Origin: Yarrowia lipolytica
Taxonomy: Eukaryota; Ascomycota; Dipodascomycetes; Dipodascales
Reading direction: 5' to 3'
DNA length: 64,000 nt
Assembly (NCBI RefSeq): GCF_001761485.1
Contig: NC_090772.1
Span: 2,416,501 to 2,480,500, forward strand
Of the stretch, positions 1 through 64,000 are shown piece after piece. The notes under the pieces are model-generated. The model did no database searches, was not told the origin of the DNA, and saw only the letters and a list, made by a program, of their open reading frames with translations. The translations under genes and the position numbers were made by a program. Each line of letters begins with the position of its first letter. Position 1 is the first letter of the stretch.

Positions 1-82
1 CCTCATTCACTGCCGTAATATCTCCTTCACCCCCGTCAACAGAGGGGAGCTTCTCAATGTCGATGTTGTTGTTGGAAGTCAT
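1..82 (-). CDS. 5' end of an unidentified gene, cut by the left window edge
   Basis: An ATG on the minus strand at 82-80 opens a frame that stays open to the edge, giving 27 residues starting MTSNNNIDIEKLPSVDGG. The frame is short, but a clear TATA box lies about 36 bases upstream and the leader between them is rich in A and C, as in other genes of this window. The polar, acidic N-terminus would suit the cytoplasmic tail of a membrane transporter, but this is only a guess. The product cannot be identified from what is visible. Confidence 0.55.
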   Translation of the reverse strand, partial: MTSNNNIDIEKLPSVDGGEGDITAVNE

Positions 83-114
83 TACTGACAGACCACAACC
101 AACCCCGGATCTCT

Positions 115-126
115 CTTATATATACC
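115..126 (-). promoter_or_regulatory. TATA box of the left-edge gene
   Basis: Read on the minus strand this is GGTATATATAAG, about 36 bases before the ATG at 82. It is one of the clearest TATA elements in the window and is the main support for a real gene at the edge. Confidence 0.6.
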
Positions 127-787
127 ACCGACTGGAGGTTTTGTCTCCGCAACACACCCCACAAAAGGTCTGCTCGATGTGGGGCACCTATAGACACATC
201 TAGCTAACATCTAGTGTCGTGCGCGTCCAGTGTCTGCATTGAGATGTGGGGTAGGGATTCCTAGCATGAAAAGGACCGATTCGGAGCTCATGTTGATGGC
301 AGAATCATTCACAGAGTCATTATGAAGATGCACAAACTCTTCCAGCCGCCATTCTGTCACCTCAAGCACCGTTTTCAGGTCGCTTCTGCACGTCCACCAA
401 ATCCGCCAGCTAGACTAGCCCCCAAACCAGCAGTCTAGCGGATTATTCAGGCAGTTGCAGACGTGGGCTGTCTATTATAGCTTCCAGATCAGGCAAAGAT
501 TTTTGGACCGTAGTGGGCGAGAAGACATGTTGCCTATTTTAGCAGTTGCAACAGCAGAGGGGGCGGTATATTTCTTTCACATGAGGGAAAGGTATAAATT
601 TTGGTATCAAAATGCTGACACTGACGAGGCGAGTTTGGTGGTAGCATTTATATTTTGGTGGCACTGTCATTTGGTGACTTTTTGGAAGATTGTGTTTTAA
701 GGTGGGGTTGATGTAGAGTGAGGAGATATTGTCGAGCAATACGACATTGTAAGTAGGAGGTATTTTTGTTCATTTGTCTGTGTCACT

Positions 788-793
788 TTCCAT

Positions 794-834
<41 letters not shown>

Positions 835-886
835 CCATTTTTTTATTGTTTTATTGTTTTTATTGTTTTATTGTTTTATATTTTAT
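788..886. repeat. Pyrimidine-rich simple repeats
   Basis: About seven copies of a CCATTTT unit (788-838) are followed by copies of TTTTATTG (840-880). Low-complexity DNA; no function visible. Confidence 0.85.
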
Positions 887-1170
887 TCTACAGAAATTCC
901 ACTTAACACTATCTCATAATCTCTTGCCCCACTTAATCCTGTTCTCGGCTCTAGCTCAAGATTCGAAACACACCAGCGTTTGGCACGTGACGTGGAGGTT
1001 TTTTGGTGACAAGCGAGGTCGTCTGCTGGGCACGTGACGTGGTTTTTTTTTTGGTGACGTGCAAGCGAGGTCGTCTGTCTTTTTGGCGACTTTGGCGGCT
1101 TTGGCAGTTTGGCAGTTTGGCGGCTTCGGTGAGTCAGACAAGCCACTGTCTCACTTGGAGAACTGTTAAG

Positions 1171-1204
1171 ACAGACAGACAGACAGACAGAGACAGAGAC
1201 AGAC
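1171..1204. repeat. ACAG tetranucleotide repeat
   Basis: Tandem ACAG units, slightly interrupted by AGACAG hexamers near the 3' end. A likely length-variable marker. Confidence 0.9.
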
Positions 1205-3577
1205 GTGCTGAGACAAACAGAACATGTACTTGTGCTGATACTCGTACTGTACTGAGATTTCGTTGCTGCGACCCCTGCAATGGTGCGGGGGAAGAGAACG
1301 GGCAATTGTAGTAATTGTTGCGATGGCATCCAAGGGAGAAATTTCTCAATTGATCAATTGCAATTAATATTCTGCGGTGGACACTCTTGACTGCAAGCCA
1401 TTGTGGTACTATCGTACCCCGGCACCCCAATCAATGCCATCTACTCGATCACTAGATGACCATCGACACGCATCGGCCTGAGTTAATGCCGACTCCGAGA
1501 CCCGACAACCCAATCCGAGGCTCCGACCGTCTCCTCCCCGCTGCGACTGCCTACTCGTACGCCATCCCTCCATATCACCTCACTGGAACCCTGTTGAAGA
1601 CAGTCTTAGGCCAGGCTTTGCGCGAAATAATGGCCCAGAGTAACCGCCAGCACCTTTCCACAACAAGAGCCAAAGCCAGAAGGTCTCCAACCGTGCGTCT
1701 ACAATGCGATATCCGATACGAGCAGAGGACGCTAACTTGTGTCTCCAGCAGTCGAGCACCGAGGGTTTGTCTTGGCTCCAACGCTGAGGCTGTTTGCTGA
1801 TGCCAAGTCAAGTGGGGCGACCAAGTCTTGGTCATAAATCACCGGTGCAACCTTTTCGTGACAATAGACGTTTTTCTGGTGGTGTGAGCATTCAAGTGCC
1901 TTCTCCCCCCACCATTAACTTCAAACCAGAAGACTTTGGACCCCCACTGGGCCCCCACGAGCCCGGGGACAGGTTTCCGAGCCCATCGTCACCCGTGTAC
2001 AGCAGTTACTCCGTGGAAAATGCTCCTCCAGGACCCAGCCAGCTGCCATTTATCATATGCCATTTCCGTGCTATCGACCCCGCTGTCTCACAGAAGAACC
2101 CAGTCTCACTTATTCCTGCTCAGGGTCGTGCTTCTGGACGAGTCTATTGGTGTCCACGTGGGGATATAAGAGGTGTGTGTTTGTCCTGGTTGCGATCGAC
2201 GCTAGGCATACGCGATACGGATGTTAAAACCGGGAAAGCAAAGTGGCCAGCGAAATTAGTAACAATTAGATCCAGATGCGAAGACACGGCAAGACTATGG
2301 ATCCGGTAGCGCCAGTAGTGCCAACGTGCCGGCCATTCTAGCTAGTGGCTAGTGAGCTATGTTACACGTTGGTGGACTGGTAAAGGTCGCTAGTCGACTT
2401 CTCAACCCCATCCGCCACCGATCAACGTTACCGTTGTACCTACTTGCACGTTGATTGTCCACCCATCGGATCCACGTTGATTGTTCTGTCCTTGTTCGTC
2501 TGTTCCTTTTCTTTTCCAGCCCAAATCGTGGTTTAATGTCGACAATAGAGTTATCTACTAGTGCGCATCTGGCGCCTACCGAGTCTTGGGCCGTACCTGG
2601 CACCGTCTACGGGCACTTGTCTGGGTCTTTGACACATTTCCAAGTTTTACCAATGTTTGACCAAGCCCCCGGCCAATTACAGACGCCGCAGTATCGGTGG
2701 TTCCCCTCCTAAGCCAGAAGGTTTGAGACAGCCAGCAATACAATGTGCTTGAACAATTCTTCGAGGTCAACTTGATCTACAGCATCTACTTGCCCTGCCG
2801 AGTACAAGAAACCAGGCTGCATACACACTCTCTTTCACGGCACACATGGAATCGCGGAATCGTGGGTCTTAAAAGTATTTTCTCACTACTGGCAAGTTAG
2901 CCATTGGTCGCGTGAGTCTAGACTTATCTAGGTTCCGTGTTTATGGGGAGGCTGAGAAAGCCAGGACACGGCATGTCTACAGCCGCCGCAGAGTGGAGGC
3001 CATGGTCTTCTGTCGTCGACTCGGGCCAAAAGACCACAGCTCCCCGTTGAAAGGAACCAAATCGCACCCACCCATCATCTCCGTGGATTTATAACCCATA
3101 ACCCACTGCTAAAGGTTTGTCAACCACTTCCTGAACATGTATATATAGACTCTCTGCATCTTTTGCAAAAGCCAATGTCCACATGGGTGCTGTGAGTCCA
3201 TGTATTGGCTGATAGATAAGGTCTATTAACTTTGATTTTGCGGTAGTCTGGGACAAGGTGGATCAATGTACAAGTCTCGGTGCGATTTCGCTCACGGTCA
3301 GCTGTCACCGGGCTGGACGCCTGCTTCTCTCACGCCTGATAAGTCGCGCAATATACACAAGGCAGGGCTTGGCGTCTTGGCATGTGCACGACACCATCGC
3401 CGTGCATCCCATTAGGTTCAGTGGGTGGTGAGACGGCATTCAAACTTTAAGGCCCTATTTGGAGCACGTGGATAAGTCGGCCACCGCTTTTTCTCAACTC
3501 TGTGCAATCTTTTTTCCAACTTTGACCGTATCCAGCATTGGCGTTTTTTCACCGACGCTAATTTTCTCGTTATAACC

Positions 3578-5323
3578 ATGGACGGATCCACTGACGCTCC
3601 AATTCACCATCCAACACCGCCCGCAATGAGCTGGAAACGCCATTTCAACGGATCTGTCATCCGAGACGAGCTGTACTTCCCCTGGTCGGCTCGAGACAAG
3701 GCCCGAGACCAACAATCCAAAGATCCCGTCTACCAGGACGCCGAGGCGGCCGAGGGTCTGCCTGGAACCCATTATGACGCCCATGTGGAGGATGTCAACG
3801 AAGACGGCACCCCTCGAACTGTGTGGGGCAAAAACGGAAAGGCCTGGCCCGTCATGACCGCCGGAGCAGGTCTTTTCTCCGACGGATACGTCAACAACTC
3901 CATGGGAACTGTCACCACCGTTCTCAAGCGAATCTACGGCAAAGAGTACTCTGCAAGCCGAAAGTCGCAGATTCTGCCGGCCATTGTGTTTGTGGGAACC
4001 GTGGTGGGCATGCTGGTGTTTGGCTACGTTGCTGACTACCATTCCCGAAAGCTGGGCATGGTAATCTCCACCATGATCCTCATCATCTTCACCATTCTAT
4101 GCTCGGGCTCGTGGGGAGCTGGAGGCAAAAAGAACATGGACGGAATGTTGGCGGCACTCATCACCTACCGATTCTTCATGGGTATCGGTCTGGGAGGAGA
4201 ATACCCGGCCGGATCAGTGGCCTGTGCAGAAGCCTCGGCCATCATGGGTCGAGGTACCCGAAACCGATGGTTCATTCTCTTCACCAACTTTATGATTGAT
4301 TTCGGCTTTGTATGCTCGGCGTTTGTTCCCTGTGTTCTGTGGTGGATCTTCCACGACCGACATTTGCAGGCCGTGTGGCGTCTGACCCTCGGACTGGGCG
4401 CCATTCCTCCTCTGGGTCTCTTCTACCTGCGAACCAAGTTCAAGGAGAACCCGTCGTTCATGAAAAACAACTTCAAGCGAACCCGATTCCCCTACTGGCT
4501 GGCCATCAAGTACTACGGAGTCCGTCTGGCCTGTGTGTCGCTCATTTGGTTCATCTACGACTGGGCCTCGTACTCCTACGGACTCTATGCGTCCAGTATT
4601 TTGGACAACCTGAACCCCAACCAGTCGCTAATCAAGAACTTTGGATACACCACCATCATCAACCTGTGGTATCTACCCGGCTCGTTCCTCGGAGCCATCT
4701 GCGCCGACTACCTGGGTCCCCGTCTGACCCTGATCATCGGAGTAGTTGCACAGGCCGTGGTTGGATATATCATGGCCGGTATTTACACCCATCTGAGTAA
4801 GCCCGAGAACGTGGCGGGCTTCATTTGTATGTATGGCGTGTTTCTGGCGCTTGGAGAGTTTGGTCCCGGAGACCAGATTGGTCTGATTGCCTCCAAGACC
4901 TGTGCCACTCCCATCCGAGGCCAATACTACGCCATTGCTGCCGCCATTGGCAAGATTGGTGCCTTTGTGGGAACCTATTGTTTCCCTGCCATCCAGAAGT
5001 CGGTGGGACACGGCGACCCCGACTCCGTCGAGGGTCAGCAGGGCCCCTTTTGGGTCTCGTGTTCCATGAACATTCTCTCGGCCGTTCTGGCCTACTTCCT
5101 GCTGCCCTCCATCACCCAGGAGACCATCCAGGACGAGGACCGGCTCTTCCGAGAGTACCTGGTGGGCCACGGCTTCGACGTGACTCTCATGGGCGACGCT
5201 GAGTTTGCCGATGGCGCCAACGCCTCCTCCGAGGACCAGACCGAGTTCAAGGAGGGCCACGAGCCCCAGCATAGCAGCGACGAGCAGGAGCATCTTCCTT
5301 CCAAGTTGGAGGCTATTCAGTAG
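3578..5323 (+). CDS. GIT1-type permease (glycerophosphodiester/phosphate family), copy A
   Basis: A 581-residue major facilitator protein. A hydrophilic N-terminus of about 90 residues leads into the first membrane helix at AGAGLFSDGYVNNSMG (95-110), a signature of the GIT1 glycerophosphoinositol permeases within the phosphate:H+ symporter family. A motif-A-like loop, GYVADYHSRKLGM, lies at 149-161, and GIGLGGEYPAGS, typical of phosphate symporters, at 202-213. About twelve membrane segments can be drawn, with a central loop rich in K, R and F (FKENPSFMKNNFKRTRF) and an acidic C-terminal tail. The family imports glycerophosphoinositol, glycerophosphocholine or related phosphorus sources at the plasma membrane; the exact substrate cannot be read from sequence. 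A paralogue follows at 9790 on the same strand. The first ATG is used; the next methionine lies inside the tail. Confidence 0.85.
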   Translation: MDGSTDAPIHHPTPPAMSWKRHFNGSVIRDELYFPWSARDKARDQQSKDPVYQDAEAAEGLPGTHYDAHVEDVNEDGTPRTVWGKNGKAWPVMTAGAGLFSDGYVNNSMGTVTTVLKRIYGKEYSASRKSQILPAIVFVGTVVGMLVFGYVADYHSRKLGMVISTMILIIFTILCSGSWGAGGKKNMDGMLAALITYRFFMGIGLGGEYPAGSVACAEASAIMGRGTRNRWFILFTNFMIDFGFVCSAFVPCVLWWIFHDRHLQAVWRLTLGLGAIPPLGLFYLRTKFKENPSFMKNNFKRTRFPYWLAIKYYGVRLACVSLIWFIYDWASYSYGLYASSILDNLNPNQSLIKNFGYTTIINLWYLPGSFLGAICADYLGPRLTLIIGVVAQAVVGYIMAGIYTHLSKPENVAGFICMYGVFLALGEFGPGDQIGLIASKTCATPIRGQYYAIAAAIGKIGAFVGTYCFPAIQKSVGHGDPDSVEGQQGPFWVSCSMNILSAVLAYFLLPSITQETIQDEDRLFREYLVGHGFDVTLMGDAEFADGANASSEDQTEFKEGHEPQHSSDEQEHLPSKLEAIQ

Positions 5324-8300
5324 ACTGGATGAGCTCGACAAAAAAAACTCGGAGAAATAACGTGCCTACCACAGGCCCCCTTTTTATAAGTAATCAGTAA
5401 TCTTGTGTTTGAATGACGGGAAGAGTACGAGTACATCTAGACGGGAAGGTGATTCTGGTCTATCAGGTATTGGTCGCATCGTAGAGGTCGCGGATGGGAG
5501 TTTCACCTTTCTAGATGATATCACCGCAACGTATCTGTTGGATATCAGATGGAGTATCACCAGTTGGACAACAGAGTCGCTGCCGAGTCTTTGATTGCCG
5601 CCGAATCTTTGATTGCCGCCGAGTCTTGGATTGACACTAGTGTAAACAACCCATGACGAGGCTCTGAGTGAGGCATGATGGGAGGAGGTCGGACGATCGA
5701 CCCAATTGGTTATTGAACATTGTTGATTGGTTGGAGGTAATAACCATTCTCATTACCACCTCACAAGTCCGCCAATCGGACGATGGCTTGGGACAGTTAC
5801 AAGTGTGTACTCGTACCATAGTCAGACAAGATTGGAAACCGTGTAAACAACTAGCATGAGTGCGTGGGTCACGTGGGTCACGTGAGTTGAAACTCAACTC
5901 CACAGCACGCGGCGTAGCTGCCCCTGAGTCAGGACAGTCACGTGAATGGGTGAGGACGGGGATGTCTATGGATCTGTATCGCCGCTGGAGACCGTGTTAC
6001 CGTCACCATAGGTGTGTCCTAAAGCTCTCAGTAGCCAATATCTGCCGAGATCCCGGCTCGTGACTGGTCTCCATCATTCCATTGGCCAGGACTTGTTGCC
6101 GAGGTGTTGTCTATGTCATCGCACTATCTGTTGCCAGTGTCGTCTCATATCGTTGGTCTGTTGACGACACGTGTTGGCGATATCAATATCTGGTGCCAAG
6201 CAAACAGATATGAAGGGTGGCATGAACGTATTCGGACTGCTCTGCACAGAATCGGCATGGAAACGTCATGTGTCAGTGGGCTGGTGTGAAGGAATGTCAG
6301 ACGACATGTTCGATACCTGTAGGCGTCACTGCAAGGAAGACTACCGTACTCGGCTTGCCATGAATATACCGTCCAGTACAGTAGTCGACATATTCCTATC
6401 GCGTTGTGGTATCTGTCTAACGCCATCGTGGTATCCGTCTAACATGGTAGGGGTATCTGTCTGTTGTTTTGCACGGTCATGACTCAGGAATGACTCAAGA
6501 GACTCGCTGATCGCGATTGACACTGACACTGACACTGACGCGGAAAACAAACCAGCAATGTTGCTCCCGGTCGTTTCCGGCCGTTATCGCCATCTCCGCC
6601 ATCTCCACGGGACTTATCTCGGTCCCTGGCAGCCATAACAGCAATGCTCCTGCCGCCAAGGCGCCACCAAGTTAACCACCAAGGCAGCCAAGAGCATTAG
6701 ACCGGCCACGATTGCCAAGTGGGCTACTGTAGCTGCTTTTCATGGCTTCCTAGACGCAGATGGTGGGCCAGTCGACTGTGATCGGAAAAAAGTGGAATGA
6801 GCAAAAAGTGGAATGAGAAAAAAGCAGCAGTGGTGAAAGCAGAATGCGACGAGTCTGGGGGACAAAGGAGTATGTACGAGAACGAGACTCATGTGCCTTC
6901 AGCGTCCTATACGAGCTTCTCGTATGAAAAAATAAACACGGCTCTTTTGCTCGTAAACTCGACAATCTAAACATGAGTCAAAAACTGAGAGCATCTGTCG
7001 GAGATCCGTCTTTGAGAATGTTGCAGAGATCCATACAAGTTGAAAAGTCGCCTGTGGATATAATTGACTACGTGCAATTGATTTATTTTTTCAGAATCGC
7101 ACAATCTCTTCTGCTCGACGAGATAGGCTGGTGTCGCCGCCCTCCCCAAAACACAATCTGTTTACAGACGTCTCTCAGAGTTGGGAGATGGGGGCTAATG
7201 AAGAGGGACACTGTAGCCCTTCATACCAGGTACGCGGCTAGGGAAACTAGTTCATTAGAACCCCCAAACGTGGCTGTTTCCGACTATATGAAAATATTCC
7301 CAGGTTGCCACTCAAACATCTGTCCAAAATCCTCATTTCTCAAAATATCAGGTTTTTTTTGCTCCCCTGGCTCAAACTCCCATCACGAACCTTGCCTGGC
7401 CGGTTCCACATGTAAAAAATGATCAAATGTAAGTTGAATGAGTCGGAGACATGACTAACAAGTACGAGGTACCAGTTGCTCCGTTGGAATTCACTTTTTC
7501 CCTGACTTATCTTCTCCTCCTATACATCTATAACTCAGTCTATTTTTGTATCCACGTGCGTCCAACCACGTGGGCTTCTAGTGGAGCTGTCTCCAGACGA
7601 CTGTTGTCCAGCCATTGTCCACGTCTGTCGGCTGTTTGGTCACTTGGCGGCCGCCAACGGGTATGCACTTTGTGACGTCAACGGTTGTGCATAGATGAAT
7701 ATGATCTGAGATAGAGGAGATGGGTTCAGGGTCCCGGGTCCTGAGTCCCGGAGTGATCTGCTCTGCCCACACTGGTACGTTTCGGCGGAGGCACGGCTAT
7801 GCTCCAGTACGAGTACCGTACCTCTCACGCGACCACCGCGAAAGAAATGTTGACGGGCCAGCTACTGTAGGGTCAAAGCAGGTGCGGTCTGTGTCCCTTT
7901 CGTCTTTTTTTAGCGTCGTTCTACGTGCATGCATTTTAGCGCCGGCATAACGGCCATCAGACAGATCAGGCAGATTACGGACGGGATATACGAGGATAGG
8001 TAGCTGAATGGCGATAGATACATGGTTTTCTTGCGTCTTCCGGCGACCGGGGATCATCAGATTACTTTGGCCAACCTTTTTGCTTTTTTGCCGCCAAAAT
8101 TCGTCAATCAATCGACTTTTTCAACGCCAAGTCCTAAGCGAAGGCAAGCGAGGGGCGCCAAGAAAAGTCTTGCGTAATCACCAGAGCCGTATACGAGATA
8201 CAGGATAGCGGTTGGGGATTTGGCGGGATCTGGCGGATCTGGTGGGAATCTGGTGGGAATCTCGCGGGAATCTGCACACTGTAGAACTACTGTACTTGTA

Positions 8301-9789
8301 GTGCTACTGTACATACTTGTGGACAACCGTCTGACCTCCCTAAACGGTCTCTACAGGCTTTCGTGTCCGCGGAAGTTGCAAAAAAGAAACAGAGGCTCTA
8401 ATGGGAGAAAACGTGTTTGGAGTATAGGATGGCAGCCCGTGAATTATAGATGTGGTGTGTTATAGGCTGGTTTTGGGCCGTTGCTAGTGAATGTTGTACT
8501 TATGATAGGGGGAGTGGAGGGGAGGGGTATACGGGAGTGGGGCATTTTCTTCGATTGCCGTTATCGTAGCCATATTGCAACCCCTCAATGAATCCAGTCA
8601 CATGACAGCCCCTCTAGGAGGAGGTCAATGTCTCACTCTCATCTCTATCTGCCCTGTCTCACCGGCTTGTTCCTGCCAGCCTTACCTCATCTCCAAGAGC
8701 TTGGGAGTCTAAAAAAATGCACGTCTGAAAAACACGTGGGGGAGACGAGAAGGGTGATAGGAAAGAGGGGAGATGATGAAGGGTCTGACGGAGGGTTGCA
8801 TGGTCAAGAAGAAAAGTGATAAACCGAAAAAAACGACGCCATTGCATTAGTAGTCTAGGATTATGCACTTTTTTGGTTTTTTTTTTTTACCATACAACAA
8901 GGGTCAGACAAACAACGACTATCAACCCTCATACCGACAGTCGACGGCTGTTCGAATCCCGCCCGCAACGCAACCGGGGTTTGATCGCAGACGCGCTACC
9001 CCGCTTTGTTTCCCCCACACGGGATTTCCCGTTCCCGTCGCCGTACAGATTTTCTGCCCAAAGAAAGAAACAAGTGCATTGACAAAAAGTTGCAAAAAAA
9101 TGAAGAAAAAAAAAATTAAAAATTGAACATTAAAAAACTTGGAGGGGGATGCCACGGCTCATAGAGTTTGGCGCATATGAAGTTTGTCCGAGGGAATGGG
9201 GTCCGGTTCAACTTTTGCTACAGGCGTTGCTGGACGAACTAAACCACATTAACGGACTCCCCGGAACTTGACGAGTCCACTGGCATTCTCAGATTTCGCC
9301 TCCGACGCCGCTGTGGAAAGTTGACCTCGTCTGAATACACTGTCGCATTACAAAGTTACACTACTTTTTAGACTCGTGAGACATGTTCATGGACAGAAGA
9401 CAAAAGAAAGCTCGCTGTGTTTTTAACCACCGGCGACGGGACCCATTGCAGCAGTCGAGCGCATGTGGCCACGTCTGGGGCGTTTCGTGGAGTGACACAA
9501 TGGCGGGGTGTAGATTGCGGCGACTCCTGTTTGTGTTTGCGGCGACTTCTGCTTGTGTTCACGTCAAGCTGTCGCTGTCATTCAGTACACCAACTTGTAC
9601 ATCACCAATCCGTCAGCACTAGCTCCAAAAGTGCTAGTGTCACTTGAACTTTTCGTTTCCAGCAACCATCAAACTCTATGTGCCAGTTGAGAAGTGTCAG
9701 GGAGTGCAAGTCCAGCGGCAAACGTATAAGTAGTTGGGGTTTCCCATAAACCTCACCTCACCAACCCGCCTCCCTCTCTCTCTGTCAAC
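5324..9789. other. 4.5 kb spacer between the two GIT1-type genes
   Basis: No frame here has both a good start and protein-like composition. The longest plus-strand frame (6973-7422, 149 codons) is Cys- and Ser-rich with no recognisable motif and no promoter signal, so I do not call it. T-runs and poly-A tracts occur near 8875-8890 and 9090-9120. The 3' untranslated region of copy A starts with an A-run at 5340. The last 100 bases are the promoter of copy B. Confidence 0.6.
9724..9731 (+). promoter_or_regulatory. TATA box of GIT1-type copy B
   Basis: GTATAAGT about 60 bases before the ATG at 9790, followed by a CT- and AC-rich leader typical of transcribed yeast genes. Confidence 0.6.
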
Positions 9790-11385
9790 ATGCCCCAAAT
9801 CTTCTTCAACAAGGTGTATCCTGGAGAAATGGCTCTTCCCGGTCGAACCAAGACGGCGGAAGAGCTGGAGGCTCTAGAGGCCGAAAAGAACGACCCCCAA
9901 ATGCAACGGCCAATGTTTGGCAAAAACGGCCGAGCCTGGCCCGTCATCACCGCCGGAGCAGGTCTCTTCTCCGACGGATATGTCAACAACTCCATGGGAA
10001 CCGTCAACACCTGCCTGTCCATCCTCTATGGCGATTACTACTCCAAGTCCACCTACTCTCGAACCGTGTCGTCAATTGTCTTTGCCGGAACCGTGCTGGG
10101 TATGATTGTGTTTGGATTTGTGGCCGACTACCACTCGCGAAAAATGGGCATGATTGCCTCCACTCTGATTCTCATCGTCTTCACCATTCTGTGTTCCGCA
10201 GCCTGGGGAGCCGGAGGAAAGGACGACATTGGCGGAATGCTGAGCGCCCTCATTGCATACCGATTCCTCGTCGGTATCGGTATCGGAGGAGAGTACCCTG
10301 CCGGCTCTGTGGCCTGCTCCGAGGCCTCGGCCCTGATGGGAAATGGAACCCGAAACCGATGGTTCATCTTCTTTACCGGATTCATGATTGATTTCGGCTT
10401 CGTGGTCGCCGCCTTTGTACCCCTCATCCTCCTGTGGATCTGTGGAGATGACAACCTGACTCCCGTGTGGCGAATCACCATTGGCCTGGGAGCCATCCCC
10501 CCTCTGTCGCTCTTCTACTTCCGAACCCGATTCAAGGAGCCCGACACCTTCCGAAAGAACAACTTCAAGCGAACCCGACCCCCCTACATTCTGGCTCTGC
10601 GCTACTACGGCCCCCGACTGGTTGTCATCTGTATCGTCTGGATGCTCTACAACTTCATCTCCTTCCCCTTTGGAATCTACGGCTCTCAGATCATCAACTT
10701 GCTGGTCAAGGATGGAGATCTGTACAAGACCTTTGGCTGGAACGTGCTTCTCACTGCCTTCTACCTGCCCGGAGCCTTCCTTGGAGCCATCTTCTCCGAT
10801 TGGTTTGGTCCCCGAATCACTCTGGCTGGTGCCCTGATTCTCCAGGGTATTGTCGGTTTCATCATGGCTGGTGTCTACGAGTCCATGATCAAGAACATTG
10901 CCGGCTTTGTCATTGCCTACGGTATCTTCCAGGCTCTGGGAGAAATGGGTCCCGGAGGAAACATTGGTCTTCTGGCCTCCAAGAACTCCCCCACAGCCAT
11001 CCGAGGTGTCTTCTACTGCATTGCCTCGTCCATGGGTAAGATTGGTGCCTTCATCGGTACCCAGTGCTTCCCTCTCATTATCAAGGGCTTTGAGAAGGGC
11101 GGCGACGAAATCAAGGGTGTCCAGGGTCCCTTCTGGATTTCCTCGGCGCTCTGTATTTTCTCCGCCCTCATCACCTTCTTCTTCCTGCCTCCTGTGACCC
11201 AGACCTCTGTTCAGGATGAGGACAGAAAGTTTTTCGAGTACATCCGGGCCCATGGTTTTGATGTCTCCAAGATGGGAGACGAGGGCTTTGAGCCAGAGTC
11301 CGAGGAGTCCATGGAGACCGAGCTCTACGAGCAGAAGGGTTCCAACGAGGAGCTCTATGTTAACACCCACGAAGTCAAGAACTAG
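9790..11385 (+). CDS. GIT1-type permease, copy B
   Basis: A 531-residue paralogue of the protein at 3578. It shares the opening block (GKNGRAWPVITAGAGLFSDG, 44-63), the motif-A-like loop VADYHSRKMGM (111-121), the GGEYPAGSVAC block and the FRKNNFKRTRPPY central loop. The N-terminal tail is about 40 residues shorter than in copy A, and the C-terminal tail is again acidic. Codon choice is strongly biased (CGA for Arg, GCC, GTC), more so than in copy A, which suggests higher expression. Probable role: proton-driven uptake of glycerophosphodiesters or phosphate at the plasma membrane. The two copies lie head to tail and could have different substrates or regulation; the sequence alone does not say. 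Confidence 0.87.
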   Translation: MPQIFFNKVYPGEMALPGRTKTAEELEALEAEKNDPQMQRPMFGKNGRAWPVITAGAGLFSDGYVNNSMGTVNTCLSILYGDYYSKSTYSRTVSSIVFAGTVLGMIVFGFVADYHSRKMGMIASTLILIVFTILCSAAWGAGGKDDIGGMLSALIAYRFLVGIGIGGEYPAGSVACSEASALMGNGTRNRWFIFFTGFMIDFGFVVAAFVPLILLWICGDDNLTPVWRITIGLGAIPPLSLFYFRTRFKEPDTFRKNNFKRTRPPYILALRYYGPRLVVICIVWMLYNFISFPFGIYGSQIINLLVKDGDLYKTFGWNVLLTAFYLPGAFLGAIFSDWFGPRITLAGALILQGIVGFIMAGVYESMIKNIAGFVIAYGIFQALGEMGPGGNIGLLASKNSPTAIRGVFYCIASSMGKIGAFIGTQCFPLIIKGFEKGGDEIKGVQGPFWISSALCIFSALITFFFLPPVTQTSVQDEDRKFFEYIRAHGFDVSKMGDEGFEPESEESMETELYEQKGSNEELYVNTHEVKN

Positions 11386-12686
11386 TGGATCCAAAAGTAA
11401 GTATGTAGTAATTGATTAATTATTTATTGTGACACTTTGGGGGGGAGTGGCGACAAGATAAACTGTCAAAACAAGGCTCAAACCAGCAGCTGTAGGTGCA
11501 ACAGGTGATTACAACAAAACGCAGTCCTGCACTTTGTCCACGACTCCTGCACTATCGGTGCATGATACACTCTATCGAGTTCGAAGCAAGTTGAGCTACG
11601 AGTTGTAATTGTGACGAGTGGCTAGTTTTTGGTGTTATAACTTGCATTCTATGGAGTTCCGAGGGTTTCGATTGTCCCTGTCCGTGTTTTACATCTGTTT
11701 TATGGACTTTCCGATCAATTTTGAAAGAAGAAGAAGAAGAAGAAGAAGAAAAAAAGAAAAAAAAAAAAAAAAAACTTAGATTCGAACCTTCAACACACGA
11801 AAAATAGCCATAGAGAGGAAGAGTCGGACAGCTTAGACATATCTTGTTGTAATGATTCTACAGCAGTCTACAAGGATCACTCGTTTCGATATCTTGCCGA
11901 AAAGTTGCTCCACAGTTTTCGTCCTGCAACTGTAGATGACTGCAATACTTGTACCATCTTGGGCGTATGTTGTGTAGTTGAGATGCGAGGGATCTTCATG
12001 TCTACTTGAAGCGACTTAGATGCCATAAGTAGCATGCTGGACTTCCGGGAAACCTACAACAGCCCCGAGTGGATCATCATGGTGGTGGACAAGGATTCCT
12101 GCCGAGAGTCATGAAGACGACCGTTGTCATCGGCGGGAGACTCGGCGTCATCGGTGAGTGTGAAGAGTCGGGAACGGCAACAAAGCGTGGCAACTTCATC
12201 AGTATTGTAAGTGCATGTGATATTCTCACAGTCATCAGCTCTTGGAAGGAGTGTTTGAACAAGAAAATGCCGTTCGCAATGAACCACGAGTTGCTCATGT
12301 TGCACCTGTGCCTTGCCTCCCCACCCTCATTTTGAACAGGATTCAACTCCTTCATCTACAGACCCACTTCAACCTGTCACTTTTGCTTCCACATGATCAG
12401 AATGGAGAGCATATGTCTCGGTAGACAGGTACCCCCTCTTGCCTCTACAAGTAGTAGTGATCCACTACTCGCCTCATGACAGCTCTACTACCACACCTCC
12501 CACGGCTTCGCAGCTCGTGCTGTTCTCATCCATTATTACTGATTATATACTCATTGCCTCGACTCAAGGCCTTACATCATTCAAGTTGTCGAGCAAACGG
12601 AATGCAGCGTGGCATATCGGAGCCACGACTAACCCACTCGCACACTCGCTGGGCTTGTTGCGCTACTTGTAGTTGTCCGTGGTGGC
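11386..12686. other. Spacer between convergent genes, no supported gene
   Basis: Holds the 3' ends of the GIT1-type copy B gene and SVF1. A purine-rich microsatellite sits at 11724-11774. A few 80-90 codon frames on both strands between 12050 and 12690 overlap one another and carry no motif. Confidence 0.6.
11724..11774. repeat. AAG microsatellite running into poly-A
   Basis: About nine AAG units (11724-11750) followed by a nearly pure A run to 11774. Confidence 0.9.
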
Positions 12687-13883
12687 TTAAGAAATAAAAG
12701 TAGCCTCGCAGAAAATCTGACCCTTATCCTGAATCTTCTCTCCGTCAATCTCCAGCTCCAGCTCCATCTCGTTTCGGAACTGGTAGATGTAGGGCTTTGT
12801 GCCAGAAACAGTGGAGGCCAGAGACTTGAGGAAAGCGGGGATCTCGGCCATGACGTCCATTCGCTCGAGATGGGTCAGGTTGCCCTGCAGCACGGCCTTG
12901 CCTCGGTTCTCGGGCTTGTCAACGTCCTCGTCAGCAACGTCAACCTTGGGACCCTCACACTCAAACTTGATGAGTGTGGGAACCTGCCAGCCCACCTCCT
13001 CGTCCTCCTTGGTCTCGACGTGCTCGACGGTGGCGTTGGCCGAGGTGAAAAGCAGCTTCTCGGCCGAGGCGACTCCGCCAATGGTCACCCGCGAGCTTCC
13101 GTACGAAGGAGGGGTGGTGTAGTCCATGACCACAGCCGAGTACTTGGGCGACTGGTAGGTGATGAAGTTCCACTTGGAGGCGGCGTGGTGGGGCTTCATG
13201 CCCTGGGTGGCGTGCACAAAGAAGCCAAAGTCGTTGTCGAGCTCCATCTTGTCCTTGTTGGCCACCTCAATGGTGCCGGACACCGACGCTCGGGGCCAGA
13301 ACGAGTGTCGCATGGCTCCCCAGGGGTTGTTGAGGTCCTCGCCGTACTTGGACTGGCCGGTGGGTCCAATCTTGAAGCCCTCGACAGATCGGGTGAAGGT
13401 GAGGTCCAGCTTGACCTCGTCGGATACGTGGATCTTGACGTGGAAGGCCTCGGTGGTCTTTCCGTCGTCATCCACAGACGGCACCAGCTTGATGTTGACG
13501 CCGTCCATGGGGCCCTTGGCGGTGAAGTTGGGGCCCACGGGCTCAAACTCCTCCACGTTGGTGGAGCTCCACACGTTCTCCTCGGGCTTGTCGGCGTTGG
13601 ACAGCCGGAAGGTGAACTGGGCGGTGTTCTGGATTCCCAGCGGGTTGGAATGGATGATCTGCACGTGGCCAAACTGCTTGCCGTCCTTGGAGAAGAAGTA
13701 GAAGGTCTGCGTCTCCACGTTGGAGCCCGCAGGCTTGAGCCAGTTGAGCTCGGGAAGGGTCAGAGACCCGTAGGGGTTTTTGCCGTCCACAGACTTGGAC
13801 ACAGACTCAAAGGCCTCGGCGCCGTACTCGGGCTCGGCCGATCCGGTCAGGGCAGAAACGCCTCCTTGCACCCACTTGAGCAT
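12687..13883 (-). CDS. SVF1: Survival factor SVF1 homologue
   Basis: Encodes 398 residues beginning MLKWVQGGVSALTGSAEPEYG, closely matching the start of yeast Svf1, which opens MLKW.QGG and has the same AEPEYG block. An in-frame ATG nine codons upstream (13910) would add MPPHTPNPT; I choose the inner one because family members start there. Svf1 proteins have a lipocalin-like calycin fold with two beta-barrels. They are cytosolic or peripherally attached to Golgi and ER membranes, support survival under oxidative and cold stress, and have been linked to ceramide transport. The N-terminal WVQGG stretch could form the amphipathic membrane-binding helix known in the family. Blocks such as NPWGAMRHSFWPRA and TYQSPKYSAVVMDYTTP are typical of the fungal members. 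Intronless; convergent with the GIT1-type copy B gene. Confidence 0.9.
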   Translation of the reverse strand: MLKWVQGGVSALTGSAEPEYGAEAFESVSKSVDGKNPYGSLTLPELNWLKPAGSNVETQTFYFFSKDGKQFGHVQIIHSNPLGIQNTAQFTFRLSNADKPEENVWSSTNVEEFEPVGPNFTAKGPMDGVNIKLVPSVDDDGKTTEAFHVKIHVSDEVKLDLTFTRSVEGFKIGPTGQSKYGEDLNNPWGAMRHSFWPRASVSGTIEVANKDKMELDNDFGFFVHATQGMKPHHAASKWNFITYQSPKYSAVVMDYTTPPSYGSSRVTIGGVASAEKLLFTSANATVEHVETKEDEEVGWQVPTLIKFECEGPKVDVADEDVDKPENRGKAVLQGNLTHLERMDVMAEIPAFLKSLASTVSGTKPYIYQFRNEMELELEIDGEKIQDKGQIFCEATFIS

Positions 13884-15849
13884 TGTCGGGTTGGGTGTGT
13901 GTGGTGGCAAGTGTGTTTTTTACTTGGAGGGTGTGAGAGTCTGAGAGTTACAGACCTGGAAAAAAAACGGTGCGAGCGGGGGGGGGAGGATCGAAAAATA
14001 GGAGCCGAAAAGACTGGTTTTCCGAATGCGGAAAAAGAAACAAAAAGCGGCTGAAACGGAGAGATGCCTCGATGACCAGGATGTGCGTGTCCCAGACAAT
14101 TAGTGTAGTAGTAGAGATGGCTGAAGAGGGTATCAACAAGCCTGCAGCAAAGTTTTGTGTTTGCCTTCCCAGCTTAGTCAGCGTGATGGATGGGGTTGCG
14201 CGAGGAGACATGGTAGAGACCAGACGGGAATACCATCGGATAGATAACAGCGAGACGGTTCGAATCATGTCATTTATATTTCCATTGAATGTAATTCAGC
14301 AAAGTTGAGTGGGATTGTACAGGTACCAGTAATAGTCGTCAAACAGGAGATATTCAAGAGATAGGGAGTTGAAAAGATGACAAGCGGGGCTTCTGTAGCC
14401 CTCGTGAATCAAACAGACCCGTTTTTGTCTCTCCAACTCCAGTCATTATCTCTCAATGGTGGTTTCAAGTTTTTGGTCAGATTGCGACTTGTCAAGATAC
14501 TAGTCAGATTACGACTATATTGATATTGAAATGTAGCTCTTTGTTTTCTGGTTCCAATTATATTGTTTTCTTCGCTCTATATTTATATTGTATCTTTCTA
14601 TGTTCATTTCCGTCTAATTTCCTCCCTAACTTGATATATATCGATTCTACTCGGATAAAATTTGCACCATTCGACTCCTACACTTGTCCCAAATCTACAG
14701 GTCTCATTTAAACCTTATTTGGGCCATCCAAACACAGGGTATGTCCTAATGTTAGGAGTGTCCCTTTGTTTGGATAAAATAAAAAATTAAATAAAAATAA
14801 AAGGTTCCTGAAACCACGGTAACCACGACGCATACGGACAATGGAAATAATACTGTGCTGGCTGGACTGGGCCTGGGCAGGGAGGCGTATTGCTGATTAA
14901 GCGGTTCAGGGGAGGGTTGTTTTGGCCGACAAAATCACGTGCCAACAATTCACGTGCCAAAAAAATATCGCAGGCCGACATGTCCGCCTGACAGTTCACT
15001 TTTAGTCTCATGTTGCTGTCCCGTGATGGATGTTTTAAATTAGTCCGGCTAAAAAAGAAATACAAAAAGAGATGGTGATTGTGGGCTGAGGAGTGGAGAT
15101 GTCGGAAATATGACGGTACCAGCGTGTTCGTTGGGCCTCTGGCGAGCGTTTCGTGCAGTCGGATTTGCGATCGGACCACTTTTGGCGCTGCTGGATGCGG
15201 CCAAAACCTCACGAGGCTGAGTCTTCTATTTTCAGCTACAAAAGTCACACGAGCCCGGCAAGTTAATTGATTCGGTGGCAAATCTGAAGGGGTCAGATTA
15301 CGAGTGTTCGAGGGGGCGGAGTGGCAAATGACATGTTAAGAGGTTACGAGCAATGCCGTAATAGGACGTGGGCCGTTGCAGTCATAATCTGTGCTTTTCG
15401 GTAGAGCTGTAGGACTGTTTGGGTCTGGTGATCGACTTCGAAAACACCGTCGACCGCCTCTAAAACATGTCTGAGAGGAGATGGAGAAAAAGTGGTATAG
15501 AAAGAAGGGTTTCTTTTTGTAGGGATAGTGTCATTCTTCAGACGATGGGAAGAGATGGAAAGATGGATGTTGTAATGCTCGTTTCCAGGGGAGGACAAGC
15601 TCATTAGCTCCACATGGTCTCTGACAGGGTAAAGATACAATGGAGATAGATAGGCCCGAATTTATATACATAACTGTGGTTATTTTCTGCTGTTTTCTTA
15701 CGGAACTTTTGTCCGTTTCCTGGTAGCTCTTCTCTGGAGTCATCTGTCACATGATTATGTTGATGAAAAAAATTATCCCAACGGAATCAACCCACGTAAA
15801 TTAATAAAGGTTGCATCATAATCGAACCCACGATCAGAATTAACCAGAA

Positions 15850-15930
15850 AAAAATTGAAACTAAAATTGAAACAAAATTGAAACAAAATTGAAACAAAAT
15901 TGAAACAAAATTGAAACAAAATTAAAACTG
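15850..15930. repeat. Tandem AAAATTGAAAC repeat
   Basis: About six near-perfect copies of an 11-base unit, flanked by more degenerate A-rich DNA up to about 16015. Confidence 0.9.
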
Positions 15931-16769
15931 GAAAAAAGGATGAAAAAAATTGAAAAAATTAAGAAAATTGAAAAAAATAGGAAAATTGAAGAAAAAAATT
16001 AAAAAAATTGTACAAAACATTACTCATACAAGTATATTCAAGCACTCATATGTATTGTATGTACTCGTACAATACCATACTTAATGGAGAACGGTATTTA
16101 CCTTCTGACCCTTGGTGAGCCCATTGAATGTTCTTTACTGTCTCACTGAAGATATAATCTTCTATTTCCTGAACTGGAAGGGAAAACCTGAGAACTGACC
16201 AGAGGAGATAATTTCAAACAATATCGGCCATATTTGGTACCGTTGTCTTCTCTGTGATCGGAAGAGTCCATTGGAGCTCTCCAATTCCCGGCTACTGTAC
16301 TCTACTGTGTCCCATTGTGCCCATGTCCACTTGTACGTGTATCCAACAGTACACGCGGGAAATTGCAATCACGTGACCATTCACCCTACTCCGATTATGC
16401 TGCCGGCGCAAGCGCGTTGAATCTAATTTCGTTATCGTTGCCCGCCTGCTCGCGTTTTTCGCTAATATCTCCGCGAAAACGGGATCCGTCGCTTTTCTAT
16501 CTTGCCCACCTCGTATATGGCCTCTCAAGCTCCCTTTAGGTACCAAATACCCCTGGATTCCGTTATCTCTCTCCACCTGAAGCTTCTCCACCAGCATCTT
16601 AGACTTAAGGGTGGATCCACTGATGTTCATAGATTGACAAGGGGAGTTTTGGAGCTTTCCGAGCTTTTGGAGCGATTTTATATGGTATCTCAGGCACAAT
16701 CACCGTTGTTATCAACTTCAAGTATTCATGTAGTTCATGTGATTCATGTAACTCATGTAAGGTTAAGCA

Positions 16770-16850
16770 ATATCAACTAATTTCAACTAATGTCCTAATG
16801 TCCTAATGTCAACCAATGTCAACTAATGTCAACTAATGTCAACTAATGTT
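16770..16850. repeat. Tandem TCAACTAATG repeat
   Basis: Units of about 10 bases (TCAACTAATG and variants such as TCCTAATG) repeat seven or eight times, right after three TTCATGTGA-like words at 16728-16760. Confidence 0.85.
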
Positions 16851-18980
16851 ACCAAAGATCCAGTACTGAAAGGTCCATCTAACTCAGCCTGTTGATATCC
16901 TACAGATAGGCAGGTTGTGCCAGTGTGTTTCTCTGTATCACGTGAGTCGCTTGGTATCAGGTCCTCCTCGAAAATATCTCTATTTCTGTCCCCAATATTG
17001 CATCTTCATATTGACCTTCGTATAGCTTACAACACGATCTTTGCATGTGATAGCAACACGCGACAATTGAGAGTGCATTCTTGATGTGCCATTTATGCGA
17101 AAATTATGCAGCATTTATGGGCGATTAAATCATACCTAAATTCTGAAATTCAGTAAAATTCAGTGAAAATCAGTGAAAATTGAGATTTTTCGGGAAATTT
17201 TGGAAAAACACATAGAAGCAAACTAATTCCAAAATGAAACTCCCAAAAGTGCCCCAAACAGTACCCAAACACCCCCCCATTCAATTCTCTACCCATTCTA
17301 TATTCTATTACATTCACCTCTTTCCCATACGCCAACCGAACCACCTCCGACAAACCTTATTAAACCCGAAGGTTAGGGTTTTCTATTTTGACTCGGCTCT
17401 CGAAAAATGCGCATTCCCTGATCTTCACGATAAACAGAAATTGGGCAGTTCAAGCTCGGTTACATGTGCAACGCTACTTGTAACCCGACCGCGGGTATTT
17501 CAGTGTCTTAACAGAGCTGGTCACATGGGGAGGGGGGAATTCGACCGTTATTTTGTATAATGTTTTATGATTTTTCTAGTATTTATTTTAAACCTCGGTC
17601 ATCGTGCGGCTCTGATTCAATTCAATTCAAAAATAAAATGTATAACCGACTTTTTTAGGTCACGTGATTAAAATTAACGCTCCCCGAAATCGTTGCCACG
17701 TGTAGAAACATGTGGAGAATATTTAGACAATTTCAGAATTGCGAAAAGGTGTGTGTTTTGATTTTTATCAATTTTTTCCATTTTCAAGATTTTCCCGAAT
17801 TCCCGAATTTCTATTTTCGATTTTCGATTCTGCGACTTTCCGGCTTTCCCGACGTTCCCGACTTTCCCGACTATGCTGATTATTTATTTATTTATTTAAT
17901 TTAATTTTATTTCCACGATAATTATCATTATCGCCTTGCACGTGCCGATAAAGGATTGCATGAAAAAATAGCCAGCACGACAACGCACGGGAAAACGCAA
18001 CAGACAGGGAGTCACGTGACTCAATGTCCCGCGCACGAAAACTCTGACTAATCAGCTCAACGAAAAACTGCCCACAATTGTTCCGCTAACGCCGTTTTTC
18101 AACGAGTTTGGCCGGGGTCCGATTTTCCACATTTGGTGCAAACCTTATGTTGGCCGAGGTCGGGACAAAAAGGTGACGATAATTAACCGGGTGGGGTTAG
18201 GGCAGAGTTTAAAGCGGTAGGTTGCCAAAAGGAGTCAACGAGGGGTAGCGAGGTGCAGAATAAATAAGGAAAAGAAAAGAAAAGAAAAGAAAATAAAACG
18301 AGATAAAATAAGGATAAATATTAAAAATGGAAAATATTAAAAATGGAAAATACGGAATCCAAAATACGGAATCAAAACCGATCCCAAAAAACAACGACCA
18401 CGCAAAAACGTCGGATAATTAGTGCACGGCGCCACGGACCCTTCTGTTGACTCTAGACAGCCCTACCCCAACGTTTTGTGTGTGGGGAACTAAACTAAAA
18501 GAACGAAAAAAAAAATTAAAATAAAGAGATTAAAATAAAGATTTTTTTTATAGGGTCGCTCGTTTGGGGTTTTCAGACGATTTGGAGGGAGGAAAGATAT
18601 CAGATTTTTTTCTCTATCCCGGGCTTTCCGATGATACTTCTCTTTCGTAATTGTGGTTTCAATTGCGTTGTTTGGAAGGTTTTTCTCTTCTTTTATTTTT
18701 TATTTTTTATTTTTTATTTTATTTAGTCTGATATTCCTTGCATATTCCTCGTATGTGGTCAGCCCCATTGTCTATACATGTGTCAACTAAGGTTGAATTT
18801 GGGGGCGGAGTTTAGTTTGGGCTGCTGAGGAGATATGGAGAGACAGATTGCACCAAAATAGAGCTTGGGATGTGACGAGAATTTTGCGCCTTCCGTAGTT
18901 CAAATCGGTTCATTTTTCCGCTGTCTGAGACGCGTTGTAGTTTACCCCAACCCGCGGACCTAACTAAACTCTTAACACAT

Positions 18981-19019
18981 TGCATTAGCGTCTTTCAAGT
19001 AATATCCCGCGCTAATGCA
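18981..19019. repeat. Inverted repeat with 10-base perfect arms
   Basis: TGCATTAGCG (18981-18990) and its exact reverse complement CGCTAATGCA (19010-19019) are separated by 19 bases. It could form a hairpin or bind a dimeric protein; there is no adjacent gene to explain it. Confidence 0.75.
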
Positions 19020-20162
19020 GGAGATGTTCCGACGCGACAAAAGTCGGAGGTTGTAGGAGGTGGGAGGTGGTGGAAGAGGAGGGTTTTCGTGGTTTTTTAT
19101 GTGTTTTTTTTTAGTCTATTTTCAGAAAAGAGAAAGTCGGAAAAAATCTGAAAAAATCTGAAAAATATAATTTTTTAAAAAAAATTACGAAAAAATTCTG
19201 AAGAGAAAAGAAAACGATTCAAACAACACAATCATTGCACCCCTCTAATAGCAAAAGCCATTCCATTCCATTCCAAATCCAACAGCAACCAACAAAAATG
19301 CGAAAATGATGGGCCAAAACGACAAAGCCAATTCGGTCTTTTTGGGGCGGCTTGCTGTGGATTTAAGGGATTTTATTTTAGATTTGTTTTAGATTTATTT
19401 TTGAAATAAGTAAAATTCTTGAAAATTCTTTAAAATTCCTGGAAATGCCCAAAAAGTAGTTTCAAACGAAGACTCCTGCAACCACAGACACATACCTCAC
19501 ATTTTCAAGTCACGTGACCCCAACAACACCCCCAACACTCCACCTCCGACACTCCACCTCCTCGGCTCAGTTTTTTTCGGGAAGTTTCGGCATGTTCGGA
19601 AGGGCCGGAATGCTCGGAATAAGTCGGAACGAAAAGTGCTGCGGGCGGGTTTTCTCGTTTCGACGCAAATGACCATAGAGTTGGTACTGAAGGGGCCACC
19701 AACTCGACGAAAAACAATACCACAAAAATTAAGAAAAGTGCATAATAGTGCTGATTATGCGACAAACACATTGGTATTTTTTCCGGTGAAATTGGTCCAC
19801 TTCTCGGCGATCTGCGGCCACTTTTGTGTCCCGCCCAAAAAACACAAAAATCACAAAACCAACCGCGCCAAACCCAATTTTTTTCTGGCCTACCACTTTA
19901 CATGTTTTACATTGGCTTACATGTGGGGTATGTGGGGTTGATTTGGAGGTCATTTCTTGAGCTGAAGGAACTACTTGGGCAGGTAACTACGTATACCATT
20001 GGATAGCTGGTGTTAAGAGCTACAAAATGGTACAAGTATTGTGTTTCTAGCGGTTTCCACTGTCCTTCTGAGTCGATCCTCGTTTTCCATACATCGGTAG
20101 TATCACTAAAGTCAAATCCACACCTTCCGCCAAACCTTGCACTGTTGCCCATTTTATCGACA

Positions 20163-20171
20163 ATATATATA
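20163..20171 (+). promoter_or_regulatory. TATA box of PCK1
   Basis: ATATATATA about 65 bases before the PCK1 ATG, followed by a CT-rich leader. Confidence 0.65.
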
Positions 20172-20234
20172 CCCTTGGGTCCCCCCCTATTTGGAGCTGT
20201 TTTTTTCTTCTCTATCCACATCCACATCTTCACC

Positions 20235-21905
20235 ATGTCTCCCCCCGTCAACCAGACCCAACTTCACCCCAAGGGCGTCGAGCCCACTCCCGCCGCTGAG
20301 GAGATTGAGAAGGAACTCTACGACATTGCTCACATCGAGTACGAGCGAGTCAACATTGACCACAACCCCTCGGTGGCCTCCCTGTACGAGGACGCCCTGG
20401 TGCAGGAGTCTGGCTCTGCCATCAACTCCACCGGCGCTCTGGTCGCCTCGTCCGGAAAGAAGACCGGCCGATCTCCCAAGGACAAGCGAATTGTGGAGGA
20501 GCCCGGTTCCGTCGAGCACATCTGGTGGGGCCCCGTCAACAAGAAGCTGTCTGAGCAGTCGTGGCTCATCAACCGAGAGCGAGCTGTCGACTACCTCAAC
20601 ACCCGAAAGCGAATCTACGTTGTGGACGCCTACGCCGGCTGGGACCCCAAGTACCGAATCAAGGTGCGAATTGTCTGTGCCCGAGCCTACCACGCTCTGT
20701 TCATGCGAAACATGCTGATCCGACCCACCGCCGAGGAGCTCAAGAACTTTGGCAAGCCCGACTTCACCATCTACAACGCTGGCGCCTTCCCCGCCAACCG
20801 ATACACCTCGGGAATGACCTCCAACACCTCGATCGACATCAACTTCAAGTCCATGGAGATGCTCATTCTGGGAACTGAGTACGCCGGTGAGATGAAGAAG
20901 GGTATCTTCACTGTCATGTTCTACCTCATGCCCGTCAAGCACCAGGTGCTTACTCTGCACTCTTCTGCCAACGAGGGCAAGGATGGCGATGTCACTCTTT
21001 TCTTTGGCCTGTCCGGAACCGGAAAGACTACTCTGTCTGCCGACCCCAACCGACTTCTGATCGGAGACGACGAGCACTGCTGGTCCGACACCGGCGTCTT
21101 CAACATTGAGGGCGGCTGCTACGCCAAGTGCCTGGGTCTCTCTCGAGAGAAGGAGCCCGATATTTTCGACGCCATCAAGTTTGGCTCTGTTCTGGAGAAC
21201 GTTGTCTTCGACCCCATTACCCGAGAGGTCGACTACGACGACGCTACCCTCACCGAGAACACCCGATGCTCCTACCCCATCGAGTACATTCCCAACGCCA
21301 AGCTGCCCTGTGTCACTGAGTCCCACCCCACCAACATCATTCTGCTCACCTGTGATGCCCGAGGTGTCATTCCCCCCATCTCCAAGCTCACCAACGAGCA
21401 GGTCATGTACCACTTCATTTCCGGTTACACCTCCAAGATGGCCGGAACCGAGGAGGGTGTCACTGAGCCCGAGGCCACTTTCTCTGCATGCTTTGGCCAG
21501 CCCTTCCTGGTTCTGCACCCCATGCAGTACGCCAAGATGCTGTCTGATAAGATGACCCAGCACAACGCCAACGCCTGGCTGCTCAACACCGGATGGACCG
21601 GCCAGTCTTACACCAACGGAGGCAAGCGATGCCCTCTCAAGTACACTCGATCCATTCTGGACGCCATCCACTCTGGTGAGCTCGCCAAGGTCGAGTACGA
21701 GAACTTTGACGTTTTCAACCTCCAGGTTCCCAAGACCGCCCCCAACGTGCCTTCTGAGATCCTCAACCCCGCCCGAGCCTGGTCCGGAGGAAAGGAGCAG
21801 TTCACCGAGGAGGTCACCAAGCTCGGCAAGCTGTTCAACGAGAACTTTGAGAAGTACAAGGACATGGCTATCCCCGAGGTCATTGCTGCCGGCCCTAAGG
21901 CTTAG
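20235..21905 (+). CDS. PCK1: Phosphoenolpyruvate carboxykinase (ATP)
   Basis: Encodes 556 residues. The frame is open upstream, but the first ATG in it is at 20235, 65 bases after the TATA box, and gives [13 protein letters not shown]1 converts oxaloacetate and ATP to phosphoenolpyruvate, CO2 and ADP in the cytosol, the committing step of gluconeogenesis. Visible sites are the substrate loop [14 protein letters not shown] (71-84), the P-loop GLSGTGKTT (258-266) and the metal/kinase-2 region [16 protein letters not shown] (275-290); GEMKKGIFT (218-226) carries the conserved metal-binding lysine. Length matches the ATP-dependent family of yeast and bacteria rather than the longer GTP enzyme. 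Codon bias is extreme, as expected of a highly expressed gene. Expression on non-sugar carbon and glucose repression are typical of the family but not shown here. Confidence 0.97.
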
Positions 21906-23556
21906 GCAGTGAATGTCGACATCCGACGATATGCGCCTAGCGAGTATTGTCATCAGTAAAAGAATATTTATGATTGAACACAAGCGAGTACAAGTAGAAG
22001 CGTAGCGACTGACAAGTTTGAGCGTAGCGATGCTGGTAGGGTACCTGGAGTACGATACCAGTAGTACATAAGTTGAGCACTCACTCAATTGATACTAAAT
22101 ACGCTCCCTCCGGCTGACTAAACCGGGCTATTGATGTTCAGTGACGAGCGTGACGTCCCAAGTGCCGTAGTCCTGGAATAGTTAACAAAGTCAAAATAGT
22201 TGGGAGTTTAGTTGAGCCAAAAATCGGTGCTGGGGGTGTCAATTCGAGGATGCAGAGGCGGTAGAGATATACAGAGAAGAGTAGTGTGTTGAGAATTTTG
22301 GTTTTTCTAAGTAAAATCGGGCCAATGAAACGTTTGTTCATACAGAATTCTGAGATATTGGGATTTGAGCGACCCAGTAGAGTTCAGTTTAGCTTAGAGC
22401 AGTGGAGCAAGGAAGCTCAGAGCAGTCTGTAGAGCCAATGTCGCCAATCAGAGCTGGTCAGAGCTGACCATGGTCGAATCGTCGGATCAGATGATGCAAA
22501 TGTTACACAGGATGACCTAAGAGAGCGCCGCCAGCTCAATGGCAAGGTTTCAACATGCCAAACTTCTGTTGAGTCAATCAAGTTCTGTCGAGTTCTATCG
22601 AGTTCTGTTGAGTTCTGTCGAAGCTCAATACTCCATTGAAGCGAGAGTGATGTAGATCAGATAGATGACAGCCCGGGAAGAAATCTGCAATTGATTTTCG
22701 GTGGTTCCTACTAAGAGTGTAGCTGTAATGAGCCGTTGTAGAATCCATCATCCCCCATCAACATCACCCAAACTCTCTCCACAAGACGCATGCACGATTA
22801 TGCACGATTATGCACTACACTTCGCTGTTCTTAGTCTGGGGCTTGGGCAGAAACTGGGATATCTGTACGATTTTTGAGGCAAAAATTTGCATCTCAGACG
22901 TCAGAAACATCTCTCAAGTAGCCACATCAGTCTCCATAGCAATTTGCAGCTCCCAAAACCGACAACTTTGGCCTCTCTCAGACCAATCCCTTTTTTTATA
23001 TTTTTTTTTATACTATTTTTGCTTTTCTTTCCAGCCCCAAATTTCACCCGACCAGTCGCATCTTCAATGTCAAAAAAGGGTCTTTAGCCAAAACCGTGGC
23101 CAGTTAAAAAAGAGATATGGGCAAAATCAACTCTTCCTCTTATTCATACGTCAAGAGCTACTACACATATCCTCAACCAAGCTCAGCCTCAAGGCAACTT
23201 CAACAACAACCATTCAGAATTAACAAATTCATAATCAGTGAGTATCTGGTAACAATTTTGGTCGGTTATCTTACAATCAATGGGTATAATTCTTGTCTGG
23301 CACCTGACTTTTTCGGTCTGTTGCCTTGTACTCTCCAGTAACGATTTCATCAGCTATTACCCGCTCCTACCATTATTCACACTGAAACTATGCCTTATGG
23401 GGACCGCACAGTTGCAACTCCAACTCGTCACCTCCAACTAACTCATTCTTCAGTAGTGCACACTAACCGCTTCCACGTGATCAGCCCTTACTACTTTTTT
23501 TCCGCTGTGTGATTTCTCCACATTTCCTCTGTGACTACAAACCTAGCTCTGTTAGC
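21906..23556. other. Spacer upstream of KAR4
   Basis: No gene supported. Short tandem repeats of GAGTTCTGTC occur at 22.58 kb, and a T-rich tract lies near 22990-23035. A GTGAGTATCTGG word at 23238 looks like an intron donor but has no properly spaced acceptor (see rejected items). The last part is presumably KAR4 promoter and leader. Confidence 0.55.
22580..22622. repeat. Tandem GAGTTCTGTC repeat
   Basis: Four consecutive 11-base units of the form AGTTCTRTCG, slightly diverged. Confidence 0.8.
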
Positions 23557-24492
23557 ATGAAAGAAACATTCAACTTTGGAAACGACTACTCCGACGTGTT
23601 CTTACACACGCAGCACACGCTCCCCCAGAGCCACGTTCAGAACGCGGCCAAGCCCCTCGAAGGCTACCCCCGTCTGCAAGAGCTTCACCGTCTCAAGGCA
23701 GAGCAAGTAGCCCTCTCTGCATGCAAGCGTTTCGGCTCTCGCACTCCTCAGCCTCAGATCCAGCCCAAACTCGAAGAGTGGGTCAAGCAGGGCCTGGAAT
23801 TTGACGTAGTGATGGTAGGGGGCTGTCCCGGCGACTCCAACCAGTGCAGCCTTGGAAACGGAGTCCGATTGCCCACCAGAGACGAGCTGAAGGGTCTGCC
23901 GATTGGCAAGCTCACTCCACGGCCCAGTATTGCGTTTCTGTGGGTCCCAGGCTCGCAGGTTGACATGGGTCGCAAAGTCATGGAGTCCTGGGGTTTCCGA
24001 AGGTCCGAAGATGTGGTGTTTTTCCCGTCATCCATGTCCTCCGTGTACTACCCTCCCAGGGCTGAGTCCCTCAGCGAGTCCTGCCCCATCCCCATTGTAC
24101 AGGCGTCCACCTGGCACTGCATTATGGGATTGAAGGGCACGGTGCGACGCAGTGAAGACGTGCATCTAATCAACTGCAACGTGGACACAGACGTGATTGT
24201 GGAGTCGCCCGACCATGTCATCCAGGGCATTGTTCCGCAGTCGATTTTCCAGGTGATTGAGAACTTTGCGCTCATGAACCGACGATTGCACATTGTGCCC
24301 ATCTGTCAGAAACAAGCTGAAAAGCCCCTGCCTGTCATGACTCGCCCGGGGTGGGTAATTCTTTCTCCCGACGTGCTTCTGAACAACTTCAGCCCGAAGG
24401 AATACAACGAGGAGATTGCCAAAGTCGGCAAGCTGGTCAGTATCACGGAAGAGATTGACAAGTTGCGTCCCAAGAGTCCCAAGAACGAGTAA
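23557..24492 (+). CDS. KAR4: KAR4-type MT-A70 protein (METTL14 relative)
   Basis: Encodes 311 residues from the ATG at 23557; the reading frame stays open about 30 codons further upstream but without another ATG. The C-terminus, RPGWVILSPDVLLNNFSPK and the following EEIAKVGK...LRPKSP, matches yeast Kar4 almost word for word, as do LPQSHV, GYPRLQELHRLKAEQ and GTVRRSEDVHLINCNVDTDV. Kar4 is a nuclear protein needed for mating and karyogamy gene induction and for meiotic entry, where it belongs to the mRNA N6-adenosine methyltransferase complex. The fold is MT-A70, but where active enzymes have DPPW this protein reads GGCPGD (about 88-93), so it is probably a non-catalytic partner like METTL14. 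Intronless by my reading. Confidence 0.9.
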   Translation: MKETFNFGNDYSDVFLHTQHTLPQSHVQNAAKPLEGYPRLQELHRLKAEQVALSACKRFGSRTPQPQIQPKLEEWVKQGLEFDVVMVGGCPGDSNQCSLGNGVRLPTRDELKGLPIGKLTPRPSIAFLWVPGSQVDMGRKVMESWGFRRSEDVVFFPSSMSSVYYPPRAESLSESCPIPIVQASTWHCIMGLKGTVRRSEDVHLINCNVDTDVIVESPDHVIQGIVPQSIFQVIENFALMNRRLHIVPICQKQAEKPLPVMTRPGWVILSPDVLLNNFSPKEYNEEIAKVGKLVSITEEIDKLRPKSPKNE

Positions 24493-24933
24493 TCGGGATA
24501 GCCAGGGTAGCCAAGTGATAATCCGAAGCTCTACAATTGAAGTGTCCTATTTGTGTGTATCAGCCCATTTTTTGTCCCAGCCATGGTCTGCAGTAAACTT
24601 GAGCCATTGAGAGGTCTGTGATGAGACATTGGCAGTGGTGAGTGTGTGGTAATTCTATGGACACGTTTCTTTATGGATCAGTGTTGTGGGTGTCTTTGGG
24701 GCTGTTTTGTGCAGTATTTTTTACACCTCCTATTGACACAGTAGAATAGGGATACTGGCGGGCGCGTTCAAGATCGGTGGACATTGACCTGGCGATATTG
24801 GGATGGGGCCATGACTTCATGGTTTGATATTTTGCAGCTCGCGAAACAGCATAAAAGCCACCAGTCCCTTGCAGTAGACAATAACAAAAACGACAAAACA
24901 AAAGCACCACCACTACTACCACTACAAGACAAT
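24493..24933. other. Short spacer with the promoter of the small spliced gene
   Basis: No gene seen. It contains a TATA-like ATAAAAGCC at 24851, about 80 bases before the ATG at 24934, and an AC-rich leader (24880-24933) of the kind found before genuine genes here. Confidence 0.5.
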
Positions 24934-25193
24934 ATGGCACATTACGACCCCAGCTGGACCCACGAGCAAAAGGTTCAGGAAGTCAGTAAGTATCGTGCAG
25001 ATTCAAGTCTTCGACTACGGCTAATACTAACGATAGAGAGACGACAGAGCCAGTCCTTCAGGCTGTGCGTCATTGCCTAAGAGGCGAGACGGGCAGATTG
25101 AGAGTTTGTAATCCAATGGATTTATTACTATCAGGCATCTGGGAGAGATGGACCCCCTTTGGGAGGATATTCAACCAAGTAGGAGAACTGTAA
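24934..25193 (+). CDS. Candidate small spliced gene of unknown function
   Basis: Exon 1 is 24934-24985 (MAHYDPSWTHEQKVQEV plus one base). An intron begins GTAAGTATC at 24986 and ends TACTAACGATAG at 25036, matching the introns of PRE5, SSC1 and COX17. The acceptor is followed by two more AGs (AGAGAG), so three products are possible: 31 residues if the first AG is used (stop at 25080), 68 residues with the second (exon 2 25039-25193, ending FGRIFNQVGEL), and about 41 with the third. I list the longest. The intron is 51 bases with no in-frame stop, so unspliced RNA would also be read. The product resembles nothing I recognise. Promoter and leader look genuine; the gene is convergent with the one at 25449. 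Confidence 0.45.
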
Positions 25194-25448
25194 GGTGCAA
25201 GGTGATTTGGCCGCAGAGCGCACCAGACCGTAGACAGTTATGCACCAGCTCTCCTTGTGACACGGCAATTAGTACCTGTGGAATGCTGTGTCCCCGGAAA
25301 CAGTAGCAGAAAGGAGCGCCACGAGCTTTACTTGGCCGCTGATGGAAGGAGACCTTGAACAGACCTTGCTCGAGTGTCCATGCTGTCGTCTTGTTTTTGT
25401 GGTTCGTTATGGCCGTAATCACGTAGCGTGGATGGTGGATGTGGATTC

Positions 25449-25847
25449 TCATTCCTCCTGACCCACAGCTCCCTTTGCCACCTCGCCAGCAACCCAGTTG
25501 ACAATCTGGGGGATCTCAGCCTCGGGAACCCCCCCTTCACACACGCCCACGGTGATGGGAAACTTGTAAGCTCCCTTCTTGACAATGAGTCGAGCCAGAC
25601 GGTCCACCGTGTCGATTGTGTCTTCGGACTGAAGCAGCTTGGTCAGCAGCACCTCCTGGCCTTTGGGGACCGCGTAGACAAGACTGCTCACCTTGCCGGG
25701 GCCCCCTGTCTGTTCATCTTCGGTTCCGGAGGGAATCGGCTCGTGCTTGTTAGATCGAGTGATGAACAAGGTCACAGACTTCTTGTCAGCTTCGCCGTAG
25801 GCCAGGTGGCAGTAGCTCTGGCCCGTTCGCGATGTGGTTTGCAGCAT
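25449..25847 (-). CDS. Small protein, possibly a proteasome-assembly chaperone of the PAC3/PAC4 type
   Basis: Encodes 132 residues: a beta-rich N-terminal half (SYCHLAYGEADKKSVTLFIT), a linker rich in G, T and E (about 35-52), then SSLVYAVPKG, LLQSEDTIDTVDRLARLIVK, FPITVGVCEG and a C-terminal helix IPQIVNWVAGEVAKG. Size and the strand-helix-strand-helix order resemble the small proteasome-assembly chaperones PAC3 and PAC4 (Poc3/Poc4 in yeast), in which a segment like LARKTNKQVFVSYNL precedes the last helix. This rests on pattern and length only. The ATG at 25847 is the only good start; the frame is open a little further upstream without another ATG. No intron found. Confidence 0.5.
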   Translation of the reverse strand: MLQTTSRTGQSYCHLAYGEADKKSVTLFITRSNKHEPIPSGTEDEQTGGPGKVSSLVYAVPKGQEVLLTKLLQSEDTIDTVDRLARLIVKKGAYKFPITVGVCEGGVPEAEIPQIVNWVAGEVAKGAVGQEE

Positions 25848-26229
25848 TGGAGTGGTGATGTTTCGGGGAGGCTTGATCTGGCTGATGCAACTTTATTTTG
25901 AGACCGAAAAAAGTGGCATGTGTGAAAATGACTAGAAAATGCCGTACAAAGCTTGGTGATTTTAGTGAGTTGAATCGCACACAATCTATACGAGGTAATC
26001 ACCCATTATATCCTCTGAAAGCTTCGAATATCGCTTGGTGCATCTCCTCAGGTACCGTACTTTGGTTTCAACTAAAACCCAAGTAAACTCCCAACAGAAG
26101 GAACTTATTTTCTCAACAATATTTGGTCTGAAACACCGCGTTAAACCAGGTATGTATATGCAGAAAAAAAAAAAGTAGAGAAGCCCCCAAGAGAACAAAA
26201 TCGATATATAAAATCCCAATTTTTCCACC

Positions 26230-26335
26230 ATAGGAGCTTTTTTTGACCCATTTCCCCCTCCTTTTTCCTTTTTCCCTCCTTTTTTCTTTTTCCCTCCTTT
26301 TTCCTTTTTTCCCTCCTTTTTCTTCTCTTTTAAAT
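26230..26335. repeat. Polypyrimidine tract
   Basis: Alternating TTTTT and CCCTCC words on the plus strand. It could form unusual DNA structures; no other signal. Confidence 0.75.
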
Positions 26336-26791
26336 GCCATTGGACTATGCACTTGTAGCCCAATGACGTCATTGGATGATCATAGTCGGATTCTCAACAA
26401 ACCACCAATGGACCGTTTTCGACCACCTTCATATTATCTAGTCACATGACCACCACAGATCTCATAATACATCACGTGACCGCATCCCATGGCTATTTCC
26501 TCGCTGCTGTCTGTTCGCCCAGGTGCCGATTATTGGCTCAAGGATGTCCGGGGGTTGGAACGGAGGCACGTCAGAGACGCAGGTGGGGTACTTTTGGAAA
26601 TAGGTATAATCGGACTGAATAGTGAAGATATGGGCGTAAAAAGCACATTTTTGGACTCCTCGAACTCTGGAGATTCGAATGGTATCATTTATGTATCTTT
26701 TAAAGGCCCCGCTAACAAAGTCTACGCCGGTCCTGTCAGCCGCATCATCATGCATCTCATGGGTGCATCCATAACATGCCAAGATGTGTTT

Positions 26792-26798
26792 GTATAAA
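26792..26798 (+). promoter_or_regulatory. TATA-like element before the PARP gene
   Basis: TATAAAT about 120 bases before the ATG at 26918, with an A-rich stretch between. Somewhat far for a TATA box, so tentative. Confidence 0.4.
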
Positions 26799-26917
26799 TG
26801 TGGAGGCTACTTGTAGAACATAAAGGACAAATAAAACCAACAAAAACACATAATTTTTGACATCTGTTCATTTCCAACAACCACGAGTACCGCACCACCG
26901 ACCAATTGACCGCCGCC

Positions 26918-28735
26918 ATGTCGACCCAACAAATGCTGATCATGTTTGACACCAAGGCTAACTGCAACAAGTTCTACCATGCCAAACTTCTGGACGATCT
27001 GGACACGGTGGAGGTTCGGTATGGGCGAGTTGGCAACGAAGGAGTCAAGCACACGTATGTTGGTGGGCAGCGCAAATACGACCAGATGCTACGGCAGAAG
27101 CGCAACAAGGGCTACAAGGACGCGTTGATTGCCGCGGATGTGGAGGATGATGGTGGGGTGACGGTGCGCAGTAATGTGATTGACACTGCTCTGGAGGAGA
27201 TCAAGTATCTCGACGACATGAGTCGGGTTCTGGTGACGACGATTTCGCAGCAAAACATCCATCGTATCACCGCTTCGACTTCGATCAAGTTTGACTCGGA
27301 CGACGGTCTGTTCAAGACTCCTCTGGGGGTCATTCAGCAGCATGGAGTCGAGGAAGCTATCCGGCTGCTGGGCGAGATTGAGACCCATGTTGTCAATTTC
27401 GAGGCCCTGGTGGCCAAGGAGGGCGTCTCTTTTGACACTCCGGTTGCCAAGAAGGGTCCTAAGAAGCGCAAGAGGGCTGATGAGGAGGTGCAACAAGGAC
27501 CGATTGGTACCCCTGAGGATGGAGTCAAGCCCGAAGGTGAAGGTGAAGGTGAAGGTGAAGGTGAAGTAGTAGCTGAAACCAAGACTGAACCTGAACCCGA
27601 ACCCGAACCTGAACCTGAACCTGCTGAACCCTCATCTCCCCCCTCCAAACGACGCCGAACAAGAGCCCGTGCTACCAAGACCAAGGCCCAGAGAGACGCC
27701 GAGGAAGCCGCCCAGAGAGAGGCGGAGGAGCAAGCTGAAAAGGCAGAAAGAGCCCGGAAGGCGGCCGAACGAAAAGCCAAGGCAGCTGAGAAGAAGGCAG
27801 CCGAGAAGGCAACCAAAGAAGCCATCGAAAAGGCAGCAGCCGAAAATGAACCCGCCGAAGAAGAACCAAACGCCGCCGTGAAACCCTCTGCCGAGCTGGA
27901 AGTCATCATGTCCACTTTGTACACCCTCAACGAGCAGTACTTTGTCATCATCCCCAACAAGGTGAAAAACGCCCGCGAAATCAGACACCTGCTGTTCAAC
28001 CAGACCGCCATTGACGAGCAAAAGGCCACCTGTGACGCTCTGCTGGAAACCCTTAAACTGATTGAAGACCTCAAAAAGAAGGCAGCCGAGGAATCGGAAA
28101 AGAAACCCACCAAGAAGAAGACGGACGCCGAAAAGACCTTCAACGTCGAGGTCAAGCACGTGACCGACAAACGCAGCTTCAACAGAATCAACACCATGTT
28201 TGAATCGTCGAAAAACCAGATCCACGGCTACACTGCCAAATGTGCAAAGGTAAAGAACATCTACAAGATCAAGTTGGGTTCCCAACAGGCCCCTTTTGCC
28301 GCCACCTCCAAGAAAATCAAGTGCGTGCAGGAACTGTGGCACGGAACCCGTCTCCAGAACATTCTGTCTATTCTGGGAAAGGGCCTGCTTCTTCCTAAAC
28401 TGTCTCCGGGTCAAAAGGTGGGTGCCATGTTTGGGGACGGTCTGTATTTCGCCAACCAGTCGTCCAAATCGCTCAATTACTGCGACGGCATGCTCTGGAC
28501 CTCAGATGGAAGCGGAAAACCAGAGACCATCTACATGTTTCTGGCGTCGGTGGCTCTGGGAAACTACTTTACACCCGAGGGGCCTGTCAGTACCAACCCC
28601 CCCGAAGGTTACCACAGTTATTGGGCCAAGGCTGGTCAAAGCGGAGTCATGAACGACGAGATTATTGTGTTTGACGCGTCTCAAATCCGACTCGATTACT
28701 TGCTTGAGATTGAATTGAGAGCTAGCGACGAGTAA
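26918..28735 (+). CDS. Poly(ADP-ribose) polymerase with WGR and a split regulatory domain
   Basis: Encodes 605 residues, starting at the first ATG (MSTQQMLIMFD). A WGR domain fills about 8-105, with the hallmark written YGRVG (35-39). The first half of the helical PARP regulatory domain follows (about 86-165, including TPLG at 134-137). Next comes an insertion (about 166-322): a basic cluster KKGPKKRKR (178-186), GE and PE dipeptide runs (206-235), a second basic cluster KRRRTRAR (244-251) and a long Ala/Glu/Lys coiled coil (257-310). The second regulatory half is at 323-385 (LYTLNEQYFVIIPN). The catalytic domain (about 408-602) keeps the H-Y-E triad: H475 in LWHGTR, Y510 in GDGLYFA, E581 in NDEIIVFD. 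The protein should be an active nuclear enzyme that transfers ADP-ribose from NAD+ in DNA-damage responses. Saccharomyces lacks such genes. Confidence 0.93.
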   Translation: MSTQQMLIMFDTKANCNKFYHAKLLDDLDTVEVRYGRVGNEGVKHTYVGGQRKYDQMLRQKRNKGYKDALIAADVEDDGGVTVRSNVIDTALEEIKYLDDMSRVLVTTISQQNIHRITASTSIKFDSDDGLFKTPLGVIQQHGVEEAIRLLGEIETHVVNFEALVAKEGVSFDTPVAKKGPKKRKRADEEVQQGPIGTPEDGVKPEGEGEGEGEGEVVAETKTEPEPEPEPEPEPAEPSSPPSKRRRTRARATKTKAQRDAEEAAQREAEEQAEKAERARKAAERKAKAAEKKAAEKATKEAIEKAAAENEPAEEEPNAAVKPSAELEVIMSTLYTLNEQYFVIIPNKVKNAREIRHLLFNQTAIDEQKATCDALLETLKLIEDLKKKAAEESEKKPTKKKTDAEKTFNVEVKHVTDKRSFNRINTMFESSKNQIHGYTAKCAKVKNIYKIKLGSQQAPFAATSKKIKCVQELWHGTRLQNILSILGKGLLLPKLSPGQKVGAMFGDGLYFANQSSKSLNYCDGMLWTSDGSGKPETIYMFLASVALGNYFTPEGPVSTNPPEGYHSYWAKAGQSGVMNDEIIVFDASQIRLDYLLEIELRASDE

Positions 28736-28809
28736 CTACAGTGTATTGATGAAATTACAAGTACAAATGAGCTGAGAGAAAGCACCAGTATTGCAACCCT
28801 GTCATCCAC

Positions 28810-29004
28810 TCACAAAAGACGTAGATAGTTTGGTTTCTCAGACGAGTTGCGGGACTCGGAGTGTGAATCAGCAAGGGAAACAGACCCAACTTGCTCCTGG
28901 GTCGTAGTAATCACCTTCTTGTCGGTCTCATGAACTCCGTTGTTGCTAGCAATAGAAGCAGTTGCTTTGGAGGGCTTTTCGCTTTCGTCCTGACGTTCCA
29001 TCAT
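28810..29004 (-). CDS. Candidate 64-residue hydrophilic protein
   Basis: Starts MMERQDESEKPSKATASIAS and is rich in S, E, K and N, ending KPNYLRLL. The frame continues upstream to 29142 with other starts. I prefer 29004 because a TATA-like word (read on the minus strand ACTATAAGTAG, near 29035-29045) lies about 35 bases before it. There is no recognisable domain, and composition alone would also fit a disordered regulatory peptide or a chance frame. Convergent with PARP. Confidence 0.3.
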   Translation of the reverse strand: MMERQDESEKPSKATASIASNNGVHETDKKVITTTQEQVGSVSLADSHSESRNSSEKPNYLRLL

Positions 29005-29439
29005 AAAATGAGGCCCCGAAAACAGCAACGGAGCCCTACTTATAGTAAGCTGGTTTATGGCACTTGCTACTCCCGTTCTAAACTCAAGATTCAAAGCCCA
29101 ACTATCCACTTCTCTCAACCCTAGGAGAACACCAAGATGCACTTTATGGTACCAAAATGATGCTGGGGATCTCCTGGTCGTGGCTGTGCTACTATCCTAT
29201 ATTTCATCCATACAAATTTTGCCACTTTGAGAGTCCGGCATTAGTGTGACTCCAATCGGCGCGGAATGCGAGCATCGGGGACCGGGGAAAAGGGGAAAAA
29301 GGAAGCTGTTCGAGTCTGGACCTGATTGGACCACAGACGGCTCTGCGACCTCCACCCTTCATTATCTGCTACATGCACTGCACTTGTCTGGCCAATTCTC
29401 GCCATAGCGAGGACATGATGCAGAAGTCCAAAGTCTAAC

Positions 29440-29447
29440 TATAAAAA
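29440..29447 (+). promoter_or_regulatory. TATA-like element of ESF1
   Basis: TATAAAAA about 95-100 bases before the ESF1 ATG. Confidence 0.4.
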
Positions 29448-29540
29448 ATTCGACTATCTGCACAATCTGAAATTTTCAAGTTTCATTTTTCAATTTTCAT
29501 TTGCAAATCAGCTATCGTCACCATATCACCAGAGAGCGAA

Positions 29541-31421
29541 ATGCCACCCAAGGGAAACAAGGAGAGAAAGACCGTGAGCGACGACCCGCGATTTGCGGGA
29601 GTGCATTCGGACCCGCGGTTCTACATGCCGCGAAAGAAGGACATGAAGGTGACAGTGGACTCGCGGTTCAAGAAGGAGCTGCTCCACAACAAGGACTTTC
29701 ACAAGGGCGCCAAGGTCGACAAGTATGGTCGAAAGCTGGAGCAGCAGGACGCGCAGCTGCAGCGGCTGTATAACCTGAGCGACGATGAGGAGGAGTCCGG
29801 TGAAGAGGGAGACTCCGAGGAGCCCGAGACCAAGGCTCAGAAGAAGCCTCTGTCTGCTTTGGACCGAGCGCGGGGAGAAGGAGTCGATTCTGACGCCTCT
29901 TCGGGCGACGATTCAGACTCGGACGACGACTCGGACTCGGACTCGGAGGTGGAGATGGAGGAAGAGGTGGTGCTGGCGGACTCGCAGGACATTGCCACCG
30001 GCGACGAGAGCACCACTCTTGCGGCGGTCAATTTGGACTGGGATCACGTGCGGTCGGTCGACCTGATGGCCACCTTTTCTGGCTTCATCCCCCCTAAGGG
30101 CGAGATCAAGTCTGTGGCCATTTATCCCAGTGAATACGGCAAGGAGAAGATGGCCGAGGAGGAGCTCAATGGACCGGACGCGCAGCTGTTTGAGGAGAAG
30201 AAGAAGCGGGCTGGCGACTCGGACGACGACTCGGACGACGACGAAAAAATCAAACAGGAGTTGCTCAACAACGACGACGGCGAGGAAATCAACTCCAAGA
30301 GCTTCCGAAAGTACCAGTTGCAGCGAATGCGGTACTACTACGCGGTTATTGTGTGTTCGGATGTCGCCACGGCCCGAAACATCTATCAGAACTGCGACGG
30401 GACCGAGTACGAGTCGACCGCCAACTTTTTCGACTTGCGATACGTGCCTTCGGACATGACTTTTGACGACGAGCCTCGAGACAAGTGCACACGGGTTCCC
30501 ACCAACTACAAGCCGTCTGATTTCGAGACTGCCGCTCTTCAGCACTCCAAGGTGAAGCTCACGTGGGATGAGACTCCGGCCGAACGAAAGAACGTGACTC
30601 TGCGGGCGTTCAACAAGAAGGAAATGGATAATGAGGAGCTCAAGGCCTACCTAGCATCCGACAGCGAGTCTGACGAGGAGGGGCGGGCCGATCTCAAGGC
30701 AAAGTACCAGAGCTTGTTGGAGGGCACCGGCATCAACAAGGGCGAGGACGAGGATGGAGAGGAGGATGTGGATATGGAAATCACCTTCACCCCCGGACTG
30801 GACGAGTCCAAGAAGAGTGCTGCTGAGCCCAAGGAGGAGGGTGAGGAAACCACGCTGGAGAAGTACAAGCGAAAGGAGAAGGAGAGACGAACGGCCCGAA
30901 TCCAAAAGTGGCAGGAATCCAAGGAGGCCAAGGAGGATGAGGAGCATGAGAAGGAGGCCAAGAAGCCCAAGAACAAGGGCAAGAAGGAGCGGGAAAAGAA
31001 AAAGAAGGAGATGGAGCAGTTAGCGTTGCTGGTGGACGAGGAGACCGACGCCAAGCACTTTGATATGAAGGAGATCATCAAGGCCGAGAAAAACGCCAAG
31101 AAGAAGTCCAAGTACAGACAGCAGGGTCTTGTGGAGGACAAGTTCGAGATGCCGGTCGACGATCCTCGATTTTCGGCTCTTTACGACGACCACGAGTTTG
31201 CCATTGATCCGTCCAAGCCTGGATTCACTCGAACCAAGGCCATGGACAAGCTGCTAGATGAGCGCCGAAAGCGGCAGGACCGAGGTCAGGGAGGTGTCAA
31301 GCGAAAGGGCGAATCTGGAGAGCCTGCCAAGAAGAAGAAGCGAAAGGGAGACCAGACCGGCGAGGGTGTGGAGAGTCTGGTTGAGCGAATCAAGCGAAAG
31401 CACCAAAAGGATAACCAGTAG
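29541..31421 (+). CDS. ESF1: Pre-rRNA processing protein ESF1
   Basis: Encodes 626 residues. It opens MPPKGNKERKTVSDDPRFAG with the repeated DPRF words and HNKDFHKGAKVDKYGRK seen in Esf1. Acidic, Ser/Asp-rich tracts follow (about 80-150 and 220-245). The conserved core begins LDWDHVRSVDLMATFSGFIP (about 168-187), where GEIKSVAIYPSEYG matches the family closely. Lys/Glu-rich coiled regions lead to a C-terminal NUC153 segment (DDPRFSALYDDHEFAIDPS, roughly 540-560) and basic nucleolar-targeting clusters (KKKKRKGD). Esf1 acts in the nucleolus in early 18S rRNA processing of the small-subunit precursor. The start is the first ATG after the TATA-like element; no intron seen. Confidence 0.94.
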   Translation: MPPKGNKERKTVSDDPRFAGVHSDPRFYMPRKKDMKVTVDSRFKKELLHNKDFHKGAKVDKYGRKLEQQDAQLQRLYNLSDDEEESGEEGDSEEPETKAQKKPLSALDRARGEGVDSDASSGDDSDSDDDSDSDSEVEMEEEVVLADSQDIATGDESTTLAAVNLDWDHVRSVDLMATFSGFIPPKGEIKSVAIYPSEYGKEKMAEEELNGPDAQLFEEKKKRAGDSDDDSDDDEKIKQELLNNDDGEEINSKSFRKYQLQRMRYYYAVIVCSDVATARNIYQNCDGTEYESTANFFDLRYVPSDMTFDDEPRDKCTRVPTNYKPSDFETAALQHSKVKLTWDETPAERKNVTLRAFNKKEMDNEELKAYLASDSESDEEGRADLKAKYQSLLEGTGINKGEDEDGEEDVDMEITFTPGLDESKKSAAEPKEEGEETTLEKYKRKEKERRTARIQKWQESKEAKEDEEHEKEAKKPKNKGKKEREKKKKEMEQLALLVDEETDAKHFDMKEIIKAEKNAKKKSKYRQQGLVEDKFEMPVDDPRFSALYDDHEFAIDPSKPGFTRTKAMDKLLDERRKRQDRGQGGVKRKGESGEPAKKKKRKGDQTGEGVESLVERIKRKHQKDNQ

Positions 31422-31965
31422 GGGGACTAAACCAAGCAGTTAGGTGATTGTTGCGGTTGGTATATAGATAATGGAGGTAAGATATTGGTGGTACGGTACA
31501 TACAGTAGTAGTAGTAGTAGTACATATTACTACACTACAGTACAGTACTTTAGGCAATCTGACAGTGGGTAAACCGTTGTGGTAATTTTTCCCGCCGCCG
31601 AGTCACCATGACTCCGTGGATACATTTCGACTGATAGATGTAGAGTTTCGGCCCGACAGGAGTCACAGCCGTCGGGATGGGTTCAAGGTCTCAGTTTTTC
31701 ATCATCAAAACAGTTGTTCCAGTCAAACTGCCGGCATAGAACTCTTCCATGTACCTCAGACGAAAAAAAAAAAAAAAGCTCCCTCTAGCGACTTCTGGTG
31801 ACCGTTTGGATGCAGCCATTTCGGGCTAGGTTAGCGCTAACAAGGGGGAGGACAGGAGGACAATAGTAGGGGAGTATCGGTGTAATGAGACGTAGAATGT
31901 AGTTGAAATGACGGGCAAGTACTTGAAAGTGCATTCACTTTTCGAAATCACTGGTCCTCAACTTG

Positions 31966-32007
31966 TATCCAAACTGGTGGATCCAAACTGGTGGATCCAA
32001 ACTGGTA
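31966..32007. repeat. 15-base direct repeat, about three copies
   Basis: CCAAACTGGTGGAT repeated three times in tandem, containing BamHI-like GGATCC words. No function visible. Confidence 0.85.
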
Positions 32008-32308
32008 TTTAATCTGCGTCTTATCAGCGATGGACATAAGAAGGAGGTGTTGAATGGAAACTAGTGGTTTTCACCCGAGGTGGAGAAGAAAAGGACCAGA
32101 TTTTTATAATCATCGAAAGAAATCTCGAGCTCATCTTTTGGCCCGATTTGGCCCGATTTGGCCCGATTTTGGCCCGAACCTGCTGTTATTTCAGCCCTTG
32201 AATGTCTCACATGGCATACAAGGTCTTTTTTGGGAAGCAAGATAAGACCCTGCGGCCATGATAGCGGATCAATGGAGTTAAAAAAGTCGATCTAGCCCTA
32301 CTTGTTGG

Positions 32309-32316
32309 TATATATA
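32309..32316 (+). promoter_or_regulatory. TATA box of the HOL1-type gene
   Basis: TATATATA about 50 bases before the ATG at 32367. Confidence 0.65.
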
Positions 32317-32366
32317 CCCTGGACGCGCTGCGGGGTCGCCATTGCACGAAAAAAGACTCCACGAAA

Positions 32367-33968
32367 ATGTCGCACGAACCGCCGGGAACCACCATCTTGG
32401 AAAACCATGCTTCCGATGCTATCATTCTCCAGCCCACTCCGACAGCCGATCCCAACGAGCCGCTCAACTGGTCCAAGTGGAGAAAACACACAAACTTGTT
32501 CATTGTCTGTTTCTTTACGCTCATGGCGTTCACCGCCAACTGTGTATCGACGGTTTTCTGGACGCCTCAAAATCAGGAGTTGGGATGGACTCTGGACCAG
32601 CAGAACAACGGATACGCGCTGTCGGTGGCGGGTCTGGGTCTGGGATGTCCACTAATGATCCCGTTTGCGGAAAAGTTTGGAAAACGGCCCGTTTATTTGG
32701 TATCTTCGGCGATAGCTCTAGCATGTGCGGCTTGGATGGCCAAAATGACGACCGTGGGCGAGTTGTACGGCTCCAGCTTGCTCCAAGGTATGGCCACCAG
32801 TGTCACTGAGACCATAATTCAAATGACGGTGGCCGATCTCTACTTTGTGCACCAAAGAGGCACCTGTAACGGCATCTACATGGTGGTGGTGGACGTTGGC
32901 AACTTTCTCATCATGGTGCCGGCGGGATATATCACCATGAGTCTGGGGTGGAGATGGGTCTACGGAATCATTGCTGTCATAACCGGAGCCCAGTTTCTTT
33001 CCACGTTGCTCTTCTTTGAAGAAACAAAATACACAGCCGGAACAGAGACCCTGGTGGGGGTCGGAGAAGACGAAGAAGACAGGCCAGAGGAGAATCTGAG
33101 CAACAAGGACGCAAAAGACATAGTCCGCAACTTGGAGTCTCCTTCGACGGAGTCTGTCATCATGGATTTCTCCGATTCAGCCTCCTCCAGAAACGCCTAC
33201 CAGTACCAGAAGAACCCTCTGTCCAAACGCCTGGCTCTGGTCACCTATACCCCAGGAAGCTGGAGAGAATTTGGTCGGAAAATGTACACCCCGTTTATAA
33301 CGCTGTTTGCCTACCCAATCGTCACCTTTGTGGCCATCCAATACGGCTTCATGCTCACGTGGTTGGCCATGGCAGCTACTACGGTGGCATCTGCGTTTGC
33401 CGAACCTCCCTACAGCTTTTCCTCCGCCGCCCTGGGAAACATCAACATTGCTCCCTTCATTGGAATGGCACTAGGGTCTGTCTACGGAGGCTGGTTCAAC
33501 GACAAGACAATCATTTGGCTGTCCAGACGCAACGGAGGGCAGTACGAACCCGAAATGCGACTGTATGGGCTGATTCCTGCAAACCTGACTCTCACAATCG
33601 GACTGTTTCTGTTTGGACTTCCCATTGCCCACGGGGTCCACTGGATGGTGCCCACTCTCGGATTCGCCATCATCATGTTCGGATTCGGCTCTTCCGGAGC
33701 CATTGTACTGACATATCTGCTGGACAGCTACAAAAACATTGTTGCTGATGCATTTATCGGTGTGATTGTGGTCAGAAACGTGTTTGGAATGATAATGGTG
33801 TTTGCCCAGACGCCCTGGATCGAAAAAGTCGGTCTTCAGAACGTCTACATCACCGTGGGATGCATTTCTCTGGTCCCTCTAGCCCTGACCGTTCCTCTTA
33901 TCTACCACGGCAAACATCTGAGACGAAAAAGTGAAGCTAGGTACCTGAGAGAATCCACTAGACGTTAG
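32367..33968 (+). CDS. HOL1-type major facilitator transporter
   Basis: Encodes 533 residues with about twelve membrane segments. The N-terminal tail ends in DPNEPLNWSKWRK, the motif before helix 1 in the drug:H+ antiporter branch that includes HOL1. The cytosolic loop between helices 2 and 3 reads EKFGKRPVYLVSS, a variant of motif A. A long acidic central loop (about 225-275, rich in E, D and S) separates the two six-helix bundles, also typical of HOL1-like proteins. Yeast Hol1 imports polyamines and some cations at the plasma membrane; substrate here is unknown. SV40-type drug pumps of the same superfamily remain possible. First ATG after a TATA box; no intron. It does not resemble the other transporters of the window closely. 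Confidence 0.78.
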   Translation: MSHEPPGTTILENHASDAIILQPTPTADPNEPLNWSKWRKHTNLFIVCFFTLMAFTANCVSTVFWTPQNQELGWTLDQQNNGYALSVAGLGLGCPLMIPFAEKFGKRPVYLVSSAIALACAAWMAKMTTVGELYGSSLLQGMATSVTETIIQMTVADLYFVHQRGTCNGIYMVVVDVGNFLIMVPAGYITMSLGWRWVYGIIAVITGAQFLSTLLFFEETKYTAGTETLVGVGEDEEDRPEENLSNKDAKDIVRNLESPSTESVIMDFSDSASSRNAYQYQKNPLSKRLALVTYTPGSWREFGRKMYTPFITLFAYPIVTFVAIQYGFMLTWLAMAATTVASAFAEPPYSFSSAALGNINIAPFIGMALGSVYGGWFNDKTIIWLSRRNGGQYEPEMRLYGLIPANLTLTIGLFLFGLPIAHGVHWMVPTLGFAIIMFGFGSSGAIVLTYLLDSYKNIVADAFIGVIVVRNVFGMIMVFAQTPWIEKVGLQNVYITVGCISLVPLALTVPLIYHGKHLRRKSEARYLRESTRR

Positions 33969-34219
33969 AGACTACGACAGGTTGACGCTTTATTTATTCA
34001 ATTATATATTCACTTGAGCAGCCCAACACACCAAATTAGACCAAGAAGTTATCCAGTTGGCTATAAAACTATCAAAATTTCATTAGAATACTCCAAATAC
34101 CAAAAACACCCAAATTAGCCGGGTTTTGCCGTTTTTTTGCCGTTTTTTCCGGTTTTTTCGCCGGTTCAAAGTTCCATAACTGCCCTCACAATGTCCCACC
34201 AATCCCGGAATACATCCAT

Positions 34220-34301
34220 GGCATCCTGGCCGAGCGGTTAAGGCGAGAGATTAGAAATCTCTTGGGGTTTCCCCGCGTAGGTTCGAATCCTGCGGATGTC
34301 G
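34220..34301 (+). tRNA. tRNA-Ser (anticodon AGA)
   Basis: The acceptor arms GGCATCC and GGATGTC pair (one G-U). The anticodon stem GAGAT/ATCTC encloses TTAGAAA, giving anticodon AGA. A long variable arm typical of serine tRNAs (TTGGGGTTTCCCCGC) and a TTCGAAT T-loop follow. No intron; discriminator G at 34301. A T-run 8 bases downstream can end Pol III transcription. Confidence 0.95.
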
Positions 34302-34443
34302 CCATTTCATTTTTTTACATCCTCTTGTATCAGCTCCGTAACGAGTTTTACTTTCGATTTTTATTCATTTATATTCTTTTTTATGACTAAGCAAACTTAT
34401 GGTGCTGTAGGTCTAGCTTTTCGAAAAACCCATCGCCAAAATT

Positions 34444-34526
34444 GCCTGGCTAGCTCAATCGGTAGAGCGTGAGACTCTTATTCCAAGGTCATCTCAAGGC
34501 TGTGGGTTCAAGCCCCACGTCGGGCT
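34444..34526 (+). tRNA. tRNA-Lys (anticodon CTT) with a short intron
   Basis: Acceptor GCCTGGC pairs with GTCGGGC, the D-arm is TAGCTCAATCGGTAGAGC, and the T-arm is GTGGGTTCAAGCCCCAC. The anticodon stem TGAGA/TCTCA encloses 17 bases, ten more than a normal loop. Placing the intron after position 37 gives anticodon CTT and an intron of TTCCAAGGTC. A T-run (GTTTTTG) follows at once. Confidence 0.93.
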
Positions 34527-34729
34527 TGTTTTTGGACCATATTTTTCCCGGCTTAGTCATATGGCGTAGAATGGACCTGGGTCCTCGATTTTTACACTGT
34601 AGAAACTTGAGAGGAACAGACGAATCCTCCAAAGCTATTTTTGTTGATTATTAAGCCACACACGACTCATTAACAAAATAGCCCGTCTGAATCGGAGTCT
34701 CCTCATGTCTCTGTGCTTGCTATTATACA

Positions 34730-36109
34730 TTACTCAACGTAGTTGGGTCTTTCGGCGTCGTTGTCGTCATGCCTCAAGTCTTTGGAGTCCAATTTCCGCT
34801 TCTTCCTGGCCGCCGTTCGCTTCATCTCGAAAATCAGACCCGAAACTCGACGGTTTGTGATTGCTTCGTTCCCTCGCTGTTTCAGAACTTGTGCAATCTG
34901 AGTAGGGGTCATTCCCTGCTCAGTAGACTCCTTGATGTACTGTCGTTCTTCGGAAGAAAGACGCCGATGAACCATCACGCTCCACTTGGAGTCCGCTGGA
35001 GCATGATTATGGCCGGTGACATTGTCTTGATAGGGCGCATGACGCAGGTGCCAAACGCCGTCAACGTCTTTGTAAACGTTGACCTTGACGGGACACTCCG
35101 TTCCAACACAGGGACGAAGCTTGGTGGGCTTTCTGTACCGACTGCAAGCGTAGGTGATGGTCTCTGTGGGAGTTCCGCCAGAATCAGCACCCGATTTGCT
35201 GGTGTTGGTGTCCTTTTTGACCCATCCAAAGTAAAATGGCACTCCATCAGACTTGTAATTAAGACTAAAGTCGTTGAGATACCTTTCAAGATCCTCACGA
35301 TGGCGAAACGACCTTTTAGCAGGCAAGTAGTCTGGGCAGTATTGTGGATCCAGCTGTAGAATGCGTTTTTCAATGTCGTAGATCAGATTCCGTTGGTCCC
35401 GTGATAACTGGTCAATCGGACATAAGCTGTGATTGTGGACAGACAAGTTCCTGGTCTGATTGACCGTCCAGTTGGTATCTCCATGTTTGGTCACACTGAT
35501 GTTGTATCCACAAGCCTGGCCATCTTCACCGGAGCGGCAGCAAACAAAGCGCAGATACTGCTTGTTGTTCTTCTTTTTGCCACCTATAGACTTGTACCTG
35601 AAGACAAAACCGTCCTTTTTTGCCCAGTCGTTGATCATTTTCCACAGGTGCAGCTTGGAGTTTTGAACAGTGCCTGGAGGCAAGTTTTCGTCCTCGAAGT
35701 CTGGGTTTTTCTTTTGTCGACCTCTCTCTACTTTATCAATGAGTGCCGAAACCCCCTCGGTCACATCTGAGCCGTCCGTCTTGTGATTGTGTTCGTTCCG
35801 GCTGCTGGAGTCGTACACCAAATCAGCCCTGCCTCCTCCATAGTCGCGGATATCCACCTTGTACGTGCAATCGGGCCGACAACAGCGCATGATTTTGCGC
35901 ACGAACGGGTCCGAGCCATTGTTGCTGCCTCTGGAGCGGTACAGCGCAAACACAAACCCCTGGTCGATGGAAAACCGGTTCAGAGCACCCCAGACGTTGG
36001 CGAACGATGTGCCGGTCGTAATGGATGGGATCAACGGCGGCAGAAGCGGCGGATGCGACGCTGCGGCCTCGATTTCTGCCACGTGTGTTTCGGGGTCGAT
36101 TCCCGCCAT
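34730..36109 (-). CDS. Protein with three FAR1/WRKY-GCM1-type zinc fingers
   Basis: Encodes 459 residues from the ATG at 36109 (MAGIDPETHV). The frame is open further upstream only because a T-run there reads as lysines, with no ATG. Three related units each have an aromatic GFVF or PFYF start, paired Cys and a closing HNH: unit 1 about 50-109 (C76/C77, C81, H107, H109), unit 2 about 167-227 (C190/C191, C200, W214, H225, H227), unit 3 about 290-369 (C322, C334, C339, W353, H367, H369). This is the zinc-finger plan of FAR1 and Mutator-type transposase DNA-binding domains. The C-terminal part (RRLSSEERQYIKESTEQGMT, then a helix and KRTAARKKRK) resembles a helix-turn-helix plus nuclear signal. 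No transposase catalytic domain follows. Probably a nuclear DNA-binding protein; target unknown. Confidence 0.8.
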   Translation of the reverse strand: MAGIDPETHVAEIEAAASHPPLLPPLIPSITTGTSFANVWGALNRFSIDQGFVFALYRSRGSNNGSDPFVRKIMRCCRPDCTYKVDIRDYGGGRADLVYDSSSRNEHNHKTDGSDVTEGVSALIDKVERGRQKKNPDFEDENLPPGTVQNSKLHLWKMINDWAKKDGFVFRYKSIGGKKKNNKQYLRFVCCRSGEDGQACGYNISVTKHGDTNWTVNQTRNLSVHNHSLCPIDQLSRDQRNLIYDIEKRILQLDPQYCPDYLPAKRSFRHREDLERYLNDFSLNYKSDGVPFYFGWVKKDTNTSKSGADSGGTPTETITYACSRYRKPTKLRPCVGTECPVKVNVYKDVDGVWHLRHAPYQDNVTGHNHAPADSKWSVMVHRRLSSEERQYIKESTEQGMTPTQIAQVLKQRGNEAITNRRVSGLIFEMKRTAARKKRKLDSKDLRHDDNDAERPNYVE

Positions 36110-36243
36110 TTTTTGACCCACTTTGACCAATGTCGCAAGATGGCGATTGGTGTCGTAACGCAAGGGAGAAACGTACCAATGGGCCGTCTCACTGGATAAA
36201 CGACGTCGTGAAAAGATTACGCAAAAGTTTAATTGTTTCACTC

Positions 36244-36279
36244 TTTTTTTTTTTTTTTTTTTTTTTTTTTCTTTTTTTT
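36244..36279. repeat. Poly-T run
   Basis: T27, one C, then T8, about 135-170 bases upstream of the zinc-finger gene's ATG, where it is poly-A on the coding strand. Confidence 0.95.
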
Positions 36280-36785
36280 CCTTGTTGCGAAAAAGTGACG
36301 GTCGTGCAATAAATACCAGAGCTAGAGAGTGGAAATGGGGACAATCCCGGGAGTACTTTGCCAAACTGGTGATTCACCAATCATATGTCCTAATCGGTCT
36401 TCTGATCAGCTCGTGTTCCATGAGGTCCTGTTGATGAGGCTGGCCACCAAAGAACAAAGTGCTCGGCGTGAAAACTGATCTGACTGCAGGGATCCTGCCT
36501 CATGGAATTGGGGCAGTTTCACCAGACTGAGTAAGTGAACTTGAGACAATGGTTGGTGATTGCTGAAGTGGATCGGTGATTTCTGGAGTGGATGCGTCGA
36601 TGCTATATTTCAAATATCTCAACTCTCTCTCCAATATGCCTAACCAAGTGCTGATGTGGAGATGTGGAGATACTTGATCGGACCTGCTGTACCAAAGCTC
36701 ATCACCTCATGCATGGCCGTGGTCTCGTCTATCGCATCTGGGGCTTAGTTTCAGCCCTAAGAGCTCGAGAGTCGGCTACAAGCGG

Positions 36786-36792
36786 TATAAAA
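36786..36792 (+). promoter_or_regulatory. TATA box of the gene at 36848
   Basis: TATAAAA about 56 bases before the ATG. Confidence 0.65.
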
Positions 36793-36847
36793 CCCCATTT
36801 GCGGGCTCTTTGATGACCGACAAAAACCCCCTCCATCATCTCCGACC

Positions 36848-38275
36848 ATGTGGCCTTCAAAACGGTTGTTTTTGGACTGGTACAAGACCCTGGGCCCCAA
36901 ATCTCTGCAAGAAATGAAGATTGAGTACCTGAAATATCTTGCCGCGGACAAGTCGCTGAATCTCCAGCGCTTGTCTGCCGCGTGGCTTGAGATTTGCAAG
37001 GGAGTCCACGGCACCGTCCAGGCCTTTTTACACAACTACAAGGACAATCGCACCGTTCCGGCTTTCTTCAGTCACGGATATGCGGTTCGCGGTCTTGTGG
37101 ATCTCTCCGACGAGATTCAGCTGATCGAGCTCTGCTTCGGCCTGCATCAAAAACAGCGGCTGTTTACTGAAGACTCTGAGTTGTATGAATACACCCAGGA
37201 ACAAGTGGTTGCTGAGGTGAACTCGTTTTTGCGGCAGCTTAAAGACTTACAACCGAGAGATCAACATCAACAAGATGGCCGAGCAGCCTCTACCTCACCT
37301 AAAGAGGCCCCTTTTGTCAAGAGACCCTGTGAGGAAGATTCCACCGAGGAGCTTGGTTCTCCTAAAAAGAAGCGTAAGATGGAGTCAGAGGGGGAACCAT
37401 TGGAGACTGAGCAGTATGAAGAGATTGAGCAGTATCAAGTAGAGACTGAGCAGTATCAAGAGTCTGAGCAGTATCAAGAGTCTGAAGCCGATCAAGAGTC
37501 CGAAGCCGATCATGAGTCCGAAGCCGATCAAGAGTCCGAAGCCGATCAAGAGTTCGAAGCCGATCAAGAAGAGCCTGAGGGTCCCCCTCATTCCCTCCAG
37601 GAAATTTGCCAGAATGGGCTACGAAGGCGATTCCGATCATCCCACTCCACCCAAGACATTAACGTCTCACCATACAAAGCTAGCACGCCAAAATCAATCT
37701 CAACTCCACCAGCGCCCAGAAAGAAGCCCAATCGAACCCATTTGTTAGACACTAGCACCGAAAGCAACGACTCCACTTTGATTGAGACTCCGACAGCAAC
37801 CCCACGGAATCGAGCCGCCAGAAAACACAACACCCTCCAGTACAAGCTTCTGGCTAAACGTCTGTCCAGCCGCACTTCTCCAAAAAGTGCCAGAAGCAGC
37901 ACAGGCAGTGCACGAACATGCAACACCACCATCGGAGATGAACAGAGTGATGGAAAAGTCTTCGACGCCGGCGGTAACGATGGAGATTATGTCATCGACG
38001 CCCGCGACACCTGTGTCGAAGGGGATGTCGATTATGTCATTGAAATTGGCGACACTTCTGACGAAGTGGATGTCCATTATGTCATTGAAATTCGCAACTC
38101 AAGTACCACTCCTAGACGTAATCAGCCCAGAAACACTCCTCGCCAAAAAGATAACAAGATGGTGGGATGGCAGAATCTGGGGTCGGATGTGGACTTTTCG
38201 GACGCCGAGTCGATTTTGTCGATGGTAGGAGATCCAGAAGATGTTGATTTCTTGCCTGGAATGCCTTTGGATTAG
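36848..38275 (+). CDS. Nuclear repeat protein with SUMO-interaction-like motifs, function unknown
   Basis: Encodes 475 residues. The first 135 form a helical region (WYKTLGPKSLQEMKIEYLKY, RLSAAWLEICKGVHGTVQAF) I do not recognise. A classic nuclear signal, SPKKKRKM, is at 171-178. Acidic tandem repeats fill 188-240: EQYQ/ESEQYQ units, then five ESEADQ-type hexapeptides. A basic, Ser/Thr-rich stretch (258-360) carries several TP and SP phosphorylation-type sites. At 380-419 three near-repeats, YVIDARDT, YVIEIGDTSDE and YVIEIRNSS, have a hydrophobic core followed by acidic or Ser/Thr residues, as in SUMO-interacting motifs. The coding DNA under them is itself repeated. It ends with acidic patches. 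Good TATA and start. Likely a chromatin or nuclear scaffold protein, but that is inference. Confidence 0.7.
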   Translation: MWPSKRLFLDWYKTLGPKSLQEMKIEYLKYLAADKSLNLQRLSAAWLEICKGVHGTVQAFLHNYKDNRTVPAFFSHGYAVRGLVDLSDEIQLIELCFGLHQKQRLFTEDSELYEYTQEQVVAEVNSFLRQLKDLQPRDQHQQDGRAASTSPKEAPFVKRPCEEDSTEELGSPKKKRKMESEGEPLETEQYEEIEQYQVETEQYQESEQYQESEADQESEADHESEADQESEADQEFEADQEEPEGPPHSLQEICQNGLRRRFRSSHSTQDINVSPYKASTPKSISTPPAPRKKPNRTHLLDTSTESNDSTLIETPTATPRNRAARKHNTLQYKLLAKRLSSRTSPKSARSSTGSARTCNTTIGDEQSDGKVFDAGGNDGDYVIDARDTCVEGDVDYVIEIGDTSDEVDVHYVIEIRNSSTTPRRNQPRNTPRQKDNKMVGWQNLGSDVDFSDAESILSMVGDPEDVDFLPGMPLD

Positions 38276-38544
38276 ACCAAGAAACAATTCGGTGTGTATT
38301 TATTTAACAGTAATGAGATGAGAATAATGAAGCAGTTCAAGGGGTTAGATCGATAAAGACAAGACTTGGAGCTTTGATGGAAGTTGTTAGGTCCATTGAG
38401 AGAAAAAAAAAACTAGCTTGGTGTTCAACGGAAGCGATTTCTAGATGTTTTTCTAATATTTATAATAACATAGTTTCCCAATGAAAAATGTATCAACAAT
38501 CCACACATATTACTTGGTATGTTTGTTGAAATGTGGGTAAAATC

Positions 38545-38630
38545 AAGTAAACCAGGTAAACAGTAAACCAGGTAAACCAAGTAAACCAAGTAAACCAAGT
38601 AAACCAAGTAAACCAGGTAAAAGAAAGTAA
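38545..38630. repeat. GTAAACCAR minisatellite
   Basis: Eight or so 9-base units (GTAAACCAA or GTAAACCAG), one of them truncated. Confidence 0.9.
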
Positions 38631-40335
38631 AAGACTGTATTCTTTGCAAGACAGAAAAGAGAGAACAGAGCTTCGAACCACACAAAAAGATGAAAAGAGA
38701 GCTCCTTTGATTTCAATATAAAACAATGTTAAATAATACCTTTTTCTACAGCCTTTTTCTACAGCCTTTTTCTACACAATCTGAGAGATATTCCCGACGG
38801 TATAAAAAGTCCATTCACGTGATAGGGAATATATAGAGTGGCTCCAAACATAAATGCGTTCCTGAGAGATACAGTGAATCCCCATGGACTTCAGTCATCT
38901 CTCTAGGGATGTCTATCTGTTCCCCATTTGACATGGAATAGTACATATTGTCTATGAGAAGTCGTTTGTTCAGAAAAGCCGACAAAGTCACAAACAGAGG
39001 ACTGTCTTTGGACTCGAGTCTCATCATTCAGTTCTCCTGTGTCATTTCAGTGTTTTGGTGCACATTGTGTCACAGGTCTCGGCATGAAGAACACAGCTCG
39101 AGGACAATTGGAGATGATCCAAGGACATTCCTCATACGCTCTCCGAGTTTCTATCTCAATTTCACCAACTGTAGGCGATTATAATCATTACACTCCCGAT
39201 ATATCAAACACCAATAGTATATTCTTGTCCTTTTACTGGTATCGTTGTACAAGTACTCGTATACTCGAAATTCACCTTCATCTGTCAACGTCAAATCTCT
39301 GGGCGTGCTTGGCAGATTGTGGTTCCACTTTTCTGAGAGTCGACAGGTGAAGTGCACTCGAGTCGTTATCAGCGACGAAGGCAATCAGAGTTATCGGATG
39401 GCTGTTTTTTAGACCCGCCGAAGCTGCTTGTTTAGTACGAGGAGCTCTTTGGTGTCTGCCAAGCCGCTTGATCGGGGATCAGTAACTTCCGGCCGAGGCG
39501 TTTTAGAAATATTTTTGGAGGCTGATTGGGCGGGCGAAAAAACCAAAACCAAGCCGAGTTGGACCCACAGACGCAACCGCCGACAGATGGGGTCGTATCC
39601 ACTATAGATTTACGCAAAGGTGCTTTTATCACGTCGCTTTCTGCAACCAATAAGAGCTGGGTAGAGGATGATAATGGTGAGAACAATGGATGGGGGGGGG
39701 GGGGGAGAGAAACAAAAAAGTGATGGAATGAGCAAAATGACGACATAAGGACGGTGAAAAACAAGGGAATCAAACCTGGAGACGTAATTTTTGACACATA
39801 TATGCATAAATAGTGGTAAAATCCCCGAAAATGTCACTCTCGGGGGACTCCACAACGGACCCACCGAGGAGATAAAGTTCCATCTCATGGCCATTAAACT
39901 TCTTGGCAACGGCGCCATTGATAAGGTCCGTAGTTGGGGTTGCAGACACGGTAGCGATAAATGGGATGCAGATTTCGAATTGCGTGATATTAAGAATTCC
40001 GCTGGTATGTTTTTTCTTACCATATCTTTTCTGGAGCGTGGTTCAGAGTGACTTATTCGGTAAGCCGTGTATCAAATAAAGTTTTACAGCCATGTGGGGT
40101 GGTGTAAATAGACCGCTAAACAGGGCCAGAAATATCTCGGTTGATTTTGGTTTTTTTTGGATTTTGATGGCAGAAATCGATTTTATAGCATTTACTTTCC
40201 ATTATTCCCGATTTTCCCCGTGAAAACCCGACTTTCGGCTCCTTTTGCTACTCTCCCACGCACCCTTATCTAGGATGCAAATGCTCAACCGAACAAGGAA
40301 GGGATCCGGGCTGCACGGCTCTGATCGGTGGCTTG

Positions 40336-40343
40336 TATATAAG
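40336..40343 (+). promoter_or_regulatory. TATA box of the amino-acid permease gene
   Basis: TATATAAG about 57 bases before the ATG at 40398. It lies inside the upstream open frame, which argues against any earlier start. Confidence 0.7.
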
Positions 40344-40397
40344 TCGAAGCTGGGGGACCGTTGTGGGCAGTCACTGCGTCTTCATTACTCCATCAGC

Positions 40398-42155
40398 ATG
40401 GAAAAAGACTATTCAGATACGCCAGAAAGTGCCGAGTTCACCGAGACTCATACCGGGCAGGTGGAGACGGCCCATATGAGCAAATGGCAGCGGTTCAAGT
40501 ACGGATTTGGCCCTGCGGACATCAGCCATATTGACACCGAGGGTCTGACTCCGATGGAGATCACAGCTCTCAAGACAGCCAACTCTCCTCTTCAACGGGG
40601 ACTCAAGGGCAGACATCTCCAGATGATTGCTATTGGCGGGTCTATTGGCACGGGTTTGTTTGTTGGTTCGGGCAGCACACTTGCCAACGGTGGTCCTGCC
40701 GCTCTTCTCATTGCCTACGGCATTATCGGAATCATGTTGCTGCTGACCATGCACGCTCTAGGAGAGCTGGCGGTGTGTTTCCCCGTGTCGGGAGGGTTCT
40801 GCACCTACTTTACGCGGTTCATCGACACGGCGTGGGGCTTTGCCATGGCGTGGAACTACGTCATGAACTGGTTTGTGGTGCTACCTCTGGAGCTGGTGGC
40901 TGCGTCAATGACGGTCAACTTCTGGAACGAGATGAACGGCACCCACATCAACGCCGCCGCCTGGGTCTCCGTGTTTTGGGCCGTCATCACCTGCATTAAT
41001 CTGTTTGGAGTCAAGGGCTATGGAGAGGCCGAGTTCGTCTTCTCCATCATCAAGGTGGTGGCTATCGTGGGCTTTGTCATTTTCGGAATCGTCATGGCCT
41101 GTGGAGGAGGACCTGAACGCGGAGACTTCCATCATTACATGGGCGGAACCCTATGGCAACACCCCGGTGCCTTTGCCCACGGATTTAAAGGCGTTTGTGC
41201 CGTGTTTGTCACTGCTGCCTTTGCTTTTGCCGGCACCGAACTGTGCGGTCTGGCGGCGGCGGAGACCGAAAACCCCCGGAAAATGCTGCCCCGAGCCACC
41301 AAACAGGTCTTCTGGCGAATCTGTCTCTTCTACATTGTGTCTCTGACCATTGTGGGTCTGTTGGTGCCGTGGAACAACGACCAGCTGCTCAACGGCTCTT
41401 CTTCTGCCGACGCCGCCGCCTCGCCATTTGTCATTGCCATTCGGCTGGCCGGAGTCAAGGGTCTGCCGTCGGTGATGAACGTGGTAATCATGATTTCGGT
41501 CCTGTCGGTCGGAAACGCCTCCGTCTACGGCTTTTCGCGAACCATGGCCGCCATGGGCGAGTCCGGACAGGCCCCCAAGATCTTCGCTTACATTGACCGC
41601 GAGGGCCGGCCCATCTTCGGTATTCTGGTGGTCCTGGCGTTCGGACTCTTCTCCTTCATTGCCGCCGCCGGCGCCGAAACCAGAAACGAGGTCTTCAACT
41701 GGCTGCTGGCGCTCTCGGGTCTCTCCTCCGTGTTTGTGTGGGGCTCCATCTGTCTCGCCCACATCCGGTTCCGCTTGGCCCTCAAATACCGGGGCCGAGG
41801 AACCGACGAACTCACCTTCCGCGCAGCGTTTGGAGTCTGGGGAAGCGTGTTGGGCCTGATTCTCAACTGTCTAGTGCTCATGGCCCAGTTTTGGATCGCC
41901 CTGTATCCCCTGGGAGCAAAGACCCCCAACGCGTCCGACTTCTTCCAGGCCTACCTGGCAGCGCCGGTGGTCATTGCCTTCTGGATCTTCTGGAAGGTGT
42001 GGAAGCGCGACGGCTTTCTGGGTCTCAAGGACCTGGACATTGACACCGGCCGGCGCGAAATGGATCTCGACAAGGTGCGAGCCGAAATGGCCATCGAGGA
42101 CGAGGAGCTGTCCCGACGCTCCTTCCTTTATCGAACATACAATTTCTGGTGTTAG
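40398..42155 (+). CDS. Amino-acid permease of the yeast GAP1/AGP1 family
   Basis: Encodes 585 residues. Earlier in-frame ATGs (40275, 40281) precede the TATA box, so I start at MEKDYSDTPE. A polar N-terminus is followed by LQRGLKGRHLQMIAIGGSIG (66-85) and GTGLFVGSGSTLANGGPA, the helix-1 signature of the yeast amino-acid transporter family. About twelve helices follow, with the conserved FAGTELCGLAAAETENPRK and SVGNASVYGFSRTM blocks. The C-terminus ends FWC, as in Gap1 and Agp1, where that cysteine is palmitoylated. The protein should bring amino acids in with protons at the plasma membrane. Specificity cannot be read; general, basic and proline permeases share these features. The N-terminal lysines (K29, K34) are candidate ubiquitination sites for nitrogen-controlled endocytosis. 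Confidence 0.9.
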   Translation: MEKDYSDTPESAEFTETHTGQVETAHMSKWQRFKYGFGPADISHIDTEGLTPMEITALKTANSPLQRGLKGRHLQMIAIGGSIGTGLFVGSGSTLANGGPAALLIAYGIIGIMLLLTMHALGELAVCFPVSGGFCTYFTRFIDTAWGFAMAWNYVMNWFVVLPLELVAASMTVNFWNEMNGTHINAAAWVSVFWAVITCINLFGVKGYGEAEFVFSIIKVVAIVGFVIFGIVMACGGGPERGDFHHYMGGTLWQHPGAFAHGFKGVCAVFVTAAFAFAGTELCGLAAAETENPRKMLPRATKQVFWRICLFYIVSLTIVGLLVPWNNDQLLNGSSSADAAASPFVIAIRLAGVKGLPSVMNVVIMISVLSVGNASVYGFSRTMAAMGESGQAPKIFAYIDREGRPIFGILVVLAFGLFSFIAAAGAETRNEVFNWLLALSGLSSVFVWGSICLAHIRFRLALKYRGRGTDELTFRAAFGVWGSVLGLILNCLVLMAQFWIALYPLGAKTPNASDFFQAYLAAPVVIAFWIFWKVWKRDGFLGLKDLDIDTGRREMDLDKVRAEMAIEDEELSRRSFLYRTYNFWC

Positions 42156-43279
42156 TTTGTAATTAATTTATATGTTGACGAATATAGGAGCAGGTGGTTC
42201 GTCTCTATATTTTATCTACAGCACTAAGTGTTTGACTCTATACTCCTCCAGGTTCATATCTGTTCATCTCATTCACTTTCTCTCGTGTTCCTGACGCCGG
42301 AAGTTGAGTCTCCGAAGGGCCGTCTGATAACGGTCCAGAGTCGAACATCATTCTAAGATCAGATCGCCCAAGGACAAGCAAAGTCCTTAGGATCGTTTGA
42401 TGCAAAGATTGTGTACATCGGAGATACTTTACGTGTACTGAACAGCACTTGTATGGGTATTGTACTCATACTACCAGACATAACAATCAAGTCTGCAGGT
42501 TTGATCCATGGCATTCAGTTACGTTTCATTTACAATCAACTCAGTCTCAGTATACTCAGACTACAAGTAGCAGATTTGATAGATGCTAAGATTCTCTGTT
42601 TTATCACACCCAGCGGTCTTTCTGGGCTATAAGCAATTGTGTATAGTGAATCAAACATCAAACATTGGTCTCCAGGGACTCAAAACCAACCGAGTAATCA
42701 ATCTGAATCACGGGACTGTGGGATTGGCCAATCTATGTCGGGTGTCTAGCCTCGCTTCTCTTCTCTTCTCTGTCCTGTCTACAGAACATGTGAGTGAAGT
42801 AATGGTCTATAGACCCCCACGATTGACTCCCTGAAGACCGAGACGGAGACGAGACAACAGAGACAACAACGAGACACAGGCTAGAGCCAAGACGACGACG
42901 ACGACGAGAAGGAAACGACCGATGGCAACCGGTTTCAAGTTCAGCAGAGTCCATAAATTCGTTCCGGCAGTCTTTCCGAAGATTTTAACAGAAAAGCCTT
43001 TGTCAATTGCTGCTTCTTCTGATCACATTCGAAGACACGGATTCGAAAACTACAAAGTAGGTAGATGCATTGGTTCATAACTACTGGAATTCCCCGACTC
43101 TGGCAATTCCAACGGTACCAATAACTACCTTTCCAGGTAACTTTTCGGCCAAATTTTATTATATATATTTATATTTTATATATATAGTTTTTTATTCTTT
43201 TGGTTTTTTTTTATTCCTAATGACTAATCAAGCGTCTAAATGATAGCCGCCAACATACCTCAGAAACCCATCTAGAATA
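42156..43279. other. Spacer between the permease and tRNA-Ala
   Basis: No gene supported. It contains a GAC/GAG purine-rich stretch (42838-42912) with ACGACGACG repeats and an AT-rich run at 43155-43215. Frames are under 85 codons. Confidence 0.6.
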
Positions 43280-43353
43280 GGGCGTCTGGTGTAGTTGGTT
43301 ATCACATGCGCTTAGCATGCGCGAGGTCCCCGGTTCGATTCCGGTGTCGTCCA
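43280..43353 (+). tRNA. tRNA-Ala (anticodon AGC)
   Basis: Opens GGGCGTCTGG and closes GTCGTCC plus discriminator A. The anticodon loop TTAGCAT gives AGC; the T-loop is TTCGATT. The U-U mismatch in the acceptor also occurs in yeast tRNA-Ala. No intron. A TTTTT terminator follows directly. Confidence 0.94.
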
Positions 43354-44169
43354 TTTTTGTCCTGTGACGGGAAATGCGTTGGTATTTTTTTGTTTTGGCC
43401 GAACTTCGGAGGGGTTTTTTATGATTTTATGTAAGTATTTTTGTTGTGGTGTTGATGGTTACAACTACTAGTTGGGAAATGGTTGGGACATTATTCAACA
43501 TTTCCAACACTTTTAACTGGATATGTCAACAGAAAAGCTGACCTTTTAGTCCGACGATATCAGCCACTATATGATAGTTTCAAGCCCTAATGCGAAGCCA
43601 CAATGGAGACCTTCAAACGAACAGTCCATCATTGAAATATTGTCCCTCTTGTAGTCTGAGACCTACCTACGAGTAGACAAGATATACCCAAGTAGACAAG
43701 ATACACCGGAGTAGACCGACATATACGATAGTCCACCAACTTTTGTCGTGCTAAGACAACAATTGACGACCTGAAACTCTTGCTTATCTCTGGATGTACT
43801 ATTTTTGGGATATATATAAGTGTGGCTTGACCGCGTGGACGCAAAAACATCACTGTAATACCAAAAAGTAGAGAATTCACCTCGAAAACAAGTCTGTGGA
43901 GCAAGCTTGAGCTCATTCGGAGTTCCAAGTCGCCATTTGCAAGGTTCAGCCACATCTGAAAGTTGGATGTGCAAGTACAGTAGTAGTGGAAGTACACGAA
44001 CAAGTAGACACAAGTTCGAGATGGGGAGTTGGAAAACAGTGATAGAATGTCGAATTGTAATTGTTTACAAACTTCCGGTCAAATTCCGTTCGCATCCCGT
44101 CTTAATTGTGTAGTTATGGTGAAGTACGAGTGGGTATGGAACTCCGTTTTCCACTAATTGTAGGTAAAA

Positions 44170-44233
44170 CGAAAGCAGTGACGAAAGCAGTGACGAAGCA
44201 GTGACGAAAGAAGTGACGAAAGCAGTGACGAAA
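44170..44233. repeat. GAAAGCAGTGAC minisatellite
   Basis: Five or six units of 11-12 bases in tandem, differing by single bases. Confidence 0.9.
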
Positions 44234-44630
44234 TAAATGACTTTGACAACTGATAGCAGGTTTCTGAAAACACTGTTGACCATAATTTTGAGCTTCCATC
44301 GCTTTCATCGAAGGTTCAAGCCTCCTTTCCCACATCTCTGATATGAAACCTTGGAAACAAGTTTGACTGTGTCTGGCGCGATATCTAGCAAAGCAACCGT
44401 TGGATATTTTTATGTACTTGGAATCATGTGGTTTCTTTGATTCTTTTGGTACAAACAAATACTATATATATGTTATCCCCGACGGGAATAGAAAGTCTCC
44501 CTGCCTACGTAGCTATTCGTAGCCCAACTCTGTCTTGTCGATCTCCATTATCTCCATTGTGGCTGGTATCGAACAATCAAAATACCATTGTGGCTGCCAC
44601 TCGCTTCAACCCGGTCTTCCGTGGCTAATT

Positions 44631-44638
44631 TATAGATA
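44631..44638 (+). promoter_or_regulatory. TATA-like element of SEO1-like copy A
   Basis: TATAGATA about 36 bases before the chosen ATG (44674). It sits only 9 bases before the other in-frame ATG at 44647, which favours the inner one. Confidence 0.45.
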
Positions 44639-44673
44639 TCAACGAGATGCTCATTCACTCAGTTCAACACACG

Positions 44674-46347
44674 ATGGAAAAACTCGGAAAAATTAAAAAC
44701 CTCCTTCCAAAGGTCAAGGAACCCTCACCCGAGGTGTACCAAGCTGTTCTTGAAAAGTATCCCAAATTCCGGGAAGAAGAGAAGAAACAGACACTGGAAT
44801 ACAGAGACGAAGTCCACCGATCGAAGTGGGCCTTCTTTGATGAGTACGAGTACCGGCAAACTGTGTCGAAATCAGTCAAACGATTCGGATGGTTTGATCC
44901 TGACGACAGTCCTGCTGAACGTCGTCTTATCATCAAGTTGGACGTGATTCTCACCTTCTACTGTTTTGTCATTTATTGGATCAAGTATCTAGATCAATCC
45001 AATATCAACAATGCCTATGTTTCCGGTCTCAAGGAAGATCTGGGATTCAAGGGCAATGACCTGGTCACTACTCAGGCAATGTACTCCGCAGGAGCCATCA
45101 TCTTCCAGCTACCCTTTCTCTACATCATTCCAAAGTTCCCCAACAACTACATTTTGCCGGTTATGGACTTTGGTTGGGGTATCATGACCCTGTTGCTCTA
45201 CAAAACGTCCAATCCCGGTGGAGTCAAGGCCCTCCGATTTTTCGTAGGAGCCTTCGAGGCTGCCTGGTACCCCCTGATGCACTACATGCTCGGATCCTGG
45301 CTCAAGCCAAGGGAAATCAACCGACGAGCAGGTTTTGTTTACTGTGCTCAGTTCCTGGGGACTACAACCTCGGGTCTCTTGGCAGCAGCCGCAACCACCC
45401 ATCTGGATGGATATCTAGGACACAAGGGCTGGCAATGGCTGTTCATCCTAGACGGAATTGTCTCTATGCCAGTTGGTCTTTTGGGTATCTGGATCCTCCC
45501 TGGAACTCCTCATAGATGTACATCTCTGTTTCTCACAGACGAAGAGATTGTAATTGCCAGAGAACGGCTCAAGAGAGGCCCTAGAGACACCCACCAGCTA
45601 CAGTTGCTTGACAAACAGCTGTGGAAAAGAATTCTCACCTCCTGGAAGTTGTGGATCCCGATGGCAACAGGTATTGCCTTTTGGTGCTCCTGCAACATTC
45701 CTTCCAATGGCGCCTATCTGCTGTGGCTGCACTCGTTGGGTCGGTACAACTCAGCTCAGGTCAACAACATGTCCACTATAGCCCCCGCTCTGGGCATTGC
45801 TTGGGTCGCTATAGTTGTCACAATTGCTGACTATGGTAACCGCTGGATGGCCATTGTTTTTGCCGAGCTGTGGGTCATCATTGGAGCGGTGATTCTGGCG
45901 GTGTGGTACGTTCCCGAGTCCGCCAAATGGTTAGCCTGGTGCACGTCGTACTTTGCCCTGAGTATGTCGGCCTCGCTGTATTCCTGGATCAACGACATTT
46001 GCCGTCACAACTCACAAGAACGGGCCATCATCTTGCTTCTGGTGAACACCATCTCTCAGACTTGTCAGACTTGGACTTCGGTGCTGGTGTTCAAGACGGT
46101 CGAGTCGCCGCGGTATCTGAAGGGGTATTGTTTTTCCGCCGCCTTTTCGTTTCTGTTGATTTGCATGGTTTTTATTCTGCTGTCGTTCTACAAGAGCCAG
46201 GAACGAAAAGACGCCAGGTTGAACGGAATTGTGCTGTACAATTCTGGTTTGGCTGACACCGCGGAGGCAGAGGGGGGGACCGACACATCGGAGAGTGATG
46301 ATAAGCTGGCTGTCGGATCCGAAAGAAAAGAAAAACATAGAAGTTAA
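44674..46347 (+). CDS. SEO1-like permease (anion:cation symporter family), copy A
   Basis: Encodes 557 residues from 44674. An ATG nine codons upstream is possible, but the inner one aligns exactly with the start of copy B. The helix-1 region LDQSNINNAYVSGLKEDLGF is the signature of the Dal5/Vht1/Fen2/Seo1 family. The C-terminal run YLKGYCFSAAF and ARLNGIVLYNS match Seo1 best. The family carries organic anions such as allantoate, pantothenate or biotin; Seo1 itself is linked to sulfoxide resistance. The substrate is therefore unknown. About twelve helices are visible. The gene faces copy B tail to tail, 186 bases apart, and shares long identical stretches with it. Confidence 0.87.
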   Translation: MEKLGKIKNLLPKVKEPSPEVYQAVLEKYPKFREEEKKQTLEYRDEVHRSKWAFFDEYEYRQTVSKSVKRFGWFDPDDSPAERRLIIKLDVILTFYCFVIYWIKYLDQSNINNAYVSGLKEDLGFKGNDLVTTQAMYSAGAIIFQLPFLYIIPKFPNNYILPVMDFGWGIMTLLLYKTSNPGGVKALRFFVGAFEAAWYPLMHYMLGSWLKPREINRRAGFVYCAQFLGTTTSGLLAAAATTHLDGYLGHKGWQWLFILDGIVSMPVGLLGIWILPGTPHRCTSLFLTDEEIVIARERLKRGPRDTHQLQLLDKQLWKRILTSWKLWIPMATGIAFWCSCNIPSNGAYLLWLHSLGRYNSAQVNNMSTIAPALGIAWVAIVVTIADYGNRWMAIVFAELWVIIGAVILAVWYVPESAKWLAWCTSYFALSMSASLYSWINDICRHNSQERAIILLLVNTISQTCQTWTSVLVFKTVESPRYLKGYCFSAAFSFLLICMVFILLSFYKSQERKDARLNGIVLYNSGLADTAEAEGGTDTSESDDKLAVGSERKEKHRS

Positions 46348-46533
46348 TGGGGTTTCAGAAACACGCAGTAACGGGACAGGTAGAGTTGAGTTGGAGTCGA
46401 GACTCCTAGCTCCAGATGGTCCTCTCCGACGGCAGTGATAGAGCAGGATCTCAAATGCTCTAGACTCAACCGGTTTTCGAACTGAAGTTCACATCTAGCT
46501 AGGAGATTCTAAGACGCGGTATAATCATTTCAA

Positions 46534-48189
46534 CTAAATACTATACTTATCTACCTTGAAATCGGTCTTACCATCACTCTCAGAGACCTCTGCCGTGTCC
46601 ATAGACTCAACAAGAGTCGAATTATACAGGACAATACCGTTCAGTCTGGCATCCTTCCGCTCCTGTCTCTTGTAGAAGAAGAGCATGACAAAAACCATAC
46701 CCACAAGAATGAGGGAGAAGGCGGCACAGAAGCAGTAGCCCTTGAGGAACCTGGGCGACTCCACCGTCTTGAAAACCAGCACCGAAGTCCAAGTCTGACA
46801 GGTCTGCGCCACTGTGTTGACCAGCAGCAATATTATGGCCCGTTCCTGGGCATTATGACGACAAATGTCGTTGATCCAGGAATACAGCGAGGCCAACATA
46901 CTCAGGGCAAAGTACGACGTGCACCAGGCTAGCCATTTGGCGGACTCGGGAACGTACCACACCGCCAGAATCACCGCTCCAATGATGACCCACAGCTCGG
47001 CAAAAACAATGGCCATCCAGCGGTTGCCATAGTCGGCAATTGTGACAACTATAGCGACCCAAGCAATGCCCAAAGCGGGGGCAATAGTTGACATGTTGTT
47101 GACCTGGGCCGAGTTGTACCGACCCAGAGAGTGTAGCCACAGAATGAAGGCTCCACTGGATGGAATCTGGCAGCAGCACCAAAAGGCGATACCTGTTGCC
47201 AGGGGGATCCACAGCTTCCAAGAGTTGAGAATGTTTTTCCACAGCTGTTTGTCAAACAGTTGCAGCTGGTGGGTATCATTGGGCCCTCTTCTCAGTCGTT
47301 CTCTAGCCAGCACGATTTCCTCTTCGGTCAGGAAGATGGAGGTGCATCTATGAGGAGTGCCGGGGAGAATCCAGATTCCCAGAAGACCCACGGGAAGCGT
47401 AATGATGCCGTCCAAAATGAACAGCCATTGCCAGCCCTTGTGGCCCAGATACTCGTGCAAATGAGTGGTTGCAGCTGCTGCCAAAAGACCCGAAGTTGTG
47501 GTTCCAAGAAACTGAGCACAGTAAACAAAACCTGCTCGCCGGTTGATTTCCCTCGGCTTGAGCCAGGATCCGAGCATATAGTGCATCAGCGGATACCATG
47601 CGGCCTCAAAAGCCCCCACAAAAAACCTCAGCGCTTGCACTCCACCTGGACTCTTGGCTTTGTAAAGCAGTAGAGTCATTAGACCCCAACCAAAGTCCAT
47701 AACCGGCAAAATGTAGTTGTTGGGAAACTTGGGAATGATGTAAAGGAATGGTAGCTGGAAGATGATGGCCCCTGCCGAGTACATGGCTTGAGTTGTCACC
47801 AGATCATTACCTTTGAAATCGAGATCTTCTTTCATACCAGAAACATAGGCATTGTTGATGTTGGATTGATCCAGGTACTTGATCCAGTAGACTACGAAGC
47901 AGAATGCTGTGAGAATCACGTCCAACTTGAGAATCAGACGTCGTTCAGCAGGCGTATCTTCGGGATCAAACCATCCAAACCGTTTTAGAGACTTGACTGG
48001 CGTCTGTCTGTACTCGTACTCGTCGAAGAAGGCCCATTTGGATCGCTTTGCCTCGTCTCTGTATTCCAACGTCTGTTCTTTCTCTTCTTCTCGGTATTTC
48101 GGGTACTTTTGAAGCACAGCTTGGTACACTTTGGCCGAGGGTTCTTTGACTGGCGGCAGAAAAGAGAATTTTCTGAGATTTTCGAGCAT
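46534..48189 (-). CDS. SEO1-like permease, copy B
   Basis: Encodes 551 residues from the ATG at 48189 (MLENLRKFSFLPPVKEP). The frame is open upstream but has no earlier ATG close to it that would follow the TATA box at 48222. It is the inverted partner of the gene at 44674: the same LDQSNINNAYVSGMKEDLDF signature, the same twelve-helix pattern, and an identical stretch around AQVNNMSTIAPALGIAWVAI and well beyond. Differences cluster in the N-terminal 70 residues, a few helix positions and the C-terminal tail. Probable plasma-membrane uptake of an organic anion or vitamin; substrate unknown. The close pair suggests a recent duplication kept similar by gene conversion. Confidence 0.87.
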   Translation of the reverse strand: MLENLRKFSFLPPVKEPSAKVYQAVLQKYPKYREEEKEQTLEYRDEAKRSKWAFFDEYEYRQTPVKSLKRFGWFDPEDTPAERRLILKLDVILTAFCFVVYWIKYLDQSNINNAYVSGMKEDLDFKGNDLVTTQAMYSAGAIIFQLPFLYIIPKFPNNYILPVMDFGWGLMTLLLYKAKSPGGVQALRFFVGAFEAAWYPLMHYMLGSWLKPREINRRAGFVYCAQFLGTTTSGLLAAAATTHLHEYLGHKGWQWLFILDGIITLPVGLLGIWILPGTPHRCTSIFLTEEEIVLARERLRRGPNDTHQLQLFDKQLWKNILNSWKLWIPLATGIAFWCCCQIPSSGAFILWLHSLGRYNSAQVNNMSTIAPALGIAWVAIVVTIADYGNRWMAIVFAELWVIIGAVILAVWYVPESAKWLAWCTSYFALSMLASLYSWINDICRHNAQERAIILLLVNTVAQTCQTWTSVLVFKTVESPRFLKGYCFCAAFSLILVGMVFVMLFFYKRQERKDARLNGIVLYNSTLVESMDTAEVSESDGKTDFKVDKYSI

Positions 48190-49542
48190 TTTGGGTAGCG
48201 AAATCGACAGAAATCTGCCGCTATATACAATAAACGAGCCACTGGTGAAGAACTGGATCAACAGCAGCCACATATAAGTGAGCAATAGGAGCCACAATGG
48301 AGATACCGGAGATCATCAACATAGAGTTTTACAAAGTGGCAGATTGATTCGGAACAAGTCATCGTGATGGGTTGCAAAAGGTATTAGGAGAACAGTAATA
48401 GGTTACAATTTGAGAACATGCAATTATATCTTCTTCTTTACATACAAAAAAGCTCATCTACAGTCAACAGAAACCTCCGACGAAGATAACCTTTCATATA
48501 AGGTTTGGGGAAATAGCTAAAAAATAATATATATATTTTTGAACCATGGATCGTGAATGATTTTGTAAGACAACTAGAGGAGATATTGGTACCAATTGCA
48601 TCTGCCAAGCCAGGGGAATTGATTCAAACAGTCTTGGCATATTGTCGTCATACAAAGTGGTCGATTTGAGCAGCGTGGAAGTTCCGAGGCACGCCTGAAA
48701 TTAAGCTCTCGTGTAATTGGTGTATATAAACTGGCAATTGAGACGAGCCGTACCTCCCCCATTTCTACCGTGTGTATTCCAGGACTATTTCCAGTCACGC
48801 CCACAATTATGAGACATGTTTTCATGTGGCTGAAGTTTATGTATTGTGAATCTTGCAAGTCGTGGAAAGTCCGCCACAATTGGGGTACGAGATTGGTGTT
48901 CTGAGATGAACCAGAGTTCTGTTAGTGACTGGACCGACTCCAATGCTTCTTTAAGCGGTCCGGGGACTGCAGTCCAGATTCTTGCCTTGTCTTGTCATCT
49001 GTGTCTGTACAGAACCATTGCAATTCAGACGGAGCCTCGCAGTTGGCTCTACCATGGTGCATCAGCACCAAATCGGAGTCTCCACTGTGGCTTAAGCTAC
49101 GATATAGAGTGGCTGATCACGTAGAACTGAGATGACTTTGGACTTACTGTAGATGGAATAGAGAGACCGCAGAGATGTGAGACTGTGTTGTATGGAGTTG
49201 GGCCAGGTGATATGGAGACGATTTTATCCATTAGATGCCTTTGACTCTCCTCTAGAAAATCTCAACCAATGGTTCTGTATTTATCCCTCTTTTTTTCTTC
49301 TTTTTTTCCCATTTTATTTATTTATTTATTATTATTTATTTATTTTCCCTTTCCCTAATGATTCATTTTTCCCATTTTGTTATTATTTTCCTAATAAATA
49401 TAATTAGTCGTAACGCACCGCAGTTCGAATCCCCATCTCCACCAACCTTAATTCGCCGTCCCAAGATTCGCCACAGTCGTAAAGGTACGCCATCAGCACA
49501 GCATCCAGCACACAACATTTACATCTACAGCAACCAGACACA
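48190..49542. other. Spacer between SEO1-like copy B and PRE5
   Basis: Holds two outward-facing promoters. No gene supported; frames are under 102 codons. An AT-rich tract with TTTATT words lies at 49310-49345. Confidence 0.6.
48222..48227 (-). promoter_or_regulatory. TATA box of SEO1-like copy B
   Basis: TATATA (read TTGTATATAG on the minus strand), 33 bases before the ATG at 48189. Confidence 0.6.
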
Positions 49543-50462
49543 ATGGTGAGTATTCCGAGCGTCAATTCTCCGGCAACATCGCACTAACCCAGTTTCGAAA
49601 CTCGTACGACAACGATTCCGTCACCTACTCGCCAACAGGACGACTATTCCAGGTGGAGTACGCCCTTGAGGCCATCAAACAGGGATCAGCAGTGGTAGGC
49701 CTGGTGTCCAAGACCCACGCCGTGGTTGTTGCTCTCAAACGAAACGCCGAGGAGCTGGGCTCGTACCAGAAGAAGATCATCAAGGTCGACAACCATCTCG
49801 GAGTTGCTCTTGCTGGCCTGGCCCCCGATGCCCGTGTGCTGTCCAACTTCCTGCGTCAGCAGGCCATGTCTTCTCAGATGGTGTACAAGCGGCCCCTCGC
49901 CGTCTCGCGTGCCGTCTACGCCATTGCCGACAAGGCCCAGGGAAACACCCAGCAGTATGGACGACGACCCTACGGCGTGGGTCTGCTGATCATCGGCCAC
50001 GACGAAGCCGGCCCCCACCTGTACGAGTTCCTGCCCTCCGGATCGGCTCTGGAGTACCGGGGAGCTGCCATTGGAGCCCGATCGCAGGCCGCACGAACGT
50101 ACCTGGAAAAGAAGTTTGACACGTTTCCCGATCTGTCGCTGGAGGAGCTCATTGTTGAGGGTCTCAACGCTCTGCGAGACACGCTAGCCCAGGACAAGGA
50201 GCTGACGCTCAAGAACACGTCCATTGCCTACGTCGGCAAGGACACTCCCTTCACACTGTTGGACGACGACAAGGTGGTGGACTGGCTGGCCAAGCTGGAC
50301 GGAGTTTCCAGAAAGTCCAACCCAAGACCCACCGGAGGGGAAGAGGCTGCTGAGGGAACCACGACTGAAGGTGAGCCCGCCGCTGCCGGCACTACGGCTG
50401 CTGCTACCGATGCCCCTGCCGACGCTGCTCCCGACGCCGATACTATGGACACCACTGAGTAG
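49543..50462 (+). CDS. PRE5: 20S proteasome subunit alpha-6
   Basis: Two exons. Exon 1 is only the start codon (49543-49545). The intron 49546-49592 begins GTGAGTATT and ends CACTAACCCAG. Exon 2 (49593-50462) begins TTTCGAAAC. The 290-residue product starts MFRNSYDNDSVTYSPTGRLF, matching Pre5/PSMA1 (MFRNNYD..TVTFSPTGRLF), which proves the splice. Further matches are QVEYALEAIKQGS, THAVVVALKRNAEELGSYQK, GLAPDARVLSNFLRQQ and QQYGRRPYGVGLLIIGHD. Alpha-6 belongs to the outer ring of the 20S core and is not itself catalytic. The C-terminal 50 residues are an Ala/Asp/Pro/Thr-rich tail longer than in many orthologues. A continuous frame without the intron would have no good start, so a reader that ignores the intron would truncate the protein. 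Confidence 0.95.
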
Positions 50463-50858
50463 ATGACTACGTATCAAGTGGTTGAGCATTAAGTGGTTAG
50501 AAGAGGGATGGTTCTAGACTTGTTCTGTGACAAGAAAACATCCTGTGGAATAGTTTAGGGTGGTTATGTAAGAATGAGGTTATGTAATAATGGAGGATTG
50601 TTGGATAGAGCGATGGTTGCGAAGCACGGATCGCGAGTAATGTGGCGGCAGAAGTAGTTGTAAGTATCTACAGAGTAGCCCGCTGTAGACCTCTTTGCCG
50701 TCACTGTGACAACAGAGAGATGAGTTTTATCACTGTCAGGAATGTCTGCTGGAAACTGCGTATTTCCGGCTGACTCCCTAGCCACAGACATATCCTCTCC
50801 ACAGATACCATCCCCGCAGATACATCCACTCTTCCTGCTACCTGCATCTTGGTGACTT
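50463..50858. other. Spacer between convergent genes
   Basis: 3' ends of PRE5 and of the minus-strand gene at 50859. Nothing else seen. Confidence 0.5.
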
Positions 50859-51170
50859 TCAGGCAGCACCTGAAGACCCATAACAGTTGGTGCTTTGGGT
50901 CCAGCTCCGTTCGGGCTCCTTCACCAGGAATTTGAAGTTGCTGAGGGGATATCTGCTCTCGTCTGGTGGGCCCCGTATCACTCTGAAGGAAGTAGGAGGT
51001 GGATCAACGGCGGAGGATGGACCCGCAAACTTGAATACGGCTAGTTTGGAAGGCCAAACCCCGGTCTTTGACTTCTGAGGAGGTTTGGAGAGCTCAGACG
51101 ATGCTCTGGAGCCGCACAGTGTCGAATCGTCGTTGGTTTCTTTCTTACGAGAGAATCGTAGAAAGCCCAT
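50859..51170 (-). CDS. Candidate 103-residue basic protein, function unknown
   Basis: Starts MGFLRFSRKKETNDDSTLCG. The frame continues upstream to 51317, but I choose 51170 because an excellent A/C-rich leader (CACCATCATCAAC) directly precedes it. The product is basic, with a proline-rich middle (AVDPPPTSFRVIRGPPDESR) and the segment YPLSNFKFLVKEPERSWTQ. It has no membrane helix, signal peptide or known domain. It could be real, given leader and composition. No TATA box found. Confidence 0.42.
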   Translation of the reverse strand: MGFLRFSRKKETNDDSTLCGSRASSELSKPPQKSKTGVWPSKLAVFKFAGPSSAVDPPPTSFRVIRGPPDESRYPLSNFKFLVKEPERSWTQSTNCYGSSGAA

Positions 51171-52371
51171 GTTGATGATGGTGAGATGAAGAAAAGGTGT
51201 TGTTGGTTGTAGCGAGAGAGCAATTGAATCGTGTAATTGTGTCTCAATATTGCTGGCCAAGAGTTGATAGTAAGGCACTGCAAGTCTTGTGTGGGACGGT
51301 ACGGTATTTGACCCCACAAGCTGTAGATTCCTCCTGACTCACTGGAGCCATGAAACGACAAGACCAAGTCACGTGAAAGAAGCAAAAAGTGGTCAACTAC
51401 CAAAGAAACAACAGAGCGATCCAATCACGGCGCCTCCAGCCCGTTATCTGTGGTATTAATCCGGCCTAGAACGTGACTCCAGTGTCTCAAAAGAGACATA
51501 CATGCTTCAACTTATGCATATCTATGCGGCTCAAAGCTTGGCAGTTGGCACATATAGTGACGATAGAACCAGATTGAATGTAGATATGGGGGTTTAAAGG
51601 GCTTCTTTTGGTCAATAATGGAAGATAAATGTAATTTTCTCTTTTCTTCCGTTCAAAATGGGCAATTTGACGTGTTTTAGCTCCATCTACATGACGTCAC
51701 TACCCCACCCAAAAAGCTTGGCTCACGTATAACAGCCGGCTTTCGGCCCAATCGTACTCAACATCGAGTGATTACTGTATGTACGGTACCTGTTTGTTTA
51801 ACCGGATCTAAGTTGATTCATGGACTGATTCCGTCGGGGTTCAATCGGATACTACTTGTAGCAAGCACACTTGCCAATACTTGGCCGTACTCACTATTTC
51901 GAACTAGAGGAGCCGGGTGAACTCGAGGCTTAGTCTCGACATGGTATCTACAACATTCCACTTGTAGAAATCATTAACAGAGCAAGTTCAGCAGCTAGAG
52001 GACAGTCATCGACTTGCCTAGCTCTCAATATTGAGAGGACCATGTATGATCTTCAACAGAAATTTTTGATGATTCGGCGACAAATCTCGTACCAAACTCG
52101 TAGACTCTGAAGAGCTAACTATTTTGAACTTGAGAATACTCGGACTATGGCTTCAACCCTTGGCATCCCTTGCAGTTCTTTTAGCAGCTACAAGTAGTTT
52201 CACCATGCTCAAATGTCTGGCCACGATTTAACTGATCTACAGTGTCCGTCTACAGTGTCCGTCTACAGTGTCCGTCTACAGTGTCCGTCTACAATACTAC
52301 ACCGTCGCCATGTCATCAAGTCAAATCAACTCATATATTCATCATATGTACAATATTTACAAACACTCCGC
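51171..52371. other. Spacer, no supported gene
   Basis: Only short frames. A 13-base minisatellite lies just past the SSC1 stop (52236-52293). The region otherwise carries A/T-rich but featureless sequence. Confidence 0.6.
52236..52293. repeat. CTACAGTGTCCGT minisatellite
   Basis: Four perfect 13-base units, about 80 bases beyond the 3' end of SSC1. Confidence 0.9.
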
Positions 52372-54627
52372 TTACTCCTTCTTCTCGTCGTTCTCAGAGT
52401 TGTTGGCGGCCTTGTCCTTGTAGACCTTCTCGAAGAGCTTGAGAGAAGCCTCCTGGAGAGCATCAGTCTTGGTCTTGAGGTCAGTGGGGTTGACATCCTC
52501 ACCACCCTGGATTCGAGCAACGGACTCTCGGAGCTCAGCAATCTGGGCCTTGACCTTCTCGGCCTCGGCCTTGTCAATCTGGGCCTCGAACTCGTTCATG
52601 GAAGACTCGGTGTCGTTGCAGATCTGGTCGGTTCGGTTAGCAGCCTCAACGGACTCTCGTCGAGCCTTATCCTGCTCCTTGTACTTCTCGGCATCGTTGA
52701 CCATCTTCTCAATCTCGGTATCAGAGAGACCGGAAGATCCGGCAACGGTGATGGAGGAGTCCTTGTTGGTGGCCTTGTCTCGGGCAGAGACGTTGATGAT
52801 TCCATCGGCATCAATGTCGAAAGAAACCTCAATCTGGGGGACACCCTTGGGGGCGGGGGGGATACCGGCAAGAGTGAAGTTACCGATCAGCTTGTTGTCT
52901 CGAACAAGCTCTCGCTCACCCTGGAAAACTCGGATCTCGACGGAAGTCTGACCCTGAGCGGCGGTAGAGAAGATCTGGGACTTCTTGGTGGGGATAGGAG
53001 AGTTTCGGTTGATGAGTCGAGTGAAGACACCACCGAGAGTCTCGATACCAAGAGACAGAGGAGTAACATCAAGCAGGAGGACATCAGTGACCTCACCGGC
53101 AAGAACAGCACCCTGGATAGAAGCACCAATGGCAACAGCCTCATCGGGGTTGACGGACTTGTTGGGCTCCTTGCCAAAGATGGACTTGACAGTCTCAATG
53201 ACCTTGGGCATTCGGGTCATACCTCCAACGAGGATAACCTCATCAATCTGGGAAGAGGTGACACCGGCATCCTTGAGGGCCTTCTCGACGGGCTCGACGG
53301 TTCGCTTAATAAGAGGACCGACAAGAGTCTCGAGCTGGGATCGGGACAGCTTGGTGTTGATGTGCTTAGGGCCGGAGGCGTCAGCAGTGATGAAAGGAAG
53401 GTTGATCTCGGTGTTGGAGGTGGAAGACAGCTCGGTCTTGGCCTTCTCAACGGCCTCTCGGATTCGCTGGATGGCCATTCGGTCACCAGAGAGGTCAATG
53501 CCGTTGTCCTTCTTGAACTGGTCAACAAGGTGTCGGACAAGAACGATATCGAAATCCTCACCACCAAGGTGAGTGTCACCGTTGGTAGACTTGACCTCGA
53601 AGACACCCTTCTGGATCTCGAGAATGGAGATATCGAAAGTACCTCCACCAAGATCGAAGACGGCAACAACCTTGTCGTCGTTCTTCTCAAGACCGTAAGC
53701 GAGAGCGGCGGCGGTAGGCTCGTTGACAACTCGCAGAACGTTCAGGCCAACAATCTGACCAGCGTCCTTGGTGGCCTGTCGCTGGGAATCGTTGAAGTAG
53801 GCGGGGACGGTGACCACGGCGTTCTTGATGGTCTTTCCGAGGTAGCCCTCGGCGGTCTCCTTCATCTTGTTGAGGACGAAACCTCCAATCTGGGCGGGGG
53901 AGTAAGTCTCGCCCTGGGCCTCAAGCCAAGCGTCACCGTTAGAGTGCTTGACAATCTTGAAGGGCACCTGCTTGATGTCGTTCTGGACCTCGGGGTCCTC
54001 GAATCGTCGACCAATCAGACGCTTGGTGGCGAACAGGGTGTTCTCGGGGTTGACAACGGCCTGTCGCTTGGCGGGGACACCGACAAGTCGCTCGCCGTCC
54101 TTGGTGAAGGCAACGACGGAGGGGGTGGTTCGGTTACCCTCAGCGTTCTCAATCACCTTGGGGGTCTTACCCTCCATGATGGCGACGGCGGAGTTGGTGG
54201 TACCGAGATCGATACCGATGACGGCACCCTGGACCTTTCCAGAGTTGAATCGCTGCTGGAAGGCGGGGAGTCGGGACTGGGTTAGTACGATGCGGAGGGT
54301 GTGGGTGGATGGTGTTGATCGATCACCGATTGATTGAGAGCCATGGCTCACTGAGGTGGCACATTATAGGGGAAAATTTGCAGACAAGACATCAAGCATG
54401 TCGCGGGGGCAAGCACAACACAAATGCACAATTGTCATTGTCTGTGTGTCCATCGTCTGTCGCATGCCATCTTGTCGTTTGTGTGTTCCGCAGAAATCCG
54501 GATCGTAAGCCCAAGGTGAAAAAGCCCCCCTCAGTATGTTCCATCAATCGCTCAATTCGCCGCGGGATCCTCCCGGTCGCATACTCACGGTTCTCAGAGC
54601 AGAACGGGCAAATCTAGAAGCCAACAT
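52372..54627 (-). CDS. SSC1: Mitochondrial Hsp70
   Basis: Two exons on the minus strand: exon 1 54627-54589 ([13 protein letters not shown]), intron 54588-54277 (312 bases, GTGAGTATG to TACTAACCCAG) and exon 2 54276-52372. The 647-residue protein starts with a basic presequence (about 1-24) and continues [20 protein letters not shown], the DnaK ATPase opening. [14 protein letters not shown], the substrate-binding region [14 protein letters not shown] and [20 protein letters not shown] follow, and almost every block is the same as in yeast Ssc1. The enzyme is the ATP-driven motor of protein import and the main folding chaperone of the mitochondrial matrix. The gene is very highly biased in codon use. 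An unspliced reading would have no ATG and no targeting signal. Confidence 0.97.
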
Positions 54628-55588
54628 TGTGTGTAGTTCTTTTTTATCGACCTAGCAAAGATGGAGAAAAAGAGAAACAAAAAAGTCGTGGAGAAGGAAA
54701 TGCACTCTGCCTTTAACTGAAAATTTGATTTTCCACCGTCTTCTCTGAGCGCTGCCCTAGCCTCCAAACCCTAACTCTAAAAGCCTTGTACCCCGACTTC
54801 CCAAACCCAACCTCTCCGCCTCTATCCGTCTAGAAGGTTCCATCGAGCGACAGCAACCGGTCGATAAGCGGTCCATGGAGGCGGCGGTGAGCTGAGACAT
54901 GAGTTCCATTTGCCAGACAGACGACCATGGATGAGTGGGTGAGTGCTGGTGAGCGCTGGTGAGTGCTGGCGAGTGCTGACGTGGCTTATGATTTGTATTA
55001 TTGCTCTGCATAGTACATTTGTTTGGCACCCTTACAATAATTGTGACTGCTCACATGCTACCTCCCTCTCGTGTCCACCATCACAATTGTCAATGCCAAT
55101 TGCCACAATACATGCAAAACAGCGCCATTTCCACTCATTCGGCGGCCATCCTCGCTCCAACACCTCGATTGCTCTCAACCATAATGCACCGTGACTCCGA
55201 GCTGTCCTGCAACTCTTTTTTCGCCACTATCGTGGGTCGCACATTTGGTGGGAGACCACCGTCAGGTACGGCAACCGGAGGCGGACCAGTAGCGGTAGCT
55301 GTTGAACGGCGAACACAGGTGACTGAACACAGACATATATAGATGCAGATATAACAAACGGTGGTGGTGTTCAGAGTCCTTACTCTATGGACTCGCTGAG
55401 GTTGGTTTTTTTTTCTGGTTTTTTTCCTGGTTTTCTGGATTTCCTGGTTTTTCTGTTTTTTTCTGGTTTTTCGTTCTTGTAACAAGTAAACTCTTTTTGC
55501 CGCCAAGTGTGTGGCAATTACCGCGGAATAATTAGTGGATCGTGGGTTGTGGATCTCGGGTTGAGGACTTACTCTTCAGAGATATTTC

Positions 55589-55633
55589 TGGAACTATTCT
55601 GGAGCTATTCTGAAGCTATTCTGGAGCTATTCT
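55589..55633. repeat. Tandem GGAGCTATTCT repeat
   Basis: Four 13-15 base units (CTGGAGCTATT with small changes). Confidence 0.85.
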
Positions 55634-55879
55634 CCTAGCTTGTCAGAATACTGTTCTATCTGGAATGATGATAAATGGCGTTTGATCTGTAGGCTGATGG
55701 TATTGTCATATCAGGAAAATGCAGTTATGCTGTAATACATGTAATTACACCATCATCAATACATGCATGCTCAGATCATACTCATCTACCCTGCTGACCA
55801 GGTCCTACTCTGGACGACGAGTAGAAGTCTCGTCTGGTGGCGTCTGTTTCCACCCAGAAATTTAAGTAGTTATCCTTGA

Positions 55880-56006
55880 TTTTCTTTTTTACATTTTTCC
55901 CAATTTTCATTTTTCATTTTTCATTTTCATTTTTTATTTTTATTTTTATTTTTATTTTTTATTTTATTTTATTTTTATTTTTATTTATTTTTAATTTTTA
56001 TTTTAA

Positions 56007-56037
<31 letters not shown>

Positions 56038-56150
56038 TTTATTTTTATTTTTATTTTATTTTTATTTTTATTTTTTTTTATTTTTATTTTTATTTTATTA
56101 ACTTTTCATTATTTTTATCATTATTTTTTATTTTCAATTTTCAATTTATT
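55880..56150. repeat. Long TTTTTA-type simple repeat
   Basis: About 250 bases with almost no G or C: runs of TTTTTA and TTTTA, interrupted by single C or A. Likely unstable in length. Confidence 0.95.
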
Positions 56151-56581
56151 CTTATTCCAACTCCATCTCCCCACCTCCATATCACTATGACGATCCCTGA
56201 TCTCCTCCCACCCTAATCCCTGCAACACTGTGGCTTGAAAACGTCAATAACGCACCGTCCCAACCATTAAAGCTTCATGTGCAGCACCACTGCCATTGAC
56301 ACTACACCATCGCCCCAGGATCCACTGATCCGAATATCGACAGATTTGAGACATTGACTGATACAACCTACGTGACATTTACGTGATACTGCAGATCCCA
56401 CCACTGGTTTATCTGCGATTGATACTCTTGTGATCTCAATTCAATCCGTGTTGAACCGTACAGTAGTACGATATCATACGACACTCCAGTTGAATACCGG
56501 TTACTCGCACATCCACGACGACTAAACGTGTGATATACAACTGTTCGCTGTTCGTTCGTTGGTAACTGTTCATCCGCTGCC

Positions 56582-58678
56582 ATGTTCACGTCCATCCCCA
56601 TCATCGACCTGTCAGAGGACACCCCAACCATCCTCGCTAAACTGCGACCAGCTCTTTTCAACGTGGGTTTCTGCTACATCAAAAACTATGGAGTGGACCC
56701 TGGTCTCATCCAACGAGTGACCGAGCTCGGGAAACAACTCTTTGATCTTCCCCAAACCGAGAAACAACGTATCGACATGTCCAACTCGCCCCATTTCCTC
56801 GGATACTCGCGTCTCGGAGACGAAATCACCAAAAACCAGACAGACTGGCGCGAACAAATGGATCTGGCCACCGAACTGCCTGCCCCCAAGGACGACGAAC
56901 CGCTCTACAGACGCCTGCGAGGCCCCAACCAATGGCCTGATGAAAAGCTCATTCCTGGCTTCAGACAGGCCTTTGAGGCGTACATTGAACAAATGGGCCC
57001 CGTGTCGATCCACTTTGTGTCTCTGATTGCACAAGCTCTGGGTTTGGAGGCGGATGCCTTCGCGCACCTGTTTGAGCAACACCAGCAGCACAAGCTCAAG
57101 GTGGTGCGGTATCCCGATGTGGACGAGGTCAAGGTGAAGGTTGAGGGAGAGACAAAGGTCAAGGGAGGTGTCAAGAAAGAAGATCCAGTTGATATTGATG
57201 TCAAGCTGGAGCCTCAGGAGTCCTCCCTACATGCAGACGAGACTAAGGTGAAACTGGAGGATGAGCCTGTTGAGATCAAACAAGATGATGATTCCATCGA
57301 ACGAAAGGCATCCGTCAAGCAGGAGTGCCATGCCGAACGCTCCATCTACACTCAAGGAGTGGGGCCTCACAAGGACTCGGAACTGACATCTTACCTGCTG
57401 CAATGCACTCCACATAGAGGTCTCCAGGTGCTCAATTCCAACAACGAATGGATCGATGTGCCACCGATTGAAGGCACCTTGGTGGTGGCTATGGGTCAAG
57501 CCATGGAGGCTCTGACTCGGGGATACTGTGTGAGCACCACTCATCGAGTTCTAGCGCCCGAGGCTGGGTCTGGTTCCCGATTCTCAATTCCCTTCTTCCA
57601 GGGAATTTCCTATGATGCCAACTTCCGAGACTTCAAACTGCCTTCTGAGGTAGAAGAGAGTCTCAAGAAGAACAAGGTGGTGACTGAAGACACGGGTCAG
57701 TACAGACACGACATGTTCAGCAATATTGGAGAAGCCACGTTCATGAACCGGATCAGAAGTCATCCTACAGTTGCCAAACGATGGTATAAAGACGTGATTG
57801 ATGTCACCAAGCTGGACACCTTGCCCAGAGTGCTCAGCCGTCTCAGCCGCATCTTCGCAGGAGCTGAGAAAACAATGATGTTCCACAACTCGCCTCTTCC
57901 TCTCAGTTTCGACGACTTTGCCAGATCGGTTCTTGAGTACTCGCACGAGAAGGTGACTCGAGATGATCTTTCACAGCTCTTCGCTCTCTGGCCCAATTTG
58001 TACAGAACCGAGGTTCGACGCGATGGAATGCTCATGTTGTCTCTTGAGAATATCACCTCTGTGGCTCTTACGCAGACAAGAGACGCTCGTCAGAAGCAGT
58101 TTGACGACCTGTGTTGGAAATGGCTCAGACAACATCCGGTCACGTGGTCCAAAGGTCCAGAAATTGATCAGAAGAAGCAGTCATCTTTTACGAAGAAGAG
58201 AGGCATTTCTGAAACTGCAGAGTCGCTCAGAAAGACTCCGGTCACGAAGCAGCGCATTTTCAAACTGGCTAAGCCCGATACCAAGCTTGGAGGCACGGTG
58301 TTGGAGCGGATCAAGGCCCGGAAAGCGGCTTCGGCGCATCTTAACAAGAAGTCCGAACAGGAGGAGAAGTCTGAGTCCCAACAGCGGTTCCTCGACTCCA
58401 ATATCCCACGAGTGGTAGATGTGCTTGTGGGGGCTGGTAAGGGTAACAGTACATCTATTCCCATGGATAGGGCTATTCGAATGGTGAATGACTCTGTGAG
58501 AAGGAACTTGTCGGAGAAGGAGGCAAGAGCCATTCTGGTGAGAGTCAGCCAAGTTGTTCCCAGTTTCTGTAAGCTGGTAGAGGTAGGAGACCAGGCGGTG
58601 TTGAGACTTGGTAAGAAGACGAGAGGAGCGGTTCAGGCGGAGTTGAGGGAGTTTGAGGAGTCTGAACATTCAAAGTAA
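56582..58678 (+). CDS. CDT1: CDT1 replication licensing factor with an N-terminal 2OG-Fe(II) dioxygenase-like domain
   Basis: Encodes 698 residues; first ATG gives MFTSIPIIDLSEDTP. Residues 5-120 look like the N-terminal part of isopenicillin-synthase-type dioxygenases (VGFCYIKNYGV, GYSRLGDE). The jelly-roll core (about 255-345) has GPHKDSEL, THRVLAPEAG and SRFSIPFF, that is H263, D265 and H321 for iron and R333-x-S335 for 2-oxoglutarate. A charged insertion, about 179-255, precedes it. The rest matches Cdt1: a middle winged helix (about 408-520; PLSFDDFARSVLEYSHEKVT) and a C-terminal one (about 600-690; LSEKEARAILVRVSQVVPSF). Cdt1 brings the MCM helicase to origins before S phase. In yeast Cdt1 an N-terminal dioxygenase-like fold is known and thought inactive. 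Here the ligands appear intact. No intron seen. Confidence 0.88.
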   Translation: MFTSIPIIDLSEDTPTILAKLRPALFNVGFCYIKNYGVDPGLIQRVTELGKQLFDLPQTEKQRIDMSNSPHFLGYSRLGDEITKNQTDWREQMDLATELPAPKDDEPLYRRLRGPNQWPDEKLIPGFRQAFEAYIEQMGPVSIHFVSLIAQALGLEADAFAHLFEQHQQHKLKVVRYPDVDEVKVKVEGETKVKGGVKKEDPVDIDVKLEPQESSLHADETKVKLEDEPVEIKQDDDSIERKASVKQECHAERSIYTQGVGPHKDSELTSYLLQCTPHRGLQVLNSNNEWIDVPPIEGTLVVAMGQAMEALTRGYCVSTTHRVLAPEAGSGSRFSIPFFQGISYDANFRDFKLPSEVEESLKKNKVVTEDTGQYRHDMFSNIGEATFMNRIRSHPTVAKRWYKDVIDVTKLDTLPRVLSRLSRIFAGAEKTMMFHNSPLPLSFDDFARSVLEYSHEKVTRDDLSQLFALWPNLYRTEVRRDGMLMLSLENITSVALTQTRDARQKQFDDLCWKWLRQHPVTWSKGPEIDQKKQSSFTKKRGISETAESLRKTPVTKQRIFKLAKPDTKLGGTVLERIKARKAASAHLNKKSEQEEKSESQQRFLDSNIPRVVDVLVGAGKGNSTSIPMDRAIRMVNDSVRRNLSEKEARAILVRVSQVVPSFCKLVEVGDQAVLRLGKKTRGAVQAELREFEESEHSK

Positions 58679-58842
58679 TACTATATAGCATTCAAAACGA
58701 GATCATGTCCAAAAATAAAACAGACACTTTTTACTACATACAGTACAGATAGAGACATAGAGTGAGTGACTAAAAGAGCGCGGCTCTACAACTAATCGTT
58801 AATGTTACTATATACATATTTACAAGAGACCTGGGAGTGGAC

Positions 58843-59472
58843 TTAGATGTCGAAACCAAAGCCCTTCATGCACTCCTTGTAGGCGGAGATGAGAGGCTTG
58901 CATTTGTCGGAGTCGACGCCGTTAAAGAGCAGACACTCGTCTCGAGCGGCCTTCTCGTCCTTGCACACGCAGCAGGGCTTGGGCTTGTCGCCGGAAGGGA
59001 TGGTGGTGTTCTTTCCGTCCTTGGTTTCAGATGCTAAGTTAGTATGGGTTCATGGAGGAGTGTTGACTTGGACGTCAGCGGCCCTAGACCACGCGTCGCA
59101 AACAATCTGAACATGCACCGGTCTGGAGCTGGCTGGCTTTGTAGCATGGGAATGTCATTTTGTACAAAACGGCACGACACAGCCGTCTCGACCTGCGTAG
59201 CTCTGAACACCTATCTGAACTGTTTGAGCTGTCTGAACTGTCTGAACTGTCTAAATTGTCTGAATTGTCTTAACTGTCTGAACTGTCGGAACTGTCTGAA
59301 CAACTGTCTGGATTCTCCCCATATTTGTCCGGTACTCCGTGCAACTACGGTCCTGTGTCTGTGCTTTTGTGATCCGTTTGGGTCTGTGACGCTCTCCGCT
59401 GGTCTCGCTGGTCTCGCTGGTCTCGCTGGTCACCCCTCACCAGATATACTCACTGTTGGCAATAAGAGGCAT
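58843..59472 (-). CDS. COX17: Mitochondrial copper chaperone
   Basis: Two exons on the minus strand: exon 1 59472-59454 (MPLIAN plus one base), intron 59453-59034 (420 bases, GTGAGTATATC to TACTAACTTAG) and exon 2 59033-58843. The 69-residue product ends KECMKGFGFDI. KPKPCCVCKDEK carries the copper-binding C27, C28 and C30, and the twin CX9C pairs are C30-C40 and C51-C61, exactly as in Cox17. The protein works in the intermembrane space, passing copper to Sco1 and Cox11 for cytochrome oxidase. The second Cys of the CCxC motif also closes a disulfide through Mia40-Erv1. The gene is too short for routine frame-finding because of the intron. Confidence 0.95.
59215..59300. repeat. CTGAACTGT minisatellite inside the COX17 intron
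   Basis: About nine 9-base units of CTGAACTGT and close variants. A second 9-base repeat, GGTCTCGCT (59401-59430), lies near the intron's donor end. Confidence 0.9.
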
Positions 59473-60099
59473 GTGGAATGTAGTGTGTGTGTGATGAGAT
59501 GAGGTGATTTGGTCCACAGATTTGTGCACGGTTACCGCTCAAACGGCCAAACTTTATTTCTGTCAAATAACGTTTGGATGACTAATGGATTCACCCTAAA
59601 GTGAGCAAATTGAAAAAAGACGCCACAGTTGAATGCGTCCCATATGCACGTGTTTGGAAGCACCAGCCACATTCGCCACCCAGATTCTTCCGTTTAGCTC
59701 CGGCAGTTATGGTGGCACCTCACGTGATGTCACGGAGAGGATATGGAGATTTGCAAGGCTGAAATGGACGTCGGCCAGTGATTGTGTGGTTCGATTGTCG
59801 ATGTGTCAAAAGGAAGCTAGATCAAAAGAAGTTGATCAAAAGACGGCGAACGGGCGACGCCACGGGCCCACATACTGGTCGGTATCCTTATAACGAGCAC
59901 AATATGAGAAGATTGTATGCAGAGTGAAGAGTGCACTCCCGTGCTGTAAAGGAGCCGTGTTGTAAAGGAGCCGTGTTGTAAAGGAGTCGTGTTGTGTTCA
60001 CTGCGGATTCGAAGACAACGGATTTACTGTACTTGTCGGAATACTCTTGCCGCTGGTCTCGCAGTTGTACCACAGCTAGAGACGGAGAAAAGAACAGAT
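59473..60099. other. Spacer between COX17 and the lipase pseudogene
   Basis: No gene supported. It contains three copies of a GTAAAGGAGCCGTGTT-type 18-base unit at 59944-59996. Confidence 0.6.
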
Positions 60100-61250
60100 G
60101 CTTGGATTATACTGTAGTTAGATGGAAGAGTTTTCATCTGGAGCTTCATAATGACCCTTTTTGGTTCAAGACCTTCCGGGAGAGAAAAGATATTGCTCGA
60201 CTAGAACCCCTCGAGTGCGATCACATGGTTTACGCAGTCATCAAGACGCCTGATGAAGCGTTTAGAGAAGATGACAATGCCAAACAGTCGATCCAGACTC
60301 TACGGATCTCTTCCCGGACCGTTTCCGAAATGGGATTCAAGAATCTCATCCCTCGAACAGGCGAATACAAAGTGTTTCCTCCAGGACACTTCACCAAGGA
60401 CCTCACCAAGGACCTAGCTCGGTACGTGCGGTTCTCCAGTGCCTCTTATGGGCAGTCGTTCATGAGACTTCTAGGTATTGGCCTTTTCGATGTGCCCTTC
60501 AGCACCACCGCAGTTCATCATTCCGAGCATCATACCTTTGCCCACCATGCCAGGGTCAGTCTCGATCAGATTTTGTTATCCAAAAAATGCTATAGCGACA
60601 AAAGACGGTGTATACTTCCAGTGGCATTCTGCTGGACCATTCATTGTTGTGGACCACGATCCCAAAGCGGTAGTTCTGACAAACAGAGGAACCTGGGGTC
60701 TAGACGACGTGCTCACCTATATGTCCTGTCGGTTCGTCATACAAGGCCCACCACGGCATTTCGAGACGTGCCCGCAGCATAATTCGCAAGAACAGCCGTG
60801 TTCTCCACACCATCAAAACCGCCATGGACGGAATGGGTCCCGAGTATGACCATTCTTTTGGTAGAGTTGGGGGCGAGACCAAGAAACGGCTGTTTGTCCA
60901 GCTGGCCACCAGAGTGTCGTGCATGTACCGGCAGGATGACGATCTGTTGACTCTGGAAAAGACTCGGCGGGGCCAGATTTAGAGAGCTTGTTCCTCCTGA
61001 ACGAGTGATCAATGTGTTGCTAGAAGTTCACCAGGGCCGAGCCAAGAAGGCGAATCGCGAGGTTGGCAACTTGTGTTGGATGTGGAGCGGCTGTTCGGGG
61101 AGCTTGGTCTTCAGAAATGTGTATATTAATGATTACTCACCGATTTATTATGAGCAGGCCTTGAATACCTTGGAGCCCCCAGGTAGATTCCGAACTCAAG
61201 CTGTTGAAGGGGGTGGTCAAGTACGACTACTAGTTAGACGTCATTATAAG
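60100..61250 (+). pseudogene. Decayed lipase gene of the sn1-diacylglycerol-lipase type
   Basis: Protein resemblance is spread over three reading frames. The first, about 60100-60580, reads ARYVRFSSASYGQSFMRLLG and HHSEHHTFAHHARVSLDQIL, as in fungal class-3 lipases. The second, about 60590-60730, reads DHDPKAVVLTNRGTWGLDDV, matching the RGT block of diacylglycerol lipases. The third, about 60740-60980, reads KAHHGISRRARSII and KTAMDGMGPEY. A stop ends it at 60980, and the GHSLG nucleophile motif expected right after is absent, with only HSFG left. Weak similarity may continue to 61250. There are therefore at least two frameshifts and a lost active site. The gene was presumably a membrane-associated lipase before it broke. 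Confidence 0.75.
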
Positions 61251-61657
61251 AGTTGAAGAGAGAGCTCACGGCTGGAAATTGAATGTTTGTAGAGCAGCAT
61301 CGTGGTTCTCGGTCGTTTGCAGCCTATTAGTAGAGGCTATGGTATGTACAGGTAGGTACTCGAGACCCTAACAAGAGGGTATCCTGGTTAAAAAATGTAT
61401 ATAAAGCCTGGATATCTCTGCCCCCAATCCCAATAACGACAACCAGAGATCACACCCGACGTGAAATAATGCACTGGAACGTTTCATTCACATATTTACA
61501 CACGTTTCCCATCGTCCTGTCTCTAGAACCCCCATTGTAACATCGCCATAGAAGCCCGAAGCAGACTACAAGAAGCAGACTAAAAGGAAACTGACAGACA
61601 TTCCGAACGAGGCGAATCAGAATGTAGCAAAAAAGTCACGGCGTTTTAAACCGTTGA
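61251..61657. other. Spacer between the pseudogene and tRNA-Lys
   Basis: About 400 bases with no gene, tandem repeat or promoter signal I can support. Confidence 0.5.
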
Positions 61658-61750
61658 CTCCCCCACAGGGGCTCGAACCCTGGACATTTCGGTTACGATG
61701 CTCTTAGGGTTACTAAAAGCCGAACGCTCTACCAACTGAGCTATAGGGGA
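61658..61750 (-). tRNA. tRNA-Lys (anticodon TTT) with a 20-base intron
   Basis: On the minus strand acceptor TCCCCTA pairs with TGGGGGA, and the D-arm is AGCTCAGTTGGTAGAGC. The anticodon stem TTCGG/CCGAA encloses CTTTTA, an intron of about 20 bases (GTAACCCTAAGAGCATCGTA) and a final A. T-arm CAGGGTTCGAGCCCCTG; discriminator G. The transcript is followed by a short T-poor stretch, then AAAA on the plus strand at 61629-61634 (TTTT on its own strand). Confidence 0.95.
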
Positions 61751-61824
61751 AATAAACTTTTTAAACCCGGAAAAGTTGCCTTGTACTATTTGAAATCTGT
61801 TGAAAAAAAGGGGATTCTGCCAAT

Positions 61825-61825
<1 letters not shown>

Positions 61826-61861
<36 letters not shown>
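61826..61861. repeat. Poly-A run
   Basis: Thirty-six consecutive A on the plus strand, about 75 bases upstream of the minus-strand tRNA-Lys. Confidence 0.97.
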
Positions 61862-61863
<2 letters not shown>

Positions 61864-62111
61864 ACGCCGAAATTGGGGTCTTGTCACACAGTTTTATGAT
61901 ATTTAGAACAACGCTCACATTCAAAACTGCAGAAGCTATTCCATAAATGCCCATTGTTCAAATCAGATCGAAATTGAAAGATTTCCGTTTGATTCACATC
62001 CGACCTTCTGCGTAGTTCAACTGCTTCTAGGACATCTACTACATACGATACCGGTAGATTTTATCAAACAAGCGAGGCTCAAAATTCGATACAGATATCA
62101 TAAACCCTAAT

Positions 62112-62379
62112 ATGACAATCGTTCCAACTTCTTATTACGAACATGTCAAGATCTCGAGCATCACCGGCGCAGTACCTGGGGTCGATGAGCCACAGGACGT
62201 TGCTGAACCTGTGTCTGAAGACAAGAGGAGTACAGCTTCCACCTCCAAAGATGGGGGGGGGAAAACTGGATCTCACTTGTCAGAGGTGTCATCACAGCCT
62301 CGTACGAGGGCCCGACCAAGAAGTGACATGTAAGTCGTCAATGTGTTTGTTATATAAATGTCACTTTATTCAACATTAA
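62112..62379 (+). pseudogene. Possible small gene with a zinc motif, frame broken at a G-run
   Basis: An ATG at 62112 opens MTIVPTSYYEHVKISSITGA and runs in frame to a stop at 62331. At a run of nine G (62253-62261) the next frame continues KLDLTCQRCHHSL, then EVTCKSSMC, to a stop at 62379. C-x2-C and C-x4-C pairs of this kind look like half a zinc ribbon and recall, weakly, the C-terminal CysB motif of B-family DNA polymerases. One base fewer in the G-run would join the two parts into about 88 residues. It could be a sequencing slip, a relic or chance. Confidence 0.25.
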
Positions 62380-62423
62380 TGAATAAGTATATGGAGTACC
62401 GTTGGTGTTTAAATACATTCTAT

Positions 62424-64000
62424 CTACAGTTTTTGCCTCTTGTAAGCCTTCTGCTCCTCTCCAACTCTCTTGAGAGACTTCATGGTGACATAGAAGAAGT
62501 CTCGGAGACCTTTCAGGCCGTATTTGTTGGCAGCAAAGTCCAACAGTCCCTGCTTGTACTGCTGATTAGTAAGTTTCAGCCCTCCTCTGTACTCGTTATC
62601 AACCAGAGATTGGGCAGTAACTGGACCCTCGTGTCTTCGCTCAATGTCTGCTTCCTCCTCAAGACTCCACAGATATACCGCTGCAATGTGCGACATTGCT
62701 GAGGACATTGTCAGTCCGAAAACAGTATCTATCGTCGCCGGGAATCGTAGCAGGGAAGACAAGGATTCGAGGAACTGTGAATCCAACTGTAGGTGTCTGT
62801 GGCTCCATAGAGCACAGCTAAGTTCAGTGACAGCTGTTTTGTAGCTCTCGGAAGACAAAGACACGTCTCTGAGAAGAAATAGCACACGTGCAAGTCGCGA
62901 TAACACGGAGGGATCTGCCTGTGCAGTGTAATACTGGGTGACTGAGAGCGAAGGGATTAACGGACGTGTAGGGGTAGTCTTCACGGTGAAGTAAGCTGCT
63001 GTTTCGTAGTAAGACAGGGTCGCAGATACTGGAACCTTGTAGACGAGACTGGAAACTGTCGAGTGGATTTCTCGTGCACATGATTCACGTCCAGGACCCT
63101 CAGTGTGCAGTGTGGACCAGTTGTTCAGCAGCTTGGTGAGACACTCGACCAGTTCAGTGGGATGGTTAGTTAGTTTTTCCAGAATGGCCTGTCTGAAGGT
63201 GATGGGGTTGAGTAGAGGCAGTTGGGCAAGAAGTGTCCAGGTGGTTGGTGGGAGAGTGTCGCTATTCTTTATATGTTTGACTAGACAGCTCACCACAGCC
63301 AGTGGCATGGTCTTTGTGTATTGCATGTATTCCAGCACTTTCTTTTCGTCCATGTTTTGCGTGAGCCATCGGTTGAGACGCTGGTCATCTAGCTGGGTGG
63401 CTTTAAGGTGAAACACTCGTGCCAGAGTCGAGTTTCCAACCACATTAGGAAGTTGCTTCGGTATGGGTTTATCGATTGCAGCAACTATTTCTCGCAACTG
63501 GGCCGTGCTCTGATACAAGATGGGTTTGTTTGTGTTTCCAAACACGTGAATGACCTTCTCCAGCAGCTTTTCGTCAGGTGAGACTGTGCTGTGTTTGCTT
63601 TCGCTCCATTTCATGTCATTTGGAGCCTGTAGGAACGGCTTGAACTGCGAGTACAAGGTCAGTAATGCATCCACGTAGCCAGACGTGCGAGGATCTCGGT
63701 TCTTGTTCTTGATCTGGAGCAGGGTATCGTATCTCCATGGTTGTACGGACTCGGAGGTGGTGCTGATAAACAGCAAGGAACAGAGGTAGGGGCGCAAAGA
63801 CTCGTAGTTGAGGTAGTTGAATAGCACCGTGTACAGCGAGTTGATGATCTGGCTGTCTTCCAGGAACGGGTGCACGGTGCAGAGCCATTTCATGAGTGCT
63901 ATTTGGGTCTTGAGACTCGGTTTCGAAGGTGACAATCCGAGATTGGAAGAGATGCGAATGACCGTGCGGGAGAGAACCGGTTTGTTGGGGATCAAGAGGC
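62424..64000 (-). CDS. CTF3: CENP-I/Mis6 kinetochore protein (CTF3), truncated at the window edge
   Basis: The C-terminal 525 residues are visible; the start lies beyond the right edge and no ATG near the edge should be taken as the start. LMKWLCTVHPFLEDSQIINS, then YTVLFNYLNYESLRPYLCSL and LLFISTTSESVQPWRYDTLL, match the conserved helical repeat region of Mis6/CENP-I. The protein ends with KVGEEQKAYKRQKL-like basic residues, a probable nuclear signal. CENP-I is part of the inner kinetochore CCAN, alongside CENP-H and CENP-K, and helps load the centromeric histone. The identification rests on the helical pattern of one region, so it is good but not certain. Confidence 0.78.
   Translation of the reverse strand, partial: LLIPNKPVLSRTVIRISSNLGLSPSKPSLKTQIALMKWLCTVHPFLEDSQIINSLYTVLFNYLNYESLRPYLCSLLFISTTSESVQPWRYDTLLQIKNKNRDPRTSGYVDALLTLYSQFKPFLQAPNDMKWSESKHSTVSPDEKLLEKVIHVFGNTNKPILYQSTAQLREIVAAIDKPIPKQLPNVVGNSTLARVFHLKATQLDDQRLNRWLTQNMDEKKVLEYMQYTKTMPLAVVSCLVKHIKNSDTLPPTTWTLLAQLPLLNPITFRQAILEKLTNHPTELVECLTKLLNNWSTLHTEGPGRESCAREIHSTVSSLVYKVPVSATLSYYETAAYFTVKTTPTRPLIPSLSVTQYYTAQADPSVLSRLARVLFLLRDVSLSSESYKTAVTELSCALWSHRHLQLDSQFLESLSSLLRFPATIDTVFGLTMSSAMSHIAAVYLWSLEEEADIERRHEGPVTAQSLVDNEYRGGLKLTNQQYKQGLLDFAANKYGLKGLRDFFYVTMKSLKRVGEEQKAYKRQKL

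Follow-up and report, generated by a model that had tools for sequence, protein, structure and literature searches.

The window analysed here, a stretch of 64,000 nucleotides from Yarrowia lipolytica, carries at 56582..58678 on the plus strand a CDT1 gene fused to a 2-oxoglutarate (2OG) oxygenase. The gene is a single-exon open reading frame encoding 698 amino acids; in the list of open reading frames its 698 codons, from ATG to TAA, match these coordinates exactly, and no intron is required. All features of the gene given below lie on the plus strand. The protein begins with a DIOX_N domain (PF14226; residues 5-121, 56594..56944), which was recovered in Pfam with an E-value of 4.1e-33 and a score of 114.9 bits versus a cut-off of 27.3. 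It is followed by the segment K173 to Y177 (57098..57112), containing residues assigned to the 2OG carboxylates by alignment with Neurospora thymine-7-hydroxylase (T7H), and by a disordered, K/E-rich insert (residues 180-257; 57119..57352) that was recognised from motif counts, shuffles and pLDDT and sits directly before the strand bearing the H-x-D motif. The catalytic double-stranded beta-helix core (residues 258-345; 57353..57616) coincides with a match to 2OG-FeII_Oxy (PF03171) at residues 257-340 (E = 2.6e-17; 63.4 bits, cut-off 23), and a double-stranded beta-helix fold is likewise supported for the oxygenase half. Within the core, alignments place the iron ligands H263-x-D265 (57368..57376) and H321 (57542..57544) and the 2OG-binding R333-x-S335 (57578..57586). 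Residues 346-412 (57617..57817) correspond to the C-terminal tail of an ancestral free-standing enzyme and are partly recognisable in Saccharomyces Cdt1.

The remainder of the protein is Cdt1. Of the two Cdt1 winged helices named in the original prediction, the C-terminal one (PF16679, CDT1_C; residues 573-669, 58298..58588) passes its Pfam cut-off comfortably (E = 3.6e-12; 47.1 bits, cut-off 25), whereas the middle one (about residues 413-520; 57818..58141) matches PF08839 (CDT1) at residues 414-480 with an E-value of 2.4e-4 and 21.8 bits, just below the cut-off of 22.6, and was assigned with the support of alignment and fold. In the structure model this middle winged helix forms blocks with pLDDT values of 62-82. 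None of the three proteins compared with NCBIfam matched a family. Directly downstream, and converging on CDT1, lies a COX17 copper chaperone exon (58846-59028, minus strand; PF05051, E = 5.5e-23). Further features of the window are an Hsp70 gene (52372-54177, minus strand; E = 6.8e-259), a 690-amino-acid open frame on the plus strand opposite it (52213-54285), which is probably a non-coding consequence of codon usage, a 173-base tract composed only of A and T upstream of CDT1 (55929-56101) and a CENP-I/Mis6-type kinetochore protein (62424-63893, minus strand; PF07778, E = 1.2e-12).

The five ligands H263, D265, H321, R333 and S335, which had been placed correctly in the original prediction, occupy invariant columns of an 83-sequence alignment, A1. 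As the rows of A1 were picked from 196 proteins after a motif scan, in which a regular expression matched 187 of 198 sequences, the 113 proteins left out include all eight with a broken motif. In the full alignment of 196 proteins, query included, all five ligands together with Y177 are present in 188. Part of the H-x-D motif is missing from P0056, P0075, P0090 and P0123, probably through gene-model errors, while in P0181, P0190, P0191 and P0194 H321 is absent and R-x-S incomplete or missing. No Cdt1 fusion is found among these eight proteins, and for the comparison of H-x-D...H...R-x-S across Cdt1 N-terminal domains that had been suggested at the outset, the ligands are complete in 8/8 of the collected Cdt1 fusions (P0001-P0007 and P0125). 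Retention of the ligands across the family is far beyond chance.

Conservation extends to the rest of the cosubstrate site. In T7H, R190 is reported to bind the C1-carboxylate of 2OG and Y194 the C5-carboxylate (PMC4787775). K173 of Yarrowia Cdt1 aligns with R190 and Y177 with Y194, and both are invariant in 83/83 rows of A1; R333, S335 and Y177 align with the C5-carboxylate binders R286, S288 and Y194, respectively. Mapped on T7H, all three iron ligands and five of the seven 2OG contacts are identical, the two substitutions being R190 to K173 and L192 to V175. The K173 column holds lysine in every row of A1, and the V175 column holds valine in 77 rows and isoleucine in 6. Taken together, the alignment and the fold match suggest that the iron and 2OG ligands meet in one pocket.

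Elsewhere in the domain the fusions have changed to some extent. At 106 columns that are at least 98% conserved in 75 proteins of the free-standing type, the Yarrowia-type fusions keep 95-97 residues and P0125 keeps 82; at 260 more variable columns they carry the majority residue at 110-117 and 97 positions, respectively. The ligands are not among the 9-11 conserved columns altered in the Yarrowia-type fusions, and given these alterations their substrate may have changed. When P0001 was compared with P0007, the most divergent Yarrowia-type fusion, the catalytic core was 97% identical, residues 1-179 were 79% identical and the tail 73%, with values of 56% and 67% for the winged helices and 29% for the insert. 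Against P0002-P0006, the corresponding figures were 98-99% for the core, 88-92% for residues 1-179 and 87-93% for the winged helices. The core was thus the best-kept region in 6/6 comparisons with P0001, although these proteins are related and the comparisons are not independent tests, and the contrast between core and winged helices is large solely against P0007. Overall, the pattern of conservation suggests that the oxygenase domain of Yarrowia Cdt1 is probably catalytically alive.

By sequence, the oxygenase half is a regular member of the isopenicillin-N-synthase-like (IPNS-like) 2OG oxygenases. Its best matches in the PDB are 2OG-oxygenase structures: 9ovh (E = 4.6e-32), 6jyv (E = 1.3e-27) and the thymine dioxygenase 5c3o (E = 2.6e-17). 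A likeness to AlkB or JmjC enzymes had been drawn by fold from the Saccharomyces domain (PMC5490006), but no AlkB or JmjC entry occurs among the best 60, 50 and 50 matches listed in our PDB and fold comparisons, and among these matches the nearest relatives of the better-preserved Yarrowia domain appear to be IPNS-like enzymes. The nearest characterised families are described as acting on small molecules or free bases (PMC4787775, PMC13083874). The original prediction of a real hydroxylase or demethylase joined to the helicase loader therefore holds for the Fe(II)/2OG oxygenase architecture, with its ligands under strong constraint, and is not supported on the term demethylase, as among the matches listed the domain falls with the IPNS-like small-molecule and free-base oxygenases. 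An identity as thymine-7-hydroxylase itself was rejected, since only one of the four substrate residues of T7H is kept (N87, E122, Y217 and F292 versus F72, P100, S266 and F339), the E122 column lying in a poorly alignable stretch.

A homologue search that yielded 501 matches from 8000 scored candidates returned, among the best 120, six more fused Yarrowia-type proteins with 66-86% identity and a truncated protein, P0008; the nearest named relatives among the matches listed come from Yarrowia sp. E02 and B02. After the fusions in these best 120 of 501 come free-standing proteins, mostly of about 383-400 amino acids, of which the named ones belong to Pezizomycotina. Among the matches listed, none was found with a function for these Pezizomycotina enzymes. 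The free-standing proteins align across the whole oxygenase part and the tail, as seen for P0012, LLNRIKSHPDVGEKYYPDLL, versus Yarrowia Cdt1, FMNRIRSHPTVAKRWYKDVI. Since they align through the C-terminal tail, the junction with Cdt1 can be placed near residue 412.

To bring out long proteins, a second search used a length-extended query that was scored on residues 1-412. A CDT1-type Pfam label was present in 8 of 84 long-protein hits, namely the seven Yarrowia-type proteins (query included) and P0125; the other 76 had no CDT1 label, and most of these either combine the oxygenase with other domains or are free-standing proteins with extended ends. P0125 is 608 amino acids long, contains DIOX_N, 2OG-FeII_Oxy and CDT1 (E = 3.4e-11) and keeps all ligands; its C-terminus is apparently cut by its gene model. 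A search with residues 370-698 alone returned eight proteins, which were the seven Yarrowia-type fusions (query included) and P0008, and the winged helices seem too diverged for a word-based search. P0008 was considered as a separate gene and rejected: its sequence is that of P0006 as far as about residue 405, and it seems to be a second model of the P0006 gene. In the range P0127-P0169, many relatives from Aspergillus, Penicillium and Talaromyces carry additional domains, and a few go by names such as pectate lyase or transporter; merged gene models may account for some of these joins, and their recurrence across species may be noteworthy.

A redundancy filter left 52 of 198 sequences for a first tree, and 47 of these were used for a second (dropped: YLsolo_L003, P0196, P0187, P0170 and P0194, most long-branched). 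In both trees the fusions fall together with the free-standing enzymes (92/79 in the 47-row tree), outside the group of the paralogue L002 (100/98). The free tree does not unite the long-branched P0125 with Yarrowia, yet a single fusion clade is not rejected (p-AU 0.22), and the trees are thus compatible with either one fusion event or two. Profile searches of the genome (20.5 Mb, six contigs) in six frames were intron-blind, so that the counts are lower bounds. PF16679 and PF08839 match just one locus at E-values up to 10, PF08839 below its cut-off, and no Cdt1 other than the fused protein was detected in the organism. The DIOX_N loci numbered three, namely the CDT1 fusion, L002 and the more distant L003; since L002 and L003 group elsewhere, the genome search detected no member of this oxygenase subfamily besides the fused copy. 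L002 (match at G000:C5:216276-216644) is a free-standing paralogue of 344 amino acids that retains HKD, THQ and RHS. In its tree group the ligands of P0181 and P0194 are degenerate and those of six other checked members are kept.

The insert of Yarrowia Cdt1 lies between YPD179 and QGVGPH, at a position where the free-standing enzymes have a short loop, and the structure model gives pLDDT values below 50 at residues 194-251. It contains five [VIL]-K-x-E motifs, which we take to be the SUMO consensus, and one IKQD. Across the seven Yarrowia-type proteins the inserts span 64-95 residues with 5-7 motifs each, versus means of 0.36-0.53 in shuffles of the same letters (p = 5e-5 each, these tests not being independent), and there are no such motifs in the remaining 620-636 residues of these proteins. 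None of the other 66 open reading frames of at least 100 amino acids in the window has more than one [VIL]-K-x-E per 80 residues, and among the 196 proteins a density of three per 80 is reached solely by P0001-P0008. The motif positions shift between species while their number is held, and from this pattern the insert looks like an array of SUMO acceptors under selection; short-unit repeats could be an alternative source of the pattern. The insert is absent from P0125, whose inter-domain linker contains VKLE and VKKE. Eight matches came from a genome search with the SUMO/Rad60-SLD family, which by itself does not separate SUMO from other ubiquitin-like proteins. As background, sumoylation of MCM is described in PMC9232163.

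The Cdt1 half connects this protein to Saccharomyces. In a PDB sequence search, residues 387-665 match Saccharomyces Cdt1 (E = 5.2e-5) and the oxygenase half does not; for the middle winged helix, Yarrowia Cdt1 aligns with residues 283-571 of Saccharomyces Cdt1 (E = 2.2e-5), and the fold match to Saccharomyces Cdt1 runs over the full length, with 688 aligned columns. Saccharomyces Cdt1 is not among the best 60 of 80 matches of the A1 profile versus the PDB. The Saccharomyces alignment starts inside the tail of the free-standing enzyme. When 23 Saccharomyces residues were compared with the 75 proteins of the free-standing type, we obtained z = 6.5 and p = 5e-5, the floor of 20,000 shuffles, with 5-10 identities of 23, versus z = 1.8 for the next best of 35 registers. 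Short though the stretch is, this supports a scenario in which the Saccharomyces domain descends from the same enzyme by fusion and subsequent catalytic death. The available text of PMC5490006 and PMC6764820 does not state the origin of that domain.

Building on the architecture, the conservation, the kinship to free-standing enzymes and the single copy, which were observed directly, we infer a scheme of catalysis, substrate class, loading role and common origin with the Saccharomyces domain. We think it likely that Yarrowia Cdt1 contains a competent oxygenase, with a small molecule or free base as its substrate, in a protein that is an origin-licensing factor as well. The ancestor would be a free-standing fungal Fe(II)/2OG oxygenase of the IPNS-like type, which Pezizomycotina still encode separately; it would have been joined in front of two MCM-binding winged helices and never inactivated in Yarrowia and at least one other lineage (P0125). 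Fe(II) would be held by H263, D265 and H321, and 2-oxoglutarate by K173, Y177, R333 and S335. Like the free-standing enzyme, the domain would carry out an oxidation, with a small molecule or free base as the likeliest substrate, and it would double as an N-domain supporting MCM loading, as in Saccharomyces Cdt1. The Saccharomyces N-domain would then be the same enzyme after its death.

That two adjacent genes were joined by annotation or assembly error is hardly credible: many long hits do combine the oxygenase with domains of other kinds (pectate lyase and epoxide hydrolase are among the names given), and some of these could be merged neighbours, but here one uninterrupted frame is present in the raw DNA, the same junction recurs in seven proteins on contigs differing in length, the further diverged fusion P0125 exists and the fold matches Saccharomyces Cdt1 over its full length. 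An artefactual fusion was rejected on the single frame, the repeated junction and the fold match. The domain could also be a pseudoenzyme whose ligands are kept for fold stability alone, as a structural part for MCM loading. Saccharomyces offers a precedent (PMC5490006), and ligand residues can also stabilise a fold, yet Saccharomyces Cdt1 is reported to load without the ligands (PMC5490006), the core is the best-kept region in every comparison and residues of the 2OG site beyond the iron ligands are retained. As the catalytic core is held more tightly than the MCM-binding winged helices, a purely structural domain is disfavoured. The option left in the original prediction that the ligands serve structure only is therefore less likely than that prediction allowed, given a core 97% identical to that of P0007 versus 56% and 67% for the winged helices, and the kinship to a free-standing enzyme; we regard it as quite improbable.

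If the enzyme is alive, it need not act on licensing. An active metabolic oxygenase may simply travel with Cdt1, with oxygen, iron and 2OG having no effect on licensing, and the fusion may persist because both parts are required and the enzyme has no second, unfused copy in the cell. This has a substantial chance of being right, somewhat short of even: no source of the activity besides the fused copy was detected, the other two DIOX_N loci grouping elsewhere, and the closest relatives are free-standing, which would by itself explain the conservation. A replication-licensing factor would, however, by general expectation be an odd carrier for a metabolic enzyme, and the Saccharomyces domain kept a loading role after losing catalysis, so that the parts can become coupled. 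It is doubtful, in our estimate, that the oxygenase is regulatory, with catalysis or 2OG/iron occupancy modulating MCM loading, or the domain hydroxylating a licensing protein, such that licensing would respond to oxygen, iron or 2-oxoglutarate. The physical link to Cdt1 (a CDT1-type label in 8 of 84 hits), the regulatory-looking loop of SUMO motifs just before the H-x-D strand and the reported importance of the Saccharomyces domain for loading (PMC5490006) and viability (PMC6764820) would fit such a role, whereas small molecules or free bases are the substrates of the nearest characterised families, and the existence of free-standing relatives without Cdt1 implies that the ancestral reaction was not Cdt1-specific. 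A regulatory oxygenase is no more likely than an uncoupled bifunctional protein, and both are compatible with the favoured statement, which concerns competence. Extended further, the idea becomes one of metabolite- and oxygen-responsive licensing, in which an active oxygenase rides on MCM-Cdt1, its iron/2OG occupancy or reaction sets helicase loading, the adjacent, rapidly changing SUMO-acceptor array supplies a second control, and Saccharomyces Cdt1 is a fossil whose loading role is the remnant of that coupling; we consider this unlikely.

A Cdt1 with an oxygenase-fold N-domain was known; new here are an intact, strongly conserved active site and a family of free-standing kin, and we found no description of a Cdt1 with intact oxygenase ligands in the open-licence literature. 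In the Yarrowia lineage no part of this replication-licensing factor is better conserved than the catalytic core, and initiation of DNA replication may be physically linked to an active enzyme that uses oxygen. A coupling of origin licensing to oxygen, iron or 2-oxoglutarate thereby becomes a possibility for some fungi, and the reason for the oxygenase fold of Cdt1 becomes directly testable in a tractable laboratory yeast.

Among known systems, T7H (5C3P-S), the ancestral ethylene-forming enzyme Anc357 (9OVH), the Pseudomonas IPNS-like protein 6JYV and TraH (9IG3-5) share the IPNS-like fold and the iron and 2OG sites with the oxygenase half, at 25-31% identity (VIA rows). The free-standing enzymes of Pezizomycotina (e.g. 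P0011, P0012 and P0036) are closer, with 44-56% identity to Yarrowia Cdt1 in A1 and the ligands and C-terminal tail in common, but unlike Yarrowia Cdt1 they have neither the Cdt1 fusion nor the SUMO-motif insert. Saccharomyces cerevisiae Cdt1/Tah11 (PDB 5ME9, 5V8F, 9GJP) has the same order of oxygenase fold, middle winged helix and C-terminal winged helix, and its winged helices can be aligned with those of Yarrowia Cdt1. Its oxygenase-fold domain is described as important for MCM loading (Frigola 2017, PMC5490006) and as inactive yet needed for viability and loading (PMC6764820). The fold is given as absent from S. pombe and metazoan Cdt1 in the available text of the 2019 study (PMC6764820), and human CDT1 as being without it in that of PMC11634765; such a distribution fits a fusion that arose among the budding yeasts. 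In Saccharomyces Cdt1 the iron-binding histidine and aspartate are reported to be lost and the site occluded by a helical hairpin (PMC5490006), whereas Yarrowia Cdt1 keeps all ligands and, as an apparently living version with a family of free-standing kin, may be the missing link between that enzyme family and the Saccharomyces domain.
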